Source of the DNA: Clostridiales bacterium
GTDB lineage: Bacteria > Bacillota > Clostridia > Saccharofermentanales > Saccharofermentanaceae
Direction: 5' to 3'
Assembly: GCA_017617525.1 (NCBI GenBank)
Contig: JAFZWA010000003.1
Location: 1-64,000 of the forward strand
DNA: 64,000 nucleotides
Below are positions 1-64,000 of the stretch, one piece after another. A program made the translations under genes and the position numbers. The notes below the pieces were generated by a model. That model was given only the letters and a program-made list of their open reading frames with translations. It had not been told where the DNA came from and made no database searches. Within the stretch, counting starts at the first letter, position 1. The number at the start of each line of letters is the position of its first letter.

Positions 1-610
1 GCTCGGTGAGTCCCTGGCAGATCAGGGTATCACGAAGCTCACTCCGCCGGAGACAACAGACCGCTGGTATGTAAAGGCACCGGCCTTCAGTTTCCAGAAA
101 CTCGACGGTATGGATGCTTATCTCTCGCCGGAGATGAAGTCCACCGGTGAGGCGATCGGTTACGACAAGAGCCTGAACCGCGCGTTCTTTAAGGCGCTGC
201 AGGCTTCCGGCATCAAGATGAAGGACTATGGTACAGTTATCGTTACACTCGCTGATGAGGATAAGGAAGAAGCGCTTCCTCTGATCAAGCGTTTCTACGA
301 GCTCGGCTTCAACATCGAAGCGACGATCGGTACCGCAAACTTCCTGAAGAATCACGGTATCCGTACTCGCATTCGCGGTAAGCTCAGCGAAGGCAGCACG
401 GAGATCCTCGATTCGATCCGCGCAGGCTACGTAAGCTACGTCATCAACACGCGTGCGATCCTGTCGGGCGTGCACTACGAAGACGGTCTGGCGATCCGCC
501 GTTGCGCGATCCAGAACGGTGTCACGATCTTTACATCGCTCGATACCGTAAAGATCCTGCTCGACGTACTTGAGGAGACGATCCCGGGTATCTCGACGAT
601 CAACGCCTGA
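1..610 (+). CDS. carB: Carbamoyl-phosphate synthase large subunit, C-terminal part (partial)
   Basis: Open from the first base (codon phase begins at base 2), so the start lies outside the window; about 202 residues remain. The large subunit makes carbamoyl phosphate from bicarbonate, ammonia and ATP for pyrimidine and arginine synthesis. Visible are the end of the second ATP-grasp half (the AFSFQKL stretch) and the C-terminal allosteric MGS-like domain, with the typical ADEDKEEALPLIKRF and GTANFLKNHGI segments. The stop TGA is at 608-610. pyrG and asnB downstream also use glutamine-derived nitrogen. Family assignment is firm; the gene's 5' neighbours cannot be seen. Confidence 0.95.
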   Translation, partial: LGESLADQGITKLTPPETTDRWYVKAPAFSFQKLDGMDAYLSPEMKSTGEAIGYDKSLNRAFFKALQASGIKMKDYGTVIVTLADEDKEEALPLIKRFYELGFNIEATIGTANFLKNHGIRTRIRGKLSEGSTEILDSIRAGYVSYVINTRAILSGVHYEDGLAIRRCAIQNGVTIFTSLDTVKILLDVLEETIPGISTINA

Positions 611-656
611 TTTTGAGTTTGATAGGAAAATAGAATAATCGTGAAAACAAGCGGAG

Positions 657-828
657 TCCCTGTAAGTGTCCCTGTAGACGGCTCTTACAGGGACTTTTAC
701 AGGGATTTTCGGCAATTTCCTCTGTTTTTGTCTCTGTAGAGGCACTTTCAGAGACTGTTTCAGAGGAAAAGGGCAAATTCCTCTGTTTTTGTCTCTGTAG
801 AGGCGCTTTCAGAGACTGTTTCAGAGGA
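657..828. repeat. Three tandem ~50-bp hairpins downstream of carB
   Basis: Three inverted repeats stand in a row at 657-705, 718-767 and 779-828. The second and third are near-identical copies of a ~60-bp unit. The first has different arms (TCCCTGTAAGTGTCCC against a matching 3' arm) but the same design: two arm-half motifs, a short loop, then their complements. Each could fold into a stem of about 20 bp with one internal mismatch patch. None is followed by a clear T-run, so simple intrinsic termination is not obvious. This fills the carB to 903 gap apart from a promoter-like TATAAT at 866-871. Confidence 0.8.
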
Positions 829-902
829 TTTCCTTGTGAAAAGCACTGCTCCGGGGTCAGTTTGATATAATTATGGAAAACTCATGTGTGAGGCGAAGAC
901 TC

Positions 903-1322
903 ATGAAATGGTATATCGATCGTTTGGAAGAACTGAAAAACGCTGAGAAGATCATCTCTGTCTGTGGGGATGACTGTGCTGTCTGCCCGAGATTTATCGC
1001 GCGGACAGATGAGGAACTTCGAGAAACGGCGGAGTTCTGGTATCGTGCCGGATGGCGCGATCATGTGGTCAGTAATGACGAGATCCGATGCACCGGATGC
1101 GGTTGTAGACCGACCTGTTCATTTATGGTTTTGCCATGCACAAAAGAGCATCAGGTGAGCCGCTGCAAGGAGTGCGGGGAGTTTGAGTGCGAGAGAGTCA
1201 AGGATATGTACCGCCGCTCGTATGATAAGATGCAGCAGTGCAGGGATGCCTGCGAAAATGAGGAAGAGTTTCAGATGTTCGTACGTGCTTTCTATGAGAA
1301 AGAGAAGAACCTGAATCTGTAA
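903..1322 (+). CDS. Cys-rich DUF3795-like protein
   Basis: Small soluble protein of 139 residues with many cysteines. It has a CGDDCAVCPRF segment near the N-terminus, then CTGCGC, C-x-FMVLPC and CKECGEFEC, a pattern typical of the DUF3795 family and probably metal-binding (zinc or Fe-S). Function unknown. An in-frame ATG at 873 exists, but TATAAT at 866-871 looks like a -10 box and would place the transcript start at or beyond it; the ATG at 903 has GAGG about 10 bases upstream, so I chose 903. The octamer GTGCTTTT begins one base after the stop. Confidence 0.7.
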   Translation: MKWYIDRLEELKNAEKIISVCGDDCAVCPRFIARTDEELRETAEFWYRAGWRDHVVSNDEIRCTGCGCRPTCSFMVLPCTKEHQVSRCKECGEFECERVKDMYRRSYDKMQQCRDACENEEEFQMFVRAFYEKEKNLNL

Positions 1323-1371
1323 GTGCTTTTCGAGAAGAACAAAGAAGAATTGAAAAAGTGAGGAGACCTTT

Positions 1372-1833
1372 ATGTGCCTGATCTGTGATCGTATCGAGAT
1401 GATCAAAAACGGAACGAATCCCTATTTTGTAAAGGAGCTTCAGACCGGCTATGTCGTGATCGGCGACAATCAACATTTTTACGGGTACACGCTTTTCCTC
1501 TATAAGGATCACAAGTATACAGAGCTTTTCCAGATGGAGATGGAAGAGAGGACGCTGTTCCTCAAAGAGATGTCCATCGTGGCAGAAGCGGTGGCGAATG
1601 CTTTTCACCCGGAAAAGATGAATTATGAGCTTCTCGGTATGGGAGACGCGCACCTTCACTGGCATCTGTATCCGCGTGTGGACGGTGATCTCGAGGGGCA
1701 TGGTTTCAATAATCGAGGACCGGTCTGGTGGTATCCGATGGAGAAGATGTACTCGGATGAATGTGCGATCGGCGGGGAGCAGCTTGAGGAGATGAAGAAG
1801 CTTTTGAAAGCGGAATTGGATAAGTTGATCTGA
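1372..1833 (+). CDS. HIT family nucleotide-binding hydrolase
   Basis: 153 residues. The C-terminal half carries the histidine triad as His94-x-His96-x-His98 followed by LYPR, the catalytic signature of HIT proteins (nucleoside phosphoramidate or dinucleoside polyphosphate hydrolases, galactose-1-phosphate uridylyltransferase relatives). The N-terminal CLIC motif (Cys2, Cys5) could hold zinc, as in some bacterial HIT proteins. The start has GAGGAG 8 bases upstream. It sits 50 bp after the DUF3795-like gene and is followed by a bidirectional terminator. The substrate cannot be told from sequence. Confidence 0.88.
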   Translation: MCLICDRIEMIKNGTNPYFVKELQTGYVVIGDNQHFYGYTLFLYKDHKYTELFQMEMEERTLFLKEMSIVAEAVANAFHPEKMNYELLGMGDAHLHWHLYPRVDGDLEGHGFNNRGPVWWYPMEKMYSDECAIGGEQLEEMKKLLKAELDKLI

Positions 1834-1863
1834 TCGTTACCATCTGTTTTGTGCAAAGAAAAA

Positions 1864-1898
1864 GGACTGTCTCAAAAGAGACAGTCCATTTTGTTTTT
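1864..1898. terminator. Bidirectional terminator between HIT gene and minus-strand lipoprotein
   Basis: GGACTGTCTC (1864-1873), loop AAAA, GAGACAGTCC (1878-1887), then a T-rich run on the plus strand. The A-run before the stem gives a T-tract on the minus strand, so it can serve both converging genes. Confidence 0.85.
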
Positions 1899-1910
1899 GT
1901 TATAGTCGGA

Positions 1911-3119
1911 TCAGAACTTGATCGTGATAAAGGGTCGGACGGAGTTCTCCTCATTTGCATCGGGAGTATTGTACTGCATAAATCCGCCCATATATGTTGA
2001 AAGTTTCTGATTTTGTTCGTACAAATAATTGCACCAGAAAGTATCCACAGCGTCCTTTTCAGTGGTTTCGTTGTTTTCGCAATATGCTTTTGAATAACCG
2101 GTTCCTACGACCAGTTCAAACATGAAATCACGGTCGACACCATCTTTAATCGAGAGCTTTCCGATCAGGGAGACGTTGTCATTATCGTCATTGGCAACGA
2201 TCATCTTCTTTTCACTCTTAGAGAAAGCATCTTCGTAGAAGTCGTCGTTCAGCCAGTCATGAAGATCTGTTTCGGCGAAATCATTCGCGCTTGGATCCTT
2301 ATCCATCTTCATTTTCTCAAGGCCGTATTTGCTCAGAAGCTTCAATCCGTCTTTATCGCTCTCGAAAACGATCCAGGTGATTGGGTCACCATCGTAAGTT
2401 CCCATAATGACACGGTCTGCGGGATTAATATCCTTCATCTCGAATGTGCCTTCGTACTCGATAGAGATCCAGGGACGAACGCCTACATCTTCAGCGCAAT
2501 TCAAGTCCTCCACGGTGGGGCCACCTGCGCTGTTTGCTGTGGTTCCGAGACATATTGGGAAAGTAGTAATTATGTCTTTGCCGCCATTGGTGAGGGGCAT
2601 TACAACACGAGTCCAATACATGCAGCTTCCGTCTTCCATGCGGATCCCCTGTTTCTTCGTGTATTTCGTCGGTTTGCATGTTGCCTCCTCGGCATTAAAC
2701 CGATATTTGAGGTACTCGTCTGAAATATAAACTTTATCGGTCAGCCAGCGGGTGTCGCCTGTGTACATGCTGTACGAAGTGTCGAGGATCTTCTTTTTCT
2801 CGGATTTGGAGAACGCTTCCTCGTAGAAATCATTGTTCAGCCACTCTCGAAGTGTGCAGTCTTCCCATGAAGATGCTCCGTCTTCGTTGAAGGGGAGACA
2901 TTCAATCGCGCAAGTGCTCTGCAGTTCGACGATTACCTTGTTCTGACCGACTTCAAAAATTCTGTGCTTGACTTCCCATTCGATCGCTTCACCCTGGTAT
3001 TCGCCCATTGTGATCGTATCTCCGAGTTCCAGTTCGAATTTCGGAAGTTTTTTCTTACAGCCTGTCAAAACGCTCAGGAGCGTAGCGGTCGAAAGTGCCA
3101 GTGCGATAATCTTTTTCAT
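1911..3119 (-). CDS. DUF6273-like lipoprotein, copy A
   Basis: Secreted lipoprotein of 402 residues: signal peptide with lipobox LSVLTGC, then KKK and two related domains. Each domain has a strand-rich start (GDTITMGEY / ADRVIMGTY), a W-x-V stretch, and a helical signature of the type LREWLNNDFYEEAFS, as in DUF6273 proteins. Function unknown; probably a cell-surface domain. Start: the upstream in-frame ATG (3125) lies only 2 bases after GAGG, while the ATG ending at 3119 has proper spacing and aligns with the paralogue's MKK start. It is about three-quarters identical to the next gene, a tandem duplication; 32 bp separate them. Confidence 0.8.
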   Translation of the reverse strand: MKKIIALALSTATLLSVLTGCKKKLPKFELELGDTITMGEYQGEAIEWEVKHRIFEVGQNKVIVELQSTCAIECLPFNEDGASSWEDCTLREWLNNDFYEEAFSKSEKKKILDTSYSMYTGDTRWLTDKVYISDEYLKYRFNAEEATCKPTKYTKKQGIRMEDGSCMYWTRVVMPLTNGGKDIITTFPICLGTTANSAGGPTVEDLNCAEDVGVRPWISIEYEGTFEMKDINPADRVIMGTYDGDPITWIVFESDKDGLKLLSKYGLEKMKMDKDPSANDFAETDLHDWLNDDFYEDAFSKSEKKMIVANDDNDNVSLIGKLSIKDGVDRDFMFELVVGTGYSKAYCENNETTEKDAVDTFWCNYLYEQNQKLSTYMGGFMQYNTPDANEENSVRPFITIKF

Positions 3120-3151
3120 AACCATAACCTCAGTAATTTTGCTTATCCTTA

Positions 3152-4363
3152 TCAGAACTTGATCGTGATATACGGACGGACAGAGAATGCTTGATTTGCG
3201 TCAATGCCACCGAAATTCAATCTTCCGATAATATAGACCGAAAGCTTCTGATTCTTCTCCGATACATAATTCATCCAGAAATCGTCCACTGCTTCATTTT
3301 CGGTAACTTTGTTGCTTTCGCAGTAAGCTTTTGAATAACCGGTTCCGATGAACAATTCATTCATGCATTCTCTATCAAAACCGTCTTTCATCGAGATCTT
3401 TCCGATCAGGGAGACGTTGTCATCTTCCTCGTTGGCGACGATCAGTTTCTTCTCGCTCGTGGAGAAAGCTTCTTCATAGAAGTCTTCGTTCAGCCATTCG
3501 TGAAGATCTGTATCGGCGAATTCGTTCGCGTTTGGATCCTTATCCATCTTCATTTTCTCAAGACCGTATTTGCTTAAAAGCTTCAATCCGTCTTTATCAC
3601 TCTCGATAACGATCCAGGTGATCGGCTCGTCATCGTAAGTGCCCATAATGACGCGGTCCGCGGGATTGATATCCTTCATCTCAAATGTGCCTTCATACTC
3701 GATCGAGATCCACGGACGGACACCGACATCTTCTGCGGTGAAGAATCCATCCGGACCGTTACCGGAACTGTTGCCGGATGTACCGAGACAGAAAGCAAAA
3801 CCGTACTTGGCTACATCGGGTTCCGTACGTGTGTAGGTCGTGAGGGTCACGTCACGCGTCCAGTACTTGCAGCTGTCGTTTTCCATCTGGATGCCCTTTT
3901 TCTTCGCGTACTTAGAAGCCTTGCAAGTCGCGTCCTGAGGGGTCAGACGATATTTTAAGAATTCTCCGGAAAGGTAGACTTTATCTGTCAGCCAGCGAGA
4001 CGGACCTGTATACATCGAGTAAGATGTGTCGAGGATCTTCTTTTGCTCGGAACCGGAAAAAGCCTCTTCGTAGAAGTCCGTGTTCAACCATTCGCGAAGT
4101 GTACAATCCTCCCAGTAGGCGCCTTCTTCATCAAAAGGAAGACAGTCGACCGCTGTGGTGCTCTGCAAGTCGACGATCACCTTGTTCTGACCGACCTCGA
4201 AAGTTCTGTGCATGACTTCCCATTCGATCTCTTCACCTTGGTATTCACCCATAGTGATCGTGTCGCCGAGTTCCAGATCGAATTTCGGGAGTTTCTTTTT
4301 ACAGCCTGCCGTAACGCTCAGGATCGTAGCGATCGAAAGCGCCAGCGCGATAAACTTTTTCAT
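3152..4363 (-). CDS. DUF6273-like lipoprotein, copy B
   Basis: 403 residues, paralogue of the gene at 1911-3119 and first in this two-gene minus-strand unit. Lipobox LSVTAGC followed by KKK. The same two-domain layout is seen, with the repeated W-LN-x-x-FY-x-x-AF signature in each half and the same SVRP-ITIKF C-terminus. The halves differ from copy A mainly around residues 180-220, where copy B has extra Thr/Tyr-rich residues. A minus-strand TATAAT-like box lies near 4412. No clear ribosome site better than AGG is visible. Function unknown; surface location inferred from the lipobox. Confidence 0.8.
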   Translation of the reverse strand: MKKFIALALSIATILSVTAGCKKKLPKFDLELGDTITMGEYQGEEIEWEVMHRTFEVGQNKVIVDLQSTTAVDCLPFDEEGAYWEDCTLREWLNTDFYEEAFSGSEQKKILDTSYSMYTGPSRWLTDKVYLSGEFLKYRLTPQDATCKASKYAKKKGIQMENDSCKYWTRDVTLTTYTRTEPDVAKYGFAFCLGTSGNSSGNGPDGFFTAEDVGVRPWISIEYEGTFEMKDINPADRVIMGTYDDEPITWIVIESDKDGLKLLSKYGLEKMKMDKDPNANEFADTDLHEWLNEDFYEEAFSTSEKKLIVANEEDDNVSLIGKISMKDGFDRECMNELFIGTGYSKAYCESNKVTENEAVDDFWMNYVSEKNQKLSVYIIGRLNFGGIDANQAFSVRPYITIKF

Positions 4364-4523
4364 AACCTATACCAACCCTTTTTCCTTTTCTTTTTCCCTT
4401 AAGAAATATAAATCCATTATATCACAGGTATATGAAAACCTGCTTCAAAAGGCGGGATCGGTCGGATCACGAGAAAACCGTTGTGATAGAATAAGAAAGA
4501 AAGGAAACGAGGTAGATTCATTC

Positions 4524-5177
4524 ATGTATTCTTACGCATTCTTTGATCTGGACGGAACACTGACGCAGTCGGAATTCGGTATTCTTGAGGGCGCAAAACG
4601 AGCCCTGACACATTTCGGTATCGATATTTCCGATGAGGCGAAGCTTCGAAAATTCATCGGTCCGCCGCTGCATGTTTCCTTCCACGATAGCTACGGACTC
4701 TCAGAAGAAGATACGGAAGAGGCGATCCGCATCTACAGAGCATACTATACGGAAAAGGGGATCTACCAGGCACCGCTTTATCCAGGCATGATGGAGCTTC
4801 TTTCGGAATTGAAAGAAGCGGGTGTCAAGCTCGTGATCACGACCTCCAAGCCCTTGGTGATGGCGGAAAAGGTCGCGAAGAATAACGAGATCTACGATCT
4901 CTTCGACGGCATCGTCGGACCGGGGCTGGATGAGCACGATTCCAGTAAGACGTTTCTGATCCGAAAGTCGATGGAGACGCTCGGGCTGACAGATGACGAC
5001 CGCGATAAGATCGTCATGGTAGGAGACCGCTTCTACGATATCGAAGCCGCCGTGGAAGTCGGCGTTGATTCGATCGGTGTCCTCTACGGATACGGTGAAA
5101 GAGAAGAACTGGAAAAGGCGGGCGCGACGTATCTTGTAAACGATGTGCCCGAGATCCGCGGGATCATACTTGGATAA
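4524..5177 (+). CDS. HAD-superfamily phosphatase, phosphoglycolate phosphatase-like
   Basis: 217 residues, soluble. Motif I is FFDLDGTLTQSE (nucleophile Asp and acid/base Asp), motif II TTSK, motif III Lys near the RKSMETLG region, and motif IV MVGDRFYDIEAA, so all four HAD motifs are present. A helical cap lies between motifs I and II, and the YGYGEREEL tail is typical of the Gph/PGP branch. The open frame extends far upstream, but only the ATG at 4524 directly precedes motif I and it has AGGAAACGAGG upstream. It is 15 bp from the next gene, so the two are probably co-transcribed. Substrate unknown. Confidence 0.85.
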   Translation: MYSYAFFDLDGTLTQSEFGILEGAKRALTHFGIDISDEAKLRKFIGPPLHVSFHDSYGLSEEDTEEAIRIYRAYYTEKGIYQAPLYPGMMELLSELKEAGVKLVITTSKPLVMAEKVAKNNEIYDLFDGIVGPGLDEHDSSKTFLIRKSMETLGLTDDDRDKIVMVGDRFYDIEAAVEVGVDSIGVLYGYGEREELEKAGATYLVNDVPEIRGIILG

Positions 5178-5192
5178 AAGAAGGTGAAACAT

Positions 5193-6014
5193 ATGCAGTT
5201 TGGCATGCCGACACTTATTGAAAACAGGACTCTTGCCGAGAACATCGCGCTTTGCACTGAGCTTGGCCTGAAGTTCATTGAACTCAACATGAATTTCCCC
5301 GAGTATCAGATCGATAAACTCGAAGACACAGGTGCTTTTGCCGAGGCGGCGGAAAAGGCCGGGATCTATTACACGATCCACCTCGACGAAAACATGAATA
5401 TCGCGGACTTTAATCCGCTCGTAACCGACGCGTATCTGGAGACGACACGCCGCACGATCTCTGTGGCAAAAGCACTTCTCCCGCTGCGTGATCGCTTCGG
5501 TGACCAAAGCCAGCCTCTGACGCTGAACATGCATATGCACCACGGTATCTTCATCACGCTGCCGGACAGAAAAGTACAGATGTACGACCGCGATTTCGAT
5601 GTATATATGAAGTCTTTCGAGAGATTCAGAACTCTCTGTGAAGAGTGGATCGGCGATAGCGATATCCGCATCGCGGTCGAAAACACTGACGGCTTCCGTG
5701 GATATGAGAAGAAGGCGATCGAGTATCTTCTTCAGAGCAAGTACTTCGGACTGACCTGGGATATCGGTCATTCGAAGGGGATGAAAGAGATCGACGTCCC
5801 GTTCATCATGGAAAACGAGGATCACCTCATCCACATGCATGTCCATGACGGAAAGGAAGAACCGCCGAAGAACCACCTCGCGCTCGGTGACGGCGACATC
5901 GATATCGACGCGAGACTTAGCACTGCGAAGAAGCACAACTGCCGATGCGTTCTCGAGACCAAGACGATCGAAGCGCTGAGAAAATCGGTGGGTGTTTTAA
6001 AAAGTTATGTGTAA
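5193..6014 (+). CDS. TIM-barrel sugar phosphate isomerase/epimerase-like protein
   Basis: 273 residues of the AP-endonuclease-2/xylose-isomerase-like TIM barrel family. Metal-ligand type motifs are visible: YTIHLDEN, NMHMHHG, IAVENTD, LTWDIGH, HMHVHDG and LETK, a normal order for this fold. Such proteins isomerise or epimerise sugars or act on related substrates with divalent metals. A GTG at 5184 is in frame, but AAGGTG at 5181-5186 is the ribosome site for the ATG at 5193. It follows the HAD gene closely, so it may be part of a small carbon-metabolism operon. Substrate unknown. Confidence 0.82.
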   Translation: MQFGMPTLIENRTLAENIALCTELGLKFIELNMNFPEYQIDKLEDTGAFAEAAEKAGIYYTIHLDENMNIADFNPLVTDAYLETTRRTISVAKALLPLRDRFGDQSQPLTLNMHMHHGIFITLPDRKVQMYDRDFDVYMKSFERFRTLCEEWIGDSDIRIAVENTDGFRGYEKKAIEYLLQSKYFGLTWDIGHSKGMKEIDVPFIMENEDHLIHMHVHDGKEEPPKNHLALGDGDIDIDARLSTAKKHNCRCVLETKTIEALRKSVGVLKSYV

Positions 6015-6090
6015 CACTCCGTAGTCTTTTATTGATATTCATAGTGAAAGCTATTTGAAGGCATCCGGAGAAATTTGAAAATTTTTTTCG

Positions 6091-6107
6091 AAATGTGTGT
6101 CACATTT
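6091..6107. promoter_or_regulatory. Palindrome upstream of cystatin-like lipoprotein gene
   Basis: AAATGTG-TGT-CACATTT, a perfect 7-bp inverted repeat 78 bp before the next start. It resembles CRP/FNR-type TGTG...CACA sites but has a 3-base centre instead of 6. It lies in an AT-rich stretch that could hold a promoter. Operator role is inferred. Confidence 0.45.
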
Positions 6108-6184
6108 TTTGAAGCCCGGCTGTATATAGGGTGAAAGGCGAAAAGCCCAAGCAAAAATCTACAAGTACAGTGAGGTAAAGGAAA

Positions 6185-7027
6185 ATGAAAAAGTTAGTAG
6201 CAATTCTTATGACAGTCGCAGTTGTAGCCGCAATGACAGGCTGCAAGGACAAGAAGGAAACGAAGGTGACGGAGAAAGCGACAGAGAAGATCGAGACCGT
6301 AGTCGATAACGGTGACGAAAAGCTCGTACAGCTTCTCGGGATGAAGAGAACGGAGGAACCAAACATGATCGGTCAGGTTGGCGGATGGGACGGCAACGTC
6401 GAGAACATCGATCTGAATCAGAACGAGAAGGCAAAGGCTGCTTTTGAAAAAGCAACTTCCGAACTGACGGGAATGGTCTTTGAAGGCATCTACCTTCTCG
6501 GCACACAGGTCGTCGCCGGTACGAATTACTGCATCCTCGCAAGAGGCACCGCAACAGTTCCGGACGCGATCCCGGGCTACTACCTCGTATATGTTTACGA
6601 AGACCTTCAGGGCGGAGCGGAAGTCCTTAAGATCGACGCGCTCCTCGAAGCAGACGGCGAAGTCGACGGCGGCTGGGGCGTAAATACAGGAGATCCGACA
6701 TTCGAGAACAACGTGGAAGTAAAGGATGCTTTTGCAAAAGCACTTGCCAACATGGTGATCGCGGGCGGTGAGATGGAGCCGATCGCCTACCTCGGATCTC
6801 AGGTCGTCGGCGGATATAACTACCTCGTTCTCTGCAGAGTCAGAGCGGTCGTAGAAGATCCTTCCGTAGAACTCGCACTCGTCACCATCTATGTGGACCC
6901 GGAAGGCAACGCGTCGATCACTACAGATGATATGAACTTCTCCGCGCAGGACGAAATTGAGGACGGAATCGAAGCCTCCGAGACTTCTCAGGCGGAAGAT
7001 GATATGATGGAAGGCGCAGACGCATAA
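6185..7027 (+). CDS. Lipoprotein with two cystatin-like repeats
   Basis: 280 residues: signal peptide with lipobox MTGC (Cys20), a Lys/Glu/Thr linker, then two repeats and an acidic tail. Each repeat has GGW (residues 66-68; 162-164), an amphipathic helix of the type AFEKATSELTG, then QVVAG (108-112) or QVVGG (206-210) followed by NYxxLxR. The order Gly-Gly, helix, QxVxG is that of the cystatin fold, where QxVxG enters the papain active site. I infer a cystatin-like fold; inhibitor activity is not shown. A papain-like lipoprotein is encoded 1.6 kb downstream. Ribosome site GAGG 9 bases upstream. Confidence 0.6.
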   Translation: MKKLVAILMTVAVVAAMTGCKDKKETKVTEKATEKIETVVDNGDEKLVQLLGMKRTEEPNMIGQVGGWDGNVENIDLNQNEKAKAAFEKATSELTGMVFEGIYLLGTQVVAGTNYCILARGTATVPDAIPGYYLVYVYEDLQGGAEVLKIDALLEADGEVDGGWGVNTGDPTFENNVEVKDAFAKALANMVIAGGEMEPIAYLGSQVVGGYNYLVLCRVRAVVEDPSVELALVTIYVDPEGNASITTDDMNFSAQDEIEDGIEASETSQAEDDMMEGADA

Positions 7028-7048
7028 GATAAAAACCGGGAGATTCGG

Positions 7049-7738
7049 ATGGAACTTTGTTTACGGAATAGCACGGATAGCATAAGCGAAAGCAGCCTGC
7101 AGGCATGTAAGCATACATACCTGCAGGTCCTGCATAAGGCCGCTCTATATCTTTCTAAGATAGTCTCCGCGATCCGGATCGTCGGAAGCTCCGAAGAGCA
7201 AGAACAGGAAAAAGAAATCGAAGTTGATTCGGCGCGAAAAGCACCGATGACGCAGGAGCAGCAGGATAAGTACTTAAGAGAGATCCTGGATAAGCACGGC
7301 AACCGTATCCTGCGATTGGCGTATTCCTACGTACACAACATGGAGGACAGTGAAGAGATCCTGCAGGATGTGCTTCTGAAACTTATCAGCGTGGCGCCGG
7401 AGTTCGCGTCTAAGGAACACGAGAAGGCCTGGATCCTTCGAGTTACCGCGAATCTCAGCAAGAATAAGATCGAGTACAACAAGCTCCGCGATACGGACGA
7501 ATTGAACGAAGAACTGGTCGCGGAGAAGAAAGAAGACCTTTCAGAAATCTGGGAGGCAGTGAAATCGCTCCCTGAGAACTACAGGGAAGTTATCCACCTC
7601 TTCTACGAGGAAGGCTACTCCACCGATGAGATCGCAGTGCTCCTTTCGGAGAGCGGCGCGAACATCCGAACCCGGTTGAAGAGAGCCCGCGCGAAGCTGA
7701 AGGATATCCTAAGAGAGGAGTACGATTTCGATGACTAA
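7049..7738 (+). CDS. ECF-type RNA polymerase sigma factor
   Basis: Residues ~67-229 form a standard ECF sigma: region 2 (NRILRLAYSYVHNMEDSEEILQDV in two parts, with the core-binding and -10 segments), and region 4 (LPENYREVIHLFYEEGYSTDEIA plus an ANIRTRLKRARAKLKDIL helix-turn-helix end). The first 66 residues are not family-like, use codons rare in this window (TTA, CGG, ATA), and cover an inverted repeat at 7095-7128. GGGAG precedes ATG 7049, so I keep that start, but ATG 7247 would give a normal 163-residue sigma and remains possible. It overlaps the next gene by 8 bp, the usual sigma/anti-sigma arrangement. Confidence 0.82.
   Translation: MELCLRNSTDSISESSLQACKHTYLQVLHKAALYLSKIVSAIRIVGSSEEQEQEKEIEVDSARKAPMTQEQQDKYLREILDKHGNRILRLAYSYVHNMEDSEEILQDVLLKLISVAPEFASKEHEKAWILRVTANLSKNKIEYNKLRDTDELNEELVAEKKEDLSEIWEAVKSLPENYREVIHLFYEEGYSTDEIAVLLSESGANIRTRLKRARAKLKDILREEYDFDD
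7095..7128. repeat. Inverted repeat in the sigma gene 5' region
   Basis: Arms GCCTGCAGGCATGTA and its near complement TACATACCTGCAGGT (13 of 15 positions) around a 4-base centre. It lies in the atypical 5' part of the sigma ORF and could be an operator or RNA hairpin if translation really starts later. Confidence 0.5.
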
Positions 7739-8510
7739 GTACAAGGACATTATGAATAGAATTGAACTTACCGACGAGATGCGCGAGCGCGTCCTGAAGA
7801 ACGTCAAAGAGCAGGCCGCATCTGATAATGCCGAGTCGGAAGCTGAAGAAATGACTGACTCTTCCGCAACACCTGTCATCAAGTGTGTTTCGTCAAAAAA
7901 GAAAAACCGCACCGTACTGTTCCGTAGCCTTGCATTGGCATGTGCCGCGATTCTCGTTGCCACCGGAGTATTCATCTCCTGGAAGGCGTCACAGAAAATG
8001 AGGAACGAGAAATCCGGAACCCCTCAGACCGATAGTTCCGAATCTACGTCCGAAACATCGATCAATACGGGTGGTGTCATCGTCGCAACAGGAGAAACTA
8101 CAAATTATTTTTCGAGTACCGAAGTTGACAGTATCGAAGAGATCAATAAAATATTCGGGCTTCAGCTTTCCGACCTGACGACTCTTCCTTTCTCTCCTAC
8201 GGAGAGTTACTACGAACATTACCATGGCTTTTCGGCGGTGATCATCTACTCTCGTGGCACGGAGGATGAGTGTATCTGGACAATCGATAGCAGTGGACTT
8301 GATATGGAGGCGCTTGAGGAGAACTATGATTTTTCGGAATCGTGTGGGATCTACAAAGGCCGACAGGCGGTCCTGTGTGGTTACGAAGATGGAGGGTATT
8401 CGTACATCTACTGGAGTGATGGATACCGCTACCACTCGATCCAGCTTATGAATCCCACAGACAGAGAGACATTGATGAAGATCGCAAAGGAGATCGAGGA
8501 AATGGTATAA
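7731..8510 (+). CDS. Probable membrane anti-sigma factor
   Basis: 259 residues. Cytosolic N-terminal ~60 residues are charged (LTDEMRERVLKNVKEQ resembles short anti-sigma helices), one membrane segment lies at about residues 65-88 (LFRSLALACAAILVATGVFI), then a Ser/Thr linker and an extracellular domain of ~150 residues ending in a helix (LMKIAKEIEEMV). The 8-bp overlap with the ECF sigma gene and the one-pass topology are the basis for calling it its anti-sigma partner; no zinc-binding ZAS motif is visible. The outer domain has a Tyr/Gly-rich GGYSYIYWSDGYRYH stretch and no recognised family. Confidence 0.65.
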   Translation: MTKYKDIMNRIELTDEMRERVLKNVKEQAASDNAESEAEEMTDSSATPVIKCVSSKKKNRTVLFRSLALACAAILVATGVFISWKASQKMRNEKSGTPQTDSSESTSETSINTGGVIVATGETTNYFSSTEVDSIEEINKIFGLQLSDLTTLPFSPTESYYEHYHGFSAVIIYSRGTEDECIWTIDSSGLDMEALEENYDFSESCGIYKGRQAVLCGYEDGGYSYIYWSDGYRYHSIQLMNPTDRETLMKIAKEIEEMV

Positions 8511-8560
8511 ACGAAACGTACCGATAGCGGCTACGAACTTACAAGTTTCGACAAATACAA

Positions 8561-8598
8561 AAGGACTGTCTTTCTTTAAAGAAAAGGCAGTCCTTCTG
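8561..8598. terminator. Bidirectional terminator
   Basis: AAGGACTGTCTTTC and GAAAAGGCAGTCCTT pair around a TTTAAA centre, with A-rich and T-rich flanks, between the converging anti-sigma and protease genes. The arm sequence is close to the terminator at 1864. Confidence 0.75.
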
Positions 8599-8620
8599 CT
8601 ATTTAGGTTCGGTTATGTAA

Positions 8621-10171
8621 TTATTCGAAAAGAACTGTGATGCACGGATCTCCGACCGTGGTGAATTGTTCATCCTTGATCGCGGAATCAAGTCCCATTT
8701 TTTTCACGATGTCCTTATCCGTGACGTCTATCCACTCGCCGTCGATTTCGACAAAGGATCTGCCGGGTTCGATCTTGGCTTCGTAGTGAGCCGGGTAGTT
8801 GTTCGCATATGCGGTGCTCGCCATCGTGTCATAAGAAGGACCTTCAAATGCTCCGACTCCCGCGATCTTTATGACTACCGTGAACTTCGAAACAGCGACC
8901 GGAGTATCGAGCTTTACCGTGTGGTAGCCTCTTCGTTCAAAGGTGCCGCTCTTCGTTGCCAGGACATCGCCGAATTCACCGTCTCTGATCTCGATCGTGT
9001 AAGGCTGGCCTTCAAATAAGCACCAGGCTCCAATAGCCGCGACAGATCCTTCCTGCTCGAAGATCGAGGCAGTCGTCATGTCGCCCCAGGCGATCATCTC
9101 TTCCACCGAGAAACGACTGATGTCCATGGTCTCATCGAGCTGCGAAAGGCCCTTTGCGGTAGGGAGCTGTGCCTTCGTGAAACGTCCGTAGGAAATGCCG
9201 GAGGAATACTCGTTGCTTGCCTCCATGCTGAAGAAGGCTCTGATATTCTGGTCATAAGAAACAAAGTAATAACCGCAGTTTCCCCAGTTGATGCCGAAGG
9301 AATTCTGCACGAGCCACGCGCCGTTTTGAGAAGCGGGTGTCTTAAAGCAGTCGGCCGGGAAATCGTCGTCCCATCCGACGATGGTGGCGACGTGATCGGT
9401 GTTTGTTCCGCTGTAGTTCTGCGTCTCATATCCGTGGATGACCTTGCAGTCACGCTGATAGTCGACAGAGAAAGAAAGACCGCCGTATTCCTTGATGAGC
9501 TCTTTGATCTCTTCGTTCGATAATTCGGCAAAAGCACTTGCGTCCGACACGACATAGCCATTCAGAGGTTCAGAACACATGACACTGACGACGTCCATAA
9601 CGCTCCCGCCGAGGTTTGTCGGTTCGACACTCTCAACATAGATCTTTTCCTCGTCGTAGACAGTCTCATCATCGGCATTTTCGAAGATTCGGTTGATGAC
9701 GTCGACCGGATTGATATCGATGAGCTTGCCGTGATCTTGCAGGTACTTGATCTGCATCGCCGTAACGGCAGAATAGGCATAGCATCCGCCGGATCCCTGC
9801 TGTCTTACAGGAGCGGCCCAGCCCTGCGCTACGGAACTGTAGCTGTGATCCGGATCCTGAAATGGAATGTAGTAATCTTTATCACCGCGGATAAAGATGT
9901 CATCCAGGCTCTGATACGGCGCGCGGGTGCTCTCCGACGTAGGTTCAGTCTCTTCGATCGATTCTGTTGTTTCAGGGGTGCTTTCTGTCGTGGATTCGGT
10001 CTCGTCCGGTTGGGAAGTGCTTTCCGAGCCGGAAGAAGTGATCTCACTGGTTTCCGTATTGTCCTGATCCGCCTTCTTGTTGCAGCCCGTGCCGAACATG
10101 GAAAATGCGACGGTCGCGGCAAGTACAAGTGAAGAGACGGTCTTTCGTTTTCTGAGAATTGTGTTTTTCAT
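8621..10171 (-). CDS. Papain-family (C1) cysteine protease lipoprotein with lectin-like domain
   Basis: 516 residues: lipobox MFGTGC (Cys30), a Ser/Thr/Glu-rich linker (31-85), a C1 peptidase domain and a C-terminal beta-rich domain like the lectin-like domain found after bacterial C1 peptidases. Catalytic elements: GSGGCYAYSA with Cys130, DHVATIVGWDDDF with His260 and LVQNSFGINWG with Asn290; QGWAAPVRQQG supplies the oxyanion Gln. It should act at the cell surface. The 13-residue longer in-frame start lacks a ribosome site, while AAGGAG precedes the start ending at 10171. It could cleave host, dietary or own surface proteins; the nearby cystatin-like lipoprotein may restrain it. Confidence 0.85.
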   Translation of the reverse strand: MKNTILRKRKTVSSLVLAATVAFSMFGTGCNKKADQDNTETSEITSSGSESTSQPDETESTTESTPETTESIEETEPTSESTRAPYQSLDDIFIRGDKDYYIPFQDPDHSYSSVAQGWAAPVRQQGSGGCYAYSAVTAMQIKYLQDHGKLIDINPVDVINRIFENADDETVYDEEKIYVESVEPTNLGGSVMDVVSVMCSEPLNGYVVSDASAFAELSNEEIKELIKEYGGLSFSVDYQRDCKVIHGYETQNYSGTNTDHVATIVGWDDDFPADCFKTPASQNGAWLVQNSFGINWGNCGYYFVSYDQNIRAFFSMEASNEYSSGISYGRFTKAQLPTAKGLSQLDETMDISRFSVEEMIAWGDMTTASIFEQEGSVAAIGAWCLFEGQPYTIEIRDGEFGDVLATKSGTFERRGYHTVKLDTPVAVSKFTVVIKIAGVGAFEGPSYDTMASTAYANNYPAHYEAKIEPGRSFVEIDGEWIDVTDKDIVKKMGLDSAIKDEQFTTVGDPCITVLFE

Positions 10172-10355
10172 GTTTGCTCCTTGTTTCTGTCGATGATGTT
10201 CATCCTTCAAAAGAATAACACAACGGGTATGGGTGAACCAATTACCAGCTGTCGGAATTACAAGGGGTTATTTCATACTAACGGTATAATAAAATCGATT
10301 GTCAGGGCGGGATGCGTTGCGATACTATAAGAAAAAAGAAAATGCGAGGCGGAGT

Positions 10356-11168
10356 ATGAATATCGGCATCATCGGATACGGCAGCATGGGAAAAATGATC
10401 ACGGAGAGAATCGCTTCTTCGGGAAAAGCACCTGAGAAGATCTTCGTCGCCAATCGCTCGAAAGAGAAGCTTCAGAATGTTCCTGACGGTGTGATCGTTT
10501 GTGAGAATAACGCCAAAGCAGCCAAGAATTCCGACATCGTATTTCTCTGTGTAAGACCCGTCGATCTAAAGAGTGTTTTATCTGATATCGCGCCTAGTCT
10601 TTCCGCAGATTCTTTCGTCGTTTCTCTAAATGGAAGCATCACTTTTGACATGCTTTCCAAGCTCTTTTCGGGCAAACTCGCGAAAGTCATTCCGAGCGTG
10701 ACCGCAGAGGTCGACCGCTCACAGACACTCGTCTGCTATAACGAAAAAACAGAAGAAAAAGATAAGCAGGAACTCGAGACATTACTTCGTACTTTCGGTA
10801 ATGTGATCGAACTTCCCGAAAACGAAGTCGGCATGGGCTCGGAGCTTGTCAGCTGTATGCCGGGATTCATCGCATCGATCTTCGATGTACTCTGCACATC
10901 CGCAAAAAAACATACATCGATCCCGGATGATCAGGTTGTGAAAATGGTGCTTCAGACGATGTGTGCGACAGGTGAACTGATGCTTGATAAAGACATGTCA
11001 TTCGAAGATATCGTAACGCGTGTCGCGACCAAAGGCGGCATCACGGAAGAAGGCACAAAAGTCGTCTACAAAGGCTTCCCGGATACTGCAGATCTTCTCT
11101 TCGAAAAGACTCTTGAAAAGAGAAGAATGACCGCGGAAAAAGCAAAGAAAACTTTTGAGGAGGATTGA
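10356..11168 (+). CDS. proC: Pyrroline-5-carboxylate reductase family protein
   Basis: 271 residues. N-terminal Rossmann fold MNIGIIGYGSMGKMI for NADPH, then VFLCVRPVDLKSVL and the C-terminal dimerisation domain with VSCMPGFIASIFD and TKGGITEEGTKV, the latter being the proline-binding loop motif of ProC. The family reduces pyrroline-5-carboxylate to proline. Divergence in the middle means a close paralogue is possible. The frame opens earlier, but GAGGCGGAG directly precedes the ATG at 10356. One base separates its stop from the next start, and the next gene's ribosome site lies in its 3' end. Confidence 0.82.
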   Translation: MNIGIIGYGSMGKMITERIASSGKAPEKIFVANRSKEKLQNVPDGVIVCENNAKAAKNSDIVFLCVRPVDLKSVLSDIAPSLSADSFVVSLNGSITFDMLSKLFSGKLAKVIPSVTAEVDRSQTLVCYNEKTEEKDKQELETLLRTFGNVIELPENEVGMGSELVSCMPGFIASIFDVLCTSAKKHTSIPDDQVVKMVLQTMCATGELMLDKDMSFEDIVTRVATKGGITEEGTKVVYKGFPDTADLLFEKTLEKRRMTAEKAKKTFEED

Positions 11169-11169
11169 T

Positions 11170-11946
11170 ATGAAGAACGGCTTCAAAATGATCCTCACAG
11201 ATCTCGATCACACGCTTCTCCGTTCGGATGGAACGATCTCCGAACACACTCTGGAAGTCCTTTCAAGGTGTCGGAATAACGGAGCGAAACTTGCGATCGC
11301 GACCGCGCGTTACTGGATCGGAGCGGAGCGTTATATCGATCTTCTGAAACCGGATTATGAGATCACGACAGACGGCACTGTCGTGCACGCAGATGACGAT
11401 TGCATTTACAGTTGTGCTTTTACAGTCGAAGAAACAAATCAAATCGTGAAAGATATATTTGCAGAGTTTCATGATGCGGAGATCACGGTAGCAACCGGCA
11501 AAACCGTTCTCTGGAACAGCCTGCATATCGCTGAATCAGAAAGACTCTACAAGGCCGTTTACTGCGACTATTCCGAGCCGCTTACATGTGGTGCAAACAA
11601 GATCGCGGTCGTTCTCCCGAAGAAAGAAATGGCGGAACGGATCGCAGAAAAGAACAACTGCAAACTTCAGTGCTATCGCAATGAAGATATGTATGCGTTT
11701 CTTCCCAGATCATCAGGAAAAGTGCAGGCGATCCTTTCTCTGTCCGAAAGAAGTGGAATCCCGGTATCTGAATTTGTTGCGTTCGGTGACGACCTCAATG
11801 ACATCGAGATGCTTAGGACTTGCGGCACCGGAGTCGCTGTCGGAAATGCCATCGACGAGGTCAAAAAAGTTGCCGATCACATCACCGCTACCAACGATGA
11901 AGACGGCGTTGCCGTATACTTAGAAAAAGCAACCGCCGGAAGATAA
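11170..11946 (+). CDS. Cof-type HAD phosphatase
   Basis: 258 residues. Motif I MILTDLDHTLL, motif II ATARYW, cap region ~80-180 and motif IV GDDLNDIEMLRTCGTGVAVGNA identify the Cof/YbiV branch of HAD hydrolases, which dephosphorylate sugar phosphates, flavin or pyridoxal phosphates. GAGGAGGATTGAT lies inside the end of the ProC gene and points to the ATG at 11170 rather than 11155. The pair is translationally linked. It converges on pyrG with only 43 bp between and no clear terminator. Substrate unknown. Confidence 0.83.
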   Translation: MKNGFKMILTDLDHTLLRSDGTISEHTLEVLSRCRNNGAKLAIATARYWIGAERYIDLLKPDYEITTDGTVVHADDDCIYSCAFTVEETNQIVKDIFAEFHDAEITVATGKTVLWNSLHIAESERLYKAVYCDYSEPLTCGANKIAVVLPKKEMAERIAEKNNCKLQCYRNEDMYAFLPRSSGKVQAILSLSERSGIPVSEFVAFGDDLNDIEMLRTCGTGVAVGNAIDEVKKVADHITATNDEDGVAVYLEKATAGR

Positions 11947-11989
11947 ACTCCCGACGGCTGCCGAAGTTAGTAGGATGTAGGAAATAGAT

Positions 11990-13597
<1,608 letters not shown>

Positions 13598-13678
13598 TTA
13601 TTCGAGATTTCCTATTAACTTCACTAACTTTTCGCGCGTATTTGAAAAGCACTTCGCGCCCCGCTTTTTTTCATCTGA

Positions 13679-15259
13679 TTATTTACCGCTGTCACCGTAG
13701 TTCTTAAGAACACGAGCAGACGGATCGTTAACATCGCAGCCCTCCCAGGATTTGTTCGGCATCCAGAAGTCGATGACCATCTCGGCCTGACCTTCGTAGT
13801 GCTTTTCGAAGATCTCACGATAAAGGAGAGATTCCTTTGTGAAAGGCGTCGCGAATGTGTATTTCTTTCTTCTTTCTTCGTACTCTTCGTCGGAGTAATA
13901 AGAAGCGGCATATTCCTTCAGATGATCGACCATGGAGTGACCGACGGCATCGGAGAACGCTGCTTTTTCTCGGAAGAGGATATCGTGCGGGAGAAGGTCT
14001 CCTTCGAATGCTTTACGAAGGAGGTATTTGCCCTTGCCGTATGTGTTGAGTTTCTTCTGCGGATCGATCGCCATGACGTACTTGACGAAATCGAGATCGC
14101 CGAACGGAACACGTGCCTCAAGAGAGTTACTGGAGATACATCTGTCGGCACGAAGAACGTCGTACATGTGGATCTCGTGGATACGCTTGACCGCTTCCTT
14201 CTGGAACTCTTCCGCGGACGGCGCGAAGTCGGTGTACTTATATCCGAAAAGTTCATCGGAGATCTCACCGGTCAGAAGAACACGGACATCGGAGATCTCG
14301 TGGATCTTTTTGCAGAGAAGATACATACCCATCGACGCGCGGATCGTGGTGATATCGTATGTGCCGAGGACGTTGATGACTTCCTCGAGAGAGTTGATGA
14401 CATCTTCTTTTGTGATGATGACTTCGGTGTGGTCGGAGTGGATATAATCGGCCACTTCTTTTGCGTACTTCAAGTCGATCGCGTCCTCACTCATACCGAT
14501 CGCGAATGTCTTGATCGGGTGATCTTCCATGCGCTGTGCGATCGCGCATACGAGAGAAGAATCCAAGCCGCCGGAAAGAAGGAAGCCTACCTTCGAATCG
14601 GAAACGAGACGCTTCTCGACGCCCGCGACGAGCTTGTCGTGAATGTTCTTGAAAATAGTATCCAGATCGTCGTCAAGGACCTTGTCGACTTTCGTGATAT
14701 CGCAGTAGCAGGTGAACTTGCCGTCCTTGTAGTAATGTCCCGGCGGGAAGGGGAGGACCTTTTTGCTGTAGGGCACGATGTTCTTCGCTTCACTTGCGAA
14801 GATGATGTGGCCATCCTCATCGTATCCGTAGTAAAGAGGACGGATACCGATCGGATCTCTTGCGGCGACAAGTTCTTTTGTATCAGTATCGTAGATGATG
14901 CACGCGAACTCTGCGTCGAGCTTACTGAACATCTCTACGCCGTATTTTTCGTATAAAGGAAGAAGCACTTCACAGTCCGAATCCGAGGCGAAAGTAACGC
15001 CGTCAGAAAGGAGCTCCTGTCGAAATGCTTCGAAGCCGTAGATCTCGCCGTTGCAGACGAGGTATTTTCCATCCCGGGAGAACGGCTGCATGCCTTCCGG
15101 GGTAAGTCCCATGATGGACAGTCTGTGAAAGCCCATGGTACCGTCTTTTAGGTCAATGATCCGGCTTTGGTCCGGACCTCTGGAGATGGTTTTCTCAAAA
15201 CCCTCCTTGAACTTCTCCTGTGGAAGACCCGGGCACAGGTAAAACATGATTGAGCACAT
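13679..15259 (-). CDS. asnB: Asparagine synthetase, glutamine-hydrolysing
   Basis: 526 residues. Cys2 directly after Met is the N-terminal nucleophile of a class II glutamine amidotransferase; GFHRLSIMGL and CNGEIYG follow. The C-terminal synthetase domain has the PP-loop LLSGGLDSSLV and later TGEISDELFGYKY, as in AsnB. It makes asparagine from aspartate, ATP and glutamine. GGAGG lies 8 bases before the start. It is downstream of the Amt-PII gene, separated by a hairpin at 15302-15349, and upstream of pyrG. The AAAAGCAC octamer occurs just after its 3' end and inside it. Confidence 0.96.
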   Translation of the reverse strand: MCSIMFYLCPGLPQEKFKEGFEKTISRGPDQSRIIDLKDGTMGFHRLSIMGLTPEGMQPFSRDGKYLVCNGEIYGFEAFRQELLSDGVTFASDSDCEVLLPLYEKYGVEMFSKLDAEFACIIYDTDTKELVAARDPIGIRPLYYGYDEDGHIIFASEAKNIVPYSKKVLPFPPGHYYKDGKFTCYCDITKVDKVLDDDLDTIFKNIHDKLVAGVEKRLVSDSKVGFLLSGGLDSSLVCAIAQRMEDHPIKTFAIGMSEDAIDLKYAKEVADYIHSDHTEVIITKEDVINSLEEVINVLGTYDITTIRASMGMYLLCKKIHEISDVRVLLTGEISDELFGYKYTDFAPSAEEFQKEAVKRIHEIHMYDVLRADRCISSNSLEARVPFGDLDFVKYVMAIDPQKKLNTYGKGKYLLRKAFEGDLLPHDILFREKAAFSDAVGHSMVDHLKEYAASYYSDEEYEERRKKYTFATPFTKESLLYREIFEKHYEGQAEMVIDFWMPNKSWEGCDVNDPSARVLKNYGDSGK

Positions 15260-15301
15260 AATCTATTTCCTCCAACTTCTACTAACTAACTTCTAAAAAA
15301 T

Positions 15302-15349
15302 AAATCCAAAGGAGCCCTGCCGTATTCCGGCAGGACCCCGATGGGATTT
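15302..15349 (-). terminator. Hairpin after the Amt-PII gene
   Basis: Inner stem CCTGCCG-TATTC-CGGCAGG (15316-15334) within an outer AAATCC/GGATTT pairing. On the minus strand it follows the amt stop and precedes asnB. The T-run is interrupted, so partial termination or processing is likelier than a strong stop. Confidence 0.5.
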
Positions 15350-15358
15350 CAGTATGTA

Positions 15359-17137
15359 TTATTCAACGTCCTGGAGGGCATCGAAACCTTCTTCACTGGT
15401 TCTTACCTTGATGACGTTCTCTACGTCGTAGACGAAGATCTTACCGTCACCGATGTGGCCTGTATAAAGAACCTTCTTAGCTGTATCGATAACAGCCTGT
15501 ACCGGAACTCTCGCGACTACGATATCCATCTGGATCTTCGGGAGCAGTGAAGGTTCAACTTCAACGCCTCGATAGAACTCAGGCTTACCTTTCTGGATAC
15601 CACAACCGAGTACGTGAGAAACTGTCATACCTGTGATACCGATATCAAGGAGTGCACTCTTAAGAGGCTCGAGCATACGCTCTTTGCAGACGATCTCGAT
15701 CTTGGTGAGCTTCTTTCCGTCCGGGCTCTTGTAGGAGATACCGGAAGCTGCTCTTGCGACTTCCTTGACTTCGACTGCTTCTGCCATCGGAGTTTCGCCG
15801 ATGACCTTGATTCCTGCAAGTGCGGAGTCATCAACTGTCGGTGCAAAGTCTGCTACGGATGCGAAGTCTGCATATGCGGAGACAAGACCGTGTTCGGAGA
15901 TGTCCATACCTGCGAGCTCGTCTTCAGCGGAAGCACGAAGACCGATCGTGTGCTTGATCAGAAGGAATGCAGGGATCATGCAGAGGGATGTCCAAGCGAG
16001 GATGCTTACGATACCTAAGCACTGTACGCCGAGGACCTTCATGCCTTCGGAGAAAGATGTGCCGTGAATGAGTGCGTAGATCGGGCCGTCAACTCCTGCG
16101 TCAGCTGTGGAAGTGGAGAGGAGACCTGCTGCGATCGTACCCCAGACACCGTTTGCCAGGTGAACACCTACAGCACCGACCGGGTCGTCTACGTGACACT
16201 TGATGTCGAGCTTTTCGATAACTACAACTACGAGGATACCGCTTACGATACCGATGATCGTGGCACCGAGAACATCTACGTTGTTACAACCTGCGGTTAC
16301 ACCGACGAGACCTGCCAGAGAGGCGTTCAAGCACATGGAGACATCAGGCTTACCGTTCTTGATCCATGTATAGCACATGGTAACTACTGTGGCGACTGCC
16401 GGAGCGACTGTTGTGGTTACGAAGATCGCTGCCAGAGAACCGATCGTTGTTGCGGCCGCGCCGTTGAATCCGTACCAGCCGAACCAGAGGATGAAGCAGC
16501 CGAGAGCACCGAGTGTCAGGGAGTGACCCTGGATCGCCTTTACCTTTACGACCTTACCGGAAGCGTCCTTAACGTACTTGCCGATACGAGGCCCGAGGAT
16601 GATCGCGCCGATCAAAGCGGTGACACCACCAACGGAGTGAATAGCTGCGGAACCTGCGAAATCGATGAAGCCCATCTTTGCGAGCCAGCCCTGAGAGTTC
16701 CATACCCAACCGGCTTCAACCGGATAAACGACCAGGCTGATGATGCCGCTGTAAATGCAGTATGCGGAGAACTTCGTTCTTTCTGCCATGGCGCCGGAAA
16801 CGATCGTTGCGGCAGTTGCGCAGAATACAAGGTTGAATACGAAGGAAGACATCGGGAAGTTACTAAAGTCTGTAAAGAGCTTCATGTTCGGAACACCGAA
16901 GATTCCCATTACGTAGTCTTCACTCATCATGAGAGCGAAGCCGAGAATACTGAAAACTACAGTACCGATGCAGAAATCCATCAGGTTTTTCATGATGATG
17001 TTACCTGCGTTCTTTGCTCTGGTAAAACCGGTCTCAACCATTGCGAAACCCGCCTGCATAAAGAAGACCAGAGCGGCTCCCATTAAGAACCATACACTGA
17101 ATATGGTGTCGTTTGCTGATTGTAATACTTCTGCCAT
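15359..17137 (-). CDS. amt: Ammonium transporter fused to a C-terminal PII (GlnB/GlnK) domain
   Basis: 592 residues. Residues 1 to ~410 are an Amt channel with about eleven membrane segments; [12 protein letters not shown], the twin-His region ([23 protein letters not shown]) and [13 protein letters not shown] are typical. After a linker, residues ~485-592 form a PII domain: [20 protein letters not shown]-loop [13 protein letters not shown] and [14 protein letters not shown]. The T-loop Tyr modified in enterobacterial GlnB (position 51) is Val here, so no uridylylation is expected; the domain probably gates the channel by binding ATP/ADP/2-oxoglutarate. GAGGTG precedes the ATG; a GTG three codons upstream is less likely. 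Confidence 0.93.
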
Positions 17138-17165
17138 ATTAATCACCTCTGTGTTTTTATTTCCC

Positions 17166-17247
17166 CGTAAAGCGAAAGTGGCGATGACATCGGGCTTTTG
17201 GCCCTATGCACATCGCCACATTGCGTGTGAGTTCTTCCCGCTTTACG
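17166..17247 (-). ncRNA. Structured leader of the Amt-PII gene
   Basis: Outer stem CGTAAAGCG (17166-17174) with CGCTTTACG (17239-17247), middle stem GTGGCGATG (17178-17186) with CATCGCCAC (17211-17219), inner hairpin GGGC-5 nt-GCCC (17192-17204), with one asymmetric bulge of 19 bases. All three stems are perfect. It sits between glnN and amt, ending 28 bases before the amt start. I do not recognise a riboswitch class. Candidate ANTAR or nitrogen-responsive element. Confidence 0.6.
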
Positions 17248-17258
17248 CGTAAAGCTTT

Positions 17259-19355
17259 TTATCTGACTCCGAAGAGGAGTTCGCCGTATGTCGGGAACGG
17301 CCATATCTTTGCACTGCAGAGAGACTCTGCCTGATCGGCGGCTGCTCTCAGATCTGCCATTGCTACAAATACTTTATCTCTGTAAGCATAGGACTGTGCC
17401 AGGATGTCTTCGATCTCGTGTACTTCGATCACTGCGTCTTCGAGGACCTTTGTTCTTGCTGCGATATCGCTCTGGAGCTTGCTGAGCTGTGCGATCAGAT
17501 CTTTTTCGAATTCGGATTCAACACCGCTTGCCTGCTTAACAGCGATCGCTGTATCTGCCAGTTCCTTGATATATTCTGTAACTGCCGGCAGGATATCCTT
17601 TCTTGCCATATCGATCATGGTGAGTGCTTCGATATTGATGATCTTGCTGTAGTTCTCAAGCAGGATATCGTGTCTGCTTTGCATCTCTGCGAGACTGAAT
17701 ACACCAAACTTCAGGAACAGATCTTTGTTCTTCTGATCGAGGAATCTTTCCATAGCTTCCGGTGTGGAACGGAGGTTGAGAAGACCTCTTTCTTCGGTTG
17801 CTTCCTTGATCCAGCTCTCATCGTAACCGTTGCCGTTAAAGATGATCTTCTTATGAGCGGTAATCGTTTCTTTAATGAGTGCCGCGAGTTCTGCTTTAAA
17901 ATCACTTGCCTTTTCAAGTCTGTCTGCGAATTCGCAAAGGCTGTCTGCAACCGCTGTATTCAGCATGATGTTCGCGCATGCGATGGAGTTTGCGGAACCG
18001 AGCATTCTGAACTCGAACTTGTTACCTGTGAAAGCAAACGGAGAAGTTCTGTTTCTGTCTGTAGAATCCTTCGGGAACTTCGGAAGAACGTCTACGCCGA
18101 TCTCCATCTGTACTTTCTCGTGCTGAGCATATTCGCTGCCGCTTACGATGGACTCGATGATCTCATTGAGCTCATCACCCAGGAACATGGAAACTACTGC
18201 CGGCGGAGCTTCGTTTGCACCGAGACGGTGATCGTTTCCTGCAGTTGCTACCGAGATACGGAGCAGATCCTGATGTACGTCTACCGCACGGATAACTGCT
18301 GCCAGGAAGAGTAAGAACTGAGCGTTCTCGGAAGGTGTATCACCGGGTTCAAGAAGGTTGACGCCTGTGGAAGTGCTGATGGACCAGTTGTTGTGCTTAC
18401 CGGAACCGTTAACACCTGCGAACGGCTTTTCGTGAAGGAGGCAAACCAGACCGTGCTTCTTAGCAACTTTCTGCATGATCTCCATCATCAACTGGTTGTG
18501 GTCAGTAGCAATGTTTGTTGTGGTGAAGATCGGAGCCAGCTCATGCTGTGCCGGTGCAACTTCGTTATGCTTTGTCTTAGCGAGAACACCGAGCTTCCAA
18601 AGTTCTTTGTCGAGATCCTTCATGTAAGCGGATACTCTCGGCTTGATGGAACCGAAGTAATGATCTTCGAGCTCCTGGCCCTTCGGTGCTTTTGCTCCGA
18701 AAAGTGTTCTTCCTGTATAGATAAGGTCTTTTCTCTGATTGTAAAGCTCAACCGGGATGAGGAAGTATTCCTGCTCAGGACCGACTGTGGTCTTTACTGT
18801 GAGATGCGGATCGGTGTTACCGAAGAGTCTTAAGATCCTTACTGCCTGCTTGCTGATGACTTCCATCGAACGAAGAAGAGGTGTCTTCTTGTCGAGTGCC
18901 TCACCGCTGTAAGAACAGAAAGCGGTCGGGATGCAGAGTGTGTCATCTTTGATGAAAGCGTAGCTTGTCGGGTCCCATGCCGTATAGCCTCTTGCTTCGA
19001 ATGTTGCGCGGAGTCCGCCGGACGGGAAAGAGGAAGCGTCCGGTTCACCCTGGACAAGTTCTTTTCCCGAGAATTCCATGATCACGCCGCCGTCAGATGT
19101 GGGTGAGATGAAACTGTCGTGCTTCTCGGCGGTGATGCCGGTCAGCGGCTGGAACCAATGTGTGAAGTGTGTAGCGCCTTTTTCGGTAGCCCAATCCTTC
19201 ATGGCATTGGCGACAACGTTAGCGATATCAATATTCAACGGGAGACCTTCATTAATGGTCTTCTTCATTGCTTTGTAAGTTTCTTTCGGGAGACGGGCCT
19301 TCATGATCTGTTCGTTGAAAACCGATTCTCCAAAGATCTCAGGTACGTTAGTCAT
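17259..19355 (-). CDS. glnN: Type III glutamine synthetase
   Basis: 698 residues, the size of GSIII and far longer than GSI. Visible are the HFTHWFQP motif, [20 protein letters not shown] in the N-terminal part, GPEQEYFLI (metal-binding), [14 protein letters not shown] and KHNNWSIST, all characteristic of GlnN. It makes glutamine from glutamate, ammonia and ATP in the cytosol. AAAGGAGG is placed 9 bases before the start. Upstream lie a near-consensus promoter and a leader hairpin; downstream on the same strand are the Amt-PII gene, asnB and pyrG. The divergent ANTAR gene suggests control by RNA antitermination. Confidence 0.97.
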
Positions 19356-19385
19356 AGTTTATTTCCTCCTTTAAAAAGTGAAAGA

Positions 19386-19498
19386 GGCACCTGGACTGAA
19401 ATCACTCCAAGCGCCTTTGCTTTATGTCAGCAGAATAAAGCAAAAGCATTTCCCTGTCAACACAAAATGCATAACAAATTGCACAAACTTGCAGAATT
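19386..19498 (-). promoter_or_regulatory. glnN promoter, upstream box and leader hairpin
   Basis: On the minus strand, TTGACA (19460-19455), 17-bp spacer, TATTCT (19437-19432). The leader then forms a 10-bp stem, GGCGCUUGGA with UCCAGGUGCC (19415-19406 and 19395-19386), followed by a U-rich stretch, so it may attenuate. The leader begins with AGCAAAGGCGCT, which also begins the gltB leader. Upstream, AATTCTGCAAGTT (19498-19486) is shared exactly with the gltB promoter. The rest of the 356-bp gap to 19711 holds the divergent ANTAR promoter and leader. Confidence 0.7.
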
Positions 19499-19561
19499 TA
19501 CGAAAACCGCCAACGAAAATGAATGATTTTTCACACTAAATGAAATTTGACGAAAGAGAAG

Positions 19562-19690
19562 TTGCAAAAATGCGTGAACAAGAGTACATTATGTATAGGA
19601 AAAATAGTATGCGTTAGCCGAAGCGAACCGCAAATGCCGTAATTTCAGTTAGCAGAGGCTACCCCGGGAAGATCCGGGTGAAGCAGAACT
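19562..19690 (+). promoter_or_regulatory. Promoter and structured leader of the ANTAR gene
   Basis: TTGCAA (19562-19567), 17-bp spacer, TACATT (19585-19590). The leader can close a TAGCC/GGCTA stem (19615-19619 with 19657-19661) and then a CCCGG-hexaloop GAAGAT-CCGGG hairpin (19663-19678). ANTAR targets are paired hairpins with hexaloops carrying A1 and G4; this loop has G4 but not A1, so the match is only partial. Confidence 0.5.
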
Positions 19691-19711
19691 TATCGAAAAG
19701 AGGTGAATCTT

Positions 19712-20302
19712 ATGAGTTCAACAGGTATAGATAAGGTATTGATCCTGCGTAGAGAAGCAGGCGCAAGTCGTGTCCTGGAGAATTTCATCATGAACAGCCT
19801 CAAGCATCCGCACGAGATCGTGTGGGAAGTGCTTTCCGATAAGGGTACCCGCGCGGCGAAAAAAGGAGACTACGGTCTTCTGATCGTGGAATCGAGTATT
19901 TCGGATCCGGCAGCGATCAGAGCATGTCACTCCGCGGTAAACCATCCGACGGCCAGCGTGCTTTTCCTCGCGGATGAAACGACATTCTCCAGTGAAGAAG
20001 AAAAGAAAGCAAAAGAGAAACTTCTCGATATGGGCGCGACCATCCTCGTAAAACCTTTGAAGCAAAGTGCTTTTACCACGGCGATACAATCCGCGGACAT
20101 GGCCCACATCCGACTCGGTGCTCTTAAGAAAAAGCTCGATGACGAGAAAGTGATCACAAGAGCCAAGCTTCTCCTGATGCAGACATTGGGATTCACCGAA
20201 GATGAAGCACATAAGTTTATCGAAAAAGAAGCCATGAACAGCGGACGCAACCGTTCAGATGTGGCATACGAGATCATAAGAACATATGAAAGCGGTAATT
20301 AA
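19712..20302 (+). CDS. ANTAR-domain response regulator (antiterminator)
   Basis: 196 residues. Residues 1 to ~130 look like a receiver-type domain (VLILRREAGASRVLENFI start, DYGLLIVESS strand, ATILVKPLK near the end with the conserved Lys), and the C-terminal ~60 residues are an ANTAR RNA-binding domain (ITRAKLLLMQTLGFTEDEAH, then RNRSDVAYEII). Such proteins prevent termination by binding double hairpins in leaders; in Clostridia they are often beside glutamine synthetase and glutamate synthase genes. The phosphorylation Asp is uncertain. GAGGTG precedes the ATG; a TTG 9 bases upstream is disfavoured. dapF follows 21 bp later. Confidence 0.87.
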   Translation: MSSTGIDKVLILRREAGASRVLENFIMNSLKHPHEIVWEVLSDKGTRAAKKGDYGLLIVESSISDPAAIRACHSAVNHPTASVLFLADETTFSSEEEKKAKEKLLDMGATILVKPLKQSAFTTAIQSADMAHIRLGALKKKLDDEKVITRAKLLLMQTLGFTEDEAHKFIEKEAMNSGRNRSDVAYEIIRTYESGN

Positions 20303-20323
20303 GTATATATGGGAGACGGAAAA

Positions 20324-21166
20324 ATGAAGTATGAATTTGTAAAGATGCAGGGATGCGGCAACGATTATGTGTATATCGACGCGCGCAAGTACGATATCGA
20401 AGATCCTTCAGCACTTTCCGTGAAAATCTCCGACAGACATTACGGAATCGGATCGGACGGCCTGATCCTCGTAGCTCCTTCGGAAGTTGCCGACGGCAGA
20501 ATGATCATGTTCAATTCTGACGGCTCGGAAAGCGAGATGTGCGGAAACGGTATCCGTTGCGTCGGAAAGTTCGTTCACGATATTTGGGGTGTGAAGAAGG
20601 ATACACTGACGATCGAAACCAAGTGTGGTGTTAAGACTCTGAAGATGCAGATCGGTCCTGACGGATCTGCTGTCGGTGCCTGTGTTGATATGGGAAAGGC
20701 GATCCTGGATCCTCAGCAGATCCCGGTAGATCTCCCCGGCGAACAGATCGTCGACCGCGAAATTAAGATCGGAAATGAGACCGCGAAGATCACATGCGTT
20801 TCCATGGGAAACCCGCACGCGGTCCTTTTTGTGCGTGATGTCGCGCATCTGAATCTCGAGGCGGTCGGTCCGAAGTTCGAACACCATCCGATCTTCCCGA
20901 AAAGAGTAAATACCGAATTCGTCGAGATCATCAATCCGGGCCTTCTGCGCATGCGTGTATGGGAGAGAGGTGCAGGTGAGACATGGGCGTGCGGAACGGG
21001 CACTTGCGCGACAGTCGTTGCGGCCTGCCTGAACGGATATGCCAATAAGGGCGAGGACGTTCGCGTGATCTTAAACGGCGGTGAACTCGTGATCAACTAC
21101 ACCGATGAACGTGTCCTGATGACGGGACCTGCCGTGATCAGCTTTACCGGTGAGATCGAAATATAA
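20324..21166 (+). CDS. dapF: Diaminopimelate epimerase
   Basis: 280 residues. Both catalytic cysteines are in context: MCGNGIRC with Cys73 and WACGTGTC with Cys223; FVKMQGCGNDYVYID and GNPHAVLFV are also typical. It converts LL- to meso-diaminopimelate for peptidoglycan and lysine. GGAGACGG lies before the ATG at 20324, better than the ATG at 20309. It is just after the ANTAR gene and 58 bp before dapL, the preceding step of the same pathway, so the two probably form an operon. Confidence 0.96.
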   Translation: MKYEFVKMQGCGNDYVYIDARKYDIEDPSALSVKISDRHYGIGSDGLILVAPSEVADGRMIMFNSDGSESEMCGNGIRCVGKFVHDIWGVKKDTLTIETKCGVKTLKMQIGPDGSAVGACVDMGKAILDPQQIPVDLPGEQIVDREIKIGNETAKITCVSMGNPHAVLFVRDVAHLNLEAVGPKFEHHPIFPKRVNTEFVEIINPGLLRMRVWERGAGETWACGTGTCATVVAACLNGYANKGEDVRVILNGGELVINYTDERVLMTGPAVISFTGEIEI

Positions 21167-21224
21167 AAGTTCAGTAGGGCGCTTTTCAAAAAGCGTGATG
21201 TAGTGAAGTAGGAGGAAATAGAAA

Positions 21225-22415
21225 ATGAAGATCAACACGAACTACCAGAACATTGAAGAAACATATCTTTTCTCGGAGATCGCCGAGAGAGTTCGAAAGT
21301 TCATGGCGGATAACCACGGTGCGACTCTGATCAAGATGGGCATCGGCGATGTCACAAGACCGCTTTGCAGATCTGCGGTAGATGCGATGATCAAGGCAGC
21401 TGAAGAGATGGGCACCGCAGAAGGCTTCCACGGCTATGGTCCGGAACAGGGCTATGAATTTCTTCGTGATGAGATCGCCGCGTACTACGCAAGAACCAGC
21501 GGAGTAAAGCTTTTCAGCGATGAGATCTTTGTTTCCGACGGCGCGAAAAGCGACCTGGGAAACATCCTCGATATCTTTGATAAGGACAACGTCGTTGCGG
21601 TCACCGATCCGGTCTATCCGGTCTATGTTGATACAAACGTTATGGCCGGAAGAAAGATCATCAAGCTTTCCGCGACCGCCGATAACGATTTTCTTCCGAT
21701 GCCGTATTCGGGACTTGAGGCAGACATTATCTACCTGTGTTCTCCGAACAACCCGACCGGCGCGGCTTATGACAAGGAGCGTCTCGAGCAGTGGGTCAAG
21801 TACGCAAACGCACACGGCTCCGTTATCCTTTATGACGCGGCTTATGAATCTTTTATTTCCGATCCGGAGATCCCGCGTTCGATCTACATGATCGAAGGCG
21901 CAAGAACATGCGCGATCGAGTTCTGTTCTTTCTCCAAGACCGCAGGATTTACCGGAACCAGATGCGGATATACGGTCGTTCCTGCAGGACTCATCCGTGA
22001 CGGTGTTCAGCTTCGTAAGATGTGGCTTAGACGCCAGACGACAAAGTTCAACGGGGTTGCTTATCCGGTTCAGCGCGCGGCAGCCGCGTGCCTCAAAGAT
22101 CAGGGTTATGAAGAGATCTCCGAGAACATCGCTTACTACAAGGAGAACGCACGCATCATGGCGGAGACTTTCTCTGAACTGAAGTGGCCTTTCACAGGCG
22201 GAAAGAACTCTCCGTATCTCTGGGTCAAGTGCCCGCACGGAATGCGCTCGTGGGCCTTCTTCGATGATCTTCTGGTTCGTGCCAATGTTATCTGCACACC
22301 GGGAAGCGGCTTTGGCGAATGCGGTGAAGGATACGTAAGATTTACTTCCTTCAACACCCGTGACAATACGATCGAAGCGATGAAGCGTATCAAGGAGATC
22401 TATGGCGAAAGCTGA
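21225..22415 (+). CDS. dapL: LL-diaminopimelate aminotransferase
   Basis: 396 residues, fold type I PLP aminotransferase. GIGDVTRPLC, GYGPEQGYEFLRDEIA, YLCSPNNPTGA and EFCSFSKTAGFTG with the PLP lysine at about residue 238 match DapL. It turns tetrahydrodipicolinate directly into LL-diaminopimelate, bypassing acylation, and feeds DapF encoded upstream. AGGAGG lies 8-9 bases before the start. The upstream gap contains a small GCGCTTTTC-AAAAAGCG hairpin. DapL presence supports a clostridial assignment. Confidence 0.95.
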   Translation: MKINTNYQNIEETYLFSEIAERVRKFMADNHGATLIKMGIGDVTRPLCRSAVDAMIKAAEEMGTAEGFHGYGPEQGYEFLRDEIAAYYARTSGVKLFSDEIFVSDGAKSDLGNILDIFDKDNVVAVTDPVYPVYVDTNVMAGRKIIKLSATADNDFLPMPYSGLEADIIYLCSPNNPTGAAYDKERLEQWVKYANAHGSVILYDAAYESFISDPEIPRSIYMIEGARTCAIEFCSFSKTAGFTGTRCGYTVVPAGLIRDGVQLRKMWLRRQTTKFNGVAYPVQRAAAACLKDQGYEEISENIAYYKENARIMAETFSELKWPFTGGKNSPYLWVKCPHGMRSWAFFDDLLVRANVICTPGSGFGECGEGYVRFTSFNTRDNTIEAMKRIKEIYGES

Positions 22416-22463
22416 TCGTTATTGATATAATCTTTCCTATCACGAATAGGAATGGTGATCGAT

Positions 22464-22712
22464 ATGATGTTTTTGAAGCGAGAGATCTACAGCGGACCGA
22501 AGAACGATAAGTTTTTCGTGATCACGAGCGCACTGAAAAAAGCGGGCATCAAGTACGATATCAAAAACTATGACGCCGAGCACACGGCGGATCTGGTGCG
22601 CGGAGCCGGAGTCGGACGTTTCGGACAGAATCCTTCGCTTCCGACGATATGTGCCGTATATGTCAGTAAGAATGATTACGACGCGGCAGTAAATGCAATA
22701 AAGACAAAGTGA
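22464..22712 (+). CDS. Small conserved-looking protein, DUF2007-like size
   Basis: 82 residues from the ATG at 22464 (GGTG 6 bases upstream); ATGs at 22452 and 22467 are alternatives. The pattern, a helix after VITSALKKAGIKYD, a GRFGQNPSLPTICAVYVS strand and a final KNDYDAAVNAI helix, recalls small ferredoxin-like proteins that pair an amphipathic helix with a strand, as in DUF2007. I do not recognise it firmly. It ends before a strong terminator. Confidence 0.6.
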   Translation: MMFLKREIYSGPKNDKFFVITSALKKAGIKYDIKNYDAEHTADLVRGAGVGRFGQNPSLPTICAVYVSKNDYDAAVNAIKTK

Positions 22713-22730
22713 CCGTGATATTTTATTGCG

Positions 22731-22768
22731 GAAGGAGCCGTCTCATCGAGGCGGCTTCTTTTTGTTTG
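22731..22768 (+). terminator. Intrinsic terminator after dapF-dapL-small gene
   Basis: GGAGCCGTCT and GAGGCGGCTTC pair around a short loop, followed by TTTTTG at 22759-22764. Confidence 0.8.
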
Positions 22769-22800
22769 GAGATAAACTCCCTTAATGAAAAACATAATAA

Positions 22801-22821
22801 ATTTATCGAAAAACGATAAAT
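22801..22821. repeat. AT-rich inverted repeat
   Basis: ATTTATCG-AAAAA-CGATAAAT, a perfect 8-bp inverted repeat in the AT-rich gap upstream of 22920. A promoter or operator role is possible; no firm -35/-10 pair could be assigned. Confidence 0.45.
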
Positions 22822-22919
22822 AAGTGTTGCAATTCGATAGAAGACGTGGTATTGTATTTTCAACAGGGTTACATGTGGCACGAAAAATGAGTGCCGGATA
22901 GGTTGAGAGGTTCGGGAAT

Positions 22920-22976
22920 ATGGATAAAAAGGGCATTTGTGAAGCGATGAAAGCCGCAATGAGGAAAGAAAAATGA
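22920..22976 (+). CDS. Possible 18-codon upstream ORF coupled to the next gene
   Basis: ATG at 22920 with GAGAGG upstream reads MDKKGICEAMKAAMRKEK and stops with a TGA that overlaps the next gene's ATG (ATGA). Its second half contains the ribosome site of that gene, so translation of one could help the other. It could be chance; no repeated codon suggests attenuation. Confidence 0.3.
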   Translation: MDKKGICEAMKAAMRKEK

Positions 22977-23590
22977 ACAGGGTTGAAAGCATCGAATTAG
23001 CTAAGAAACTTCAAGATCAATTCGCCGATCTGGAAAAGACGGAAAAAGATATAAAACATTATGAAGAGGCACTTGAAAAGCCTCTCCGGACTTGTAAGTA
23101 TGAGCCATCGGTCCAGGGTGCCGGCGAATCGGCATTGAAAGCGATAATGATCGTGTTCTCGATCCTTTTATTTTTCGTAGTTGCCTTTTATATTCTGCTC
23201 ATGGCTGTTGTGAAAGATTTTGCAAGTGGCGGTAAGGGTACATATCAGGGGATCGCGCTTTTTGTGATCGTTCTCCTTGCTGTCGGGATCATCATTATGA
23301 ACCTGGTCATCAAAGCCCGCCGAGATGAAAAAGAAAAGAGATACATTCAAGAACAGCAGACCAACGATGAAACGTACGCGCTAAAGAAGCGTGAAGATAT
23401 GCGAAAAGAACTGGATGAGCTTGAAAGAAAAAGCGATTTCCTGGCCACGGAGCTTTCCGCATATAACAGTCTGATCCCGGAGAAATACAGAAGCAGATAT
23501 TACATGTCAAAAGTAAGGATGATGCTTCAGTCGGAAAAAGCAAAAAGCTTCGATGAAGCGATCGATATTCTTGTGCAATCTGCTGATTGA
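22973..23590 (+). CDS. Two-pass membrane protein of unknown function
   Basis: 205 residues: a charged N-terminal helix (~1-45) with coiled-coil character, two membrane segments (about 59-80 and 93-112), then a long charged helix (~115-165) and a C-terminal LIPEKYRSRYYMS segment. Both ends are probably cytosolic. GAGGAAAG precedes the ATG. No family recognised. The last part resembles a degenerate J-domain-free scaffold, but that is only an impression. It is separate from gltB, which has its own promoter. Confidence 0.7.
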   Translation: MNRVESIELAKKLQDQFADLEKTEKDIKHYEEALEKPLRTCKYEPSVQGAGESALKAIMIVFSILLFFVVAFYILLMAVVKDFASGGKGTYQGIALFVIVLLAVGIIIMNLVIKARRDEKEKRYIQEQQTNDETYALKKREDMRKELDELERKSDFLATELSAYNSLIPEKYRSRYYMSKVRMMLQSEKAKSFDEAIDILVQSAD

Positions 23591-23662
23591 AAATGAATAA
23601 TTAGCAGAAGGTAACTGCATCGTTAAACAAATAATGTACATTTTTTATCGTTTTTTGCTCTT

Positions 23663-23705
23663 AATTCTGCAAGTTGTTGCATTAAAACTTGCAAATTGGT
23701 AAGAT
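23663..23705 (+). promoter_or_regulatory. gltB promoter with shared nitrogen box
   Basis: TTGCAT (23677-23682), 17-bp spacer, TAAGAT (23700-23705). The box AATTCTGCAAGTT (23663-23675) abuts the -35 and is identical to one upstream of glnN. TGCAAGTT (23668-23675) and AACTTGCA (23686-23693) form an inverted repeat across the -35. Confidence 0.65.
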
Positions 23706-23721
23706 GTATCCATCGAATACT

Positions 23722-23794
23722 AGCAAAGGCGCTAAGTGCTTCCCGGGATCACCGTGAAAATCATGGTGAGAAGGCCGGCAGGGCTTGGCGCCTT
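23722..23794 (+). ncRNA. Structured gltB leader
   Basis: AAGGCGCTAAG (23726-23736) pairs with CTTGGCGCCTT (23784-23794) over 11 positions with one G-U. Inside is a TCACC/GGTGA hairpin (23749-23753 with 23765-23769). A TTCCCGGGA in the loop could pair instead with TTCCCCGGGAA at about 23810, giving two exclusive folds before the ribosome site. The leader starts with AGCAAAGGCGCT, as does glnN's. Class not recognised. Confidence 0.55.
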
Positions 23795-23847
23795 GTCGTT
23801 TTCGCATCTTCCCCGGGAACCTTTTCAGACCTGAGGAGGAAAAGAAA

Positions 23848-26800
23848 ATGATGATGCAAAAGCAAGGACTGTACTCTCCTGAATTTGAACACGATGCGTG
23901 CGGCATCGGTTTTGTCGTAAACATTCACGGCAAAAGAACTCACCAGACGGTGAAAGACGGTCTTAAGATTCTTGCAAATCTGGCACACCGTGGTGGTGAA
24001 GGCAGTGACGAGAACACCGGTGACGGTGCGGGTATGCTCCTTCAGATCCCGGACGCATTTTTCAGAAAGGTCTGCCCGGAAGAAAACATTATTCTCCCGC
24101 AGGCAGGTGATTATGGTGTCGGTATGGTCTTCCTGCCGAGACAAAGTGACGCGCGCGAAAAGTGCATGAGAGTCATCGATAAGGCAGTTGAAGAAGAAGG
24201 ACAGGTCGTACTGGGCTGGCGTGATACTCCGGTCAATGAAAGCACGATCGGTCAGACCGCGAAAGAAAACCGTCCTTATATCGCACAGGTATTTATCGGC
24301 AGAGGGGATAAGACAAAAGCAGGTATCGCCTTTGACCGAGCTCTTTATGTTATAAGAAAGAAGCTGGAAAAGAGAACGATCGAACTCACCGAGACCGATC
24401 CGCGCTACTTCTATTTTGCCAGCCTTTCCACAAGAACGATCGTCTACAAGGGCATGCTCACACCGGAACAGATGGATGCTTTCTATCTCGACCTGAAGGA
24501 TCTGTCCTTCGACTCCGCTTTGGCGCTCGTTCACTCCCGTTACAGCACGAACACATTCCCGAGCTGGGAGCGTGCGCATCCATACCGTTACCTCATCCAC
24601 AACGGTGAGATCAATACCTTGAGAGGTAACATCAACGCGATGTACGCAAGATCCGCTTCCATCAGCAACAAGGCTTTCGGCGACGATATGGAAAAAGTAC
24701 TTCCGATCATCAACCCGAACGGCTCCGACTCGGCGATGTTCGATAACACACTCGAGTTCCTGACGCTGTCCGGAAGATCCCTTGCCGAGACCGCCATGAT
24801 GATGGTTCCGGAACCGTGGATCAAGCACGAGCAGATGGACGAAGACGTCAAGGCATTCTATGAGTACAACAGCATGCTTATGGAGCCCTGGGACGGTCCT
24901 GCAGCTCTGGCATTTACGGACGGCAGAAGCATCGTCGCAACGCTCGATAGAAACGGACTTCGTCCGGCAAGATACGTCGTTACGGAAGACGGTTATGTCA
25001 TCCTCTCTTCCGAGGCAGGTGTTCTGCCGGTCCAGGAAGACCGTGTCATCAGCAAGAACCGTCTGCGTCCGGGCAGAATGCTCCTGATCGATACCGAAGA
25101 AGGAAGAATCATCACAAACGAAGAGATCAAGAAGAAGGTTGCGACCGCTCATCCTTACAAGCAGTGGATCGATGAGAATATGGTCAAGCTTTCCGATCTG
25201 GTCGATGATTATAAGTCTTCGGCAAAAGCACCTGCCAAGGCAGCAAAGGCTTCTAAGTCTGCTGTATCTGATATCGAAGTAAAGCAGAAGATGTTCGGAT
25301 ACACATATGAAGATATAAGAAAGATGGTCATCCCGATGGCCAATACCGGTGCCGAAGCAATCGGTGCCATGGGTAACGACAGCCCGATCGCGGTGCTTTC
25401 CGATAAGCCACAGCTCCTTTACAACTACTTCAAGCAGCTGTTCGCTCAGGTAACCAACCCGCCGATCGACTGCATCCGTGAAGACATCGTCATCATGGAA
25501 AGAATGTACCTCGGAAATGAGGGCAACATCATCGAGCCGAAGGCAACTGACGCACGTCACATCGCACTTCCTTGCCCGATCTTAAAGGACGAAGAACTCG
25601 CCGCCGTAAAGAACATCAAGAGAAAGGGCTTTAAGTCCGTTGTTCTGCCGATCCTTTACGAAGCAAACGGTGACGGACATACACTTGAAAAGGCCATGGA
25701 CGCTCTCTGCAAGGCAGCATCTGACGCAGTTGAGAAGGGTACGAATATCTTAGTTCTTTCCGACCGTGACGCGGATGCGGATAAGAGCCCGATCCCGGCA
25801 CTGCTTGCCGTTTCCGGTCTGCACCAGCACCTCGTTAGAAAGGGTCAGCGTCACATGACTTCGATCGTTCTGGAGTCCGGTGAACCGAGAGAAGTACATC
25901 ATTTCGCACTGCTCGTCGGTTACGGTGCTTCCGCGATCAACCCGTACATGGCATATGCGACGATCGCAGATGAGATCGCTCATCAGCGTCTTGATAAGGA
26001 CCTCGATGTCGCGATCGACAACTACATCAACGCCGCCCGCCACGGTATCGTTAAGATCCTGTCGAAGATGGGTATCTCCGCGGTAAAGAGTTACCAGGGC
26101 GCACAGATCTTCGAAGCACTCGGTATCGGTGAAGAAGTCATCGATAAGTATTTCACATCGACCGCTTCCCGTATCGGCGGTATCGGTCTGGATGAGATCG
26201 CAAAAGAAGTCGGAAGCCGTATGGAATCTGCATTTAAGAAGGCAGAGACACAGCCGGGTCTTGAGACAGGCGGTGTTTACCAGTGGCGTAAAGACGGTGA
26301 ATACCACATGTTCAACCCGAAGACGATCTACCAGCTTCAGAATGCCGTTAGAAAGGGTGACTACAACCTCTTTAAGGAATACAGCCGCGGCCTGAACGAA
26401 GAAAACGAAAGACTCTGCACCATCAGGGGCCTTCTGGAATTCGTTCCGAGTAAGCAGCCGATCTCCATCTATGAAGTCGAGCCGGTCGAGAACATCGTAA
26501 AGCGCTTTAAGACAGGCGCGATGTCCTACGGTTCCATCAGTAAGGAAGCGCACGAAGCACTGGCGATCGCGATGAACCGCTTAGGCGGTAAGTCCAACAC
26601 CGGTGAAGGTGGTGAGGATCCGGAAAGATACGAGAGAATGGCTAACGGCGATTCGAAGATGAGTGCGATCAAGCAGGTCGCATCCGGACGTTTCGGTGTT
26701 ACTTCCGATTACCTCGTACATGCAAAGGAAATTCAGATCAAGATGGCGCAGGGTGCTAAGCCTGGTGAAGGCGGACAGCTCCCGGCAGGTAAGGTGTATC

Positions 26801-28596
26801 CTTGGATCGCAAAGACCCGTCACTCCACACCGGGTGTAGGTCTTATCTCTCCGCCGCCGCACCACGATATCTATTCGATCGAGGATCTTGCGGAACTGAT
26901 CCATGACTTAAAGAACGCAAACCGCTTCGCAAGGATCAACGTCAAGCTCGTTTCCGAAGTCGGTGTCGGTACGATCGCCGCAGGTGTCGCAAAAGCAAGA
27001 GCTGACGTCGTCCTGATCTCCGGTTATGACGGAGGTACAGGTGCCGCTCCGAGAACGTCGATCCGCCACGCGGGTCTTCCGTGGGAACTCGGTGTTGCGG
27101 AAGCTCACCAGACACTGCTCCTGAACGACCTTCGTTCCCGTATCACGGTCGAGGCAGACGGTAAGCTCCTGACCGGTCGTGATGTCGCGATCGCGTGCCT
27201 GCTGGGCGCCGAGGAATTCGGTTTTGCCACAGGACCGCTGGTTGCTCTCGGATGTGCCATGATGCGTGTATGTAACCTCGATACATGTCCGTTCGGTGTT
27301 GCGACACAGAACCCGAAGCTTCGTGCTAAGTTCGAAGGTAAGCCGGAATACGTTGTTAACTTCATGCGCTTCATCGCAGAAGAACTTCGTGAGATCATGG
27401 CTCAGCTCGGCTTCAGAACGATCGACGAGATGGTTGGAAGATCCGACATGCTCCGTGTCAACAAGGCGATCAAGTTCTGGAAGTCCACAGGTATCGATCT
27501 TTCTGCGATCCTTTACCGTCCGCAGCTTGACTCCACAGTCGTTACTCACCATACAGTATCTCAGGATCACAAGCTTGAGGATACGCTGGACTATAAGGTA
27601 CTGATCCCGCTTTCCGAGCCGGCTCTGCATGAAGATCGAAAAGTATCTCTTTCTCTGGAGATCCACAACACCGACCGTGCCGCAGGTACCCAGCTCGGTT
27701 CCGCGATCACACGTGCTCACGGTGAGAAGGGACTTCCGGCTGACTCCATCGACGTACACTTCAGAGGATCTGCCGGTCAGAGCTTCGGCGCGTTTATCCC
27801 GAGCGGCCTGACACTGCGTCTCGAAGGTGACGCGAACGACTATGTCGGAAAAGGACTTTCCGGTGGTAAGATCGTCGTTCGTAAGGACAGAGAAGCAAAC
27901 TTCAGATCTGAAGAAAACACGATCATCGGTAACGTTGCCCTCTACGGCGCGACATCTGGTACAGCCTATATCAGCGGTATCGCAGGTGAACGTTTCTGCG
28001 TGAGAAACAGTGGTGCTACGGCAGTTGTCGAAGGTGTCGGTGACCACGGCTGCGAATACATGACAGGCGGACGCGCGATCGTCCTCGGACCTACTGGAAG
28101 AAACTTCGCCGCAGGTATGTCCGGCGGTATCGCATATGTCTATGACGCAAACGGCGATTTTGCCCAGCGCTGCAATCAGGAAATGGTCGAGCTGCTGCCG
28201 CTTTCCGATGCGGATGAGATCGAGTTTGTAAGATCCCAGATCAGCGAGCACGTCAAGAACACGCAGAGCACATACGCGGAACATATCCTGACCAACTTCG
28301 ATGATCTCATCGGCCGTTTCGTCAAGGTACTGCCTTATGATTACGCGAAGTTCAACGAGAAGCTCGCCGAGGTCAAGGCAGACGGTTACGAAGGTGACGA
28401 AGCTGTCCTGATGGCCTTTGAACTGGCAACAGGTAAGGCAGAAGCTCCGGTCAAGGTCGTAGAAGAAAAGCCGGAAGTTAAGAAGACTTCTTCCGCGAAA
28501 AAAGCACCTGCCGCCAAGAAGCCGGCAGTAAAGAAGACAGCAGCGAAGAAGACATCTTCTTCGACAAGCAAAAAGGGAGGGAAGATCAATGGGTAA
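23848..28596 (+). CDS. gltB: Glutamate synthase large subunit with Lys/Ala-rich tail
   Basis: 1582 residues. A short propeptide precedes Cys18 (HDACGIGFV), the N-terminal glutamine amidotransferase nucleophile; a central domain follows, then the FMN domain ([35 protein letters not shown]) with the 3Fe-4S motif [13 protein letters not shown], and the GXGXG beta-helix. It transfers glutamine amide nitrogen to 2-oxoglutarate. Residues ~1529-1582 are an extra tail rich in Lys, Ala, Pro and Thr ([18 protein letters not shown]), like histone H1 tails and unusual for GltB. GAGGAGG precedes the first of three ATGs. It overlaps gltD by 8 bp. Confidence 0.95.
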
Positions 28597-30100
28597 GAAC
28601 ACCGGATTCCTGGAGTACGAACGAGCCATCGGCCCGGATCGTGATGTCAAAGAACGTATCCATGATTACCGCGAAGTACATCAGATGTACCAGAGTGAAG
28701 AAGCGGCCAGGACCCAGGGCGCGCGCTGCATGGACTGCGGTGTACCGTTCTGCCAGACCGGTATGTTCCTGGGACGTGGTGCCACAGGCTGCCCGCTTTC
28801 CAACCTGATCCCTGAGTTCAACGATCTTCTGTATCAGGGTCATTTCGAAGACGCATACAGAAGGTTGAGAAAAACCAACGGTTTCCCGGAGTTTACCGGC
28901 CGTGTCTGTCCGGCGCTCTGCGAAGGCGCCTGCACTTGCGGACATAACTTCGCGTCGACTTCGGTCAGAAATAACGAATGGTTCCTTTCCGAGACCGCGT
29001 GGAAAAAAGGCTACATGAAACCGAATCCGCCGAAGAGCCGCACAGGTAAGAAAGTCGCGGTCATCGGTTCCGGCCCGTCAGGACTTTCCTGTGCGGATCA
29101 GCTCAATCACGCGGGTCACAGTGTCACCGTTTTTGAAAGAGCGGACCGTCCGGGCGGACTTCTCATGTACGGTATCCCGAACATGAAGCTTGATAAACAG
29201 GTCATCCTCCGTCGTGTCAAACTGATGGAAGAGGAAGGCGTGAAGTTTAAGTGCGGTGTCGAAGTCGGGCAAGACATCACCGTAGAAGAGATCAAGAGCT
29301 CTTTTGACGCGGTAGTTCTGTGCTGTGGCGCGACCAAGCCGAGAAACCTCGTTGTCGAAGGAAGAGATCTGAAGGGCATCCACTTTGCGGTCGATTACCT
29401 GAGAACAAATACACAGGCGCTTTTCGCGAAGGATCACTTCGATAAGGAAGGCCCGGCTCCGGATCTTGCGATCTCCGCAAAGGGCAAGCACGTCGTCATC
29501 ATCGGAGGCGGTGATACCGGTACGGACTGCTCCGCGACCGCGACGCGTCAAGGCGCTAAGAGCGTTACACAGCTTGAGATCATGGGACCGCTTCCGGAAA
29601 AGCGCGCGGCGAATAACCCGTGGCCGGAGTATCCGTTCGTTAAGAAAGTCGATTACGGCCAGGAAGAAGTTGCCGCAGTATACGGCGATGATCCGAGACA
29701 GTATTTCATGTCGACCGAGAAATTCATCGGCGACAGCAAGGGCAACGTCAAGAAGCTTCAGGTTGTTCAGGTCTCCTGGCAGAAGGATGACAAATCCGGC
29801 CGAATGATCCCGGTACCTGTAGATTCGACCAGAAAGACGATCGACGCGGATCTTGTTATTCTCGCGATGGGCTTCCTCGGACCGGAAGATACGGTTCCGT
29901 CCGCGCTGAAACTCGACCGTGACGGAAGATCCAATGTCTCCGCGGAGTTCGGAAAATTCCAAACGAATGTGGATGGTGTTTTCGTTGCCGGCGATATGAG
30001 AAGAGGCCAGTCTCTCGTCGTATGGGCACTGACAGAAGGCCGCGGAGCCGCAAGAGAATGCGATAAGTACCTCATGGGCGGACACGGAGTTCTGGCGTAA
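28589..30100 (+). CDS. gltD: Glutamate synthase small subunit
   Basis: 503 residues. The N-terminal Fe-S domain has CMDCGVPFC and [12 protein letters not shown] cysteines, then FAD-binding [17 protein letters not shown] and NADPH-binding [14 protein letters not shown], with the closing [18 protein letters not shown]. It passes electrons from NAD(P)H to GltB. The start overlaps the gltB 3' end, and GGGAGG lies within the gltB tail, so expression is coupled. A new promoter follows 8 bp after its stop. Confidence 0.96.
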
Positions 30101-30108
30101 GAGACTTA

Positions 30109-30137
30109 TTGAGAAAGAAGAAAAAACCCGATACAAT
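30109..30137 (+). promoter_or_regulatory. Promoter of the LUD-protein gene
   Basis: TTGAGA (30109-30114), 17-bp spacer, TACAAT (30132-30137), 49 bp before the start codon. Confidence 0.7.
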
Positions 30138-30186
30138 GGGACATAACGAAAGCCGGTCGCTTTGATCCGGAAAGGGAGGTTGTCCT

Positions 30187-30816
30187 ATGCACGAAATCGA
30201 GAAACAGAGAAATACGCTTCTTTCGAAGAAGATCATCGACGGACTTAAGTCCAGAAACATGACGGGCTATTTTGCCGAGACAAAAGAAGAGGCTCTGGCA
30301 AAAGCACTTGAGCTCATTCCGGAGGGTTCCTCGGTCACGATGGGCGGCGCGATGAGCGCGCACGAGATCGGCCTGGTCGACGCTCTGAAAAACGGAAACT
30401 ACAACTTCATCGATCGTGATAACTACGAAGATAAGCGCGCGGCGATGCTCGCGGCTTACGACGCGGATGTCTTCATTTCTTCTGCGAATGCCATGACCGA
30501 TGATGGTATCCTCGTCAATATCGACGGAAACGCGAACCGTGTATCCGCGATCGCGCAGGGACCGAGAAAAGTCGTATTCATCGTCGGCATGAATAAGATC
30601 ACGAGCGATATCGATTCCGCCATGAAGCGCGCGAGAAATATCGCGGCTCCGGTAAACTGCCAACGTTTCGGTCTTTCCACGCCTTGCTCGAAGACGGGCG
30701 CGTGCATGAACTGTAAGTCTCCTGACACCATCTGCTGTCAGTTCCTGATTACAAGATTCTCTCGTCACGCGGATCGCATCCATGTTGTTCTGGTAAACGA
30801 AGATCTCGGATTCTGA
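30187..30816 (+). CDS. LUD-domain (LutC/DUF162-like) protein
   Basis: 209 residues, soluble. The sequence SVTMGGAMSAHEIGLVDAL, the ADVFISSANAMTDDG and GILVNIDGNANRVSAIAQGPRK... stretches (the glycine-rich core) are typical of LUD domains, found in lactate utilisation proteins LutB/LutC and in many stand-alone clostridial proteins. The C-terminal CSKTGACMNCKSPDTICC cluster could bind metal. No LutA or LutB is nearby, so a role in lactate oxidation is not supported. GGGAGG precedes the ATG. Confidence 0.82.
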   Translation: MHEIEKQRNTLLSKKIIDGLKSRNMTGYFAETKEEALAKALELIPEGSSVTMGGAMSAHEIGLVDALKNGNYNFIDRDNYEDKRAAMLAAYDADVFISSANAMTDDGILVNIDGNANRVSAIAQGPRKVVFIVGMNKITSDIDSAMKRARNIAAPVNCQRFGLSTPCSKTGACMNCKSPDTICCQFLITRFSRHADRIHVVLVNEDLGF

Positions 30817-30862
30817 TACATTTCAGGTATTTTGAACGTCAAATTAAAAATATCAATATTTT

Positions 30863-30903
30863 GGGGAATAGTTGCACTTATTGTTCATCATTCCCCATTT
30901 TTA
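30863..30903 (+). terminator. Possible terminator
   Basis: GGGGAAT (30863-30869) and ATTCCCC (30890-30896) followed by ATTTTTA. The loop is 20 bases, so moderate strength. Confidence 0.45.
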
Positions 30904-30957
30904 TTGCAACGAAAAAACTCGAATGATACCCTTGTTTCGTCGAGGGGGGATTTCATA

Positions 30958-31713
30958 ATGGTTGACGTAAAAGGACGCTGGGCCTTAGTTACAGGCGCGG
31001 CTAGAGGAATCGGATATGGAGCGGCGCTTTTCCTGGCGCAGAAAGGATGTAACCTCATCCTTCACGCAAGAACGAAAGAGCACTGCGAAGGTATCCTCGG
31101 TAAAGTCCGTGAATGCGGCGTTGACGCCGTTGTCGTAGAGGCGGAATTATCCGATCTTTCCCAGGTGGAAAAGATGCTTTCCGAGATCGATGCGCTCGGT
31201 GTGACCGTTGACATCGTTTTGAATAATGCCGGAGTTCAGGTCGCGTATAGAAACGAGTATCTGGATACCCCCGCTGAAGATTATGAGAAGAGCTTTAAGA
31301 TCAACACGATCGCTCCGATGATGATCACCTATCACTTTTTGAAGAAAATGGAAAAGACGGGCTTCGGCCGCATCGTCAACACGACGAGCGGTATTCGAAA
31401 CGAGCCCCAGCAGGCCGGCTATTCGGCCAGTAAAGCAGCACTCGACAAGGTCACTTGTGACCTTGCGGGAAAATATGACGGCACCGATATTTGCATCAAC
31501 GTGACTGACCCAGGATGGTGCCGTACCGACCTCGGCGGCAGCGCGGCTCCCAACTCTCCAGAGAGCTCGCTGCCGGGGGTCGTTGTCGGTGCTTTTGTCG
31601 ACGATAAAAGATCCGGCAGAAACCTCGCCGCGGGTGAGTTTTATGGTATGATGCTCGAAGAGGCAGTTGAAAAAGCCAAGAGTCTTCCGAAGTTTGAAGG
31701 AACTATGCCATGA
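30958..31713 (+). CDS. Short-chain dehydrogenase/reductase
   Basis: 251 residues. NAD(P)-binding TGAARGIGYGAA, NNAG (in VLNNAGVQ), and the catalytic Tyr-x3-Lys as YSASKAA with the preceding Ser in TTSG identify a classical SDR. The substrate is unknown. GAGGGGGG lies 9 bases upstream of ATG 30958; the longer open frame lacks a ribosome site. Its last four bases overlap the start of the cyclase-family gene (ATGA), so the two are coupled, and a shared small-molecule pathway is plausible. Confidence 0.87.
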   Translation: MVDVKGRWALVTGAARGIGYGAALFLAQKGCNLILHARTKEHCEGILGKVRECGVDAVVVEAELSDLSQVEKMLSEIDALGVTVDIVLNNAGVQVAYRNEYLDTPAEDYEKSFKINTIAPMMITYHFLKKMEKTGFGRIVNTTSGIRNEPQQAGYSASKAALDKVTCDLAGKYDGTDICINVTDPGWCRTDLGGSAAPNSPESSLPGVVVGAFVDDKRSGRNLAAGEFYGMMLEEAVEKAKSLPKFEGTMP

Positions 31714-32291
31714 TCTACGATATTACGCAGGAACTGTTCACATGCCGTGTTTTTCCGGGCGATCCGCAGCCTGTCGGTGAGCGCGTGCTTTCGACGGCAA
31801 ACGGTGACGTGTGTAACCTTACGAAGTTTTCCATGTGTGCCCATAACGGCACGCATGTCGACGCGCCTTTCCATTTCATCGGTGACGGCAAAACGATCGA
31901 TCAGGTCGATCTTTCTTCGTTTGTCGGTGATTGCTATGTCGGAACGGTGAACGGAAACGTTTCCGCCGATGACGCAAAAGCACTTTTATCCGCGGCTAAA
32001 GATGCCGGTGCCGCCGAGCGGATCCTCATTAAAGGGGACGCCGTCGTTACCAAAGAAGCCGCGGAGATCTTTGCCGAAGCAGGCATCCTTCTTTTAGGAA
32101 ACGAAAGCCAGACCGTCGGCCCCATGGAGGATCCGGCGCCGATCCATCTGGTCCTTCTCGGAAAAGGTATCGTACTTCTCGAAGGCATCGAGCTTTCGAA
32201 GGTTCCGGAAGGCAAGTACTTCTTAAGCGCCGCGCCGATCAATCTGGGCGGAGCGGACGGAGCTCCCTGCCGCGCGTATCTCATCGGCTGA
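31710..32291 (+). CDS. Cyclase-family hydrolase (kynurenine formamidase-like)
   Basis: 193 residues. The signature HNGTHVDAPFHF with two metal-binding His and Asp, DITQELF at the start, and the LLLGNESQTVGP and HLVLLGKGIVLLEGI segments fit the cyclase/arylformamidase family (metal-dependent hydrolases or dehydratases). It is coupled to the SDR gene. The kynurenine pathway is not otherwise evident here, so a different amide or lactone substrate is likely. A terminator follows. Confidence 0.85.
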   Translation: MIYDITQELFTCRVFPGDPQPVGERVLSTANGDVCNLTKFSMCAHNGTHVDAPFHFIGDGKTIDQVDLSSFVGDCYVGTVNGNVSADDAKALLSAAKDAGAAERILIKGDAVVTKEAAEIFAEAGILLLGNESQTVGPMEDPAPIHLVLLGKGIVLLEGIELSKVPEGKYFLSAAPINLGGADGAPCRAYLIG

Positions 32292-32314
32292 GCTTTTTGA
32301 GACGATAACGAACA

Positions 32315-32347
32315 GAGCCTTTGTGCCACGGCGCAAAGGCTCATTTT
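32315..32347 (+). terminator. Intrinsic terminator
   Basis: GAGCCTTTGTGCC/GCGCAAAGGCTC stem with ATTTTGT after it. Confidence 0.75.
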
Positions 32348-32350
32348 GTC

Positions 32351-32378
32351 TTGAGTAATAGCGTAAACATGGTACAAT
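32351..32378 (+). promoter_or_regulatory. Promoter of the P-type ATPase gene
   Basis: TTGAGT (32351-32356), 16-bp spacer, TACAAT (32373-32378). The transcript would have a leader of about 90 bases before the ATG. Confidence 0.55.
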
Positions 32379-32473
32379 AGGATTTGGTCAGATTCTTTCA
32401 AAGAGGGAATAAAAGAAAGGAATCCTATTGCCGGGTCGTCTCAAGGAGAAAGGACGCTCGGCGCAGACAGATT

Positions 32474-34804
32474 ATGGCATCAGAAAAGAAAAAGATAAGA
32501 ATATCCGCAAGAAATGATACGGTGGGAGCCATTATATTCCATAACGTATTCACTTACTTTAACCTTGTATTCGCGGTCATCGCGGTACTTTTGATCATCG
32601 CGAGATCCTATAGAGACCTGGCATTTCTGCCGATCATCATCGCGAACACCGGTATCGGTATTTTCCAGCAGCTGCGTTCCAAGAAGGTCCTTGACCAGTT
32701 AAGCGTACTGGCTCAGTCGAACTATACCGTCGAAAGAAACGGTGAAACAGTCACGATCCCTATGGATGAACTGGAAAAGGGAGATATCCTCTTCCTGGAG
32801 GGCGGTCAGCAGATCCCGGCTGACGGCGAACTTTGTGAAGGTACATTAAACGTAAACGAATCTCTTCTGACCGGTGAGGCGGACGAGATCGAAAAGACAG
32901 AGGGCGGCACCCTGATGTCCGGATCTTTCGTTGTTTCCGGCAAAGGTAAAGCGAAGCTTACCGCGGTCGGTGAAGACTGCTACGCCGCACAGCTGACAAC
33001 AAAGGCCCGTGAGATCAAAGACAAGAAGTCCGAGATGGTCAAAAACATCGAATTGATCATCAAGATCGCCGGTATCCTGATCATCCCGCTCGGTATCGCT
33101 CTTTATGTAGAAGGCGTCACGATCAACCACTTAACGGTAAGTGAATCCATCGTTGCCATGGTCGGCGCGATCATCGGAATGATCCCTGAAGGTCTTTATC
33201 TCCTTTTGACAGTCGCTCTTGCGCTCGGCGCGATGCACCTTGCGCAGAAACAGGTCCTTCTCCACGACATGAGAAGTATCGAGACACTCGCACGTGTCGA
33301 TGTCCTTTGCGTCGATAAGACAGGTACGATCACATCAAACGATATGAGCGTTACTGATATCTTCGCTCCGATGGGACCTGACGGAAAGAGAAAGACAGTG
33401 GACGATCCGGAAAAGTTCATGCTTTCCGAAAGACAGCTTCTTTCCCGCTATATCGCGACCGTTGACGACGGCAACATCACCATGAACGCACTTGTCGCTT
33501 ACTTTGATAAGGGCGAAGTATTTACCGACTGTCAGGTAACTCCGTTTACTTCCAAACTGAAGTATTCCGAGGTCATCTTAAAGGATAAGACCTATCGCCT
33601 CGGCGCTCCGGATATCCTTCTTTCAAAAGAGGATTACGGCAAGAACAGCGATATGATCGAAGAACAGGCAAATCAGGGACTTCGTGTCCTGGTATTCGCG
33701 GAAGTTGAAAAAGACGGACACATCGCTCCGGTGATGTTCATCGTCCTTAAGAACGGTATCCGTAAAAATGCCGAAGAGACCTTTGCTTACTTTAGAGAGC
33801 AGGGCGTTGAGGTCAAAGTCATTTCCGGTGATAACCCGCTGACGGTAAGTAAGATCGCGACCCAAGTCGGCATCAAGAACGCCGACAAATACGTCGACGC
33901 GACAACTCTTCAAACGGAAGAAGATATCGAAGAAGCCGTTAAGAAATATACGGTCTTCGGACGTGTTAAGCCGGAGCAGAAGAAGAGCATCGTTCTCGCG
34001 CTTAAGAAGTTCGGACTGAAAGTCGCCATGACCGGTGACGGTGTTAACGACATCCTCGCCATGAAGGAAGCAGACTGCTCCATCGCAATGGGCAACGGTT
34101 CCGACGCGGCCAGACAGGCGGCGCAGGTCGTTCTTTTGGACTCCGACTTTTCGCGCATGAAGGACATCGTTTCCAGAGGCCGCCAGATCATCAACAACAT
34201 TACAAGATCGTCTACGGTCTTCCTCTTTAAGAACATTTTCTCGGCGCTGCTTGCGATCTGCGCGATCGTAGCGTCGTTTACCTATCCGCTCAAACCGGCA
34301 CAGGTCGCGCTCGTAACACTTTTCAACACAGGTGTTCCGGCATTCCTTCTGTCTCTTGAGCCCAACATCAGAAAGCAGAAACAGGAGTTCTTCCGAAAGA
34401 TCTTAACGAATGCCGGACCTGCCTCATTTACGGCCTTCTTCACGATCGCTGTTCTTTCCATGTTCGGTGAGAAAAGGAACATTCCCGCTGACAGCATCGG
34501 CATGATCGCCACATACCTTATGGCGATCGCGGCATTCATGCTGCTCGTTCATATCAGCAGACCTCTGAACACTTACCGTTCGATCGTTATCCAGCTGATG
34601 TTCTTCGGATTTATCTTCTCGCTCTTGATCCCGTTCACACGCTACTACTACAAGGTCACAGACCTTACCGCGTACGAACTTAAGATCCTGATGCTCTTTG
34701 CCGTTGCGGAGATGGTCATCATCAAAGTCCTGATATTTGCCCTCGAGCACATCAGAAAGAGAAAGAGAGTCGAAGAACTCAAGGCGATCGGTCGTTGGAA
34801 ATGA
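32474..34804 (+). CDS. Cation-transporting P-type ATPase (CtpE/calcium-type branch likely)
   Basis: 776 residues. Actuator motif LTGEADE, phosphorylation motif DKTGTIT (Asp281), hinge TGDGVNDILAMKEAD (from about 520), and membrane segments at ~27-60, 195-250 and five or six after 585. The M4 motif is IPEGL, as in P2-type and CtpE-like pumps, not CPx, so heavy metal export is unlikely; calcium or magnesium is inferred. The N-terminus lacks metal-binding domains. The only good start in frame is ATG 32474, though its ribosome site is weak and distant (GGAGAAAGGA). It may head the signalling run that follows after 85 bp. Confidence 0.85.
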   Translation: MASEKKKIRISARNDTVGAIIFHNVFTYFNLVFAVIAVLLIIARSYRDLAFLPIIIANTGIGIFQQLRSKKVLDQLSVLAQSNYTVERNGETVTIPMDELEKGDILFLEGGQQIPADGELCEGTLNVNESLLTGEADEIEKTEGGTLMSGSFVVSGKGKAKLTAVGEDCYAAQLTTKAREIKDKKSEMVKNIELIIKIAGILIIPLGIALYVEGVTINHLTVSESIVAMVGAIIGMIPEGLYLLLTVALALGAMHLAQKQVLLHDMRSIETLARVDVLCVDKTGTITSNDMSVTDIFAPMGPDGKRKTVDDPEKFMLSERQLLSRYIATVDDGNITMNALVAYFDKGEVFTDCQVTPFTSKLKYSEVILKDKTYRLGAPDILLSKEDYGKNSDMIEEQANQGLRVLVFAEVEKDGHIAPVMFIVLKNGIRKNAEETFAYFREQGVEVKVISGDNPLTVSKIATQVGIKNADKYVDATTLQTEEDIEEAVKKYTVFGRVKPEQKKSIVLALKKFGLKVAMTGDGVNDILAMKEADCSIAMGNGSDAARQAAQVVLLDSDFSRMKDIVSRGRQIINNITRSSTVFLFKNIFSALLAICAIVASFTYPLKPAQVALVTLFNTGVPAFLLSLEPNIRKQKQEFFRKILTNAGPASFTAFFTIAVLSMFGEKRNIPADSIGMIATYLMAIAAFMLLVHISRPLNTYRSIVIQLMFFGFIFSLLIPFTRYYYKVTDLTAYELKILMLFAVAEMVIIKVLIFALEHIRKRKRVEELKAIGRWK

Positions 34805-34889
34805 CCCCTTCTGTCTTTATTTCCTCGGGCAAATATTATAAAATAAGTTTGTCAACTATTGACGGGGGAGAAGTACAAGGGAAGTTCAT

Positions 34890-36275
34890 ATGGTTCTGAT
34901 AGATAAGATCAAAGGTTTATCTCTTAAGACAAAGATCATTATTTCCGCAGCGATCGTGCTCGTTATCGCCGCGATCATCGTCGTCTGGCTCTTGCTTTCG
35001 AAAAGCGGTATCACGGCAAATACGATGCGTCTTCTTCGTGTAGAAGGAACGGTCAACATCGAGGACGCGCAGGGAAGAGAAAAGCCTGTCATCGACAATA
35101 TCCGTTTCCAGAGCGGAGACGCTTTGAATACCGGTTTTGACGGACTTGCTTCCGTCGGACTTGACGACAGCAAGATCGTCACACTTCAGTCGGACAGCCG
35201 CGCGGAATTCCTTAAGAGCGGCAAAAAGCTCGAATTGAAGCTGACAAAAGGCGGCCTTTACTTCGAAGTCACCGAGAAACTCAATGACGATGAATCCTTT
35301 GAGATCAAGACATCGACTATGACGGTCGGCATCCGCGGTACATCCGGCTATGTTTTCTGTGATGACGACGGAAGACCGGCGGTCATTATCACCGACGGCA
35401 AGGTCCATATTGTCGCGAAGAACCCCGATACCGGCGAAGTCAAAGAGACCGACTGCGAAGCAGGTCATAAGGTCAAGGTCTACACATATTCCGACAGAAC
35501 GGAAAACACCGTAACATTTGAGGAAGAAGAGGTCGATGTGGAAGACTTAAACTACTTCACGCTGTCGATGATCGCGGAGAATGAGGAACTCCTCAACAAG
35601 GTCTGCGAGGATACAGGCTGGAGTAAGGAAGAGATCTTAGCCCTTTTCGAGGATCCGTATAAGGACATCGATCCTACAGAGTCGGAAGAAAGCAGTGAAG
35701 AATCATCCGATCCTTCAAAGGAAGATCCGCCGACATCCGAGCCATCGGAAGGCGATACGTCTGATACGTCTGACCCGTCCGAGCCATCCGATCCGGATGA
35801 CCCGACCAAGCCGTCGAAGCCGAAGAAGAATAAGACCACACCGACTCCGACGCCTGACCCGACGCCGTCGGAATCTTCGTCTGAGCCGTCAGGTTCTTCA
35901 TCCGAACCGTCGGGTTCGTCATCTGAGCCTTCAGGCTCTTCATCGGAGCCTTCCGGTTCTTCGTCCACGCCGTCTGAACCTTCGGAAGAGGATCCGGCAA
36001 ATGAATCGAATAATCCGGGTCCGGAGATCCCCGAAGACGATGAGTATAATGCTTACATTAAGAGCGTCTGGGATCCGAATGGTGACGGATCTGTATACAT
36101 TCTGACGCATCAAATGAATGAAGGCGGAGACAGCCCGGTCGCATTTGAATACATCGGATATATCAATGAGGACTGGCAGCATCTTGATCGTGAAGAGAAT
36201 GATGACGGTGGCTATGACTATTTTTATCTGGACGATGAAGAGGAGCCTGTAGTTTACTATTCCACCTCCGCTTAA
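34890..36275 (+). CDS. Membrane-anchored FecR-domain protein with Ser/Pro/Glu repeat
   Basis: 461 residues. One membrane segment at about 13-37, then a FecR-like domain (~45-205: MRLLRVEGTVNI, GDALNTGFDGLASVGLDD, IKTSTMTVGIRGTSGYV, VIITDGKVHIV), a helical stretch, a low-complexity Ser/Glu/Pro/Thr linker (~265-375) with a 7-residue repeat, and an acidic Tyr-rich C-terminus. FecR domains sense or transmit signals across membranes. GGGAA precedes the ATG. The stop TAA shares its last base with the next gene's ATG, so it is translationally coupled to the adenylate cyclase, which suggests a joint sensing role. Confidence 0.8.
   Translation: MVLIDKIKGLSLKTKIIISAAIVLVIAAIIVVWLLLSKSGITANTMRLLRVEGTVNIEDAQGREKPVIDNIRFQSGDALNTGFDGLASVGLDDSKIVTLQSDSRAEFLKSGKKLELKLTKGGLYFEVTEKLNDDESFEIKTSTMTVGIRGTSGYVFCDDDGRPAVIITDGKVHIVAKNPDTGEVKETDCEAGHKVKVYTYSDRTENTVTFEEEEVDVEDLNYFTLSMIAENEELLNKVCEDTGWSKEEILALFEDPYKDIDPTESEESSEESSDPSKEDPPTSEPSEGDTSDTSDPSEPSDPDDPTKPSKPKKNKTTPTPTPDPTPSESSSEPSGSSSEPSGSSSEPSGSSSEPSGSSSTPSEPSEEDPANESNNPGPEIPEDDEYNAYIKSVWDPNGDGSVYILTHQMNEGGDSPVAFEYIGYINEDWQHLDREENDDGGYDYFYLDDEEEPVVYYSTSA
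35874..35975 (+). repeat. 21-bp in-gene tandem repeat
   Basis: Four 21-bp units plus a partial fifth encode SSSEPSG repeats. Third bases vary between units (TCT/TCG/TCC, CCG/CCT), so the repeat is old or under protein-level selection and not freshly amplified. Confidence 0.8.
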
Positions 36276-38080
36276 TGCTTATGAAAAACGAGACCAATCG
36301 AAAACTTATATTTGCTCTGATCGGAGCTTTGATCGTTACCTTCTTCTGCGGAAGAGGATATCTCCGAAGCACCGACCAGTGGATGCAGGATAAGTTTTTC
36401 CAAAGGCCGGAAGCCGTTTCCGGCGATATCCTTCTGATCGGTATCACGAAAGAAGATATCGTGCGTTTTGGCCCGTACAGCACGTGGGATCGATCGATCA
36501 TGGCGTCGGCACTCGAAGCTCTTGGGTCAGATCCGGAAAATAAGCCTGCGGTCGTCGCGATCGATGTGCAGTACTTGGGAACCACCAACGAAGAATCCGA
36601 TAAAAGGCTTGCCGACGCTGCCGAAAACTTAGGAAATGTCATTACGGCTACGACCGCCAATCTCGGATCGAAATACTCCTTCGGATCGGGCGCGGTCACG
36701 ATAGATGACTACGCGATATTGGGATACGAAGAACCCTACGACGAACTGAAAAACGTTACTACGCAGGGTCACATCAACGCCATGCCGGATAAGGACGGTG
36801 TCCTTCGTCACGCGGTCCTTTACGTCGAACCGGACGGACAGCGAGTCTATTCCATGGCCTATCAGGCGGCAAGGATCTATGCCGAAAAGAACGGCATGAC
36901 GATCGAAGATCCGCCGGTAGATGAAAGAGGTCATTTCTATGTTCCGTTTTCCGCAAAACCGGACGGCTACTATGACGGTATCTCCTTAAGCCAGGTCATC
37001 GACGGAGAAGTACCGCCTTCGTTCTTTGCGGGAAAGATCGTATTCATCGGTCTGTTTACGACAGGTATTCAGGATGCTTACATCACCGCGATCGACAGAT
37101 CCACGCCGATGTACGGAGTGGAATACCAGGCAAATGTTGCTCAGTGCTATCTTGACGGAAACTACAAAACGGAAGTCTCCGATACGATCCAGCTTCTGGT
37201 GTTGGGTATCGTATGCTTCGCGTTCTTCTATTTCTGCTATAACCGAAGACTTCTTGTTACGGTACCGCTTCTGATCGTATTCCTCGTTCTCGGTATCGGA
37301 AGTTCAATGCTCCTTTATTCTGCCGGTTATATCACACATATCCTTTGGTTCCCTATGGGAATCATCGTGCTGTTTATCATCACGGAGGCAGGTAACTACA
37401 CAAGAGCCGCGATCGCCAGACAGAATGTCACGAGAACGTTCGAAAGATATGTTGCACCGAGCATCGTCGGCGAGATCTTAAAAGAGGGAACCGAGAACTT
37501 AAAGCTCGGCGGAAAACTCTGTGATATTGCGGTACTTTTCGTGGATATCCGAGGCTTTACGACGATGTCCGAAAGACTCTCTCCGGAGGAAGTCGTTCAC
37601 ATCTTAAACCAGTATCTGACGATGACCGCATCTTGTATCGAAAAGAACCACGGAACGCTCGACAAGTTCGTCGGAGACGCGACGATGGCTTTCTGGGGAG
37701 CGCCGCTTCCGCAGGAAGATCCGGTCATGGCAGCGGCAAAGACCGCGCTCGATATCATCGAAGGCGCCAAAGCACTTTCGATGAAACTGAAAGAAGAAAT
37801 CAACGAGGAGCTCAATGTCGGCGTCGGTGTTCACTTCGGACCTGCCGTTGTCGGTAACATGGGTTCGGAAAAGAGAATGGACTATACGGCGATCGGTGAT
37901 ACCGTAAATACGGCCGCCAGACTCGAGGCTAACGCGCCGGGCGGAACGGTCTATATCAGCCGCTCTGTCGCGGAAAAACTCGGCGATCGCATGAAATATG
38001 AATCTCTCGGTGATACGATCAAACTGAAGGGTAAGGCCGAGGGCTTCGAAGTATTGAAACTGCTTGGACCGGAGGAGTGA
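36275..38080 (+). CDS. CHASE2-domain adenylate cyclase (class III)
   Basis: 601 residues. One N-terminal membrane segment, a CHASE2 sensor domain outside the cell (~35-290), three membrane segments (~300-375), then a class III cyclase domain (~410-600). Catalytic residues: metal-binding Asp424 (FVDIRGFTT) and Asp468; Lys464 (LDKFVGD) and Asp536 (MDYTAIGDTVNTAARLE) match ATP-specific enzymes, so cAMP is the expected product. cAMP synthesis is uncommon in Clostridia. No obvious ribosome site; the TAATG junction with the FecR gene implies coupled translation. The GGDEF gene follows 3 bp later. Confidence 0.88.
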   Translation: MLMKNETNRKLIFALIGALIVTFFCGRGYLRSTDQWMQDKFFQRPEAVSGDILLIGITKEDIVRFGPYSTWDRSIMASALEALGSDPENKPAVVAIDVQYLGTTNEESDKRLADAAENLGNVITATTANLGSKYSFGSGAVTIDDYAILGYEEPYDELKNVTTQGHINAMPDKDGVLRHAVLYVEPDGQRVYSMAYQAARIYAEKNGMTIEDPPVDERGHFYVPFSAKPDGYYDGISLSQVIDGEVPPSFFAGKIVFIGLFTTGIQDAYITAIDRSTPMYGVEYQANVAQCYLDGNYKTEVSDTIQLLVLGIVCFAFFYFCYNRRLLVTVPLLIVFLVLGIGSSMLLYSAGYITHILWFPMGIIVLFIITEAGNYTRAAIARQNVTRTFERYVAPSIVGEILKEGTENLKLGGKLCDIAVLFVDIRGFTTMSERLSPEEVVHILNQYLTMTASCIEKNHGTLDKFVGDATMAFWGAPLPQEDPVMAAAKTALDIIEGAKALSMKLKEEINEELNVGVGVHFGPAVVGNMGSEKRMDYTAIGDTVNTAARLEANAPGGTVYISRSVAEKLGDRMKYESLGDTIKLKGKAEGFEVLKLLGPEE

Positions 38081-38083
38081 TAA

Positions 38084-39802
38084 ATGCTTACGTTTTTGGG
38101 CAGGGGATCTGCTTTTACAAAAGAACATAACAGCGCGTATTTCACGGACGGTAATGACCTGGTCCTTCTGGACTGCCCGATGAGTTCTTTTTCCAAGCTC
38201 CGCGCAAAAGGGCTTTCCGGATACGACTCGATCTATGTCCTGATCACGCACACACACGGCGACCATGTCGGCGGTGTCCCGATGCTCGTCGCGTACTGCC
38301 ATTACGTCGAACAGAAGCACGTTACCGTGATCGCTCCGTCGATGAGAGTGTATGAGGATCTTTCCTATCTTCTTACGAACATCGAAGGCTGCGATCCGAC
38401 ATCTTTCGATCTTCTGGTTTCAACGAACCTGAGAAAACCCTGGTTCGGCGAATCGATCGCGACCACACATACCGATGAGCTCGAGGGAAAATGCTTCGGA
38501 TACCGTCTTGTGATCGACGGCGCTAACGTGATCTATACGGGTGATACGAATACGCTGATCCCGTTCGAAAAGCACTTGACGGAGGGATCGATCCTTTATA
38601 CGGAAATATCTGCGAGACGATCGGATGTGCATCTTTACTGCGAAGACATAAAGGGTAAGGTAAGTGAACTGGTAGAAAAAGGCGTTCGTGTGTTCCTCAT
38701 GCACATGGACGACGAGATCATCATAAGAAATATCATGAACGGAACAGGGGCGGATTTCGCGCCTCTGGAGGGGGAGAACATGGAAAACAACAACGGACAG
38801 CTTTTGAACAACATCTTCAGGATCACTGACAGCCTTTATAAGGACATGTGCATGAATAACAGTCAGGATCACGCGCTCTTGTTTTCATATCTGACCGAAC
38901 TTGCGAAAACACTGGTCGACGCGGACCGCGCGAGCTTCTGGAAATGGGATAAGAGAAAGCAGGAATTGTGGACAATGACGGCAACCGGCGTTGATAAGAT
39001 CGTCATGCCTGACACCACCGGTCTCGTCGGAAAATCCCTTCGTGAGAAGAAGACTGTTATCACGAACGATCCGTATTCGGATCCGGATTTCAATCCGAGC
39101 ATCGATAAGAAAACAGGCTATCTCACAAAGTCCGTTCTCGTTCTGCCTGTCGCGGATGTCAACGGAAACTTCATCGGGGCCCTGCAGCTGATCAACAAAA
39201 ACGATGGCAAGGGTTTTTCCGAGGAAGAAGACAGCAAGAAGCTTTCTCTCGCGGCCTTGATCTGCGGTATCGCGCTTGAGTCCGAAGTATTCCTGGAAGA
39301 CTCACATCACGACCGTCTGACGGGCCTTAAGAATCGTATGGCGTTCTACTACGATTTCGGTGGAAAGCTTAAGGAATACCTGCTCCCGACATCCGGTAAA
39401 CAGATGTCTCTTTTCATCTGCGATATCGATAAGTTCAAGAGAGTCAACGACACATACGGACATAACGCCGGTGACGATGTTTTGAGATTCGCTTCCTCTC
39501 TGATCGAATCCACCTGTTCGGAAAAGGAATCCGTTTACCGCTGGGGCGGTGAAGAGTTCGTCATGGTCATGCGTGACGCAGATCTCGATTACGCGGCAAA
39601 GAAAGCGGAAGAAGTCAGGATCAAACTCATGGAATCCGACATTGATGCCGACGGCACGACCATCCGCTGCACCATGAGCTTCGGATGCGCGTTCTTCGAT
39701 CCGAACAAGTCGATCGAAGAAAACATCAGCGCCGCGGACGCAAGGCTTTATGTCGCAAAAGAAACAGGCAGAAACAAAGTTGTTTTCAGTGACGAAAACT
39801 AA
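38084..39802 (+). CDS. MBL-fold / GAF / GGDEF protein (putative diguanylate cyclase)
   Basis: 572 residues. Residues 1 to ~225 are a metallo-beta-lactamase fold (LGRGSAFT start, HTHGDH at 56-61, GDTNTL, FLMHMDDE). Residues ~245-405 form a GAF domain (LVDADRASFWKWD, SVLVLPVADVNG). Residues ~410-572 are GGDEF (LTGLKNRMAF, CDIDKFKRVNDTYGHNAGD, GGEEF at 488-492), with active-site residues intact. No RxxD I-site precedes GGEEF. An MBL domain on a GGDEF protein is rare. A strong GGAGGGGGAG lies before the in-frame ATG at 38780, so a shorter GAF-GGDEF product may also be made. Confidence 0.85.
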   Translation: MLTFLGRGSAFTKEHNSAYFTDGNDLVLLDCPMSSFSKLRAKGLSGYDSIYVLITHTHGDHVGGVPMLVAYCHYVEQKHVTVIAPSMRVYEDLSYLLTNIEGCDPTSFDLLVSTNLRKPWFGESIATTHTDELEGKCFGYRLVIDGANVIYTGDTNTLIPFEKHLTEGSILYTEISARRSDVHLYCEDIKGKVSELVEKGVRVFLMHMDDEIIIRNIMNGTGADFAPLEGENMENNNGQLLNNIFRITDSLYKDMCMNNSQDHALLFSYLTELAKTLVDADRASFWKWDKRKQELWTMTATGVDKIVMPDTTGLVGKSLREKKTVITNDPYSDPDFNPSIDKKTGYLTKSVLVLPVADVNGNFIGALQLINKNDGKGFSEEEDSKKLSLAALICGIALESEVFLEDSHHDRLTGLKNRMAFYYDFGGKLKEYLLPTSGKQMSLFICDIDKFKRVNDTYGHNAGDDVLRFASSLIESTCSEKESVYRWGGEEFVMVMRDADLDYAAKKAEEVRIKLMESDIDADGTTIRCTMSFGCAFFDPNKSIEENISAADARLYVAKETGRNKVVFSDEN

Positions 39803-39820
39803 ATCTATTCGCGCATAAAG

Positions 39821-39860
39821 AAAGAGGCTCTTTCCGATTTGAAAGAGCCTCTTTTTGTAT
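39821..39860. terminator. Bidirectional terminator
   Basis: AAAGAGGCTCTTTC (39821-39834), loop CGATTT, GAAAGAGCCTCTTT (39841-39854) then TTTG. It ends the plus-strand signalling run and the minus-strand lipoprotein. Confidence 0.9.
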
Positions 39861-39879
39861 ACGATTTAAACGGGATCGA

Positions 39880-40887
39880 TCAGATGTCATTCGGTGTCGA
39901 AAGACGTGTCTTTTTGCCGTGGATGACGTAAGCAGGTTCACTCTGGATACGTAAGTAACCGCCGAACCGGATCTCGAGATCATCACTTAATTCCGTTTCG
40001 TAAGGATCCGGAAGACCAAGGTTCGCGCAAAGCTCGATCAGATCGTCATTGTCCTCGATCGGCGCCTTAGCGAAATCCTTGGAAGGATCGTTAACGGAAT
40101 TTACGACACTGTAGCTGCATGCCGTGATGATCGAACTTTCATCAAGTACCATAACGACACTTGCGTTATAAAGTCTTCTCGTGATCGGTTGGGAAGAATC
40201 GGATTTTGCAAGATCCGGGATCTCCAGCGTACTGATGTCGACATTGAAACGGATGTAACCGTAGTCGTCTTTTTCGTTGAAGTAGTAGATGCTTTCATCG
40301 AGATCTTCCAATGCGATGTGGTCCGTACCATATACCTGATAGAGCTCGGCGTACCACGGTCTGTAGTTACTGTCGGCAAGCTCATAGGCAAGCTCCAGCT
40401 CATCCGCCGTGGAGTTCATCGCGGTCTCGATCTGGCTGCAGCGCTTCTTGAAGTATTCGACGGCATTCTCTTTTACTTCGAAATTACTGTAAGAAGAAGT
40501 CAGGATATCGTATGTGGAACGAAGACGGTCAGATCCGTCGAGTGTTTCGCCCTTGTTGGTGAAATCCGTATTCACTCTTACATAGTTTACGTAATCGGTA
40601 AGCTGATCTTCCGGAGTCTTATTCAGAAGAAGGAAGCTGTTCGTTCCGATCGAAGTCATCGAATCGTTAATGAAATCCGTGGAATAAAAACCATTGGCAT
40701 AGTCTTCAGTGACATAGTTCGACTGGTTCTTCTTATCCGCGTCCAGTGTCTTTTCGAGATACTCTTCAAAATCTTCAATGTTCTCGATCGTTTTATCGTC
40801 ATCATACTTGCTGCGCATGGACTTCTTTTTGCATCCGCAGCACAGAACAACAGAAACAACCAACAATATCGCCACTGTTTTTTTCAT
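39880..40887 (-). CDS. Lipoprotein of unknown function
   Basis: 335 residues. Signal peptide with lipobox VLCCGC, KKK after it, then an acidic, mostly helical protein with a Tyr-rich centre (YYFNEKDDYGYIRFN) and a C-terminal segment YGGYLR-like before VIHGKK. No domain recognised. GGAGG lies 7 bases before the chosen start; the ORF has nine further codons upstream that lack a ribosome site. A TATAAT sits on the minus strand near 40930. It is divergent from the thiamine operon and unrelated to it by content. Confidence 0.72.
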   Translation of the reverse strand: MKKTVAILLVVSVVLCCGCKKKSMRSKYDDDKTIENIEDFEEYLEKTLDADKKNQSNYVTEDYANGFYSTDFINDSMTSIGTNSFLLLNKTPEDQLTDYVNYVRVNTDFTNKGETLDGSDRLRSTYDILTSSYSNFEVKENAVEYFKKRCSQIETAMNSTADELELAYELADSNYRPWYAELYQVYGTDHIALEDLDESIYYFNEKDDYGYIRFNVDISTLEIPDLAKSDSSQPITRRLYNASVVMVLDESSIITACSYSVVNSVNDPSKDFAKAPIEDNDDLIELCANLGLPDPYETELSDDLEIRFGGYLRIQSEPAYVIHGKKTRLSTPNDI

Positions 40888-41002
40888 GTTGAGCCTCCAA
40901 ATGAGATCAATCAAAAATTCTTACCTTATTATAGCAGAAAAACATATAAAGTACTTCGCCAAAGAAAATCATTAAAGCCTCGTATTTTTCGCTAAGAAGT
41001 GG

Positions 41003-41031
41003 TTGCACTGATCTTTTCGATGTGCTAGAAT
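41003..41031 (+). promoter_or_regulatory. Promoter of the thiamine operon
   Basis: TTGCAC (41003-41008), 17-bp spacer, TAGAAT (41026-41031), directly before the riboswitch. Confidence 0.65.
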
Positions 41032-41048
41032 TACCGCCGTAAATAACG

Positions 41049-41136
41049 ACAAGGGGAGCTTGTGTTACAGGCTGAGAGGAAGGTAATGACCTTCGACCCA
41101 TAACCTGATTTGGATAATGCCAACGTAGGGATGCCT
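41049..41136 (+). ncRNA. TPP riboswitch (THI element)
   Basis: Canonical conserved blocks are in order: AGGGGAGC, ACAGGCTGAGAGGA, a variable hairpin, GACCCATAACCTGATTTGG, ATAATGCCAACGTAGGGAT. It binds thiamine pyrophosphate and lies upstream of thiM-thiE-thiD, so TPP should repress them. The conserved CUGAGA and ACCUGAU are intact. Confidence 0.97.
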
Positions 41137-41154
41137 GAACATATAGGTGTTTTT

Positions 41155-41193
41155 GAGGAGTTACCCGGTCAGAGCGGGGAACTTCTTTTTTAT
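41155..41193 (+). terminator. Terminator of the TPP riboswitch expression platform
   Basis: GAGGAGTTACCC pairs with GGGGAACTTC, followed by TTTTTT, 20 bases after the aptamer. This implies transcriptional attenuation. Confidence 0.85.
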
Positions 41194-41254
41194 TTCCTTT
41201 CGAAAAAGAAGCCTCGATCTAAAAACGTGCCAAAAAGGCAGAAAGAGGTATTTT

Positions 41255-42106
41255 ATGAGTACAGCAACTGAAGGAAAAAGATTCACACCGGGACAGTGCC
41301 TGGAACAGGTACACGCCAAGACACCATTGATCCACAACATCACAAACTATGTCACAGTCAACGATGTCGCCAACGCGCTTCTGGCGTGCGGAGGAAGTCC
41401 GATCATGTCCGATGAGCCTGACGATGTGTTTGAGATCACTTCGATCTGCGGAGGCTTGAATATCAATATTGGTACGCTGAACGAACGTTCAATCCAAGCC
41501 ATGTCGGTTGCAGGTTCTCGAGCAAGATCGTTAGGTCACGTCATCCTTCTTGACCCGGTCGGTGCCGGCGCGGGCACACTTCGTACAACGACCGCGCAGA
41601 TGGTCGTCAACACGGCTCGCCCGAACGTCATCCGCGGTAATATCTCCGAGATCAAGACACTTGCTAAGGGAACGGGAACGACAAAGGGTGTCGATGCCGA
41701 TGCCGCTGACGCAGTCACGGAAGAAAACCTCGACGAGATGGTCGCTTTTGTAAAGGCATTTTCCAAGAAAGTCAACGCCGTCATCGCGATCACAGGCGCG
41801 ATCGACCTCGTCGGCGATGCCGATGTCTGCTATGTTATCCGAAACGGACGACCGGAGATGAGCCGAATCACGGGAACCGGCTGCCAGCTTTCCGCTGTCG
41901 CGACAGCGTATGCCGTTGCCAATCCGGATCACATGACCGATGCCGTAGCCGCGGCCGTCATGCTCATGGGTCTTGCGGGCGAGATCGGCTGGTCGAGAAT
42001 GCAGGAGGGTGACGGAAACTCCACATACAGAAACAGGATCATCGACGCGATCTTTAACATGGACGCGAAAACACTGGAAGAAGGTGCGAAGTATGAGATC
42101 AGATAA
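41255..42106 (+). CDS. thiM: Hydroxyethylthiazole kinase
   Basis: 283 residues. KTPLIHNITNYVTVNDVANALLACGGSPIMSDEPDD at the N-terminus (given here in family order), LLDPVGAGA, VIRGNISEI and the ATP/anion-hole motif RITGTGCQLSA with the catalytic Cys identify ThiM. It phosphorylates the thiazole alcohol for thiamine salvage. AAGAGG precedes the ATG; the longer open frame runs back into the riboswitch and is not used. It overlaps thiE by 14 bp. Confidence 0.96.
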   Translation: MSTATEGKRFTPGQCLEQVHAKTPLIHNITNYVTVNDVANALLACGGSPIMSDEPDDVFEITSICGGLNINIGTLNERSIQAMSVAGSRARSLGHVILLDPVGAGAGTLRTTTAQMVVNTARPNVIRGNISEIKTLAKGTGTTKGVDADAADAVTEENLDEMVAFVKAFSKKVNAVIAITGAIDLVGDADVCYVIRNGRPEMSRITGTGCQLSAVATAYAVANPDHMTDAVAAAVMLMGLAGEIGWSRMQEGDGNSTYRNRIIDAIFNMDAKTLEEGAKYEIR

Positions 42107-42764
42107 GCGTTCCAAGATCTCCAAAGAAGAGCTTCAAAACGCACTTCTTCTTTATGCCGTGACCGACCGCCGCTGGACGGGAGAACTCAATCTCTTCCAG
42201 CAGGTAGAGCTTGCGATCGCGGGCGGTGCGACATTCATTCAGCTTCGCGAAAAGAACCTGTCGGAAAGTGCTTTTGAAAAAGAAGCGATCGCGATCCAGA
42301 ATCTCTGCAGAGCACATGGGATCCCGTTCGTTGTGAACGACAATGTCGAGATCGCGAAAAGAATGGGCGCAGACGGAGTTCACGTCGGACAGAGCGATAT
42401 GGAAGCAGGCGATGTCAGAGCGCTTCTCGGACCGGACGCGATCCTTGGTGTTTCCGCGCAGACCCTCGAGCAGGCAAAACTCGCGGAAGCGCGCGGCGCG
42501 GATTATCTCGGTGTCGGCGCGGTGTTCCCGACCGGCTCCAAAGACGACGCGATCGAAGTTCCTTTTGAAACATTAAAAGCGATATGTGAAGCGGTCAGCA
42601 TCCCGGTCGTCGCGATCGGCGGTATCTCCGAAGAAAACGTAGCCGAACTGAAGGGCTCGGGGATCTGCGGTATTGCCGTGATCTCCGCGATCTTCGGAAA
42701 GAAAAACATTAAGAAATCAACAGAAGAACTTCTCATTAAGACGAAGGAGATGGTAGAGGCATGA
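42093..42764 (+). CDS. thiE: Thiamine-phosphate synthase
   Basis: 223 residues, TIM barrel. LLYAVTDRRW, FIQLREKNLSE, PFVVNDNVEIAKRMGADGVHVGQ, DYLGVGAVFPTGSKD and VVAIGGISEEN follow ThiE order, including the pyrophosphate-binding residues. It joins HMP-PP and thiazole phosphate. The ATG at 42093 lies inside the thiM end with GAAGG upstream; the long in-frame extension before it is a thiM shadow. Confidence 0.96.
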   Translation: MRSDKRSKISKEELQNALLLYAVTDRRWTGELNLFQQVELAIAGGATFIQLREKNLSESAFEKEAIAIQNLCRAHGIPFVVNDNVEIAKRMGADGVHVGQSDMEAGDVRALLGPDAILGVSAQTLEQAKLAEARGADYLGVGAVFPTGSKDDAIEVPFETLKAICEAVSIPVVAIGGISEENVAELKGSGICGIAVISAIFGKKNIKKSTEELLIKTKEMVEA

Positions 42765-43591
42765 AAACGGCTTTGACGATCGCGGGAAGCGACTGTTCCG
42801 GCGGCGCCGGGATCCAGGCAGACATGAAGACCATGACCATGAACGGTGTCTACGCGATGAGTGTCATCACGGCACTTACCGCACAGAACACAACAGGCGT
42901 TACGGGTATTATGGAAGTGAGCCCCGAGTTTTTGAAGAAGCAGCTCGACGCGGTATTTACGGACATCTTCCCGGATGCCGTAAAGATCGGCATGGTGTCA
43001 TCTCCCGAATTGATCGAAGTCATTGCCGAAAGACTGTCTTTCTATAAAGCAAGAAATATCGTTGTCGATCCCGTTATGGTCGCGACATCCGGCGCGAAAC
43101 TCATCTCTGATGACGCGGTCGATGTTTTGGTCGAAAAACTGATGCCTTTGGCTTCTGTGATCACACCGAATATTCCCGAAGCGGAGATCCTTTCCGGCAT
43201 GGAGATCTCGTCTGAAAAAGACATGGCCGAGGCCGCGGCGCTGATCTCTGAAAAGATCAGCAGAAACGATTCCGAAAAAACGGTCGCGGTCCTGATCAAA
43301 GGCGGTCACAGTATCTGTGACGCGAACGATCTTTTGTATCAGCGAGAATCGATAGTGAGCTTCAAAGGAGAACGCATCGACAATCCGAATACGCACGGAA
43401 CGGGATGCACACTGTCGTCCGCGATCGCGTCTTTCCTTGCGAGCGGGGAACCGTTAGATGAAAGTATCCGAAAGGCGAAAAGCTACATTACCGGCGCGCT
43501 TAAAGCCGGGCTTGATCTCGGGAAGGGGAGCGGACCGCTAATGCACAACTATGCACTCTACGAAAAGGCAGAGACTTGTTCGAGTCAGTAG
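42761..43591 (+). CDS. thiD: Hydroxymethylpyrimidine (phosphate) kinase
   Basis: 276 residues, ribokinase fold. LTIAGSDCSGGAGIQADMKT at the start, VVDPVMVATSGAKL, ITPNIPEAEIL and NPNTHGTGCTLSSAIAS (anion hole with catalytic Cys region) identify ThiD. It phosphorylates HMP twice. It overlaps thiE by four bases (ATGA). The operon thus holds the salvage branch and coupling enzyme; HMP synthesis (thiC) follows after two hairpins. Confidence 0.96.
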   Translation: MKTALTIAGSDCSGGAGIQADMKTMTMNGVYAMSVITALTAQNTTGVTGIMEVSPEFLKKQLDAVFTDIFPDAVKIGMVSSPELIEVIAERLSFYKARNIVVDPVMVATSGAKLISDDAVDVLVEKLMPLASVITPNIPEAEILSGMEISSEKDMAEAAALISEKISRNDSEKTVAVLIKGGHSICDANDLLYQRESIVSFKGERIDNPNTHGTGCTLSSAIASFLASGEPLDESIRKAKSYITGALKAGLDLGKGSGPLMHNYALYEKAETCSSQ

Positions 43592-43596
43592 ATGTG

Positions 43597-43700
43597 TTCT
43601 ACGATTCGTTCTATTTTTTTCACAAAAGTAGAACGAATCGTAGAATTTTCGTATTTTTTACGTTTTGTTCTATTTTATGCCTAAAAGTAGAACGAAACGT
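43597..43700. repeat. Two tandem hairpins between thiD and thiC
   Basis: First: TTCTACGATTCGTTCTA (43597-43613) with its perfect 17-bp complement (43629-43645). Second: ACGTTTTGTTCTA (43660-43672) with TAGAACGAAACGT (43688-43700), 12 of 13 paired. The arms share GTTCTA/TAGAAC. T-rich stretches lie in the loops and between the two, so the first may terminate or stabilise mRNA ends. The layout recalls the tandem hairpins at 657-828. Confidence 0.75.
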
Positions 43701-43755
43701 TGAACATACACTCAAGTGTAACAGTCACTAATAATATAGAAAAGAGGAAAGAAAA

Positions 43756-45060
43756 ATGAGAGAGTACACGACACAGATGGACGCGGCTAGAAAAGGGATC
43801 ATTACCCCGGAGATGAAGGCCGTCGCGAAGAAAGAATTTCGAACAGAGGAAGAGATCCGTCAGTGGGTCGCCGACGGTCAGGTCGCGATCTGCGCGAACA
43901 AGCTTCACACCTGTATCGATCCGAATGGTGTCGGCTCGATGCTGAGAACAAAGATCAACGTCAACCTCGGCGTATCGAAGGACTGTAAAGACTATGACAT
44001 CGAGATGCGGAAGGTCATGGCGGCGGTCGACATGGGTGCCGAGGCGATCATGGACCTTTCCTCTCACGGAAATACACAGCCTTTCAGAAGAAAGCTCACA
44101 AGCGAATGCCCGGCCATGATCGGTACCGTTCCTGTATATGATTCTGTTATTCATTATCAGAGAGATCTCGCGACACTGACCGCGCAGGACTTTATCGACG
44201 TCGTCAGACTTCACGCGGAAGACGGTGTCGACTTCGTGACCCTTCACTGCGGTATCACGAGAAAGACGATCGAGCAGATCAAGAAAGTCGGAAGAAAGAT
44301 GAATATCGTTTCCCGCGGCGGTTCGCTCGTTTTCGCATGGATGTGCATGACAGGAGAAGAGAATCCTTTTTACGAGCATTACGATGAGATACTTGATATC
44401 TGCCGTGAGTACGATGTCACGATCTCCCTTGGTGACGCGTGCCGTCCGGGCTGCCTTGCCGATTCTTCCGATGTGTGCCAGATCGAAGAGCTCGTAAGAC
44501 TTGGTGAACTGACACGCCGTGCTTGGGCGAAGGATGTTCAGGTCATGGTCGAAGGCCCGGGTCATATGGCGATGGATGAGATCGAAGCCAACATGAAGAT
44601 CCAGCAGCGCATCTGTGGCGGCGCGCCGTTCTATGTTCTCGGACCGCTTGTTACTGATATCGCTCCGGGTTATGACCACATCACATCCGCGATCGGCGGC
44701 GCGATCGCGGCAAAAGCCGGCGCGGCATTTCTCTGCTACGTAACTCCTGCCGAGCACCTCGCGCTTCCGAATGTCGACGATGTAAAGCAGGGCATCATCG
44801 CGTCCCGCATCGCGGCACACGCAGCGGATATCGCGAAGAAAGTGCCGCACGCGCGTGATATTGATGACCGCATGGCGGACGCCAGAAGAAAGTTTGACTG
44901 GGAAGAGCAGTGGAACTGCGCGATCGATCCGGAGACCGCAAAAGCGATCCGCGACGACAGATCCCCGGAGATCGAAGAGAGCTGCTCCATGTGCGGAAAA
45001 TTCTGCGCGGTAAGATCCATGAATAAAGCTCTTGCCGGAGAATATATTGATATCTTATAA
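43756..45060 (+). CDS. thiC: Phosphomethylpyrimidine synthase (radical SAM)
   Basis: 434 residues, the short ThiC form. CANKLHTCIDPNGVG, NVNLGVSKDCKDYD, DLSSHGNTQPFRR, VTLHCGITRKT, SLGDACRPGCLADSSD and EGPGHMAMDEIE are typical. The 4Fe-4S motif CSMCGKFC (Cys410, 413, 417) has CX2CX3C spacing, one residue shorter than the CX2CX4C of the enterobacterial enzyme. It rearranges aminoimidazole ribotide to HMP-P. AAGAGG precedes the ATG. It lies downstream of the two hairpins, and the TPP riboswitch probably controls it only in part. Confidence 0.95.
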   Translation: MREYTTQMDAARKGIITPEMKAVAKKEFRTEEEIRQWVADGQVAICANKLHTCIDPNGVGSMLRTKINVNLGVSKDCKDYDIEMRKVMAAVDMGAEAIMDLSSHGNTQPFRRKLTSECPAMIGTVPVYDSVIHYQRDLATLTAQDFIDVVRLHAEDGVDFVTLHCGITRKTIEQIKKVGRKMNIVSRGGSLVFAWMCMTGEENPFYEHYDEILDICREYDVTISLGDACRPGCLADSSDVCQIEELVRLGELTRRAWAKDVQVMVEGPGHMAMDEIEANMKIQQRICGGAPFYVLGPLVTDIAPGYDHITSAIGGAIAAKAGAAFLCYVTPAEHLALPNVDDVKQGIIASRIAAHAADIAKKVPHARDIDDRMADARRKFDWEEQWNCAIDPETAKAIRDDRSPEIEESCSMCGKFCAVRSMNKALAGEYIDIL

Positions 45061-45162
45061 GTGCTTTTCGCTATGTCGTGCGAGCTGAAATCGCCCGCGC
45101 GACAGCGTTGGAAGCATTTCTGTTTCTGTTTTTTTAAGTCGGGTAAAATTTTATCGAAAAAA

Positions 45163-45221
45163 CCTATTGACATGGTAGGCGAAATGGTTTATTATTCAAA
45201 ACAACCTAGTCAGTCACTAGG
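45163..45221 (+). promoter_or_regulatory. metY-cysK promoter with two 17-bp palindromes
   Basis: TTGACA (45167-45172), 17-bp spacer, TATTAT (45190-45195). Two palindromes of the form CCTANT-N5-ANTAGG flank it: CCTATTGACATGGTAGG (45163-45179, over the -35) and CCTAGTCAGTCACTAGG (45205-45221, at the start of the transcript). Centres are 42 bp apart, about four helical turns. This is a repressor layout. A similar site covers the -10 of the Rrf2 gene at 59619-59635. Confidence 0.75.
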
Positions 45222-45249
45222 CGAAACGAAAGAAAAAGGATGAGCAACC

Positions 45250-45318
45250 ATGAGAGAGCTTCTTATCCAACTGAATAGAAAGAATTATCGTTTCGGACGA
45301 ATGTGTCGATGTTGTTGA
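45250..45318 (+). CDS. Cys-rich leader peptide (22 codons)
   Basis: ATG at 45250, AAAGGATGAG upstream, stop TGA at 45316-45318. The peptide begins MRELLIQLNRKN and ends FGRMCRCC, so three of its last five residues are Cys. It is the first ORF on the metY-cysK transcript, 225 bases before metY. Cys codons placed just before a stop suggest ribosome stalling when Cys-tRNA is short, as in cysteine-responsive leader ORFs known from mycobacteria. No classic terminator with a U-run follows; hairpins CCGAA-CTGA-TTCGG (near 45335), GCCATC/GATGGC (45357-45383) and ACGTGA-AGAA-TCACGT follow, with a GGTCC/GGACC pairing as an alternative. Confidence 0.6.
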   Translation: MRELLIQLNRKNYRFGRMCRCC

Positions 45319-45542
45319 CCGGTCCTGCTCCGAACTGATTCGGTGCATTGTGTTCGCCATCCACGGACCATATAGTGATGGCATCCCCCTTATCACGTGA
45401 AGAATCACGTACTACAACACAATATTGCGAATAGACGTATGTCGGTCGTGGTGTATTTTTACGCAAAAAACACATGTTTCACGCTATGTTCCGCCTACGC
45501 CTCTGAGCACAACACATTTGATTTTGAAAGGATAATAAAACT

Positions 45543-46829
45543 ATGAGCAACTATAAATTCGAAACACTTCAACTTCATGTAGGACAGGAAAACGCCGATC
45601 CGGCAACAGACGCAAGAGCGGTACCGATCTACGCTACTACATCTTATGTATTTAAGGACGCCGCACAGGCAGCAAACCGCTTCGGTCTTGCCGAGGGTGG
45701 TAACATCTACACAAGAATCATGAACCCGACATCCGATGTCCTCGAGCAGAGAATCGCGGCACTCGAGGGTGGCGCGGCAGCTCTGGCAGTTGCTTCCGGC
45801 GCGGCAGCGATCACATACTCCGTACAGAACATCGCGACAGCAGGTGACCACATCGTTTCTTCCGAGAACGTTTACGGTGGTACATACAATCTCTTTGAAC
45901 ACACTCTCGCTGAGCAGGGCATTTCCGTTACATTCGTAGATCCTTCCGATCCGGAGAACTTCAGAAAAGCGATCCGTCCGAACACGAAGCTTCTTTATTC
46001 CGAGACGATCGGTAATCCGAACTCTGACATCCTCGACATTGAGGCAGTTTCCGCGATCGCACACGAAAACGGAATCCCGCTGATCGTAGACAGCACTTTC
46101 GCGACACCTTATAATCTCCGTCCGATCGAGCACGGCGCAGACATCGTCGTTCACTCCGCAACGAAGTTTATCGGCGGTCACGGTACGGCAATGGGCGGAC
46201 TCATCATCGACGGCGGTAAGTTCGACTGGGCACAAAACGACAAGTTCCCGGGACTTAGTAAGCCGAACCCGTCTTACCACGGTGTCGTATTCACGGAAGC
46301 AGTAGGAAATCTCGCTTACATCATCAAGGCAAGAACGACACTCCTTCGTGATCAGGGCGCTTCGATCTCTCCTTTTAACTCCTTCCTGCTCCTGCAGGGT
46401 CTTGAGACACTGTCTCTCCGTGTAGAGCGTCATGTGGAGAACGCATTGAAGGTCGTTAAGTATCTGGAGAATCATCCGCTCGTTGAGAAGGTAAATCACC
46501 CGGCAGCAGCTTCCGCTTCCGATTCTCAAAAAGCACTTTATGCCCGTTACTTCCCGAAGGGCGCAGGCTCCATCTTCACCTTCGAACTGAAGGGAAATGC
46601 CGAGCAGGCAAAGAAGTTCACGGAAGACCTCGAGCTGTTCTCACTGCTGGCAAACGTTGCCGATGTTAAGTCTCTGGTCATCCATCCGGCATCTACGACT
46701 CACTCCCAGCTCTCCGAGGAAGAACTCCTTGACGCAGGCATCAAGCCGAACACGATCAGACTGTCGATCGGTACAGAACATATCGACGATATCATTGCAG
46801 ACCTTGATAGTGCTTTTGCAAAGGTATAA
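45543..46829 (+). CDS. metY: O-acetylhomoserine sulfhydrylase (OAH aminocarboxypropyltransferase)
   Basis: 428 residues, Cys/Met metabolism PLP family. FETLQLHVGQ, YATTSYVF, YTRIMNPT, ASGAAAITYS, TIGNPNSDILDI and VVHSATKFIGGHG (PLP Lys at about 208) match MetY over cystathionine synthases. It makes homocysteine from O-acetylhomoserine and sulfide, and may also use O-acetylserine. GAAAGGATAA precedes the ATG. It heads the sulfur operon with cysK 65 bp later, behind the palindromic promoter and the Cys leader ORF. Confidence 0.94.
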   Translation: MSNYKFETLQLHVGQENADPATDARAVPIYATTSYVFKDAAQAANRFGLAEGGNIYTRIMNPTSDVLEQRIAALEGGAAALAVASGAAAITYSVQNIATAGDHIVSSENVYGGTYNLFEHTLAEQGISVTFVDPSDPENFRKAIRPNTKLLYSETIGNPNSDILDIEAVSAIAHENGIPLIVDSTFATPYNLRPIEHGADIVVHSATKFIGGHGTAMGGLIIDGGKFDWAQNDKFPGLSKPNPSYHGVVFTEAVGNLAYIIKARTTLLRDQGASISPFNSFLLLQGLETLSLRVERHVENALKVVKYLENHPLVEKVNHPAAASASDSQKALYARYFPKGAGSIFTFELKGNAEQAKKFTEDLELFSLLANVADVKSLVIHPASTTHSQLSEEELLDAGIKPNTIRLSIGTEHIDDIIADLDSAFAKV

Positions 46830-46894
46830 TGTAAGAAAGAGAAAAGTGAAGATCTACCCGCGCCTCGCGGAAAACTTGAAAGAAGGTACATAAT

Positions 46895-47827
46895 ATGGCA
46901 AACATTTACACATCTGCAGATCAGCTCATCGGAAAGACACCGATCCTGGAACTGACACACTTAGAAAAATCCACAGGCGCTGTGGCTAAGGTTTTCGCAA
47001 AACTCGAATACTTCAATCCGGGCGGATCCGTCAAGGACCGTATCGCGAAAGCAATGCTCGATGACGCGGAGGCAAAGGGAATCCTCAAGCCGACAACAAC
47101 GATCATCGAACCGACATCCGGTAACACCGGTATCGGTCTCGCGGCAGTCGCAACGGCAAGAGGCTACAGATCCATCATTGTAATGCCTGACACGATGTCC
47201 GTTGAAAGAAGAAAGCTCATGAAGGCGTATGGCGCGGAGCTCGTTCTTTCCGAAGGCGCTAAGGGCATGAAGGGCGCGATTGCAAAAGCAGAAGAACTCC
47301 ATGCAGAGATCGCGGACAGCCTGATCCCGTCCCAGTTCACCAACCCGGCAAACCCGGCCGTTCATAAGGCAACCACAGGTCCGGAGATCTGGGAAGACCT
47401 CGACGGCAAAGTTGATATCTTCGTCGCAGGTGTCGGTACGGGCGGAACGATCACGGGTACAGGTGCTTTTCTCAAGGAAAAGAATCCGAACGTAAAGATC
47501 GTCGCGGTCGAGCCGAAGGATTCTCCGGTACTTTCCGAAGGTCACGCGGGTTCTCATAAGATCCAGGGCATCGGCGCAGGTTTCGTTCCGGAGACTCTTG
47601 ATACGAGCATCTATGACGAAGTATTCCCGGTAAGTAACGAAGACGCTTTCGATATCGGAAGAAAGATCGGAAGACAGGAAGGTGTTCTCGTAGGTATCTC
47701 TTCCGGCGCGGCCGCATTCGCCGCTCTTGAACTTGCGAAGCGTCCTGAGAACGCAGGAAAGAACATCGTTGTTCTTCTCCCGGATTCCGGTGACAGATAT
47801 CTTTCTACCGCTCTTTACGAAGAGTGA
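46895..47827 (+). CDS. cysK: Cysteine synthase (O-acetylserine sulfhydrylase)
   Basis: 310 residues, fold type II PLP enzyme. [22 protein letters not shown] with PLP Lys47, [11 protein letters not shown] (substrate loop), [12 protein letters not shown] (phosphate-binding) and [17 protein letters not shown] are all present. It makes cysteine from O-acetylserine and sulfide. GAAAGAAGG precedes the ATG. Together with metY it gives parallel sulfide entry into cysteine and homocysteine. A strong terminator follows. Confidence 0.96.
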
Positions 47828-47851
47828 TCAAAAACCATCATGTGTCTTATC

Positions 47852-47885
47852 AAGATCCTCCCGAATCGGGGGGATCTTTTTTGTA
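47852..47885 (+). terminator. Terminator of metY-cysK
   Basis: AAGATCCTCCC-GAATC-GGGGGGATCTT followed by TTTTG. Confidence 0.92.
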
Positions 47886-47987
47886 AGATCCGGCTTTCTT
47901 TTTTGTTAAACATAGTGACAAGTATTCTGCTCTTTGATATTCTCGATTTGGGGGTGAAAACGAAACTAAGGAAGGTTGAGTTTGCAT

Positions 47988-50540
47988 ATGAAAAAATGGC
48001 AAAAAACACTGGCCGCGACGATCGCGGCGTCTACTGCTCTTTCCTGCTTCCTGGCGGGTTGCAAGAAGAGCGATTCTTCAAAAGACACGACTAAGAAAAC
48101 CGGAAAAACCACAAGTGTGAGCGAGACAGAGGAACCGACGGATACGGAGCCTTCTGAAACCCCGGATACGTCAGTCGATCTTTCCGATTTTCAGTTTACG
48201 GAAGATAACTATCCGGTACTCGATGGATCGACTTCCACGAAGCCGCTCGCGACGGCGGTCACTTCGATCATGCTCGGTATTCCGAGATCGGAAGCGGATA
48301 AGAAACTGGAATTCCATAAAACATCGCAATCCTTCAGATATCTGATGGACGGCAACGCGGATATGCTGATCTGCGCACAGCCGGCGGACTCGGTATTCGA
48401 ACTGATGGAAGAAGAGAATTTCGAATATGAGATGGAACCTTTTTCCGCGGAGGCACTGGTTTTTGTCGTAAATACAAGTAATCCCGTTGAGTCACTTACG
48501 ACCGAACAGATCCAGAAGATCTACACCGGTGAGATCACGAACTGGAAAGAAGTCGGCGGAGAAGATAAAGAGATCGTGGCGGTCCAGAGAAATAAGGAAG
48601 CCGGATCGCAGGTCATGATGGAAAAACTCGTCATGGGTGATCTGGAGATGATGGAAGCTCCGCAGGAACTCATGCCGGGTGATATGAGCGGGCTGATCCA
48701 GGTCGTAAAATCTTTCGATAATTCCGCGGGAGCGATCGGATATACCCCTTACTATTACGCGACGAACATGAAGATGGCGGACGGCCTTAAGATCATCAAG
48801 GTAGATGATGTAATGCCGGACAATGAAACGATCGCAAGCGGCGAGTATCCTTTCCGCACATCCTATTTTGTAGTCATTCCGAAAAGCACTCCGGACGACG
48901 CGCCTTCTCGCATCCTTTTCAACTGGATCTTAGGTGAAGACGGACAGAAACTTGTCGAGATGGAAGGCTATGTTCCGGCGGCATCTTCTTCGGTTCCGAA
49001 GAATACCGTTGAAGTTGTTGCGGATTGGACTGTATATCAGCCGGCAGAAGCCGCCGATTCCGTCTTTACCAGACTTAAGGATGAGGAGATCGCGGATTTT
49101 ATTCCTTCGTCGGATTACGGCAGGATATATCCGTTTACAGGATCTCTTAAAGAAGGCTACTGGTCCTGGAGCACAAAAAGAGGATTCTTTGATCAGAACG
49201 GAAGGATCATTTGTGATCCGGTCTACGACAGTATCGGGGCACTCAACTCGGACATGTATATCGTGTATCAGTATGTGGTAACTGATGATCAGTCTGAACA
49301 GGAGAAGTTTATCGGTGTGATCAGTTCTGATGGATCGCACTACACCGGAATGAAGTATTGTGATTATATCATCCATTCTGACGGCAGCATTTCGCTTGTT
49401 GAAAAAACATCGGATGGTATTAAGGTGTATCCATACGGCAGCGCGGATGGTTCTGTCGGATCACCACGATCCTATAAAATGACGACCGACGGTGTGAATA
49501 TTTTTACATTTTTGTCTCTTTACAAGATCATTGATGATAGATATCTCGTATTCTATGATGACGAGGGCTGTGATGTGACAGTATACGATGGAACCACCGG
49601 TAATAAGGTATCTTTCGGAGATAATATCGGTATCACGGAATGCTGCGGTGAGATTTTTGTGGGATACGACAATTCCGCGGATTTTTCCGGAACGAAGCTG
49701 TTTGATATTCACGGCAATGAGATCAAGAAACAAATTGATTATGTCACATCGTTGGATGATGATACGATCCTCTTCTATCTTCCGGATGGATCGGGATGGG
49801 AGATCGCCGATGCGAATGGAAACGAGATAAAGACACTCACTGACTTGAACCATGAGATCAAAGAGTTTCATAGGAAGCCTGATTGTTTTGTCGCGATGAA
49901 GAGTGACAGTGTTGAAATCTATGATCTTCATCTGAATCTCACGAAGACCGTTAAGCTGAAAGGTGCGTACAACTATTCGTTGGCGTCAGCCGAAAACGAG
50001 AACTACTTTTATCGCTTTTCCGATGCTTTCAAAACGGATCTGTATGCGTATCGCATATCCGACGGAAAAACATCGATCATCAATCTGAATACGGAAGAGT
50101 CCACTACCATCGACGGTGAGTATGGCGTCTGTGTTTTGCCGGATCGTCTCCTTTTGAGTACTTATAATTCCGGATACGAAAATGTGATGAAATGGCTTTT
50201 GCTGGACGCGAAAGACTACCACAAGATCACCGAGGGTGAAGGTGAAATCAATGTATACGAAGATATGAAAGACCATACATACTATATGGCCGTTGGTAAG
50301 GAATTCTGGTCGGATACTCTTTCTATCGTTGATATTGCGACGGGAGAAGTCGTATGGGAGAGCCTTCCGAACCCGAGATCGGATGTTTTGTTTGTTGATT
50401 CTATCTATGACGGAAAACTTCTCTACACGACGAATCATAACTACTCTTCGTATGAGGTCGCCTGCAGCAGCACGAATATGATCGATAAAGACGGAAATGT
50501 GATCTTCCTCTTTAACACGGTATATCTGCCGGGAGACTGA
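47988..50540 (+). CDS. Large lipoprotein: PstS-like binding domain plus repeat domain, copy A
   Basis: 850 residues. Signal peptide with lipobox FLAGC, KK, a Ser/Thr/Glu linker, then a periplasmic-binding-protein-like domain (~65-330) with PstS hallmarks: LDGSTSTKPLATAV, VNTSNPVESLTTEQIQKIYTGEITNWKEVGG and SAGAIGYTPYYY. The C-terminal ~500 residues have repeated short strands, including FFDQNGRIICDPVYDSIG, like WG-type beta-repeat domains. It should bind an anion or other ligand outside the cell. No permease is nearby. The ATG at 47988 fits the signal peptide; TTG 47976 is disfavoured. Paralogue of the next gene. Confidence 0.75.
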   Translation: MKKWQKTLAATIAASTALSCFLAGCKKSDSSKDTTKKTGKTTSVSETEEPTDTEPSETPDTSVDLSDFQFTEDNYPVLDGSTSTKPLATAVTSIMLGIPRSEADKKLEFHKTSQSFRYLMDGNADMLICAQPADSVFELMEEENFEYEMEPFSAEALVFVVNTSNPVESLTTEQIQKIYTGEITNWKEVGGEDKEIVAVQRNKEAGSQVMMEKLVMGDLEMMEAPQELMPGDMSGLIQVVKSFDNSAGAIGYTPYYYATNMKMADGLKIIKVDDVMPDNETIASGEYPFRTSYFVVIPKSTPDDAPSRILFNWILGEDGQKLVEMEGYVPAASSSVPKNTVEVVADWTVYQPAEAADSVFTRLKDEEIADFIPSSDYGRIYPFTGSLKEGYWSWSTKRGFFDQNGRIICDPVYDSIGALNSDMYIVYQYVVTDDQSEQEKFIGVISSDGSHYTGMKYCDYIIHSDGSISLVEKTSDGIKVYPYGSADGSVGSPRSYKMTTDGVNIFTFLSLYKIIDDRYLVFYDDEGCDVTVYDGTTGNKVSFGDNIGITECCGEIFVGYDNSADFSGTKLFDIHGNEIKKQIDYVTSLDDDTILFYLPDGSGWEIADANGNEIKTLTDLNHEIKEFHRKPDCFVAMKSDSVEIYDLHLNLTKTVKLKGAYNYSLASAENENYFYRFSDAFKTDLYAYRISDGKTSIINLNTEESTTIDGEYGVCVLPDRLLLSTYNSGYENVMKWLLLDAKDYHKITEGEGEINVYEDMKDHTYYMAVGKEFWSDTLSIVDIATGEVVWESLPNPRSDVLFVDSIYDGKLLYTTNHNYSSYEVACSSTNMIDKDGNVIFLFNTVYLPGD

Positions 50541-50612
50541 TCTTTTCGGTAATAAGACAAAGACGAGGGATATAATAGAGATAACTGAAGATACTTTTTA
50601 TGGAGGGTTGCT

Positions 50613-53099
50613 ATGAAAAGACGAATCGTATCTGTCATGTTGGTTTTGGGGATGCTCCTTTCTTTTTCGGGATGCAAGGATAAGGATGAGACAACAAAAC
50701 AAACGAAGGTGAAGAAGACCAAAACCACTTCCGTTTCCGAAACAGAAGAACCGGAAACCGAGCCGTCGGCTACCGAAACGGATGATCCGAAGCCGGACGG
50801 GTTCGAGTTTACGGAGTCGAATTTTCCGTATATCTTCTGCTCTGATGAGATGAAGCAGCTCGGAATCGCGCTTTCTTCTTCTTTGCTGGGGATGTCGGAG
50901 AAGGATGCAGGTATTTATTTTCTGGATACGCTTTTGGAAAAAGCGGATGCTCCTTATTCTGTAGAAGCCGTCAAATTCGGTTTCTGCACTCCGATACTAA
51001 AAAATCGGCTTGAGGAGAACGATATCCAATATGAAGAGAAAGTGATCGCGCAGGACGCGATAACGATGATCGTCAGTAAATCAAATCCGGTCGATTCGCT
51101 TACGTCAGAACAGGTCAAGAAGATCTACCTGGGCGAGATCACGAACTGGAAAGAAGTCGGAGGAAATGATGAGCCGATCGTTCCTTTCGCAAATGTGAAT
51201 TATTCAACGGCTACCGAGCTGTTTGAAGATATCGTTTTGGGACAAAACATCCCGGATAAAACGAATGTTCCGACGATCGAGGCCGGAGGAGATGATTATT
51301 CGACATTAACGCTTAACCGTATATACGATAATACTTCAGGAGCGATTACTTTTGTCCAGTACTTCTACGCGCAGGAATGTTATTTTTCTGACAAAGTCAA
51401 GATCCTGAAGATTGACGATGTTGAACCTTCTTCCGACACGATCAAATCTGGCAGCTATCCTTTTATCTTTGATCTGTATGCGCTGGTGTCCGACGCATTA
51501 AGATCGGATTCTCCTGAAAAAGTGCTTTATGATTTTTTGACGACAGAGGACGGCAAAAAGGTGATCGAAAAAGCAGGATATGTACCGGCGGGAGATACTA
51601 CTGCTTCCGCGACAGATGTGACCTTTGATCTCGATGCTTATGTGCCGGGCGAAAAGCCGGAAGAAGTTTATACACGCGCTTCGGATGAACCGATCATGGA
51701 TTTTGTTCCCGGCGATTACGGCGCGATCTTCCCGTTCATGGGGGCTTATCAATACGGAATCGGCGGATGCCACCAGTATCTGTACGGATTTGTTGACGCG
51801 CAGGGAAAGATCATCTGTGATCCGATCTTCAGCTACATCGAGCGTATGGGCGACGGAATGTACAAGGTCTGGAGAAACGACAAGAAGCCGGAAGGACAGG
51901 TCGGTATCATCAGCCAGAACGGAGCTTCCTTTACGGATGCGATCTATGACCGCTTTTTTATCATCGACGGTGTGTACACTTTCGCAAACATCGAAAAGAA
52001 CGGCATGCAGATCTTTATCTTTGATGAGAGCAACGGAAAAGTCATCGAGGGACCTTTCCTTAAGATGAACGATACGAGTGCCTTGTACTGTTTCAGTACC
52101 ATAATCAATGACAGATATATCATTTGCGAGAATGAAGTTGATGAAGAGTATTTTGTCTTCGACGGATATACCGGTGAGGACATCTATAAGAAACTTTTTG
52201 GTGACCAGAGACCGTGGAAGTTCGGACACATGTTTGAAATTTATAAGGATGATATGAGTACTGTCGATAAAGTCATCGATATTGAAGGAAACGTGCTTTT
52301 CTCGGATCCGGACTGTGGGCTGCGCTATGTCTCTAATGAAATATTCGCTTATGGTTCTCCCGAAAGTGACGAATGGAAGATCCTTAACAAAGACGGAAAA
52401 GTGCTGGCCACGATCGATAATACGGCTCATGATATTACCGGTTTTTCGGCTTCTGATGATTATGTCTTAGTTATTCACACGGATATTGTATATGTCTATG
52501 ATGCGAACATGGAACTTCTGGCATTAATCGATATCCCCAATAACACATATGCATATGCGCTGGAAAGACCCTGGGACTATTACGCGAAACCGATCGGAAC
52601 GGGAAAGACCGACCCGATCATCGCTTCGTCTGACGGGCAGAATATGAAACTCATCAACCTGACGACAACGAAGTCAGTAGTATGTCCTACTTCCGACTAT
52701 ACGAACTGGTACCAGATGCCGGGTGTGGTCATAAAAAGAGACGGAGATGAGTGGATGATCCTCGACTCTTCGGATTTTCACGTGATCGCGGATGGAACCG
52801 GATTTACGGAATTCTTCGTGGATAATGTCACACAGAAATACTATATGACGATCCGAAATTCCATTCTCAACAGTTCTTTGCAGATCATCGATGTGGCGAC
52901 GGGTGAGACTGTTCTTGAAGATCTTCCGAATCCGCTAAATGAAAGAATGGAGATCCGGAGCATCAATGACGGAAAGATCTATTACGAAACGCAGTATCCG
53001 AATGATCAACTCTTCGGCACACCGAGAGGCTACACGATCGTAGACATGAAGGGAAATGTAGTGTTCCGTTATAACGGACTTGCGTTTATGTACGATTAA
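50613..53099 (+). CDS. Large lipoprotein: PstS-like binding domain plus repeat domain, copy B
   Basis: 828 residues, paralogue of the gene at 47988. Lipobox LSFSGC, linker with the same TTSVSETEEPE motif, PstS-like domain (~55-320: SNPVDSLTSEQVKKIYLGEITNWKEVGG, TSGAITFVQYFYA) and a WG-like repeat domain (GFVDAQGKIICDPIFSYIE). The ligand-contact start of copy A (DGSTSTKP) is replaced by FPYIFCSDEMKQ, so this copy may have lost phosphate-type binding. GGAGGG precedes the ATG, 72 bp after copy A. A terminator follows. Function unknown. Confidence 0.75.
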   Translation: MKRRIVSVMLVLGMLLSFSGCKDKDETTKQTKVKKTKTTSVSETEEPETEPSATETDDPKPDGFEFTESNFPYIFCSDEMKQLGIALSSSLLGMSEKDAGIYFLDTLLEKADAPYSVEAVKFGFCTPILKNRLEENDIQYEEKVIAQDAITMIVSKSNPVDSLTSEQVKKIYLGEITNWKEVGGNDEPIVPFANVNYSTATELFEDIVLGQNIPDKTNVPTIEAGGDDYSTLTLNRIYDNTSGAITFVQYFYAQECYFSDKVKILKIDDVEPSSDTIKSGSYPFIFDLYALVSDALRSDSPEKVLYDFLTTEDGKKVIEKAGYVPAGDTTASATDVTFDLDAYVPGEKPEEVYTRASDEPIMDFVPGDYGAIFPFMGAYQYGIGGCHQYLYGFVDAQGKIICDPIFSYIERMGDGMYKVWRNDKKPEGQVGIISQNGASFTDAIYDRFFIIDGVYTFANIEKNGMQIFIFDESNGKVIEGPFLKMNDTSALYCFSTIINDRYIICENEVDEEYFVFDGYTGEDIYKKLFGDQRPWKFGHMFEIYKDDMSTVDKVIDIEGNVLFSDPDCGLRYVSNEIFAYGSPESDEWKILNKDGKVLATIDNTAHDITGFSASDDYVLVIHTDIVYVYDANMELLALIDIPNNTYAYALERPWDYYAKPIGTGKTDPIIASSDGQNMKLINLTTTKSVVCPTSDYTNWYQMPGVVIKRDGDEWMILDSSDFHVIADGTGFTEFFVDNVTQKYYMTIRNSILNSSLQIIDVATGETVLEDLPNPLNERMEIRSINDGKIYYETQYPNDQLFGTPRGYTIVDMKGNVVFRYNGLAFMYD

Positions 53100-53149
53100 C
53101 GGCACTTCCCGGTCGGAGAGCTTTCCGAGAAAGCCTAAGTGAGAAAGAC

Positions 53150-53181
53150 AGGCGGTTTTCTAAACGAAAACCGCCTTTTTA
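53150..53181 (+). terminator. Intrinsic terminator
   Basis: AGGCGGTTTTC-TAAAC-GAAAACCGCCT then TTTTATTT. Confidence 0.92.
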
Positions 53182-53308
53182 TTTGCAAGTACTTTTTTTC
53201 GGTTCTTTCATGTGAGAAAATGAGCCACAGTCAGAATTGCTAATGTGGTTAGGTATGTTCAGAGGCAGGACTGACGTGCAGACAGCAAGAAGAAGGAGCC
53301 GTACAAAG

Positions 53309-54166
53309 ATGTCGGAGCAGAAGTTGAAGATCGCATATAGTGGAATTGAAGGTTCTTTTGCCGCGATGGCGGTAGGAGGGATCTTTCCGGAGGCGGAGAA
53401 GATCTCCTGCAGGACGTTCCGCGAAGCTTACGATGCTGTCGGAAACGGTCTTGCCGAGGCGGCTGTTCTTCCGATCGAAAACAGCTATGCCGGAGAAGTC
53501 GGACAGGTCAGCGACCTGATGTTCAGCGGCAGCCTTCAGGTAATCGGCGTTTATGAGCTGTCGATCTCCCAGTGCCTTCTCGGTGTCGAAGGAAGCTCGG
53601 TCGAGTCCATTAAGACCGTCATTTCCCATCCGCAGGCACTAGAACAGTGCGGCGAATATATCGCTCACCATGGTTTTGAAAGCATCCCGTACGAGAATAC
53701 GGCAAGAGCCGCAAAGGAAGTATCCGATCGAAAAGATGTTGCTGTCGGAGCGATCGCAAGTTCCGAGACGGCGAAGCTTTACGGCCTTTCGATCCTTCAG
53801 TACGACATCAACGAAAGCTCGCAGAACGTGACGAGATTTGCCGTCTTTACCAGACGCGACAGCTCAAATGAGGCTACGGAGAAAGCCAAGCAGACTCCGA
53901 AGAATACCATTATGATCTTTACGATCCGAGACTTTGCAGGCGCTCTTGCCCGCGCGATCTCGATCATCGGAAAACATAACTACAACATGCGTGTCATCCG
54001 AAGCCGTCCGGTTAAGGAGTTTAACTGGCAGTACTACTTCTATACGGAGATCGAGGGAGTCCTTGATTCCGAAGAAGGCTGGAGAATGCTCGAGCAGCTT
54101 AAGACCGCATGCGAGAAGATCAAAGTCATCGGTACATATACGCCGGATGAAAGAATCGGCAAGTGA
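53309..54166 (+). CDS. pheA: Prephenate dehydratase
   Basis: 286 residues. The catalytic domain has YSGIEGSFAAMA, LPIENSYAGEVGQVSDLM, VISHPQALEQC and the catalytic Thr in QNVTRFAVF; a C-terminal ACT domain follows (MIFTIRDFAGALARAISIIGKHNYNM, in family order) for phenylalanine feedback. There is no chorismate mutase domain. It makes phenylpyruvate for phenylalanine. AAGGAG precedes the ATG at 53309. aroF follows 19 bp later, so the first and a late step of aromatic synthesis are co-transcribed. Confidence 0.94.
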   Translation: MSEQKLKIAYSGIEGSFAAMAVGGIFPEAEKISCRTFREAYDAVGNGLAEAAVLPIENSYAGEVGQVSDLMFSGSLQVIGVYELSISQCLLGVEGSSVESIKTVISHPQALEQCGEYIAHHGFESIPYENTARAAKEVSDRKDVAVGAIASSETAKLYGLSILQYDINESSQNVTRFAVFTRRDSSNEATEKAKQTPKNTIMIFTIRDFAGALARAISIIGKHNYNMRVIRSRPVKEFNWQYYFYTEIEGVLDSEEGWRMLEQLKTACEKIKVIGTYTPDERIGK

Positions 54167-54185
54167 CAGAAGAAGGAGAAACTGA

Positions 54186-55217
54186 ATGAACGCGGAATAT
54201 GTGAAAAAACTGGCGCTTCCGGAGGAGGTCAAGGAGATCTATCCCGTTACGGCCGAGATGGAACAGGCAGTCATCAATACAAAGAGAGAAGTAGAGAGAG
54301 TCATCGAAGGCTTTTCCGATAAGCTCGTGCTCATCATCGGACCATGTTCCGCGGATAACGAAGATTCTGTTGTTGACTATATTTCACGCCTTCGTCCTTT
54401 GCAGGAAAAGGTGCAGGACAAGATCATCATCGTGCCGCGTATCTACACAAATAAGCCGAGAACAACGGGTGAAGGATATAAGGGCATGCTCCATCAGCCG
54501 AATCCGAATGAGAGATCGGACCTTTTCAAGGGGATCCTGGCGACTCGCCACCTTCACATGAGAGCGATCGCCGAGACAGGTTTTGCCTGCGCCGACGAGA
54601 TGCTCTATCCGGAAAACTACGCGTATCTTGATGACCTTCTGGCCTATGTTGCCGTAGGCGCGAGATCCGTAGAAGATCAGCAGCACAGACTGACGGCCAG
54701 CGCGATCGCGTCCCCGGTCGGTATGAAGAACCCGACATCCGGCGACTACGCCGTAATGCTCAACGCGATCCTCGCGGCATCTCACCCGCATACCTTTATC
54801 TATCGAGGATGGGAGATCGAATCAAAGGGTAATCCGCACGCGCACGCGATCCTTCGCGGCTACACGAATAAGCATGGTGAGGCACAGCCGAACTACCACT
54901 TCGAGGATCTGATCCGCTTGAGTGAGCAGTACGAGGAAAGAAATCTCCCGAATCCGGCGGTCATCATCGACACGAACCACGCAAACTCCGGTAAGAATCC
55001 GTTCGCGCAGCCGCGTATCATCAAGGAAGTCTTAAACTCCATGAAGCTTTCCCCGGAGGTAAGAAACCTCGTGAAGGGATTTATGGTCGAGAGCTATATC
55101 GAGGACGGCTGCCAGAAAGTCGGCGGCGGTGTATACGGTAAGTCCATCACCGATCCGTGCCTGGGCTGGGAAAAGACCGAAAAGCTCGTATACGATATCG
55201 CGGAGATCATGAACTGA
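54186..55217 (+). CDS. aroF: 3-deoxy-7-phosphoheptulonate (DAHP) synthase, type I
   Basis: 343 residues. LVLIIGPCSADN, VPRIYTNKPRTTGEGYKG, GVGARSVEDQQHR-like AVGARSVEDQQHR, SSPVGMKNPTSGD-like ASPVGMKNPTSG and IDTNHANSGKNP are those of the AroF/G/H branch, with N-terminal residues able to form a feedback site. It joins PEP and erythrose 4-phosphate, the entry to the shikimate pathway. AGAAGGAG precedes the ATG. Which amino acid inhibits it cannot be told; the symbol is by family. Confidence 0.93.
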   Translation: MNAEYVKKLALPEEVKEIYPVTAEMEQAVINTKREVERVIEGFSDKLVLIIGPCSADNEDSVVDYISRLRPLQEKVQDKIIIVPRIYTNKPRTTGEGYKGMLHQPNPNERSDLFKGILATRHLHMRAIAETGFACADEMLYPENYAYLDDLLAYVAVGARSVEDQQHRLTASAIASPVGMKNPTSGDYAVMLNAILAASHPHTFIYRGWEIESKGNPHAHAILRGYTNKHGEAQPNYHFEDLIRLSEQYEERNLPNPAVIIDTNHANSGKNPFAQPRIIKEVLNSMKLSPEVRNLVKGFMVESYIEDGCQKVGGGVYGKSITDPCLGWEKTEKLVYDIAEIMN

Positions 55218-55225
55218 AAAAATCA

Positions 55226-55269
55226 GCACTCTGAATAGAAACATTGTTTCTGCCAGAGTGTTTTCTTTT
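55226..55269 (+). terminator. Terminator of pheA-aroF
   Basis: CACTCTG/CAGAGTG outer stem, AGAAAC/GTTTCT inner stem, then TTTTCTTTT. Confidence 0.85.
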
Positions 55270-55286
55270 GAGATGAATATACCCGA

Positions 55287-55315
55287 TTGACATATACACG
55301 CAACGCGTGTATAAT
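55287..55315 (+). promoter_or_regulatory. Promoter and operator of the decayed higBA locus
   Basis: TTGACA (55287-55292), 17-bp spacer, TATAAT (55310-55315), a consensus promoter. The spacer is a palindrome: TATACACG (55293-55300), 5-base centre, CGTGTATA (55306-55313), fitting a HigA-type operator. Confidence 0.8.
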
Positions 55316-55328
55316 TCAAACATGATAA

Positions 55329-55424
55329 GGACAATACAGTATCCGAATAAACCAGCAATATCGGATCTGTTTTGTGGTCAAAGATAACAACTATTACGAT
55401 GTTGAAATTGTTGATTATCATTAA
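55329..55424 (+). pseudogene. higB: HigB toxin remnant (C-terminal 31 codons)
   Basis: The frame reading GQYSIRINQQYRICF then a YYDVEIVDYH ending matches the C-terminus of HigB/RelE-type toxins. The N-terminal two thirds are missing: the promoter is followed almost directly by this 3' end, as if an internal deletion removed the start and most of the gene. It has no start codon in frame after the TAA at 55326. The toxin is therefore presumed dead. higA follows after 28 bp. Confidence 0.75.
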
Positions 55425-55452
55425 TTGAGTTAATTGAAAAGGAGAATTGAAG

Positions 55453-55755
55453 ATGGACAAATATATATCGACACCACAAATAGGGAAGATCTTATTTGAA
55501 GAGTTCATGAAACCTATGGATATCTCTGCATATAAACTTGCTAAAGATATTCATGTTCCTGTATCGCGCGTTCAGGATATTCTTCACGGAAGAAGGAAAA
55601 TAACTGCAGATACATCTCTTCGCCTGGCTAAGTACTTTGGTGTGTCAGATTGCTATTTTCTGTCGATGCAGAATGATATTGATGTCAGAGAGATGAAGAT
55701 CGCACTCAAAGAAGAAATCGAGGCAATTCAGCCATATCAGAGCATTGCCATGTGA
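55453..55755 (+). CDS. higA: HigA-family antitoxin / XRE regulator
   Basis: 100 residues. GKILFEEFMKPMDISAYKLAKDI leads into the helix-turn-helix PVSRVQDILHGRRKITADTSLRLAKYFGVS, typical of HigA (VapI-type) antitoxins. It should bind the palindrome in its own promoter. GGAG lies 8 bases before the ATG; a TTG six bases upstream is unlikely. With the toxin truncated it is an orphan antitoxin, perhaps kept as a repressor or anti-addiction protein. Codon use is more AT-rich than the neighbours, suggesting acquisition by transfer. Confidence 0.88.
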   Translation: MDKYISTPQIGKILFEEFMKPMDISAYKLAKDIHVPVSRVQDILHGRRKITADTSLRLAKYFGVSDCYFLSMQNDIDVREMKIALKEEIEAIQPYQSIAM

Positions 55756-55763
55756 TTTTCCTC

Positions 55764-55793
55764 TTGACTTGCCGTTATTTCAAGTGGTATCAT
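55764..55793 (+). promoter_or_regulatory. Promoter of the T-box leader
   Basis: TTGACT (55764-55769), 18-bp spacer, TATCAT (55788-55793). Confidence 0.65.
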
Positions 55794-55796
55794 GCA

Positions 55797-56095
55797 GAAA
55801 AACCGTAGAGGAAGAGTGAGTAAGCTCTGATTCCTTCCCATCCAGAGAGTTGCCGATGGTGAGAGTGCAGCAGGAGAGGGCAGAGACGAATGGACTTCCG
55901 AGGGCAAGGGGAAAGCTCGAAAGGGCAAGTATCTGCGCCGGGGAAAGGAGCCCCGTCAACAAAATCCAGCATATGTCGGTATGCGTGAGAGGATCTCGCG
56001 AAACGCAAGTGTAGTGGGATCAAGCCGGGTGGCACCGCAGGAAAGAATAGTGTTCCTGTCCCAGCAGAAATTAAGAAGCTGGGGCGGGATTTTTG
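55797..56095 (+). ncRNA. T-box riboswitch, tryptophan specifier
   Basis: Stem I elements include AGAGAGTTGCCGATGGTGAGAG (conserved GNTG and AG-bulge region in two pieces) and the specifier loop GACGAA-TGG-ACTTCC with TGG at 55891-55893, a Trp codon followed by A. The T-box sequence GGGTGGCACCGC is at 56027-56038 in the antiterminator, followed by the terminator CCTGTCCCAGC/GCTGGGGCGGG (56055-56088) and ATTTTTG. Uncharged tRNA-Trp would allow trpB read-through. Confidence 0.95.
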
Positions 56096-56148
56096 TTTTT
56101 CCGGCAGAAAAGAAGGATCTGCCCCAATAAAACGAAAGGAGACATATT

Positions 56149-57519
56149 ATGTCTGAGAAAATTCCTTACAAAACATACCTTGACGAGAAGGAGATCCCAA
56201 CCGCATGGTATAACGTCCGCGCGGACATGAAAAACAAGCCGGCTCCGCTTCTGAATCCGGGCACACATCAGCCGATGAAGGCAGAAGAACTGGCTCCGGT
56301 ATTCTGCGAAGAACTCATCAAGCAGGAACTCGACAACGATACCGCTTATTTCCCGATCCCGGAAGAGATCCTGAAGTTCTACAAGATGTATCGTCCGTCC
56401 CCGCTGGTACGTGCTTACTTCCTCGAGAAGAAGCTCGGCACACCGGCTAAGATCTACTACAAGTTCGAAGGTAATAACACCAGCGGATCCCATAAGCTCA
56501 ATTCCGCGATCGCTCAGGCTTACTACGCTAAGAAGCAGGGCCTTAAGGGTGTAACCACAGAGACCGGCGCAGGTCAGTGGGGTACAGCTCTTTCCATGGC
56601 TTGCTCTTACTTCGATCTCGACTGTAAGGTATTCATGGTTAAGGTTTCCTACGAGCAGAAGCCGTTCCGTCGTGAAGTTATGAGAACATACGGCGCTTCC
56701 GTTACACCTTCTCCGTCCACGACAACAAATATCGGTAAGGCAATTCTCGAAAAGCACCCGGGTACAACAGGTTCTCTCGGTTGCGCGATCTCTGAGGCTG
56801 TTGAAGTTGCAGTAGGTACAGAGGGTTACCGTTACGTTCTCGGTTCCGTTCTGAACCAGGTTCTCCTGCATCAGTCTGTTATCGGTCTGGAGACAAAGGC
56901 TGCTCTCGATAAACTCGGCGAAAAGGCTGACATCATCATCGGCTGCGCAGGCGGCGGATCTAACCTCGGTGGTCTCATTTCTCCGTTTATGGGCGAAAAG
57001 CTCAGAGGCGAAGCTGATTACAGAATCATCGCTGTTGAGCCGGCATCCTGCCCGAGCTTCACACGTGGTGTATATGCTTACGACTTCTGCGATACAGGTA
57101 TGGTTTGCCCGCTCGCAAAGATGTACACACTCGGTTCCGACTTTATCCCGGCTCCGAACCACGCCGGTGGTCTCCGTTATCACGGCATGAGCTCCATCCT
57201 GTCCCAGCTCTACGATGATGGTCTCATGGAGGCTCGCAGCGTGAAGCAGACAGAAGTATTCGAAGCAGCTGAGATGTTCGCTCGTGTTGAGGGTATCCTC
57301 CCGGCACCGGAAAGCTCTCACGCGATCCGCGCCGCAATCGACGAGGCTCTCAAGTGCAAAGAGACAGGCGAAGAGAAGACCATCGTCTTCGGCCTCACAG
57401 GCACAGGTTACTTCGACCTCGTTGCTTACGAGAAGTTCCACAACGGTGAGATGGATGACTACATCCCGACTGATGAGGAACTTGCTAAGTACAGAGCTAC
57501 ACTTCCGAAGATCGACTAA
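56149..57519 (+). CDS. trpB: Tryptophan synthase beta chain, TrpB2 type
   Basis: 456 residues, longer than TrpB1. RPSPLVRAYFLEK, KFEGNNTSGSHKLNSA with PLP Lys116, ETGAGQWGTALS and CAGGGSNLGG are TrpB hallmarks; the length and the KKLGTPAKIYYK and N-terminal extension fit the TrpB2 group. It condenses indole and serine to tryptophan. No trpA is adjacent, so it may salvage free indole. The Trp T-box directly upstream supports a Trp role. AAAGGAG precedes the ATG. Confidence 0.93.
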   Translation: MSEKIPYKTYLDEKEIPTAWYNVRADMKNKPAPLLNPGTHQPMKAEELAPVFCEELIKQELDNDTAYFPIPEEILKFYKMYRPSPLVRAYFLEKKLGTPAKIYYKFEGNNTSGSHKLNSAIAQAYYAKKQGLKGVTTETGAGQWGTALSMACSYFDLDCKVFMVKVSYEQKPFRREVMRTYGASVTPSPSTTTNIGKAILEKHPGTTGSLGCAISEAVEVAVGTEGYRYVLGSVLNQVLLHQSVIGLETKAALDKLGEKADIIIGCAGGGSNLGGLISPFMGEKLRGEADYRIIAVEPASCPSFTRGVYAYDFCDTGMVCPLAKMYTLGSDFIPAPNHAGGLRYHGMSSILSQLYDDGLMEARSVKQTEVFEAAEMFARVEGILPAPESSHAIRAAIDEALKCKETGEEKTIVFGLTGTGYFDLVAYEKFHNGEMDDYIPTDEELAKYRATLPKID

Positions 57520-57553
57520 TACACCGCTTTAGATTAATACGCTTAAAAACAGA

Positions 57554-57634
57554 AGACAGATCCAAATCGTGAGGAGCGATTCCGCAGGGCTAAACCCGAG
57601 GACTGGCGACGATGATTATGGATCTGTCTTTTTG
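57554..57634 (+). ncRNA. Complex hairpin/terminator after trpB
   Basis: AGACAGATCC (57554-57563) pairs with GGATCTGTCT (57620-57629), then TTTTTG. Instead of a short loop, the stem encloses ~56 bases with an ATCGT/ACGAT stem and a GGGCTAAACCC hairpin, so a branched fold. It can act as a terminator, but the conserved-looking interior (GGAGCGATTCCGC, GGACTGGCGACG) hints at a ligand-binding or regulatory RNA. No class recognised. Confidence 0.5.
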
Positions 57635-57760
57635 TTCGTAAAAAGAGTGTAAACCTTAAATGCATTTGTGGATTTCTTCTTTCAGTTTCATATAATGGAT
57701 ACATAAGTGCTTTTCACGAAGAATGATCACCCGATGACGGGAAAGAGTTCGGAGGACGAT

Positions 57761-59152
57761 ATGGTGTCTTTTGATGATATGCTGAAGCAGTATAAGACGA
57801 AAACGTGCATTCTCTCGATCGATATGATCGATGAGACGAGATATGGCAATATCCGCGTGCTCGCGGGAAACGAACCGCACTGCGAGGATATCCTTCATAT
57901 CACGGGTCATCCGTTTGTTCCGGGATGTCCGTATGAGATGTGCTTTCCGAAAGATATGAATTTCGAAGACTTTGTTTACCGTTGCGCGATCGGCGGTGAA
58001 CCGATGCACACTTACGTAAACCTTTACCAGATGGGTCTTTGGCTCAATATGTTCATGATCCCTCTGCACTGTGACGAAGAGAATAAGGGCTACTGCATCT
58101 ATTCGTACGAAGTCACCCCGCAGGCCAATACTGAGAAGATGTCGGATCTTTCGGCGGATGCTTCGGCGCGAGTTCTCGAGACATGCATCAAGTTCCGCGG
58201 TACCACGAATTTTGAGGCGACCGTTCAGGAAGTCATCGGTGATATCCGTGAGATCTGCGACTCGGATGAGTGCTGTCTGCTGCTTCTGGATACGGACGCG
58301 AAGGAATGCCGCGCTTTAGGTGAAGCAAGACGAAGTGAGTCCTTGCCGTCGATCACTGAGTTTATGAACGAAGGCTTCTACGATATGGTGAAAAACTGGG
58401 AGAACACACTTCAGGGAAGTACCTGCATCATTATCAACGAAGAGCAGGATATGGACGAGATCCGAAGAAGAGACCCGGTATGGTATGAGTCCCTTACGGA
58501 AGCCAATATCCGAAGCCTGGTGCTTTTCCCGCTGAAAAGAGGAGAAGATATCCTGGGTTATATCTGGGCTTCGAACTTTAATACCGAGAATGCCGTTAAG
58601 ATCAAGGAGACGCTCGAGCTGACGACCTTCTTCGTAGCGTCCGAGATCGCGAACCATCTCCTTGTCGAAAGACTTCGTATCTTAAGTTCGATCGATATGC
58701 TTACCGGTATCAAGAACAGAAATATCATGAACAACCGTATCGACCGCGTTATTGCCGGAAAGGATTCCCTGAAGGAACCTTTCGCGATCATCTTTGCCGA
58801 CTTAAACGGCCTCAAGCAGCTCAACGATACGCAGGGCCATCACATGGGCGACGAGATGATCAAGGAAGCGGCAGATATCCTGTCGGACGTTTTCTCGGAC
58901 GCGGAAGTGTACCGTGCCGGCGGCGACGAATTCATGGTCATTGCCTGCGATATGGAAGCGGATACGGTCGAAACTCGCGTGAAAGAGCTTCTTGAAAAAG
59001 CAAATGCCACAGAAACGGTCAGATTTGCCGTTGGTGTGGCGTTAAGTAAAGATGAGCCGGATATCCTCAAGGCCATGCGAGCGGCCGACCAGAGAATGTA
59101 CGCGGATAAGAACGCGTTCTATGACGCGCATCCGGAGCTGAAATATCACTGA
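57761..59152 (+). CDS. GAF-GGDEF protein (putative diguanylate cyclase)
   Basis: 463 residues, soluble. A Cys-rich N-terminal region (~1-130) with a CPYEMCFP segment, a GAF-type domain (~140-295: ATVQEVIGDIREICDSDE, LVLFPLKRGEDILGYIWASN) and GGDEF (~300-463: LTGIKNRNIMNNR, FADLNGLKQLNDTQGHHMGDE, AGGDEF with GGDEF at 387-391). The active site looks intact, so c-di-GMP synthesis is expected. No membrane segment. ATGs at 57734 and 57761 and a GTG at 57707 are in frame; only 57761 has a good site (GGAGG, 7 bases), and TATAAT at 57691-57696 argues against 57707. Confidence 0.83.
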   Translation: MVSFDDMLKQYKTKTCILSIDMIDETRYGNIRVLAGNEPHCEDILHITGHPFVPGCPYEMCFPKDMNFEDFVYRCAIGGEPMHTYVNLYQMGLWLNMFMIPLHCDEENKGYCIYSYEVTPQANTEKMSDLSADASARVLETCIKFRGTTNFEATVQEVIGDIREICDSDECCLLLLDTDAKECRALGEARRSESLPSITEFMNEGFYDMVKNWENTLQGSTCIIINEEQDMDEIRRRDPVWYESLTEANIRSLVLFPLKRGEDILGYIWASNFNTENAVKIKETLELTTFFVASEIANHLLVERLRILSSIDMLTGIKNRNIMNNRIDRVIAGKDSLKEPFAIIFADLNGLKQLNDTQGHHMGDEMIKEAADILSDVFSDAEVYRAGGDEFMVIACDMEADTVETRVKELLEKANATETVRFAVGVALSKDEPDILKAMRAADQRMYADKNAFYDAHPELKYH

Positions 59153-59166
59153 TCGTGATAAGAACA

Positions 59167-59184
59167 GTGCTTTTCGAAAAGCAC
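59167..59184. repeat. 18-bp palindrome made of two AAAAGCAC octamers
   Basis: GTGCTTTTCGAAAAGCAC, a perfect palindrome between the converging GGDEF and Rrf2 genes. It is two head-to-head copies of the octamer that is over-represented across this window. It could also form a short RNA hairpin. Confidence 0.85.
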
Positions 59185-59189
59185 CTGTC

Positions 59190-59585
59190 TCAGATCAGAT
59201 CGCTCAGTTTCTTACTGTAGAAAAAGTCGTGAACCATCTTGTCATATTCTTCCCACATGGGCAGAGTCTGGCAAGATGCTTTTCTCGGGCAGGTATTTGT
59301 CTTGTCGGAAAGGCAGGCAACGGGCGCGAGTTTTCCTTCCATGAGTTCTAAGATCTCGCCGATCTTATAATCCTTCGGTTTTCTGGTGAGCTTGTATCCG
59401 CCGCCTTTTCCGCTGGCGCCCGTAACGAGACCGCCCGCGACCATGTCCTTGACGATGATCTCCAGATACTTCTTGGAAATATCCTGTCTTTCGGCAATGT
59501 CTTTCAGCGGGACATAATTCCCGGTATCGTGCTCGGCCAGATCGATCATGACGCGGATCGCGTAACGTCCTTTTGTAGAAACCAT
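59190..59585 (-). CDS. Rrf2-family transcriptional regulator with three cysteines
   Basis: 131 residues. Winged helix at the N-terminus (MVSTKGRYAIRVMIDLAEH, DISKKYLEIIVKDMV, GKGGGYKLTR) as in IscR, CymR and NsrR. Cys91, Cys99 and Cys105 (CX7CX5C) lie where IscR/NsrR bind an Fe-S cluster, so it may sense iron-sulfur status, redox or NO; CymR lacks them. AAAGGAG precedes the start. Its promoter overlaps a near match to the two palindromes at the metY-cysK promoter, which makes autoregulation and sulfur-operon control plausible. Confidence 0.88.
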   Translation of the reverse strand: MVSTKGRYAIRVMIDLAEHDTGNYVPLKDIAERQDISKKYLEIIVKDMVAGGLVTGASGKGGGYKLTRKPKDYKIGEILELMEGKLAPVACLSDKTNTCPRKASCQTLPMWEEYDKMVHDFFYSKKLSDLI

Positions 59586-59618
59586 AGGATTTCTCCTTTC
59601 CAGAACAGATTGATATTA

Positions 59619-59651
59619 CCTATTATACCGCAAGGTGAATGGGTGAATCAA
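59619..59651 (-). promoter_or_regulatory. Rrf2 gene promoter with putative autoregulatory site
   Basis: On the minus strand TTGATT (59651-59646), 18-bp spacer, TATAAT (59627-59622). CCTATTATACCGCAAGG (59619-59635) covers the -10 and matches the CCTANT-N5-ANTAGG palindromes at 45163 and 45205 in the left half, and in G..AGG on the right. Confidence 0.55.
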
Positions 59652-59696
59652 TAGTCCGGATCAGGAATAAAAGGCGATTCGTTTTCTGTTTTCGCA

Positions 59697-60584
59697 TCAA
59701 AGATCGAATACGAAATACAGTTTATCTTCGGAGGCTTTTTTCTTCTCGATGATGTCGTTTCTCATGCTGACCAGATCGAAGTCGAGACCGAAGTAGAAGT
59801 CGTACGTGTCACTTGTTTCGCTGTGGATCCAGTACTCACCGTCGCTCTGGATCTTGCCGTTCTTATTCATGAAGATGTCGCTGATGACGACGCAGTCGTA
59901 ACCTTCCTTGGTCTGTCCGTCACCCGTTTCGAGAACGAGCTTATAGAAGAAGTACACGCCGTTACCACGATCTGTCGTGATCAGGTACTTTTCGAGAAGT
60001 TCCGGCTCCTGCTCCAGGCTCCAGATATTGAGTCCGTCGTCGGTCGCTTCGTAGATCGAGCCGGCATGATCTTCTTTTAAGTACTTCAGCGCCATCTTTT
60101 CCGCTTCTTTCATAAAAGCGTCATCGCTCAGAAGTTCCGTCTTCGTCAGACGATACGATTCCGGTTTGTTGCGCATCATCTCTTCGTAACGGGCGGCTTC
60201 CTGCTCTTTCTTCTTATCGTCGCTCTTTTTGACCAGGTAAATCATGCCCGCTACGATCGCTGCGAGAACGACGAGCATGATGACCATCCTGACAATGGTC
60301 TTCAGCATCGAGCGGAGATGACGGGCCTTTTTCAGTTTCTCTTCGTAGGCTTCCTTTTCGAGCTTCTGCGCTTCCAGTTCCTGGTAATGTTGCTGAAGGT
60401 TTACCTTCTTCTGATCGAGGGATCTTCGGATGTATTCTTCCGCGTTGGCGATCCTTTCGATTGCCTCGTTGTTGCTGTCTTTTTCGATCTCCGTGATCGA
60501 ATTACAGTATTCGCAGACGAGTTTTCCGTCGACGAGGTGAAGGGGAGCATTACAGTTTTTACAGTTCATTACGACCAGTTTCAT
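59697..60584 (-). CDS. Zinc-ribbon membrane protein, third of a triad
   Basis: 295 residues. N-terminal zinc ribbon (NCKNCNAPLHL, LVCEYCNS), a long charged coiled coil (~35-85), one membrane segment (~95-117), then an outer domain of ~170 residues rich in Tyr/Asp with a GYDCVVISDIFMN strand. The ribbon would be cytosolic. Start overlaps the previous gene by 4 bp. Family not recognised. It shares architecture but little sequence with the two upstream genes. AGGAGG precedes it. Confidence 0.72.
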   Translation of the reverse strand: MKLVVMNCKNCNAPLHLVDGKLVCEYCNSITEIEKDSNNEAIERIANAEEYIRRSLDQKKVNLQQHYQELEAQKLEKEAYEEKLKKARHLRSMLKTIVRMVIMLVVLAAIVAGMIYLVKKSDDKKKEQEAARYEEMMRNKPESYRLTKTELLSDDAFMKEAEKMALKYLKEDHAGSIYEATDDGLNIWSLEQEPELLEKYLITTDRGNGVYFFYKLVLETGDGQTKEGYDCVVISDIFMNKNGKIQSDGEYWIHSETSDTYDFYFGLDFDLVSMRNDIIEKKKASEDKLYFVFDL

Positions 60585-61456
60585 TTGTCGGCTCCTCCTT
60601 TCAATGTATCGATCGGCATAATTTCATAGTCGTCGTATCCGAGAAGCAATTCGCGGTAGAGCTGATCTTTTTCAAAGAATCCTCTCCATCCCGTATTACT
60701 GGAGCGGGAAAAGGCATGCTCATTTGCAGTCGGATCTCCGTATTTATCCTTGGCGATCTCATTAAAACTGACGACATCGTAAATATATATCTGCTCGTAT
60801 GTATCATCGTATACATACGGGATCTGATAGACGATCCAAAGTTCAGGAGCATGGCTGGTTTTTTCGGTCATCAGATAAAGGTCGGTCATTTCCGGATCGC
60901 CGGCGAGATGCGCGGTGCGCTCTTGCAGGAAGCGTGTGTCGGTGACCGGAGATCCGATGCGGATCTTGTATTCGTAGTTCTGTCCTCTGGCCACTTCATT
61001 TTCCAGGAAGTGCAGATCCGAAGTTACGAGTTCAACGAGCTGCTGCGCGCTTTCCTTGTCCTTCGCCGCCTGCTGTTCCTTGTGGCTTTTCCAGTTTTTG
61101 CTCGACCAGATGACCATTGCGATGACTGCCGCGAAACCGATCCCCATGACGACGAGATATGTGGTAGCTGCCTTTGTTGCCGTCTTCAGGCTATCTTTTA
61201 ATTCCTTCTGGAGCTTTCTCTGCTGTTCGCGGTCCGCCATGCTCTCACTTAACTGAAAGTCTGTCTGCATGACTTCCAAGTCGCTTTGAAGGAGCATCTT
61301 CGTTCTGTCTGCCTGGGTAACGAGCTCCGTGTATTTTACGTCCGCTTCGTCATAGTCAATGGTAAAAGCACTGCCGCAGCTGCTGCAGAAGAACATGTCT
61401 CCCTGCTGCTGAAGGTAACCGTTGCACTGCGGACAATTGAGATTCGTCAATTTCAT
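60581..61456 (-). CDS. Zinc-ribbon membrane protein, second of a triad
   Basis: 291 residues. Zinc ribbon NCPQCNGYL and FCSSCGSAF (residues ~8-30), a coiled-coil region (~40-92), a membrane segment (~96-117), and an outer domain with a YEYKIRIGSPV strand, WIVYQIPYVYDDTYEQIYIYDVVSF (in parts) and a C-terminal LGYDDYEIMPID. Same layout as its neighbours. GGAGG precedes the start. It overlaps the third gene by 4 bp and follows the first after 21 bp, so all three are one transcript. Confidence 0.72.
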   Translation of the reverse strand: MKLTNLNCPQCNGYLQQQGDMFFCSSCGSAFTIDYDEADVKYTELVTQADRTKMLLQSDLEVMQTDFQLSESMADREQQRKLQKELKDSLKTATKAATTYLVVMGIGFAAVIAMVIWSSKNWKSHKEQQAAKDKESAQQLVELVTSDLHFLENEVARGQNYEYKIRIGSPVTDTRFLQERTAHLAGDPEMTDLYLMTEKTSHAPELWIVYQIPYVYDDTYEQIYIYDVVSFNEIAKDKYGDPTANEHAFSRSSNTGWRGFFEKDQLYRELLLGYDDYEIMPIDTLKGGADK

Positions 61457-61477
61457 GTTTCTTCCTCCTTATCCGCG

Positions 61478-62362
61478 TTAGTTTGAGATCTTCGAAAAGA
61501 GCTCTTGTGTGATGGGCAGTTCAGTTACTTTATCGCCGCTGTTTTTGGCGTCATTGATGGTCTCCTGATGCAGAAGATCCAGGTCGGTATATCCGCCGTC
61601 AGAAGCGCTGTAAGAGTGCCCGATGATGTACGGGGAGTAGTCGCTTACGACGGTTCCGTCAGAGTTCATGCTCTTAAGGTAGATCTTCATGGTGACATAA
61701 AGCTCGACAGTGGTTCCGTCGTCTGTCTGATAGAGGTTTTTCCAGACCATCATGACGAAGGTGCCGTAGTCGCCCTTCGGCTGGATCGAATAAAGCTCGA
61801 TCAGCTCCGGGGAGCCCGTTTTCTTTGCTATAACATCGAAGTCGATCTCCTGCGCGGTTTCCTTATCGGCATAGTAGTAGCCGGAGGCAATTACTTCATC
61901 CAGGCAGGAAGGATCTTTTACCAGATCGTTGACAGGGAACATGACCTGTTTTTGTTCTTGCGCGGTGTTCGAAGAATCATCGTTTCCGTTGAGTACGTTT
62001 GTATTCTTGACGGTAAATCCGACCGCGCCGAAGAGAATGATACGACCGATAAAAAGGATGATCCCGACGAAGAAGATGATAAGGAAAGGCTTGGCAAATT
62101 TCATCAGCGCCACCTGGCCGGTTCTTCTTGCCGCGTTGGCGTTTTTCGCCTGCTGAATGGACTGTTGGGCCTGGTAGACCGCCTGTCTTCTCTGCGCGTC
62201 CGCCTGCGCGCGCTGATACGCCGTCTCCTGACGAGCGCGCTCGACATCGTCGGCCTGCCAGTCCGTGGCAAAGGAACTGCCGCAGATCTGGCAGAACCAG
62301 GTTCCGTTTTGAAGCGTCAAAGGCGAATTGCAATTCGGGCATTTCCTGATCTCATTAGCCAT
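61478..62362 (-). CDS. Zinc-ribbon membrane protein, first of a triad
   Basis: 294 residues. Zinc ribbon KCPNCNSPLTL and FCQICGSSF (~8-31), an Ala/Gln/Arg-rich coiled coil (~38-80), a membrane segment (~88-118), then an outer domain with a TFVMMVWKNLYQTDDGTTVELYVTM stretch (in parts) resembling a beta-sheet sensor, and a short acidic linker. AAGGAG precedes the start. It has its own promoter upstream. No enzyme motifs are seen in any of the three. Function unknown; a membrane complex is a fair guess. Confidence 0.72.
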   Translation of the reverse strand: MANEIRKCPNCNSPLTLQNGTWFCQICGSSFATDWQADDVERARQETAYQRAQADAQRRQAVYQAQQSIQQAKNANAARRTGQVALMKFAKPFLIIFFVGIILFIGRIILFGAVGFTVKNTNVLNGNDDSSNTAQEQKQVMFPVNDLVKDPSCLDEVIASGYYYADKETAQEIDFDVIAKKTGSPELIELYSIQPKGDYGTFVMMVWKNLYQTDDGTTVELYVTMKIYLKSMNSDGTVVSDYSPYIIGHSYSASDGGYTDLDLLHQETINDAKNSGDKVTELPITQELFSKISN

Positions 62363-62398
62363 ATTGATCGTCTCCTTATCCCTTGAATTCCATTGTGA

Positions 62399-62426
62399 TT
62401 ATAGCATAAGGAAATAAACGTCAAAA
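62399..62426 (-). promoter_or_regulatory. Promoter of the zinc-ribbon triad
   Basis: On the minus strand, TTTGAC (62426-62421), 16-bp spacer, TATAAT (62404-62399). Confidence 0.6.
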
Positions 62427-62500
62427 ACCGTTGAGATACATATTTTATGTGGTTTATTTCGCGGCCGAGGACCGGCACGAGAAAAGACTTTCTTTTGTTG

Positions 62501-63328
62501 TTAAGAACCGGTAAAGTCGTACTTTCTGACACCGAGCATCCAGAACTTATAGCTCAAATAGAAGAAGAGGATGCCGAGCGCCGGCGCGCACCATGTCAGG
62601 ACCGGAACACTGTCGGATTCAAGTATCGCAAGGCTCGGATAGTAAGCGACAAAAGCGATCGGGATCACGAAAGTGAAGAGGATCCTGAACACACCGTGGA
62701 AGATGCTCGACGGGTACTTCGCGAAGTCCTTAAAGCGGAACATGATGACCATGACATAGCCGGATCCGACGATCCAGAAGCAGGTCGCCGCCGCCGCGTT
62801 CATGATCGCGATCATAAACAGCGATGCCGTCAGGAGGAACAGCACGAGCTTCGCGATCACGAGGGGCGTGACGGGAATACCGATGTGGACCCACGCGTAG
62901 ATCAGGGTGCCTACACCGAACGCGAACTGTCCGAGTCCTTTTACGTCGAAAACTTCCGACATGAAATAGAAGAAGACGTTGATCGGACGGAAGCAGTACT
63001 TGATGAAATCACCGCTTTGGACCTGGAAACGAAGGTTCCAGTTGTTGTCGAAGAAGCACTGAACGGGTGTCAGCGCGACCAGCGAGAATCCGTAGAGAAA
63101 GAGCATGTGATGGTAGTCCCAGCCGTTGATGGAAGGGAAGTTCTTGAAAAGGATCAGGAACGTCACGAAGCCCGAAAGGTTCGTCATGATCATGCCGATC
63201 GTGGAGATCAGGAAGTCCGCACGATAGCTCATCTTGCTCTTTAGATCCTGAACCAAGATCTTTCTGTATATCCGGCAGTAGAAGCCGAAGCCTCTCCTTG
63301 CCTTTGGTTTTGTCATTGTGTTTTCCAT
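62501..63328 (-). CDS. ABC-2 type transporter permease (DUF990-like)
   Basis: 275 residues, six membrane segments between ~45 and 265. GGDFIKYCFRPINVFFYFM-like QSGDFIKYCFRPINVFF and a C-terminal LGVRKYDFTGS (typical YxSAS-type end of ABC-2 exporters) are visible. It pairs with the permease that starts beyond 64000. The ATPase must be upstream, outside the window. GGAGG in the previous gene's end serves this start, 1 bp after its stop. Substrate unknown; DUF990 pairs are usually lipid or drug exporters. Confidence 0.82.
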   Translation of the reverse strand: MENTMTKPKARRGFGFYCRIYRKILVQDLKSKMSYRADFLISTIGMIMTNLSGFVTFLILFKNFPSINGWDYHHMLFLYGFSLVALTPVQCFFDNNWNLRFQVQSGDFIKYCFRPINVFFYFMSEVFDVKGLGQFAFGVGTLIYAWVHIGIPVTPLVIAKLVLFLLTASLFMIAIMNAAAATCFWIVGSGYVMVIMFRFKDFAKYPSSIFHGVFRILFTFVIPIAFVAYYPSLAILESDSVPVLTWCAPALGILFFYLSYKFWMLGVRKYDFTGS

Positions 63329-63329
63329 A

Positions 63330-64000
63330 TTAACCTCCGTTCACGGTGATCTTCTTGACCGAGTAGTTCCAGAACAGCGTGCCCAGAAGCGTCAGGATCA
63401 GTGCCCACGCCAGCTGCAGTCCGAACATCGGGAGAAGACCCTCGATCGTGTTGGTGTCGTTCTTTTCGAGAAGTATCGTAAGCGGAATATCGTAGACTGC
63501 TCGGAAGGGAAGGTAGTCGACGACCTGTCTTAAGGCTTCCGGGAAGAAAGCCAGCGGGATCGACGCGCCCGAAAGAAGAAGTACGATAGTCTCTTTTACG
63601 ATGTTGATGCCCCATGTCGATTCGGTGTACAGGCAGATCGTGGCGACGATCATTTCCATACTGAAGTTAACGATCAGGGCCAGTACTGTCGCGACGGCAA
63701 ACCACAGAAGGTTGATGCCCATCGGGATCGCGCCGTTAGTGACGATCAGTACGACGATAAATGTCGGTACGAATGTCAGCGCGAAAAGCACTACATGGGA
63801 GCCTGAGTAGCTCCAGAAGGTGTACTCGCGGAACCTCATCGGCTTAAGAAGGTCGAGTATGATCTTTCCCGACTGGATCGAACGGCTCATATCCCATACC
63901 ACGAACATTTCAAGGAAGTTGAAAAGGGCCGTTGCGAGGATCAGGTAGATCATGGTGTCGGTAAAGGTCATGCCGTTCACGACTTCCGTTCCGGCAGAAG
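63330..64000 (-). CDS. ABC-2 type transporter permease (partial)
   Basis: Open past the window end on the minus strand, so the N-terminus is missing; about 223 residues are visible. Five membrane segments remain. SIQSGKIILDLLKPMRFREY matches the family's cytosolic loop (SGKI-LLLKP). The C-terminus is Asn-Tyr-Ser-Val-Lys-Lys-rich (NYSVKKITVNGG). It is first of the permease pair and coupled to the next gene by a 1-bp gap. Confidence 0.8.
   Translation of the reverse strand, partial: SAGTEVVNGMTFTDTMIYLILATALFNFLEMFVVWDMSRSIQSGKIILDLLKPMRFREYTFWSYSGSHVVLFALTFVPTFIVVLIVTNGAIPMGINLLWFAVATVLALIVNFSMEMIVATICLYTESTWGINIVKETIVLLLSGASIPLAFFPEALRQVVDYLPFRAVYDIPLTILLEKNDTNTIEGLLPMFGLQLAWALILTLLGTLFWNYSVKKITVNGG

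Follow-up and report, generated by a model that had tools for sequence, protein, structure and literature searches.

A conserved short leader ORF before metY-cysK of a Clostridiales bacterium and its probable role as a translational attenuator of sulfur amino-acid synthesis

Sulfur amino-acid genes of Clostridia are usually discussed as targets of S-box or T-box RNAs or of CymR. How, then, is the metY-cysK pair of a Clostridiales bacterium controlled, in front of which stands a short ORF with a Cys-rich end? A sequence-only reading of the window, by which we mean the whole 64-kb stretch of DNA analysed here, had proposed that this ORF senses cysteine by ribosome stalling and had called this an unusual route for Clostridia. 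The latter description is fair: the genome contains two SAM riboswitches, one of them before metK, and nine T-box matches, five of which are over the cutoff, but none of these matches lies at the metY promoter or at the two further leader operons described below. An Rfam search of the metY upstream locus likewise returned no riboswitch or T-box match and nothing above chance. The explanation that we favor and consider likely is a ribosome-mediated translational attenuator that responds to sulfur amino-acid supply at metY-cysK. The leader is conserved and shows complementarity between its codons and the metY ribosome-binding site (RBS), so that it probably acts as a switch for homocysteine and cysteine synthesis.

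The leader ORF and its conservation

The gene metY encodes O-acetylhomoserine aminocarboxypropyltransferase (sulfhydrylase; 45543-46829, + strand; TIGR01326, 653 bits with a cutoff of 495) and is followed by cysK, encoding cysteine synthase A (46895-47827, + strand; TIGR01139, 448 bits with a cutoff of 351). The upstream neighbor on the + strand is a thiamin gene cluster, which is preceded by a TPP riboswitch (RF00059; 41042-41148, + strand; 67.7 bits) and ends near 45060, leaving an intergenic region of 482 nt before metY. This region contains a sigma-70-type promoter, TTGACA-17-TATTAT, with 11 of 12 matches (45167-45195, + strand) and, at a distance of 55 nt, the leader ORF MRELLIQLNRKNYRFGRMCRCC followed by a stop codon (45250-45318, + strand), which has its own Shine-Dalgarno (SD) region, AAAAAGGATGAG (45233-45244, + strand). 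Judged from the promoter match, the leader AUG lies about 50 nt past the predicted transcription start and the leader would be the first ORF on the transcript. Its last four codons are TGT CGA TGT TGT, three of them for Cys, and a spacer of 224 nt separates it from metY.

The leader ORF is real and beyond chance. When the intergenic region was dinucleotide-shuffled 2000 times, no shuffle contained an ORF of 8-50 codons that was SD-led and had three or more Cys among its last five codons, and no second ORF of this kind exists on either strand of the 64-kb window. The 22-codon, Cys-rich ORF with a ribosome site that had been read before metY-cysK is therefore confirmed in its coordinates, SD region and Cys codons as well as by the shuffle test. 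The spacer had also been said to have no plain terminator, and indeed we found no terminator-like site on the + strand from 45050 to 45560, the leader-metY spacer included. As a short SD-led ORF that lies upstream of the genes, is conserved across species and is enriched in Met and Cys codons, it has features of a leader-peptide attenuator, a type of control described as little known in Firmicutes (PMC2965389).

For the comparison with relatives, MetY served as anchor and upstream regions were taken from members of the genus and the family and from 80 named loci outside them; before counting, 16 weak ORF calls were discarded manually. Of the 154 distinct regions upstream of metY in the family and other Clostridia, 96 contain a related leader, with 81 distinct peptides, and the genes downstream of the leaders are sulfur genes throughout. 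Within the genus, the last 12 leader codons are on average 87% identical to those of the window, whereas the spacer, at 50% identity and 45% in a reversed control, is near background; in many relatives it is merely about 20-60 nt long. The seven codons before CGA show 117 synonymous and 35 nonsynonymous differences between distinct sequences of the genus. The interpretation as a leader ORF acting by ribosome stalling thus withstood the comparison with relatives, in which the ORF is kept at the level of genus and family as well as in other Clostridia, despite the divergence of the spacer.

Among the named carriers are Ruminococcus flavefaciens YAD2003 and ATCC 19208, with a leader reading ...NSERMCRK..., and Lachnospiraceae bacterium G41 (...LLIRMCSRCRCCL), and many metagenome-assembled genomes from gut and rumen have ...NFRFGRMCRC. 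With these strains as carriers, the idea may be testable beyond uncultured genomes. The MetY proteins encoded at the named loci share 73-88% identity with that of the window, and transfer of a leader-metY cassette may therefore explain part of the spread, which may lower the independence of the comparisons. The strict pattern CGAATGTGYCGATGTYG was found class-wide in 4 of 391 genomes, namely the window itself, one case at metY, one inside a gene and one near a contig end. The strict form is therefore rare; it is the metY-anchored search that supports the wider distribution.

The constant motif, the CGA codon and the amino acids probably sensed

Across 80 leaders, the consensus around Arg-Met is R-x-N-[F/Y]-R-x-G-R-M-C, located at 45277-45306 (+ strand) in the window. 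In the 53 leaders with the full motif, the Asn and the Arg residues two positions to either side of it are invariant as residues but written with varied codons, which argues that the peptide itself is selected. Close to the proposed stall site, R, N, R and G are all fixed in this manner. The conservation of R-x-N-[F/Y]-R-x-G as amino acids suggests that the nascent peptide contributes, since a plain codon-counting attenuator would not need conserved residues. The invariant core of the leader is R-x-N-[F/Y]-R-x-G-R-M and not the Cys run.

The Arg before Met is fixed as a codon and not merely as a residue, being CGA in 53 of 53 full-motif leaders. Counted over the unique leaders, the Arg codon is CGA in 81 of 82 cases before Met and in 40 of 75 before Cys, compared with 14 of 174 other leader Arg positions (8%) and 63 of 760 Arg codons in the genes of the window; the counts are not phylogenetically independent. 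In the window, CGA-AUG-UGU (45298-45306, + strand) is the proposed stall site, and a second Arg-Cys site, CGA-UGU-UGU (45307-45315, + strand), makes up the final codons before the stop. The family search pattern admitted any CGN codon, the order search also AGR codons, and the metY-anchored sets imposed no codon choice; among the inspected extra places that the order search returned by allowing AGR, none was recognised as a leader. Pairing of CGAAUGUGU with the RBS was rejected as the cause of the fixed CGA because CGA is also fixed in leaders without this pairing.

The genome has tRNA-Arg with the anticodons TCT, CCT, ACG and CCG, and no TCG anticodon occurs among the 38 tRNA matches (the genome is 95% complete). 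With tRNA-Arg(ACG) and no TCG, CGA is expected to be read via inosine, I34. I:A decoding is slow in other organisms. An account of yeast describes CGA-CGA pairs as inhibitory (PMC6301793).

Which amino acid does the leader respond to? The codon after Arg-Met is Cys in 57 of 80 leaders, a UGA stop in 12 and a codon for another residue in 11. Cys and Met account for 11.6% and 7.4% of leader codons compared to 1.6% and 2.9% in the genes of the window, an enrichment that is partly a selection effect as leaders were chosen for R-M or R-C; R-M is present in 80 of the 81 leaders of the set chosen in this way. Several relatives lack the Cys run and their leaders end with ...GRM-UGA. In one relative (G096), the Cys-less leader MKEYFEKLVRENYRQGRM precedes metQ-metN-like genes for a methionine transporter, and other leaders of the family are rich in both Met and Cys (MSATYRKSMCMCMMPCWYEMEIECFSCHVDDQDTRM). 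Since Cys is common yet dispensable, Met follows CGA almost without exception and a Cys-less leader stands before metQ, the leader probably senses Met and Cys rather than Cys alone. Of the proposed cysteine sensing by ribosome stalling, the conserved leader ORF is hence upheld, but not Cys as the sole signal.

In L012, L015, L032, L043 and L047 the UGA of the GRM-UGA end takes the position of the Cys codon, and in L032 a stretch similar to the Cys-rich tail of relatives (TCCCGCTGTTCTGAC) still follows this UGA. Exchange of Cys and UGA being its signature, selenocysteine reading was considered for these leaders.

The Cys-rich end could alternatively bind a metal on the ribosome, a mechanism that an account of a copper-responsive upstream ORF of Bordetella proposes (PMC9426467), and the end of the window peptide is indeed CxCC-like. 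This is hardly credible for the metY leader, as relatives have Ile, Phe, Trp, Arg or a stop instead of Cys and the downstream genes are those of sulfur amino acids.

The conserved residues also fit a ligand-sensing arrest peptide. Here, the chain R-x-N-[F/Y]-R-x-G-R-M would stop the ribosome on a small molecule such as Met, Cys or SAM in a TnaC-like manner, the Cys codons would be secondary and the exposure of the RBS would be unchanged. Apart from the residues kept with varied codons, this could explain why the GRM-UGA leaders retain the motif without a Cys run; TnaC is known to arrest ribosomes at a stop codon. We nevertheless regard it as unlikely. The fixation of the Arg before Met as a codon speaks against it, as do the strong enrichment of Met and Cys codons and the retention of R-M without N-[F/Y]-R-x-G in leaders of the Met/Cys-rich and CCRM types and of Ruminococcus flavefaciens. 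With TnaC, SecM and CliM, the last of which is presented as an arrest peptide from Clostridia (PMC13183943), the metY leader shares a conserved peptide motif near the position of the proposed stall, but it has another motif and other downstream genes, and arrest is putative in its case.

One leader (L053) contains NFRCGRMCCSCSNS in tandem duplication, a natural experiment on the motif.

Predicted pairing of leader codons with the metY ribosome-binding site

The leader codons for N-Y-R-F-G-R-M-C are predicted to pair with the metY RBS about 205 nt downstream. The 5' arm, AUUAUCGUUUCGGACGAAUGUGU (45284-45306, + strand), and the 3' arm, ACACAUUUGAUUUUGAAAGGAUAAU (45512-45536, + strand), which includes the metY SD AAAGGA (45527-45532), form a duplex of -22.2 kcal/mol. 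When the whole 338-nt leader is folded, this anti-RBS helix appears in its MFE structure and in its centroid structure; the stability of the full leader is not unusual (z -0.5).

The complementarity is specific to each species. When each leader core was paired with the RBS of other species in a permutation test, own pairs reached -13.7 kcal/mol versus -10.6 kcal/mol for permuted ones (z -11.2, 80 leaders). Exchanging partners between related species does not remove phylogeny completely, for which reason the 44 representatives with less than 70% identity matter: in these, own pairs reached -12.6 versus -9.9 kcal/mol (z -7.5), a difference attained in 0 of 5000 permutations. Split by spacer type, the match was found in leaders without T6 (z -7.0) and hardly in the eight with T6 (z -1.0). 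Counting of pairs within the genus revealed no covariation beyond shuffles (76.5% versus 76.2% paired, 31-59% in slid controls) and is uninformative because the leader side hardly varies.

We modelled the ribosome as a mask of 30 nt placed so that AUG occupies the A site, using equilibrium and not co-transcriptional folding. In 64 leaders without T6, masking raised the mean RBS accessibility from 0.45 to 0.59, with an increase of more than 0.1 in 33 leaders and a decrease in one, whereas no such rise was observed in 16 leaders with T6. A mask at AUG was more effective than ribosomes placed elsewhere (0.128 versus 0.035, P 7e-6, 56 leaders). For the leader of the window, the accessibility is 0.33 in the free RNA, 0.54-0.60 with the stalled ribosome and 0.34 once a ribosome occupies the stop codon. 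In L009 and a number of leaders of genus g2, L032 and L043 among them, the helix is weak and the ribosome mask is ineffective; the weakness lies in the 3' arm in some species. In silico, the RNA structure at the metY RBS is thus predicted to be switched by the position of the ribosome. The sequence-only reading had left open whether the leader affects translation or factor-dependent termination; the species-specific pairing of leader codons with the metY RBS supports an effect on translation.

From these features we infer the following course of events. With ample Met and Cys, the ribosome would clear the 22 codons, the helix would form and translation of metY, then cysK, would be poor. A shortage of charged tRNA-Met or tRNA-Cys would make the ribosome stall at CGA-AUG-UGU and its footprint would cover the 5' arm, so that the helix could not form and the metY RBS would be exposed, upon which homocysteine and cysteine synthesis would rise. 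The invariant CGA, if read by inosine wobble as expected, probably primes the pause, and the conserved nascent peptide may help.

Such a course resembles that of erm-type attenuators (ermC, ermB), in which a ribosome stalled in the leader prevents sequestration of the downstream RBS. The signal there is an antibiotic, whereas in the metY leader it would be the supply of sulfur amino acids, and unlike in erm leaders the sequestering arm would consist of the stall codons themselves. The mycobacterial cys operons, in Actinobacteria, have leader ORFs with Cys codons (PMC1262725; Canestrari et al. 2020, as cited in PMC13236596) that share with the metY leader the short ORF with Cys near the stop, the position before sulfur genes and the lack of an obvious intrinsic terminator. 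However, they are described as leaderless, whereas the metY leader has its own SD, and the metY leader differs in the fixed CGA-AUG, the R-x-N-[F/Y]-R-x-G motif, Met in the putative signal and codons that pair with the RBS. For the uORFC-8-2 motif upstream of cysS in Rhodobacterales, sensing of charged tRNA-Cys by stalling has been proposed on the basis of conserved Cys codons (PMC8632094). An upstream ORF with Cys codons and proposed ribosome stalling are common to both, but uORFC-8-2 ends in an intrinsic terminator, has tandem Cys codons and no CGA-AUG, and belongs to another phylum and other genes. A search of mostly non-subscription literature found neither a CGA-AUG word nor a Clostridia sulfur leader like that of metY. 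The metY leader thus appears to be a conserved, functional-looking variant of ribosome-mediated attenuation, with a hypothetical stalling signal and a hypothetical role of CGA.

Palindromes and further leader operons

Two palindromes at the metY promoter both fit CCTA-N9-TAGG. The first, CCTATTGACATGGTAGG (45163-45179), overlaps the -35 box and is a candidate repressor operator, and the second, CCTAGTCAGTCACTAGG (45205-45221), lies near the expected transcription start. The same palindrome type is found at two other leader operons and at a nifS-iscU-like operon of the genome (named by sequence reading), which has no leader. A candidate binder is the only Rrf2-family regulator found in the genome (PF02082; 59190-59585, - strand), a protein that passes the Rrf2 superfamily cutoff and stays below the equivalog cutoffs for IscR (96 of 208 bits) and CymR (84 of 195 bits; NCBIfam). 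Transcription is probably also repressor-controlled at the two palindromes, perhaps by this protein. In the relatives L198 and L200, an Rrf2-like sequence lies directly upstream of metY.

Could repressor control at the palindromes be all that matters, with the leader ORF as a relic? The palindrome occurs at several sulfur promoters of the genome, among them the leaderless nifS-iscU-like one, and for two metY copies (L151, L184) with a similar promoter no leader was called. Yet a relic would diverge like the spacer, and the constraints on codons and pairing are strong, which makes this very improbable.

The two other leader operons lie on a further contig of the same genome (C33; G000:C33:6000-16500, L264) and have MCCRM-type leaders. 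One of them, MKTSEARKMDMCMCCRMLNSRTCYVDGALGSVSLRRDGERC, precedes metQ; the other, MRTKVFETSYCVMCCRMFSSRVSMAGAQERSSSRLHVRRCY, precedes metB-like, cysK-like and metN-like genes and an ORF taken as metI by its position. Both are preceded by CCTATTGACATAGTAGG and followed by a terminator-like hairpin with a T-run. In a pattern search of the family, CCRM leaders preceded genes read as metQ, metB-like, metY and a LysR regulator, and a palindrome-like site, defined by a loose pattern, was present at 30 of 30. A third CCRM hit in the genome (C54:27330) was taken as chance, as it lies in an apparent coding sequence and has no leader context. A terminator switch would be expected to be suppressed with the ribosome at the first Met/Cys run or near the second Cys run and to form in between. 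In equilibrium models of CCRM and Met/Cys-rich leaders, this pattern was limited to L112, L115 and, in rough form, the metQ leader, while the metB-like leader of the genome itself and L102 were insensitive.

These hairpin-bearing, intrinsic-terminator-like leaders in the family and before metQ and the metB-like operon lend some plausibility to the view that at metY, too, the position of the ribosome sets transcription termination in the spacer, either Rho-dependent or at a weak terminator, comparable to what is proposed for the mycobacterial cys leaders; a factor-dependent effect was also an option of the sequence-only reading. We give this view little chance. The spacer of the window has no terminator-like site on the + strand, the many spacers of about 20-60 nt offer little room for Rho loading, and the RBS complementarity is significant in leaders without T6 only. 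By the same token, the metY leader of the window does not qualify as a transcription attenuator with an intrinsic terminator, since the terminator hairpin with T-run of other family members is missing. With classical attenuators (trp, his; the His leader of bacilli, PMC2965389) it shares control codons for the pathway's own amino acid, and the CCRM leaders of the genome additionally share the terminator-like hairpins. The metY leader differs from them in lacking a terminator and in translation initiation as the proposed step.

The proposed translational attenuator at metY could be one instance of something broader. We tentatively suggest, as a possibility somewhat short of even, that CGA-Met-(Cys) is a portable pause word of Clostridia, placed on translational as well as transcriptional switches of the sulfur regulon. 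If this is true, a slow, inosine-wobble-decoded Arg codon followed by Met or Cys codons would make pausing unusually sensitive to supply; alternatively, a sulfur metabolite could be sensed through the nascent R-x-N-[F/Y]-R-x-G chain. In a single genome the word would then be used at metY-cysK, at the metB-like/cysK/metNI operon and at metQ, and three operons of the window genome are apparently under leader control. The leader points to a further, ribosome-based layer of sulfur control in gut and rumen Clostridia. With its fixed codon, CGA-AUG offers a testable case of regulatory pausing at a wobble-decoded codon; the variants without Cys would permit sensing of Met, Cys or a metabolite to be told apart.

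Downstream of cysK, the window contains two adjacent, similar lipoprotein-like genes (47976-50540 and 50613-53099, + strand), the N-terminal half of which is substrate-binding-like. A T-box match at 55797-56066 (+ strand) scores 55.8 of 93 bits and is thus below the Rfam gathering score; the gene at 56148 downstream of it reads like a TrpB2-type tryptophan synthase.
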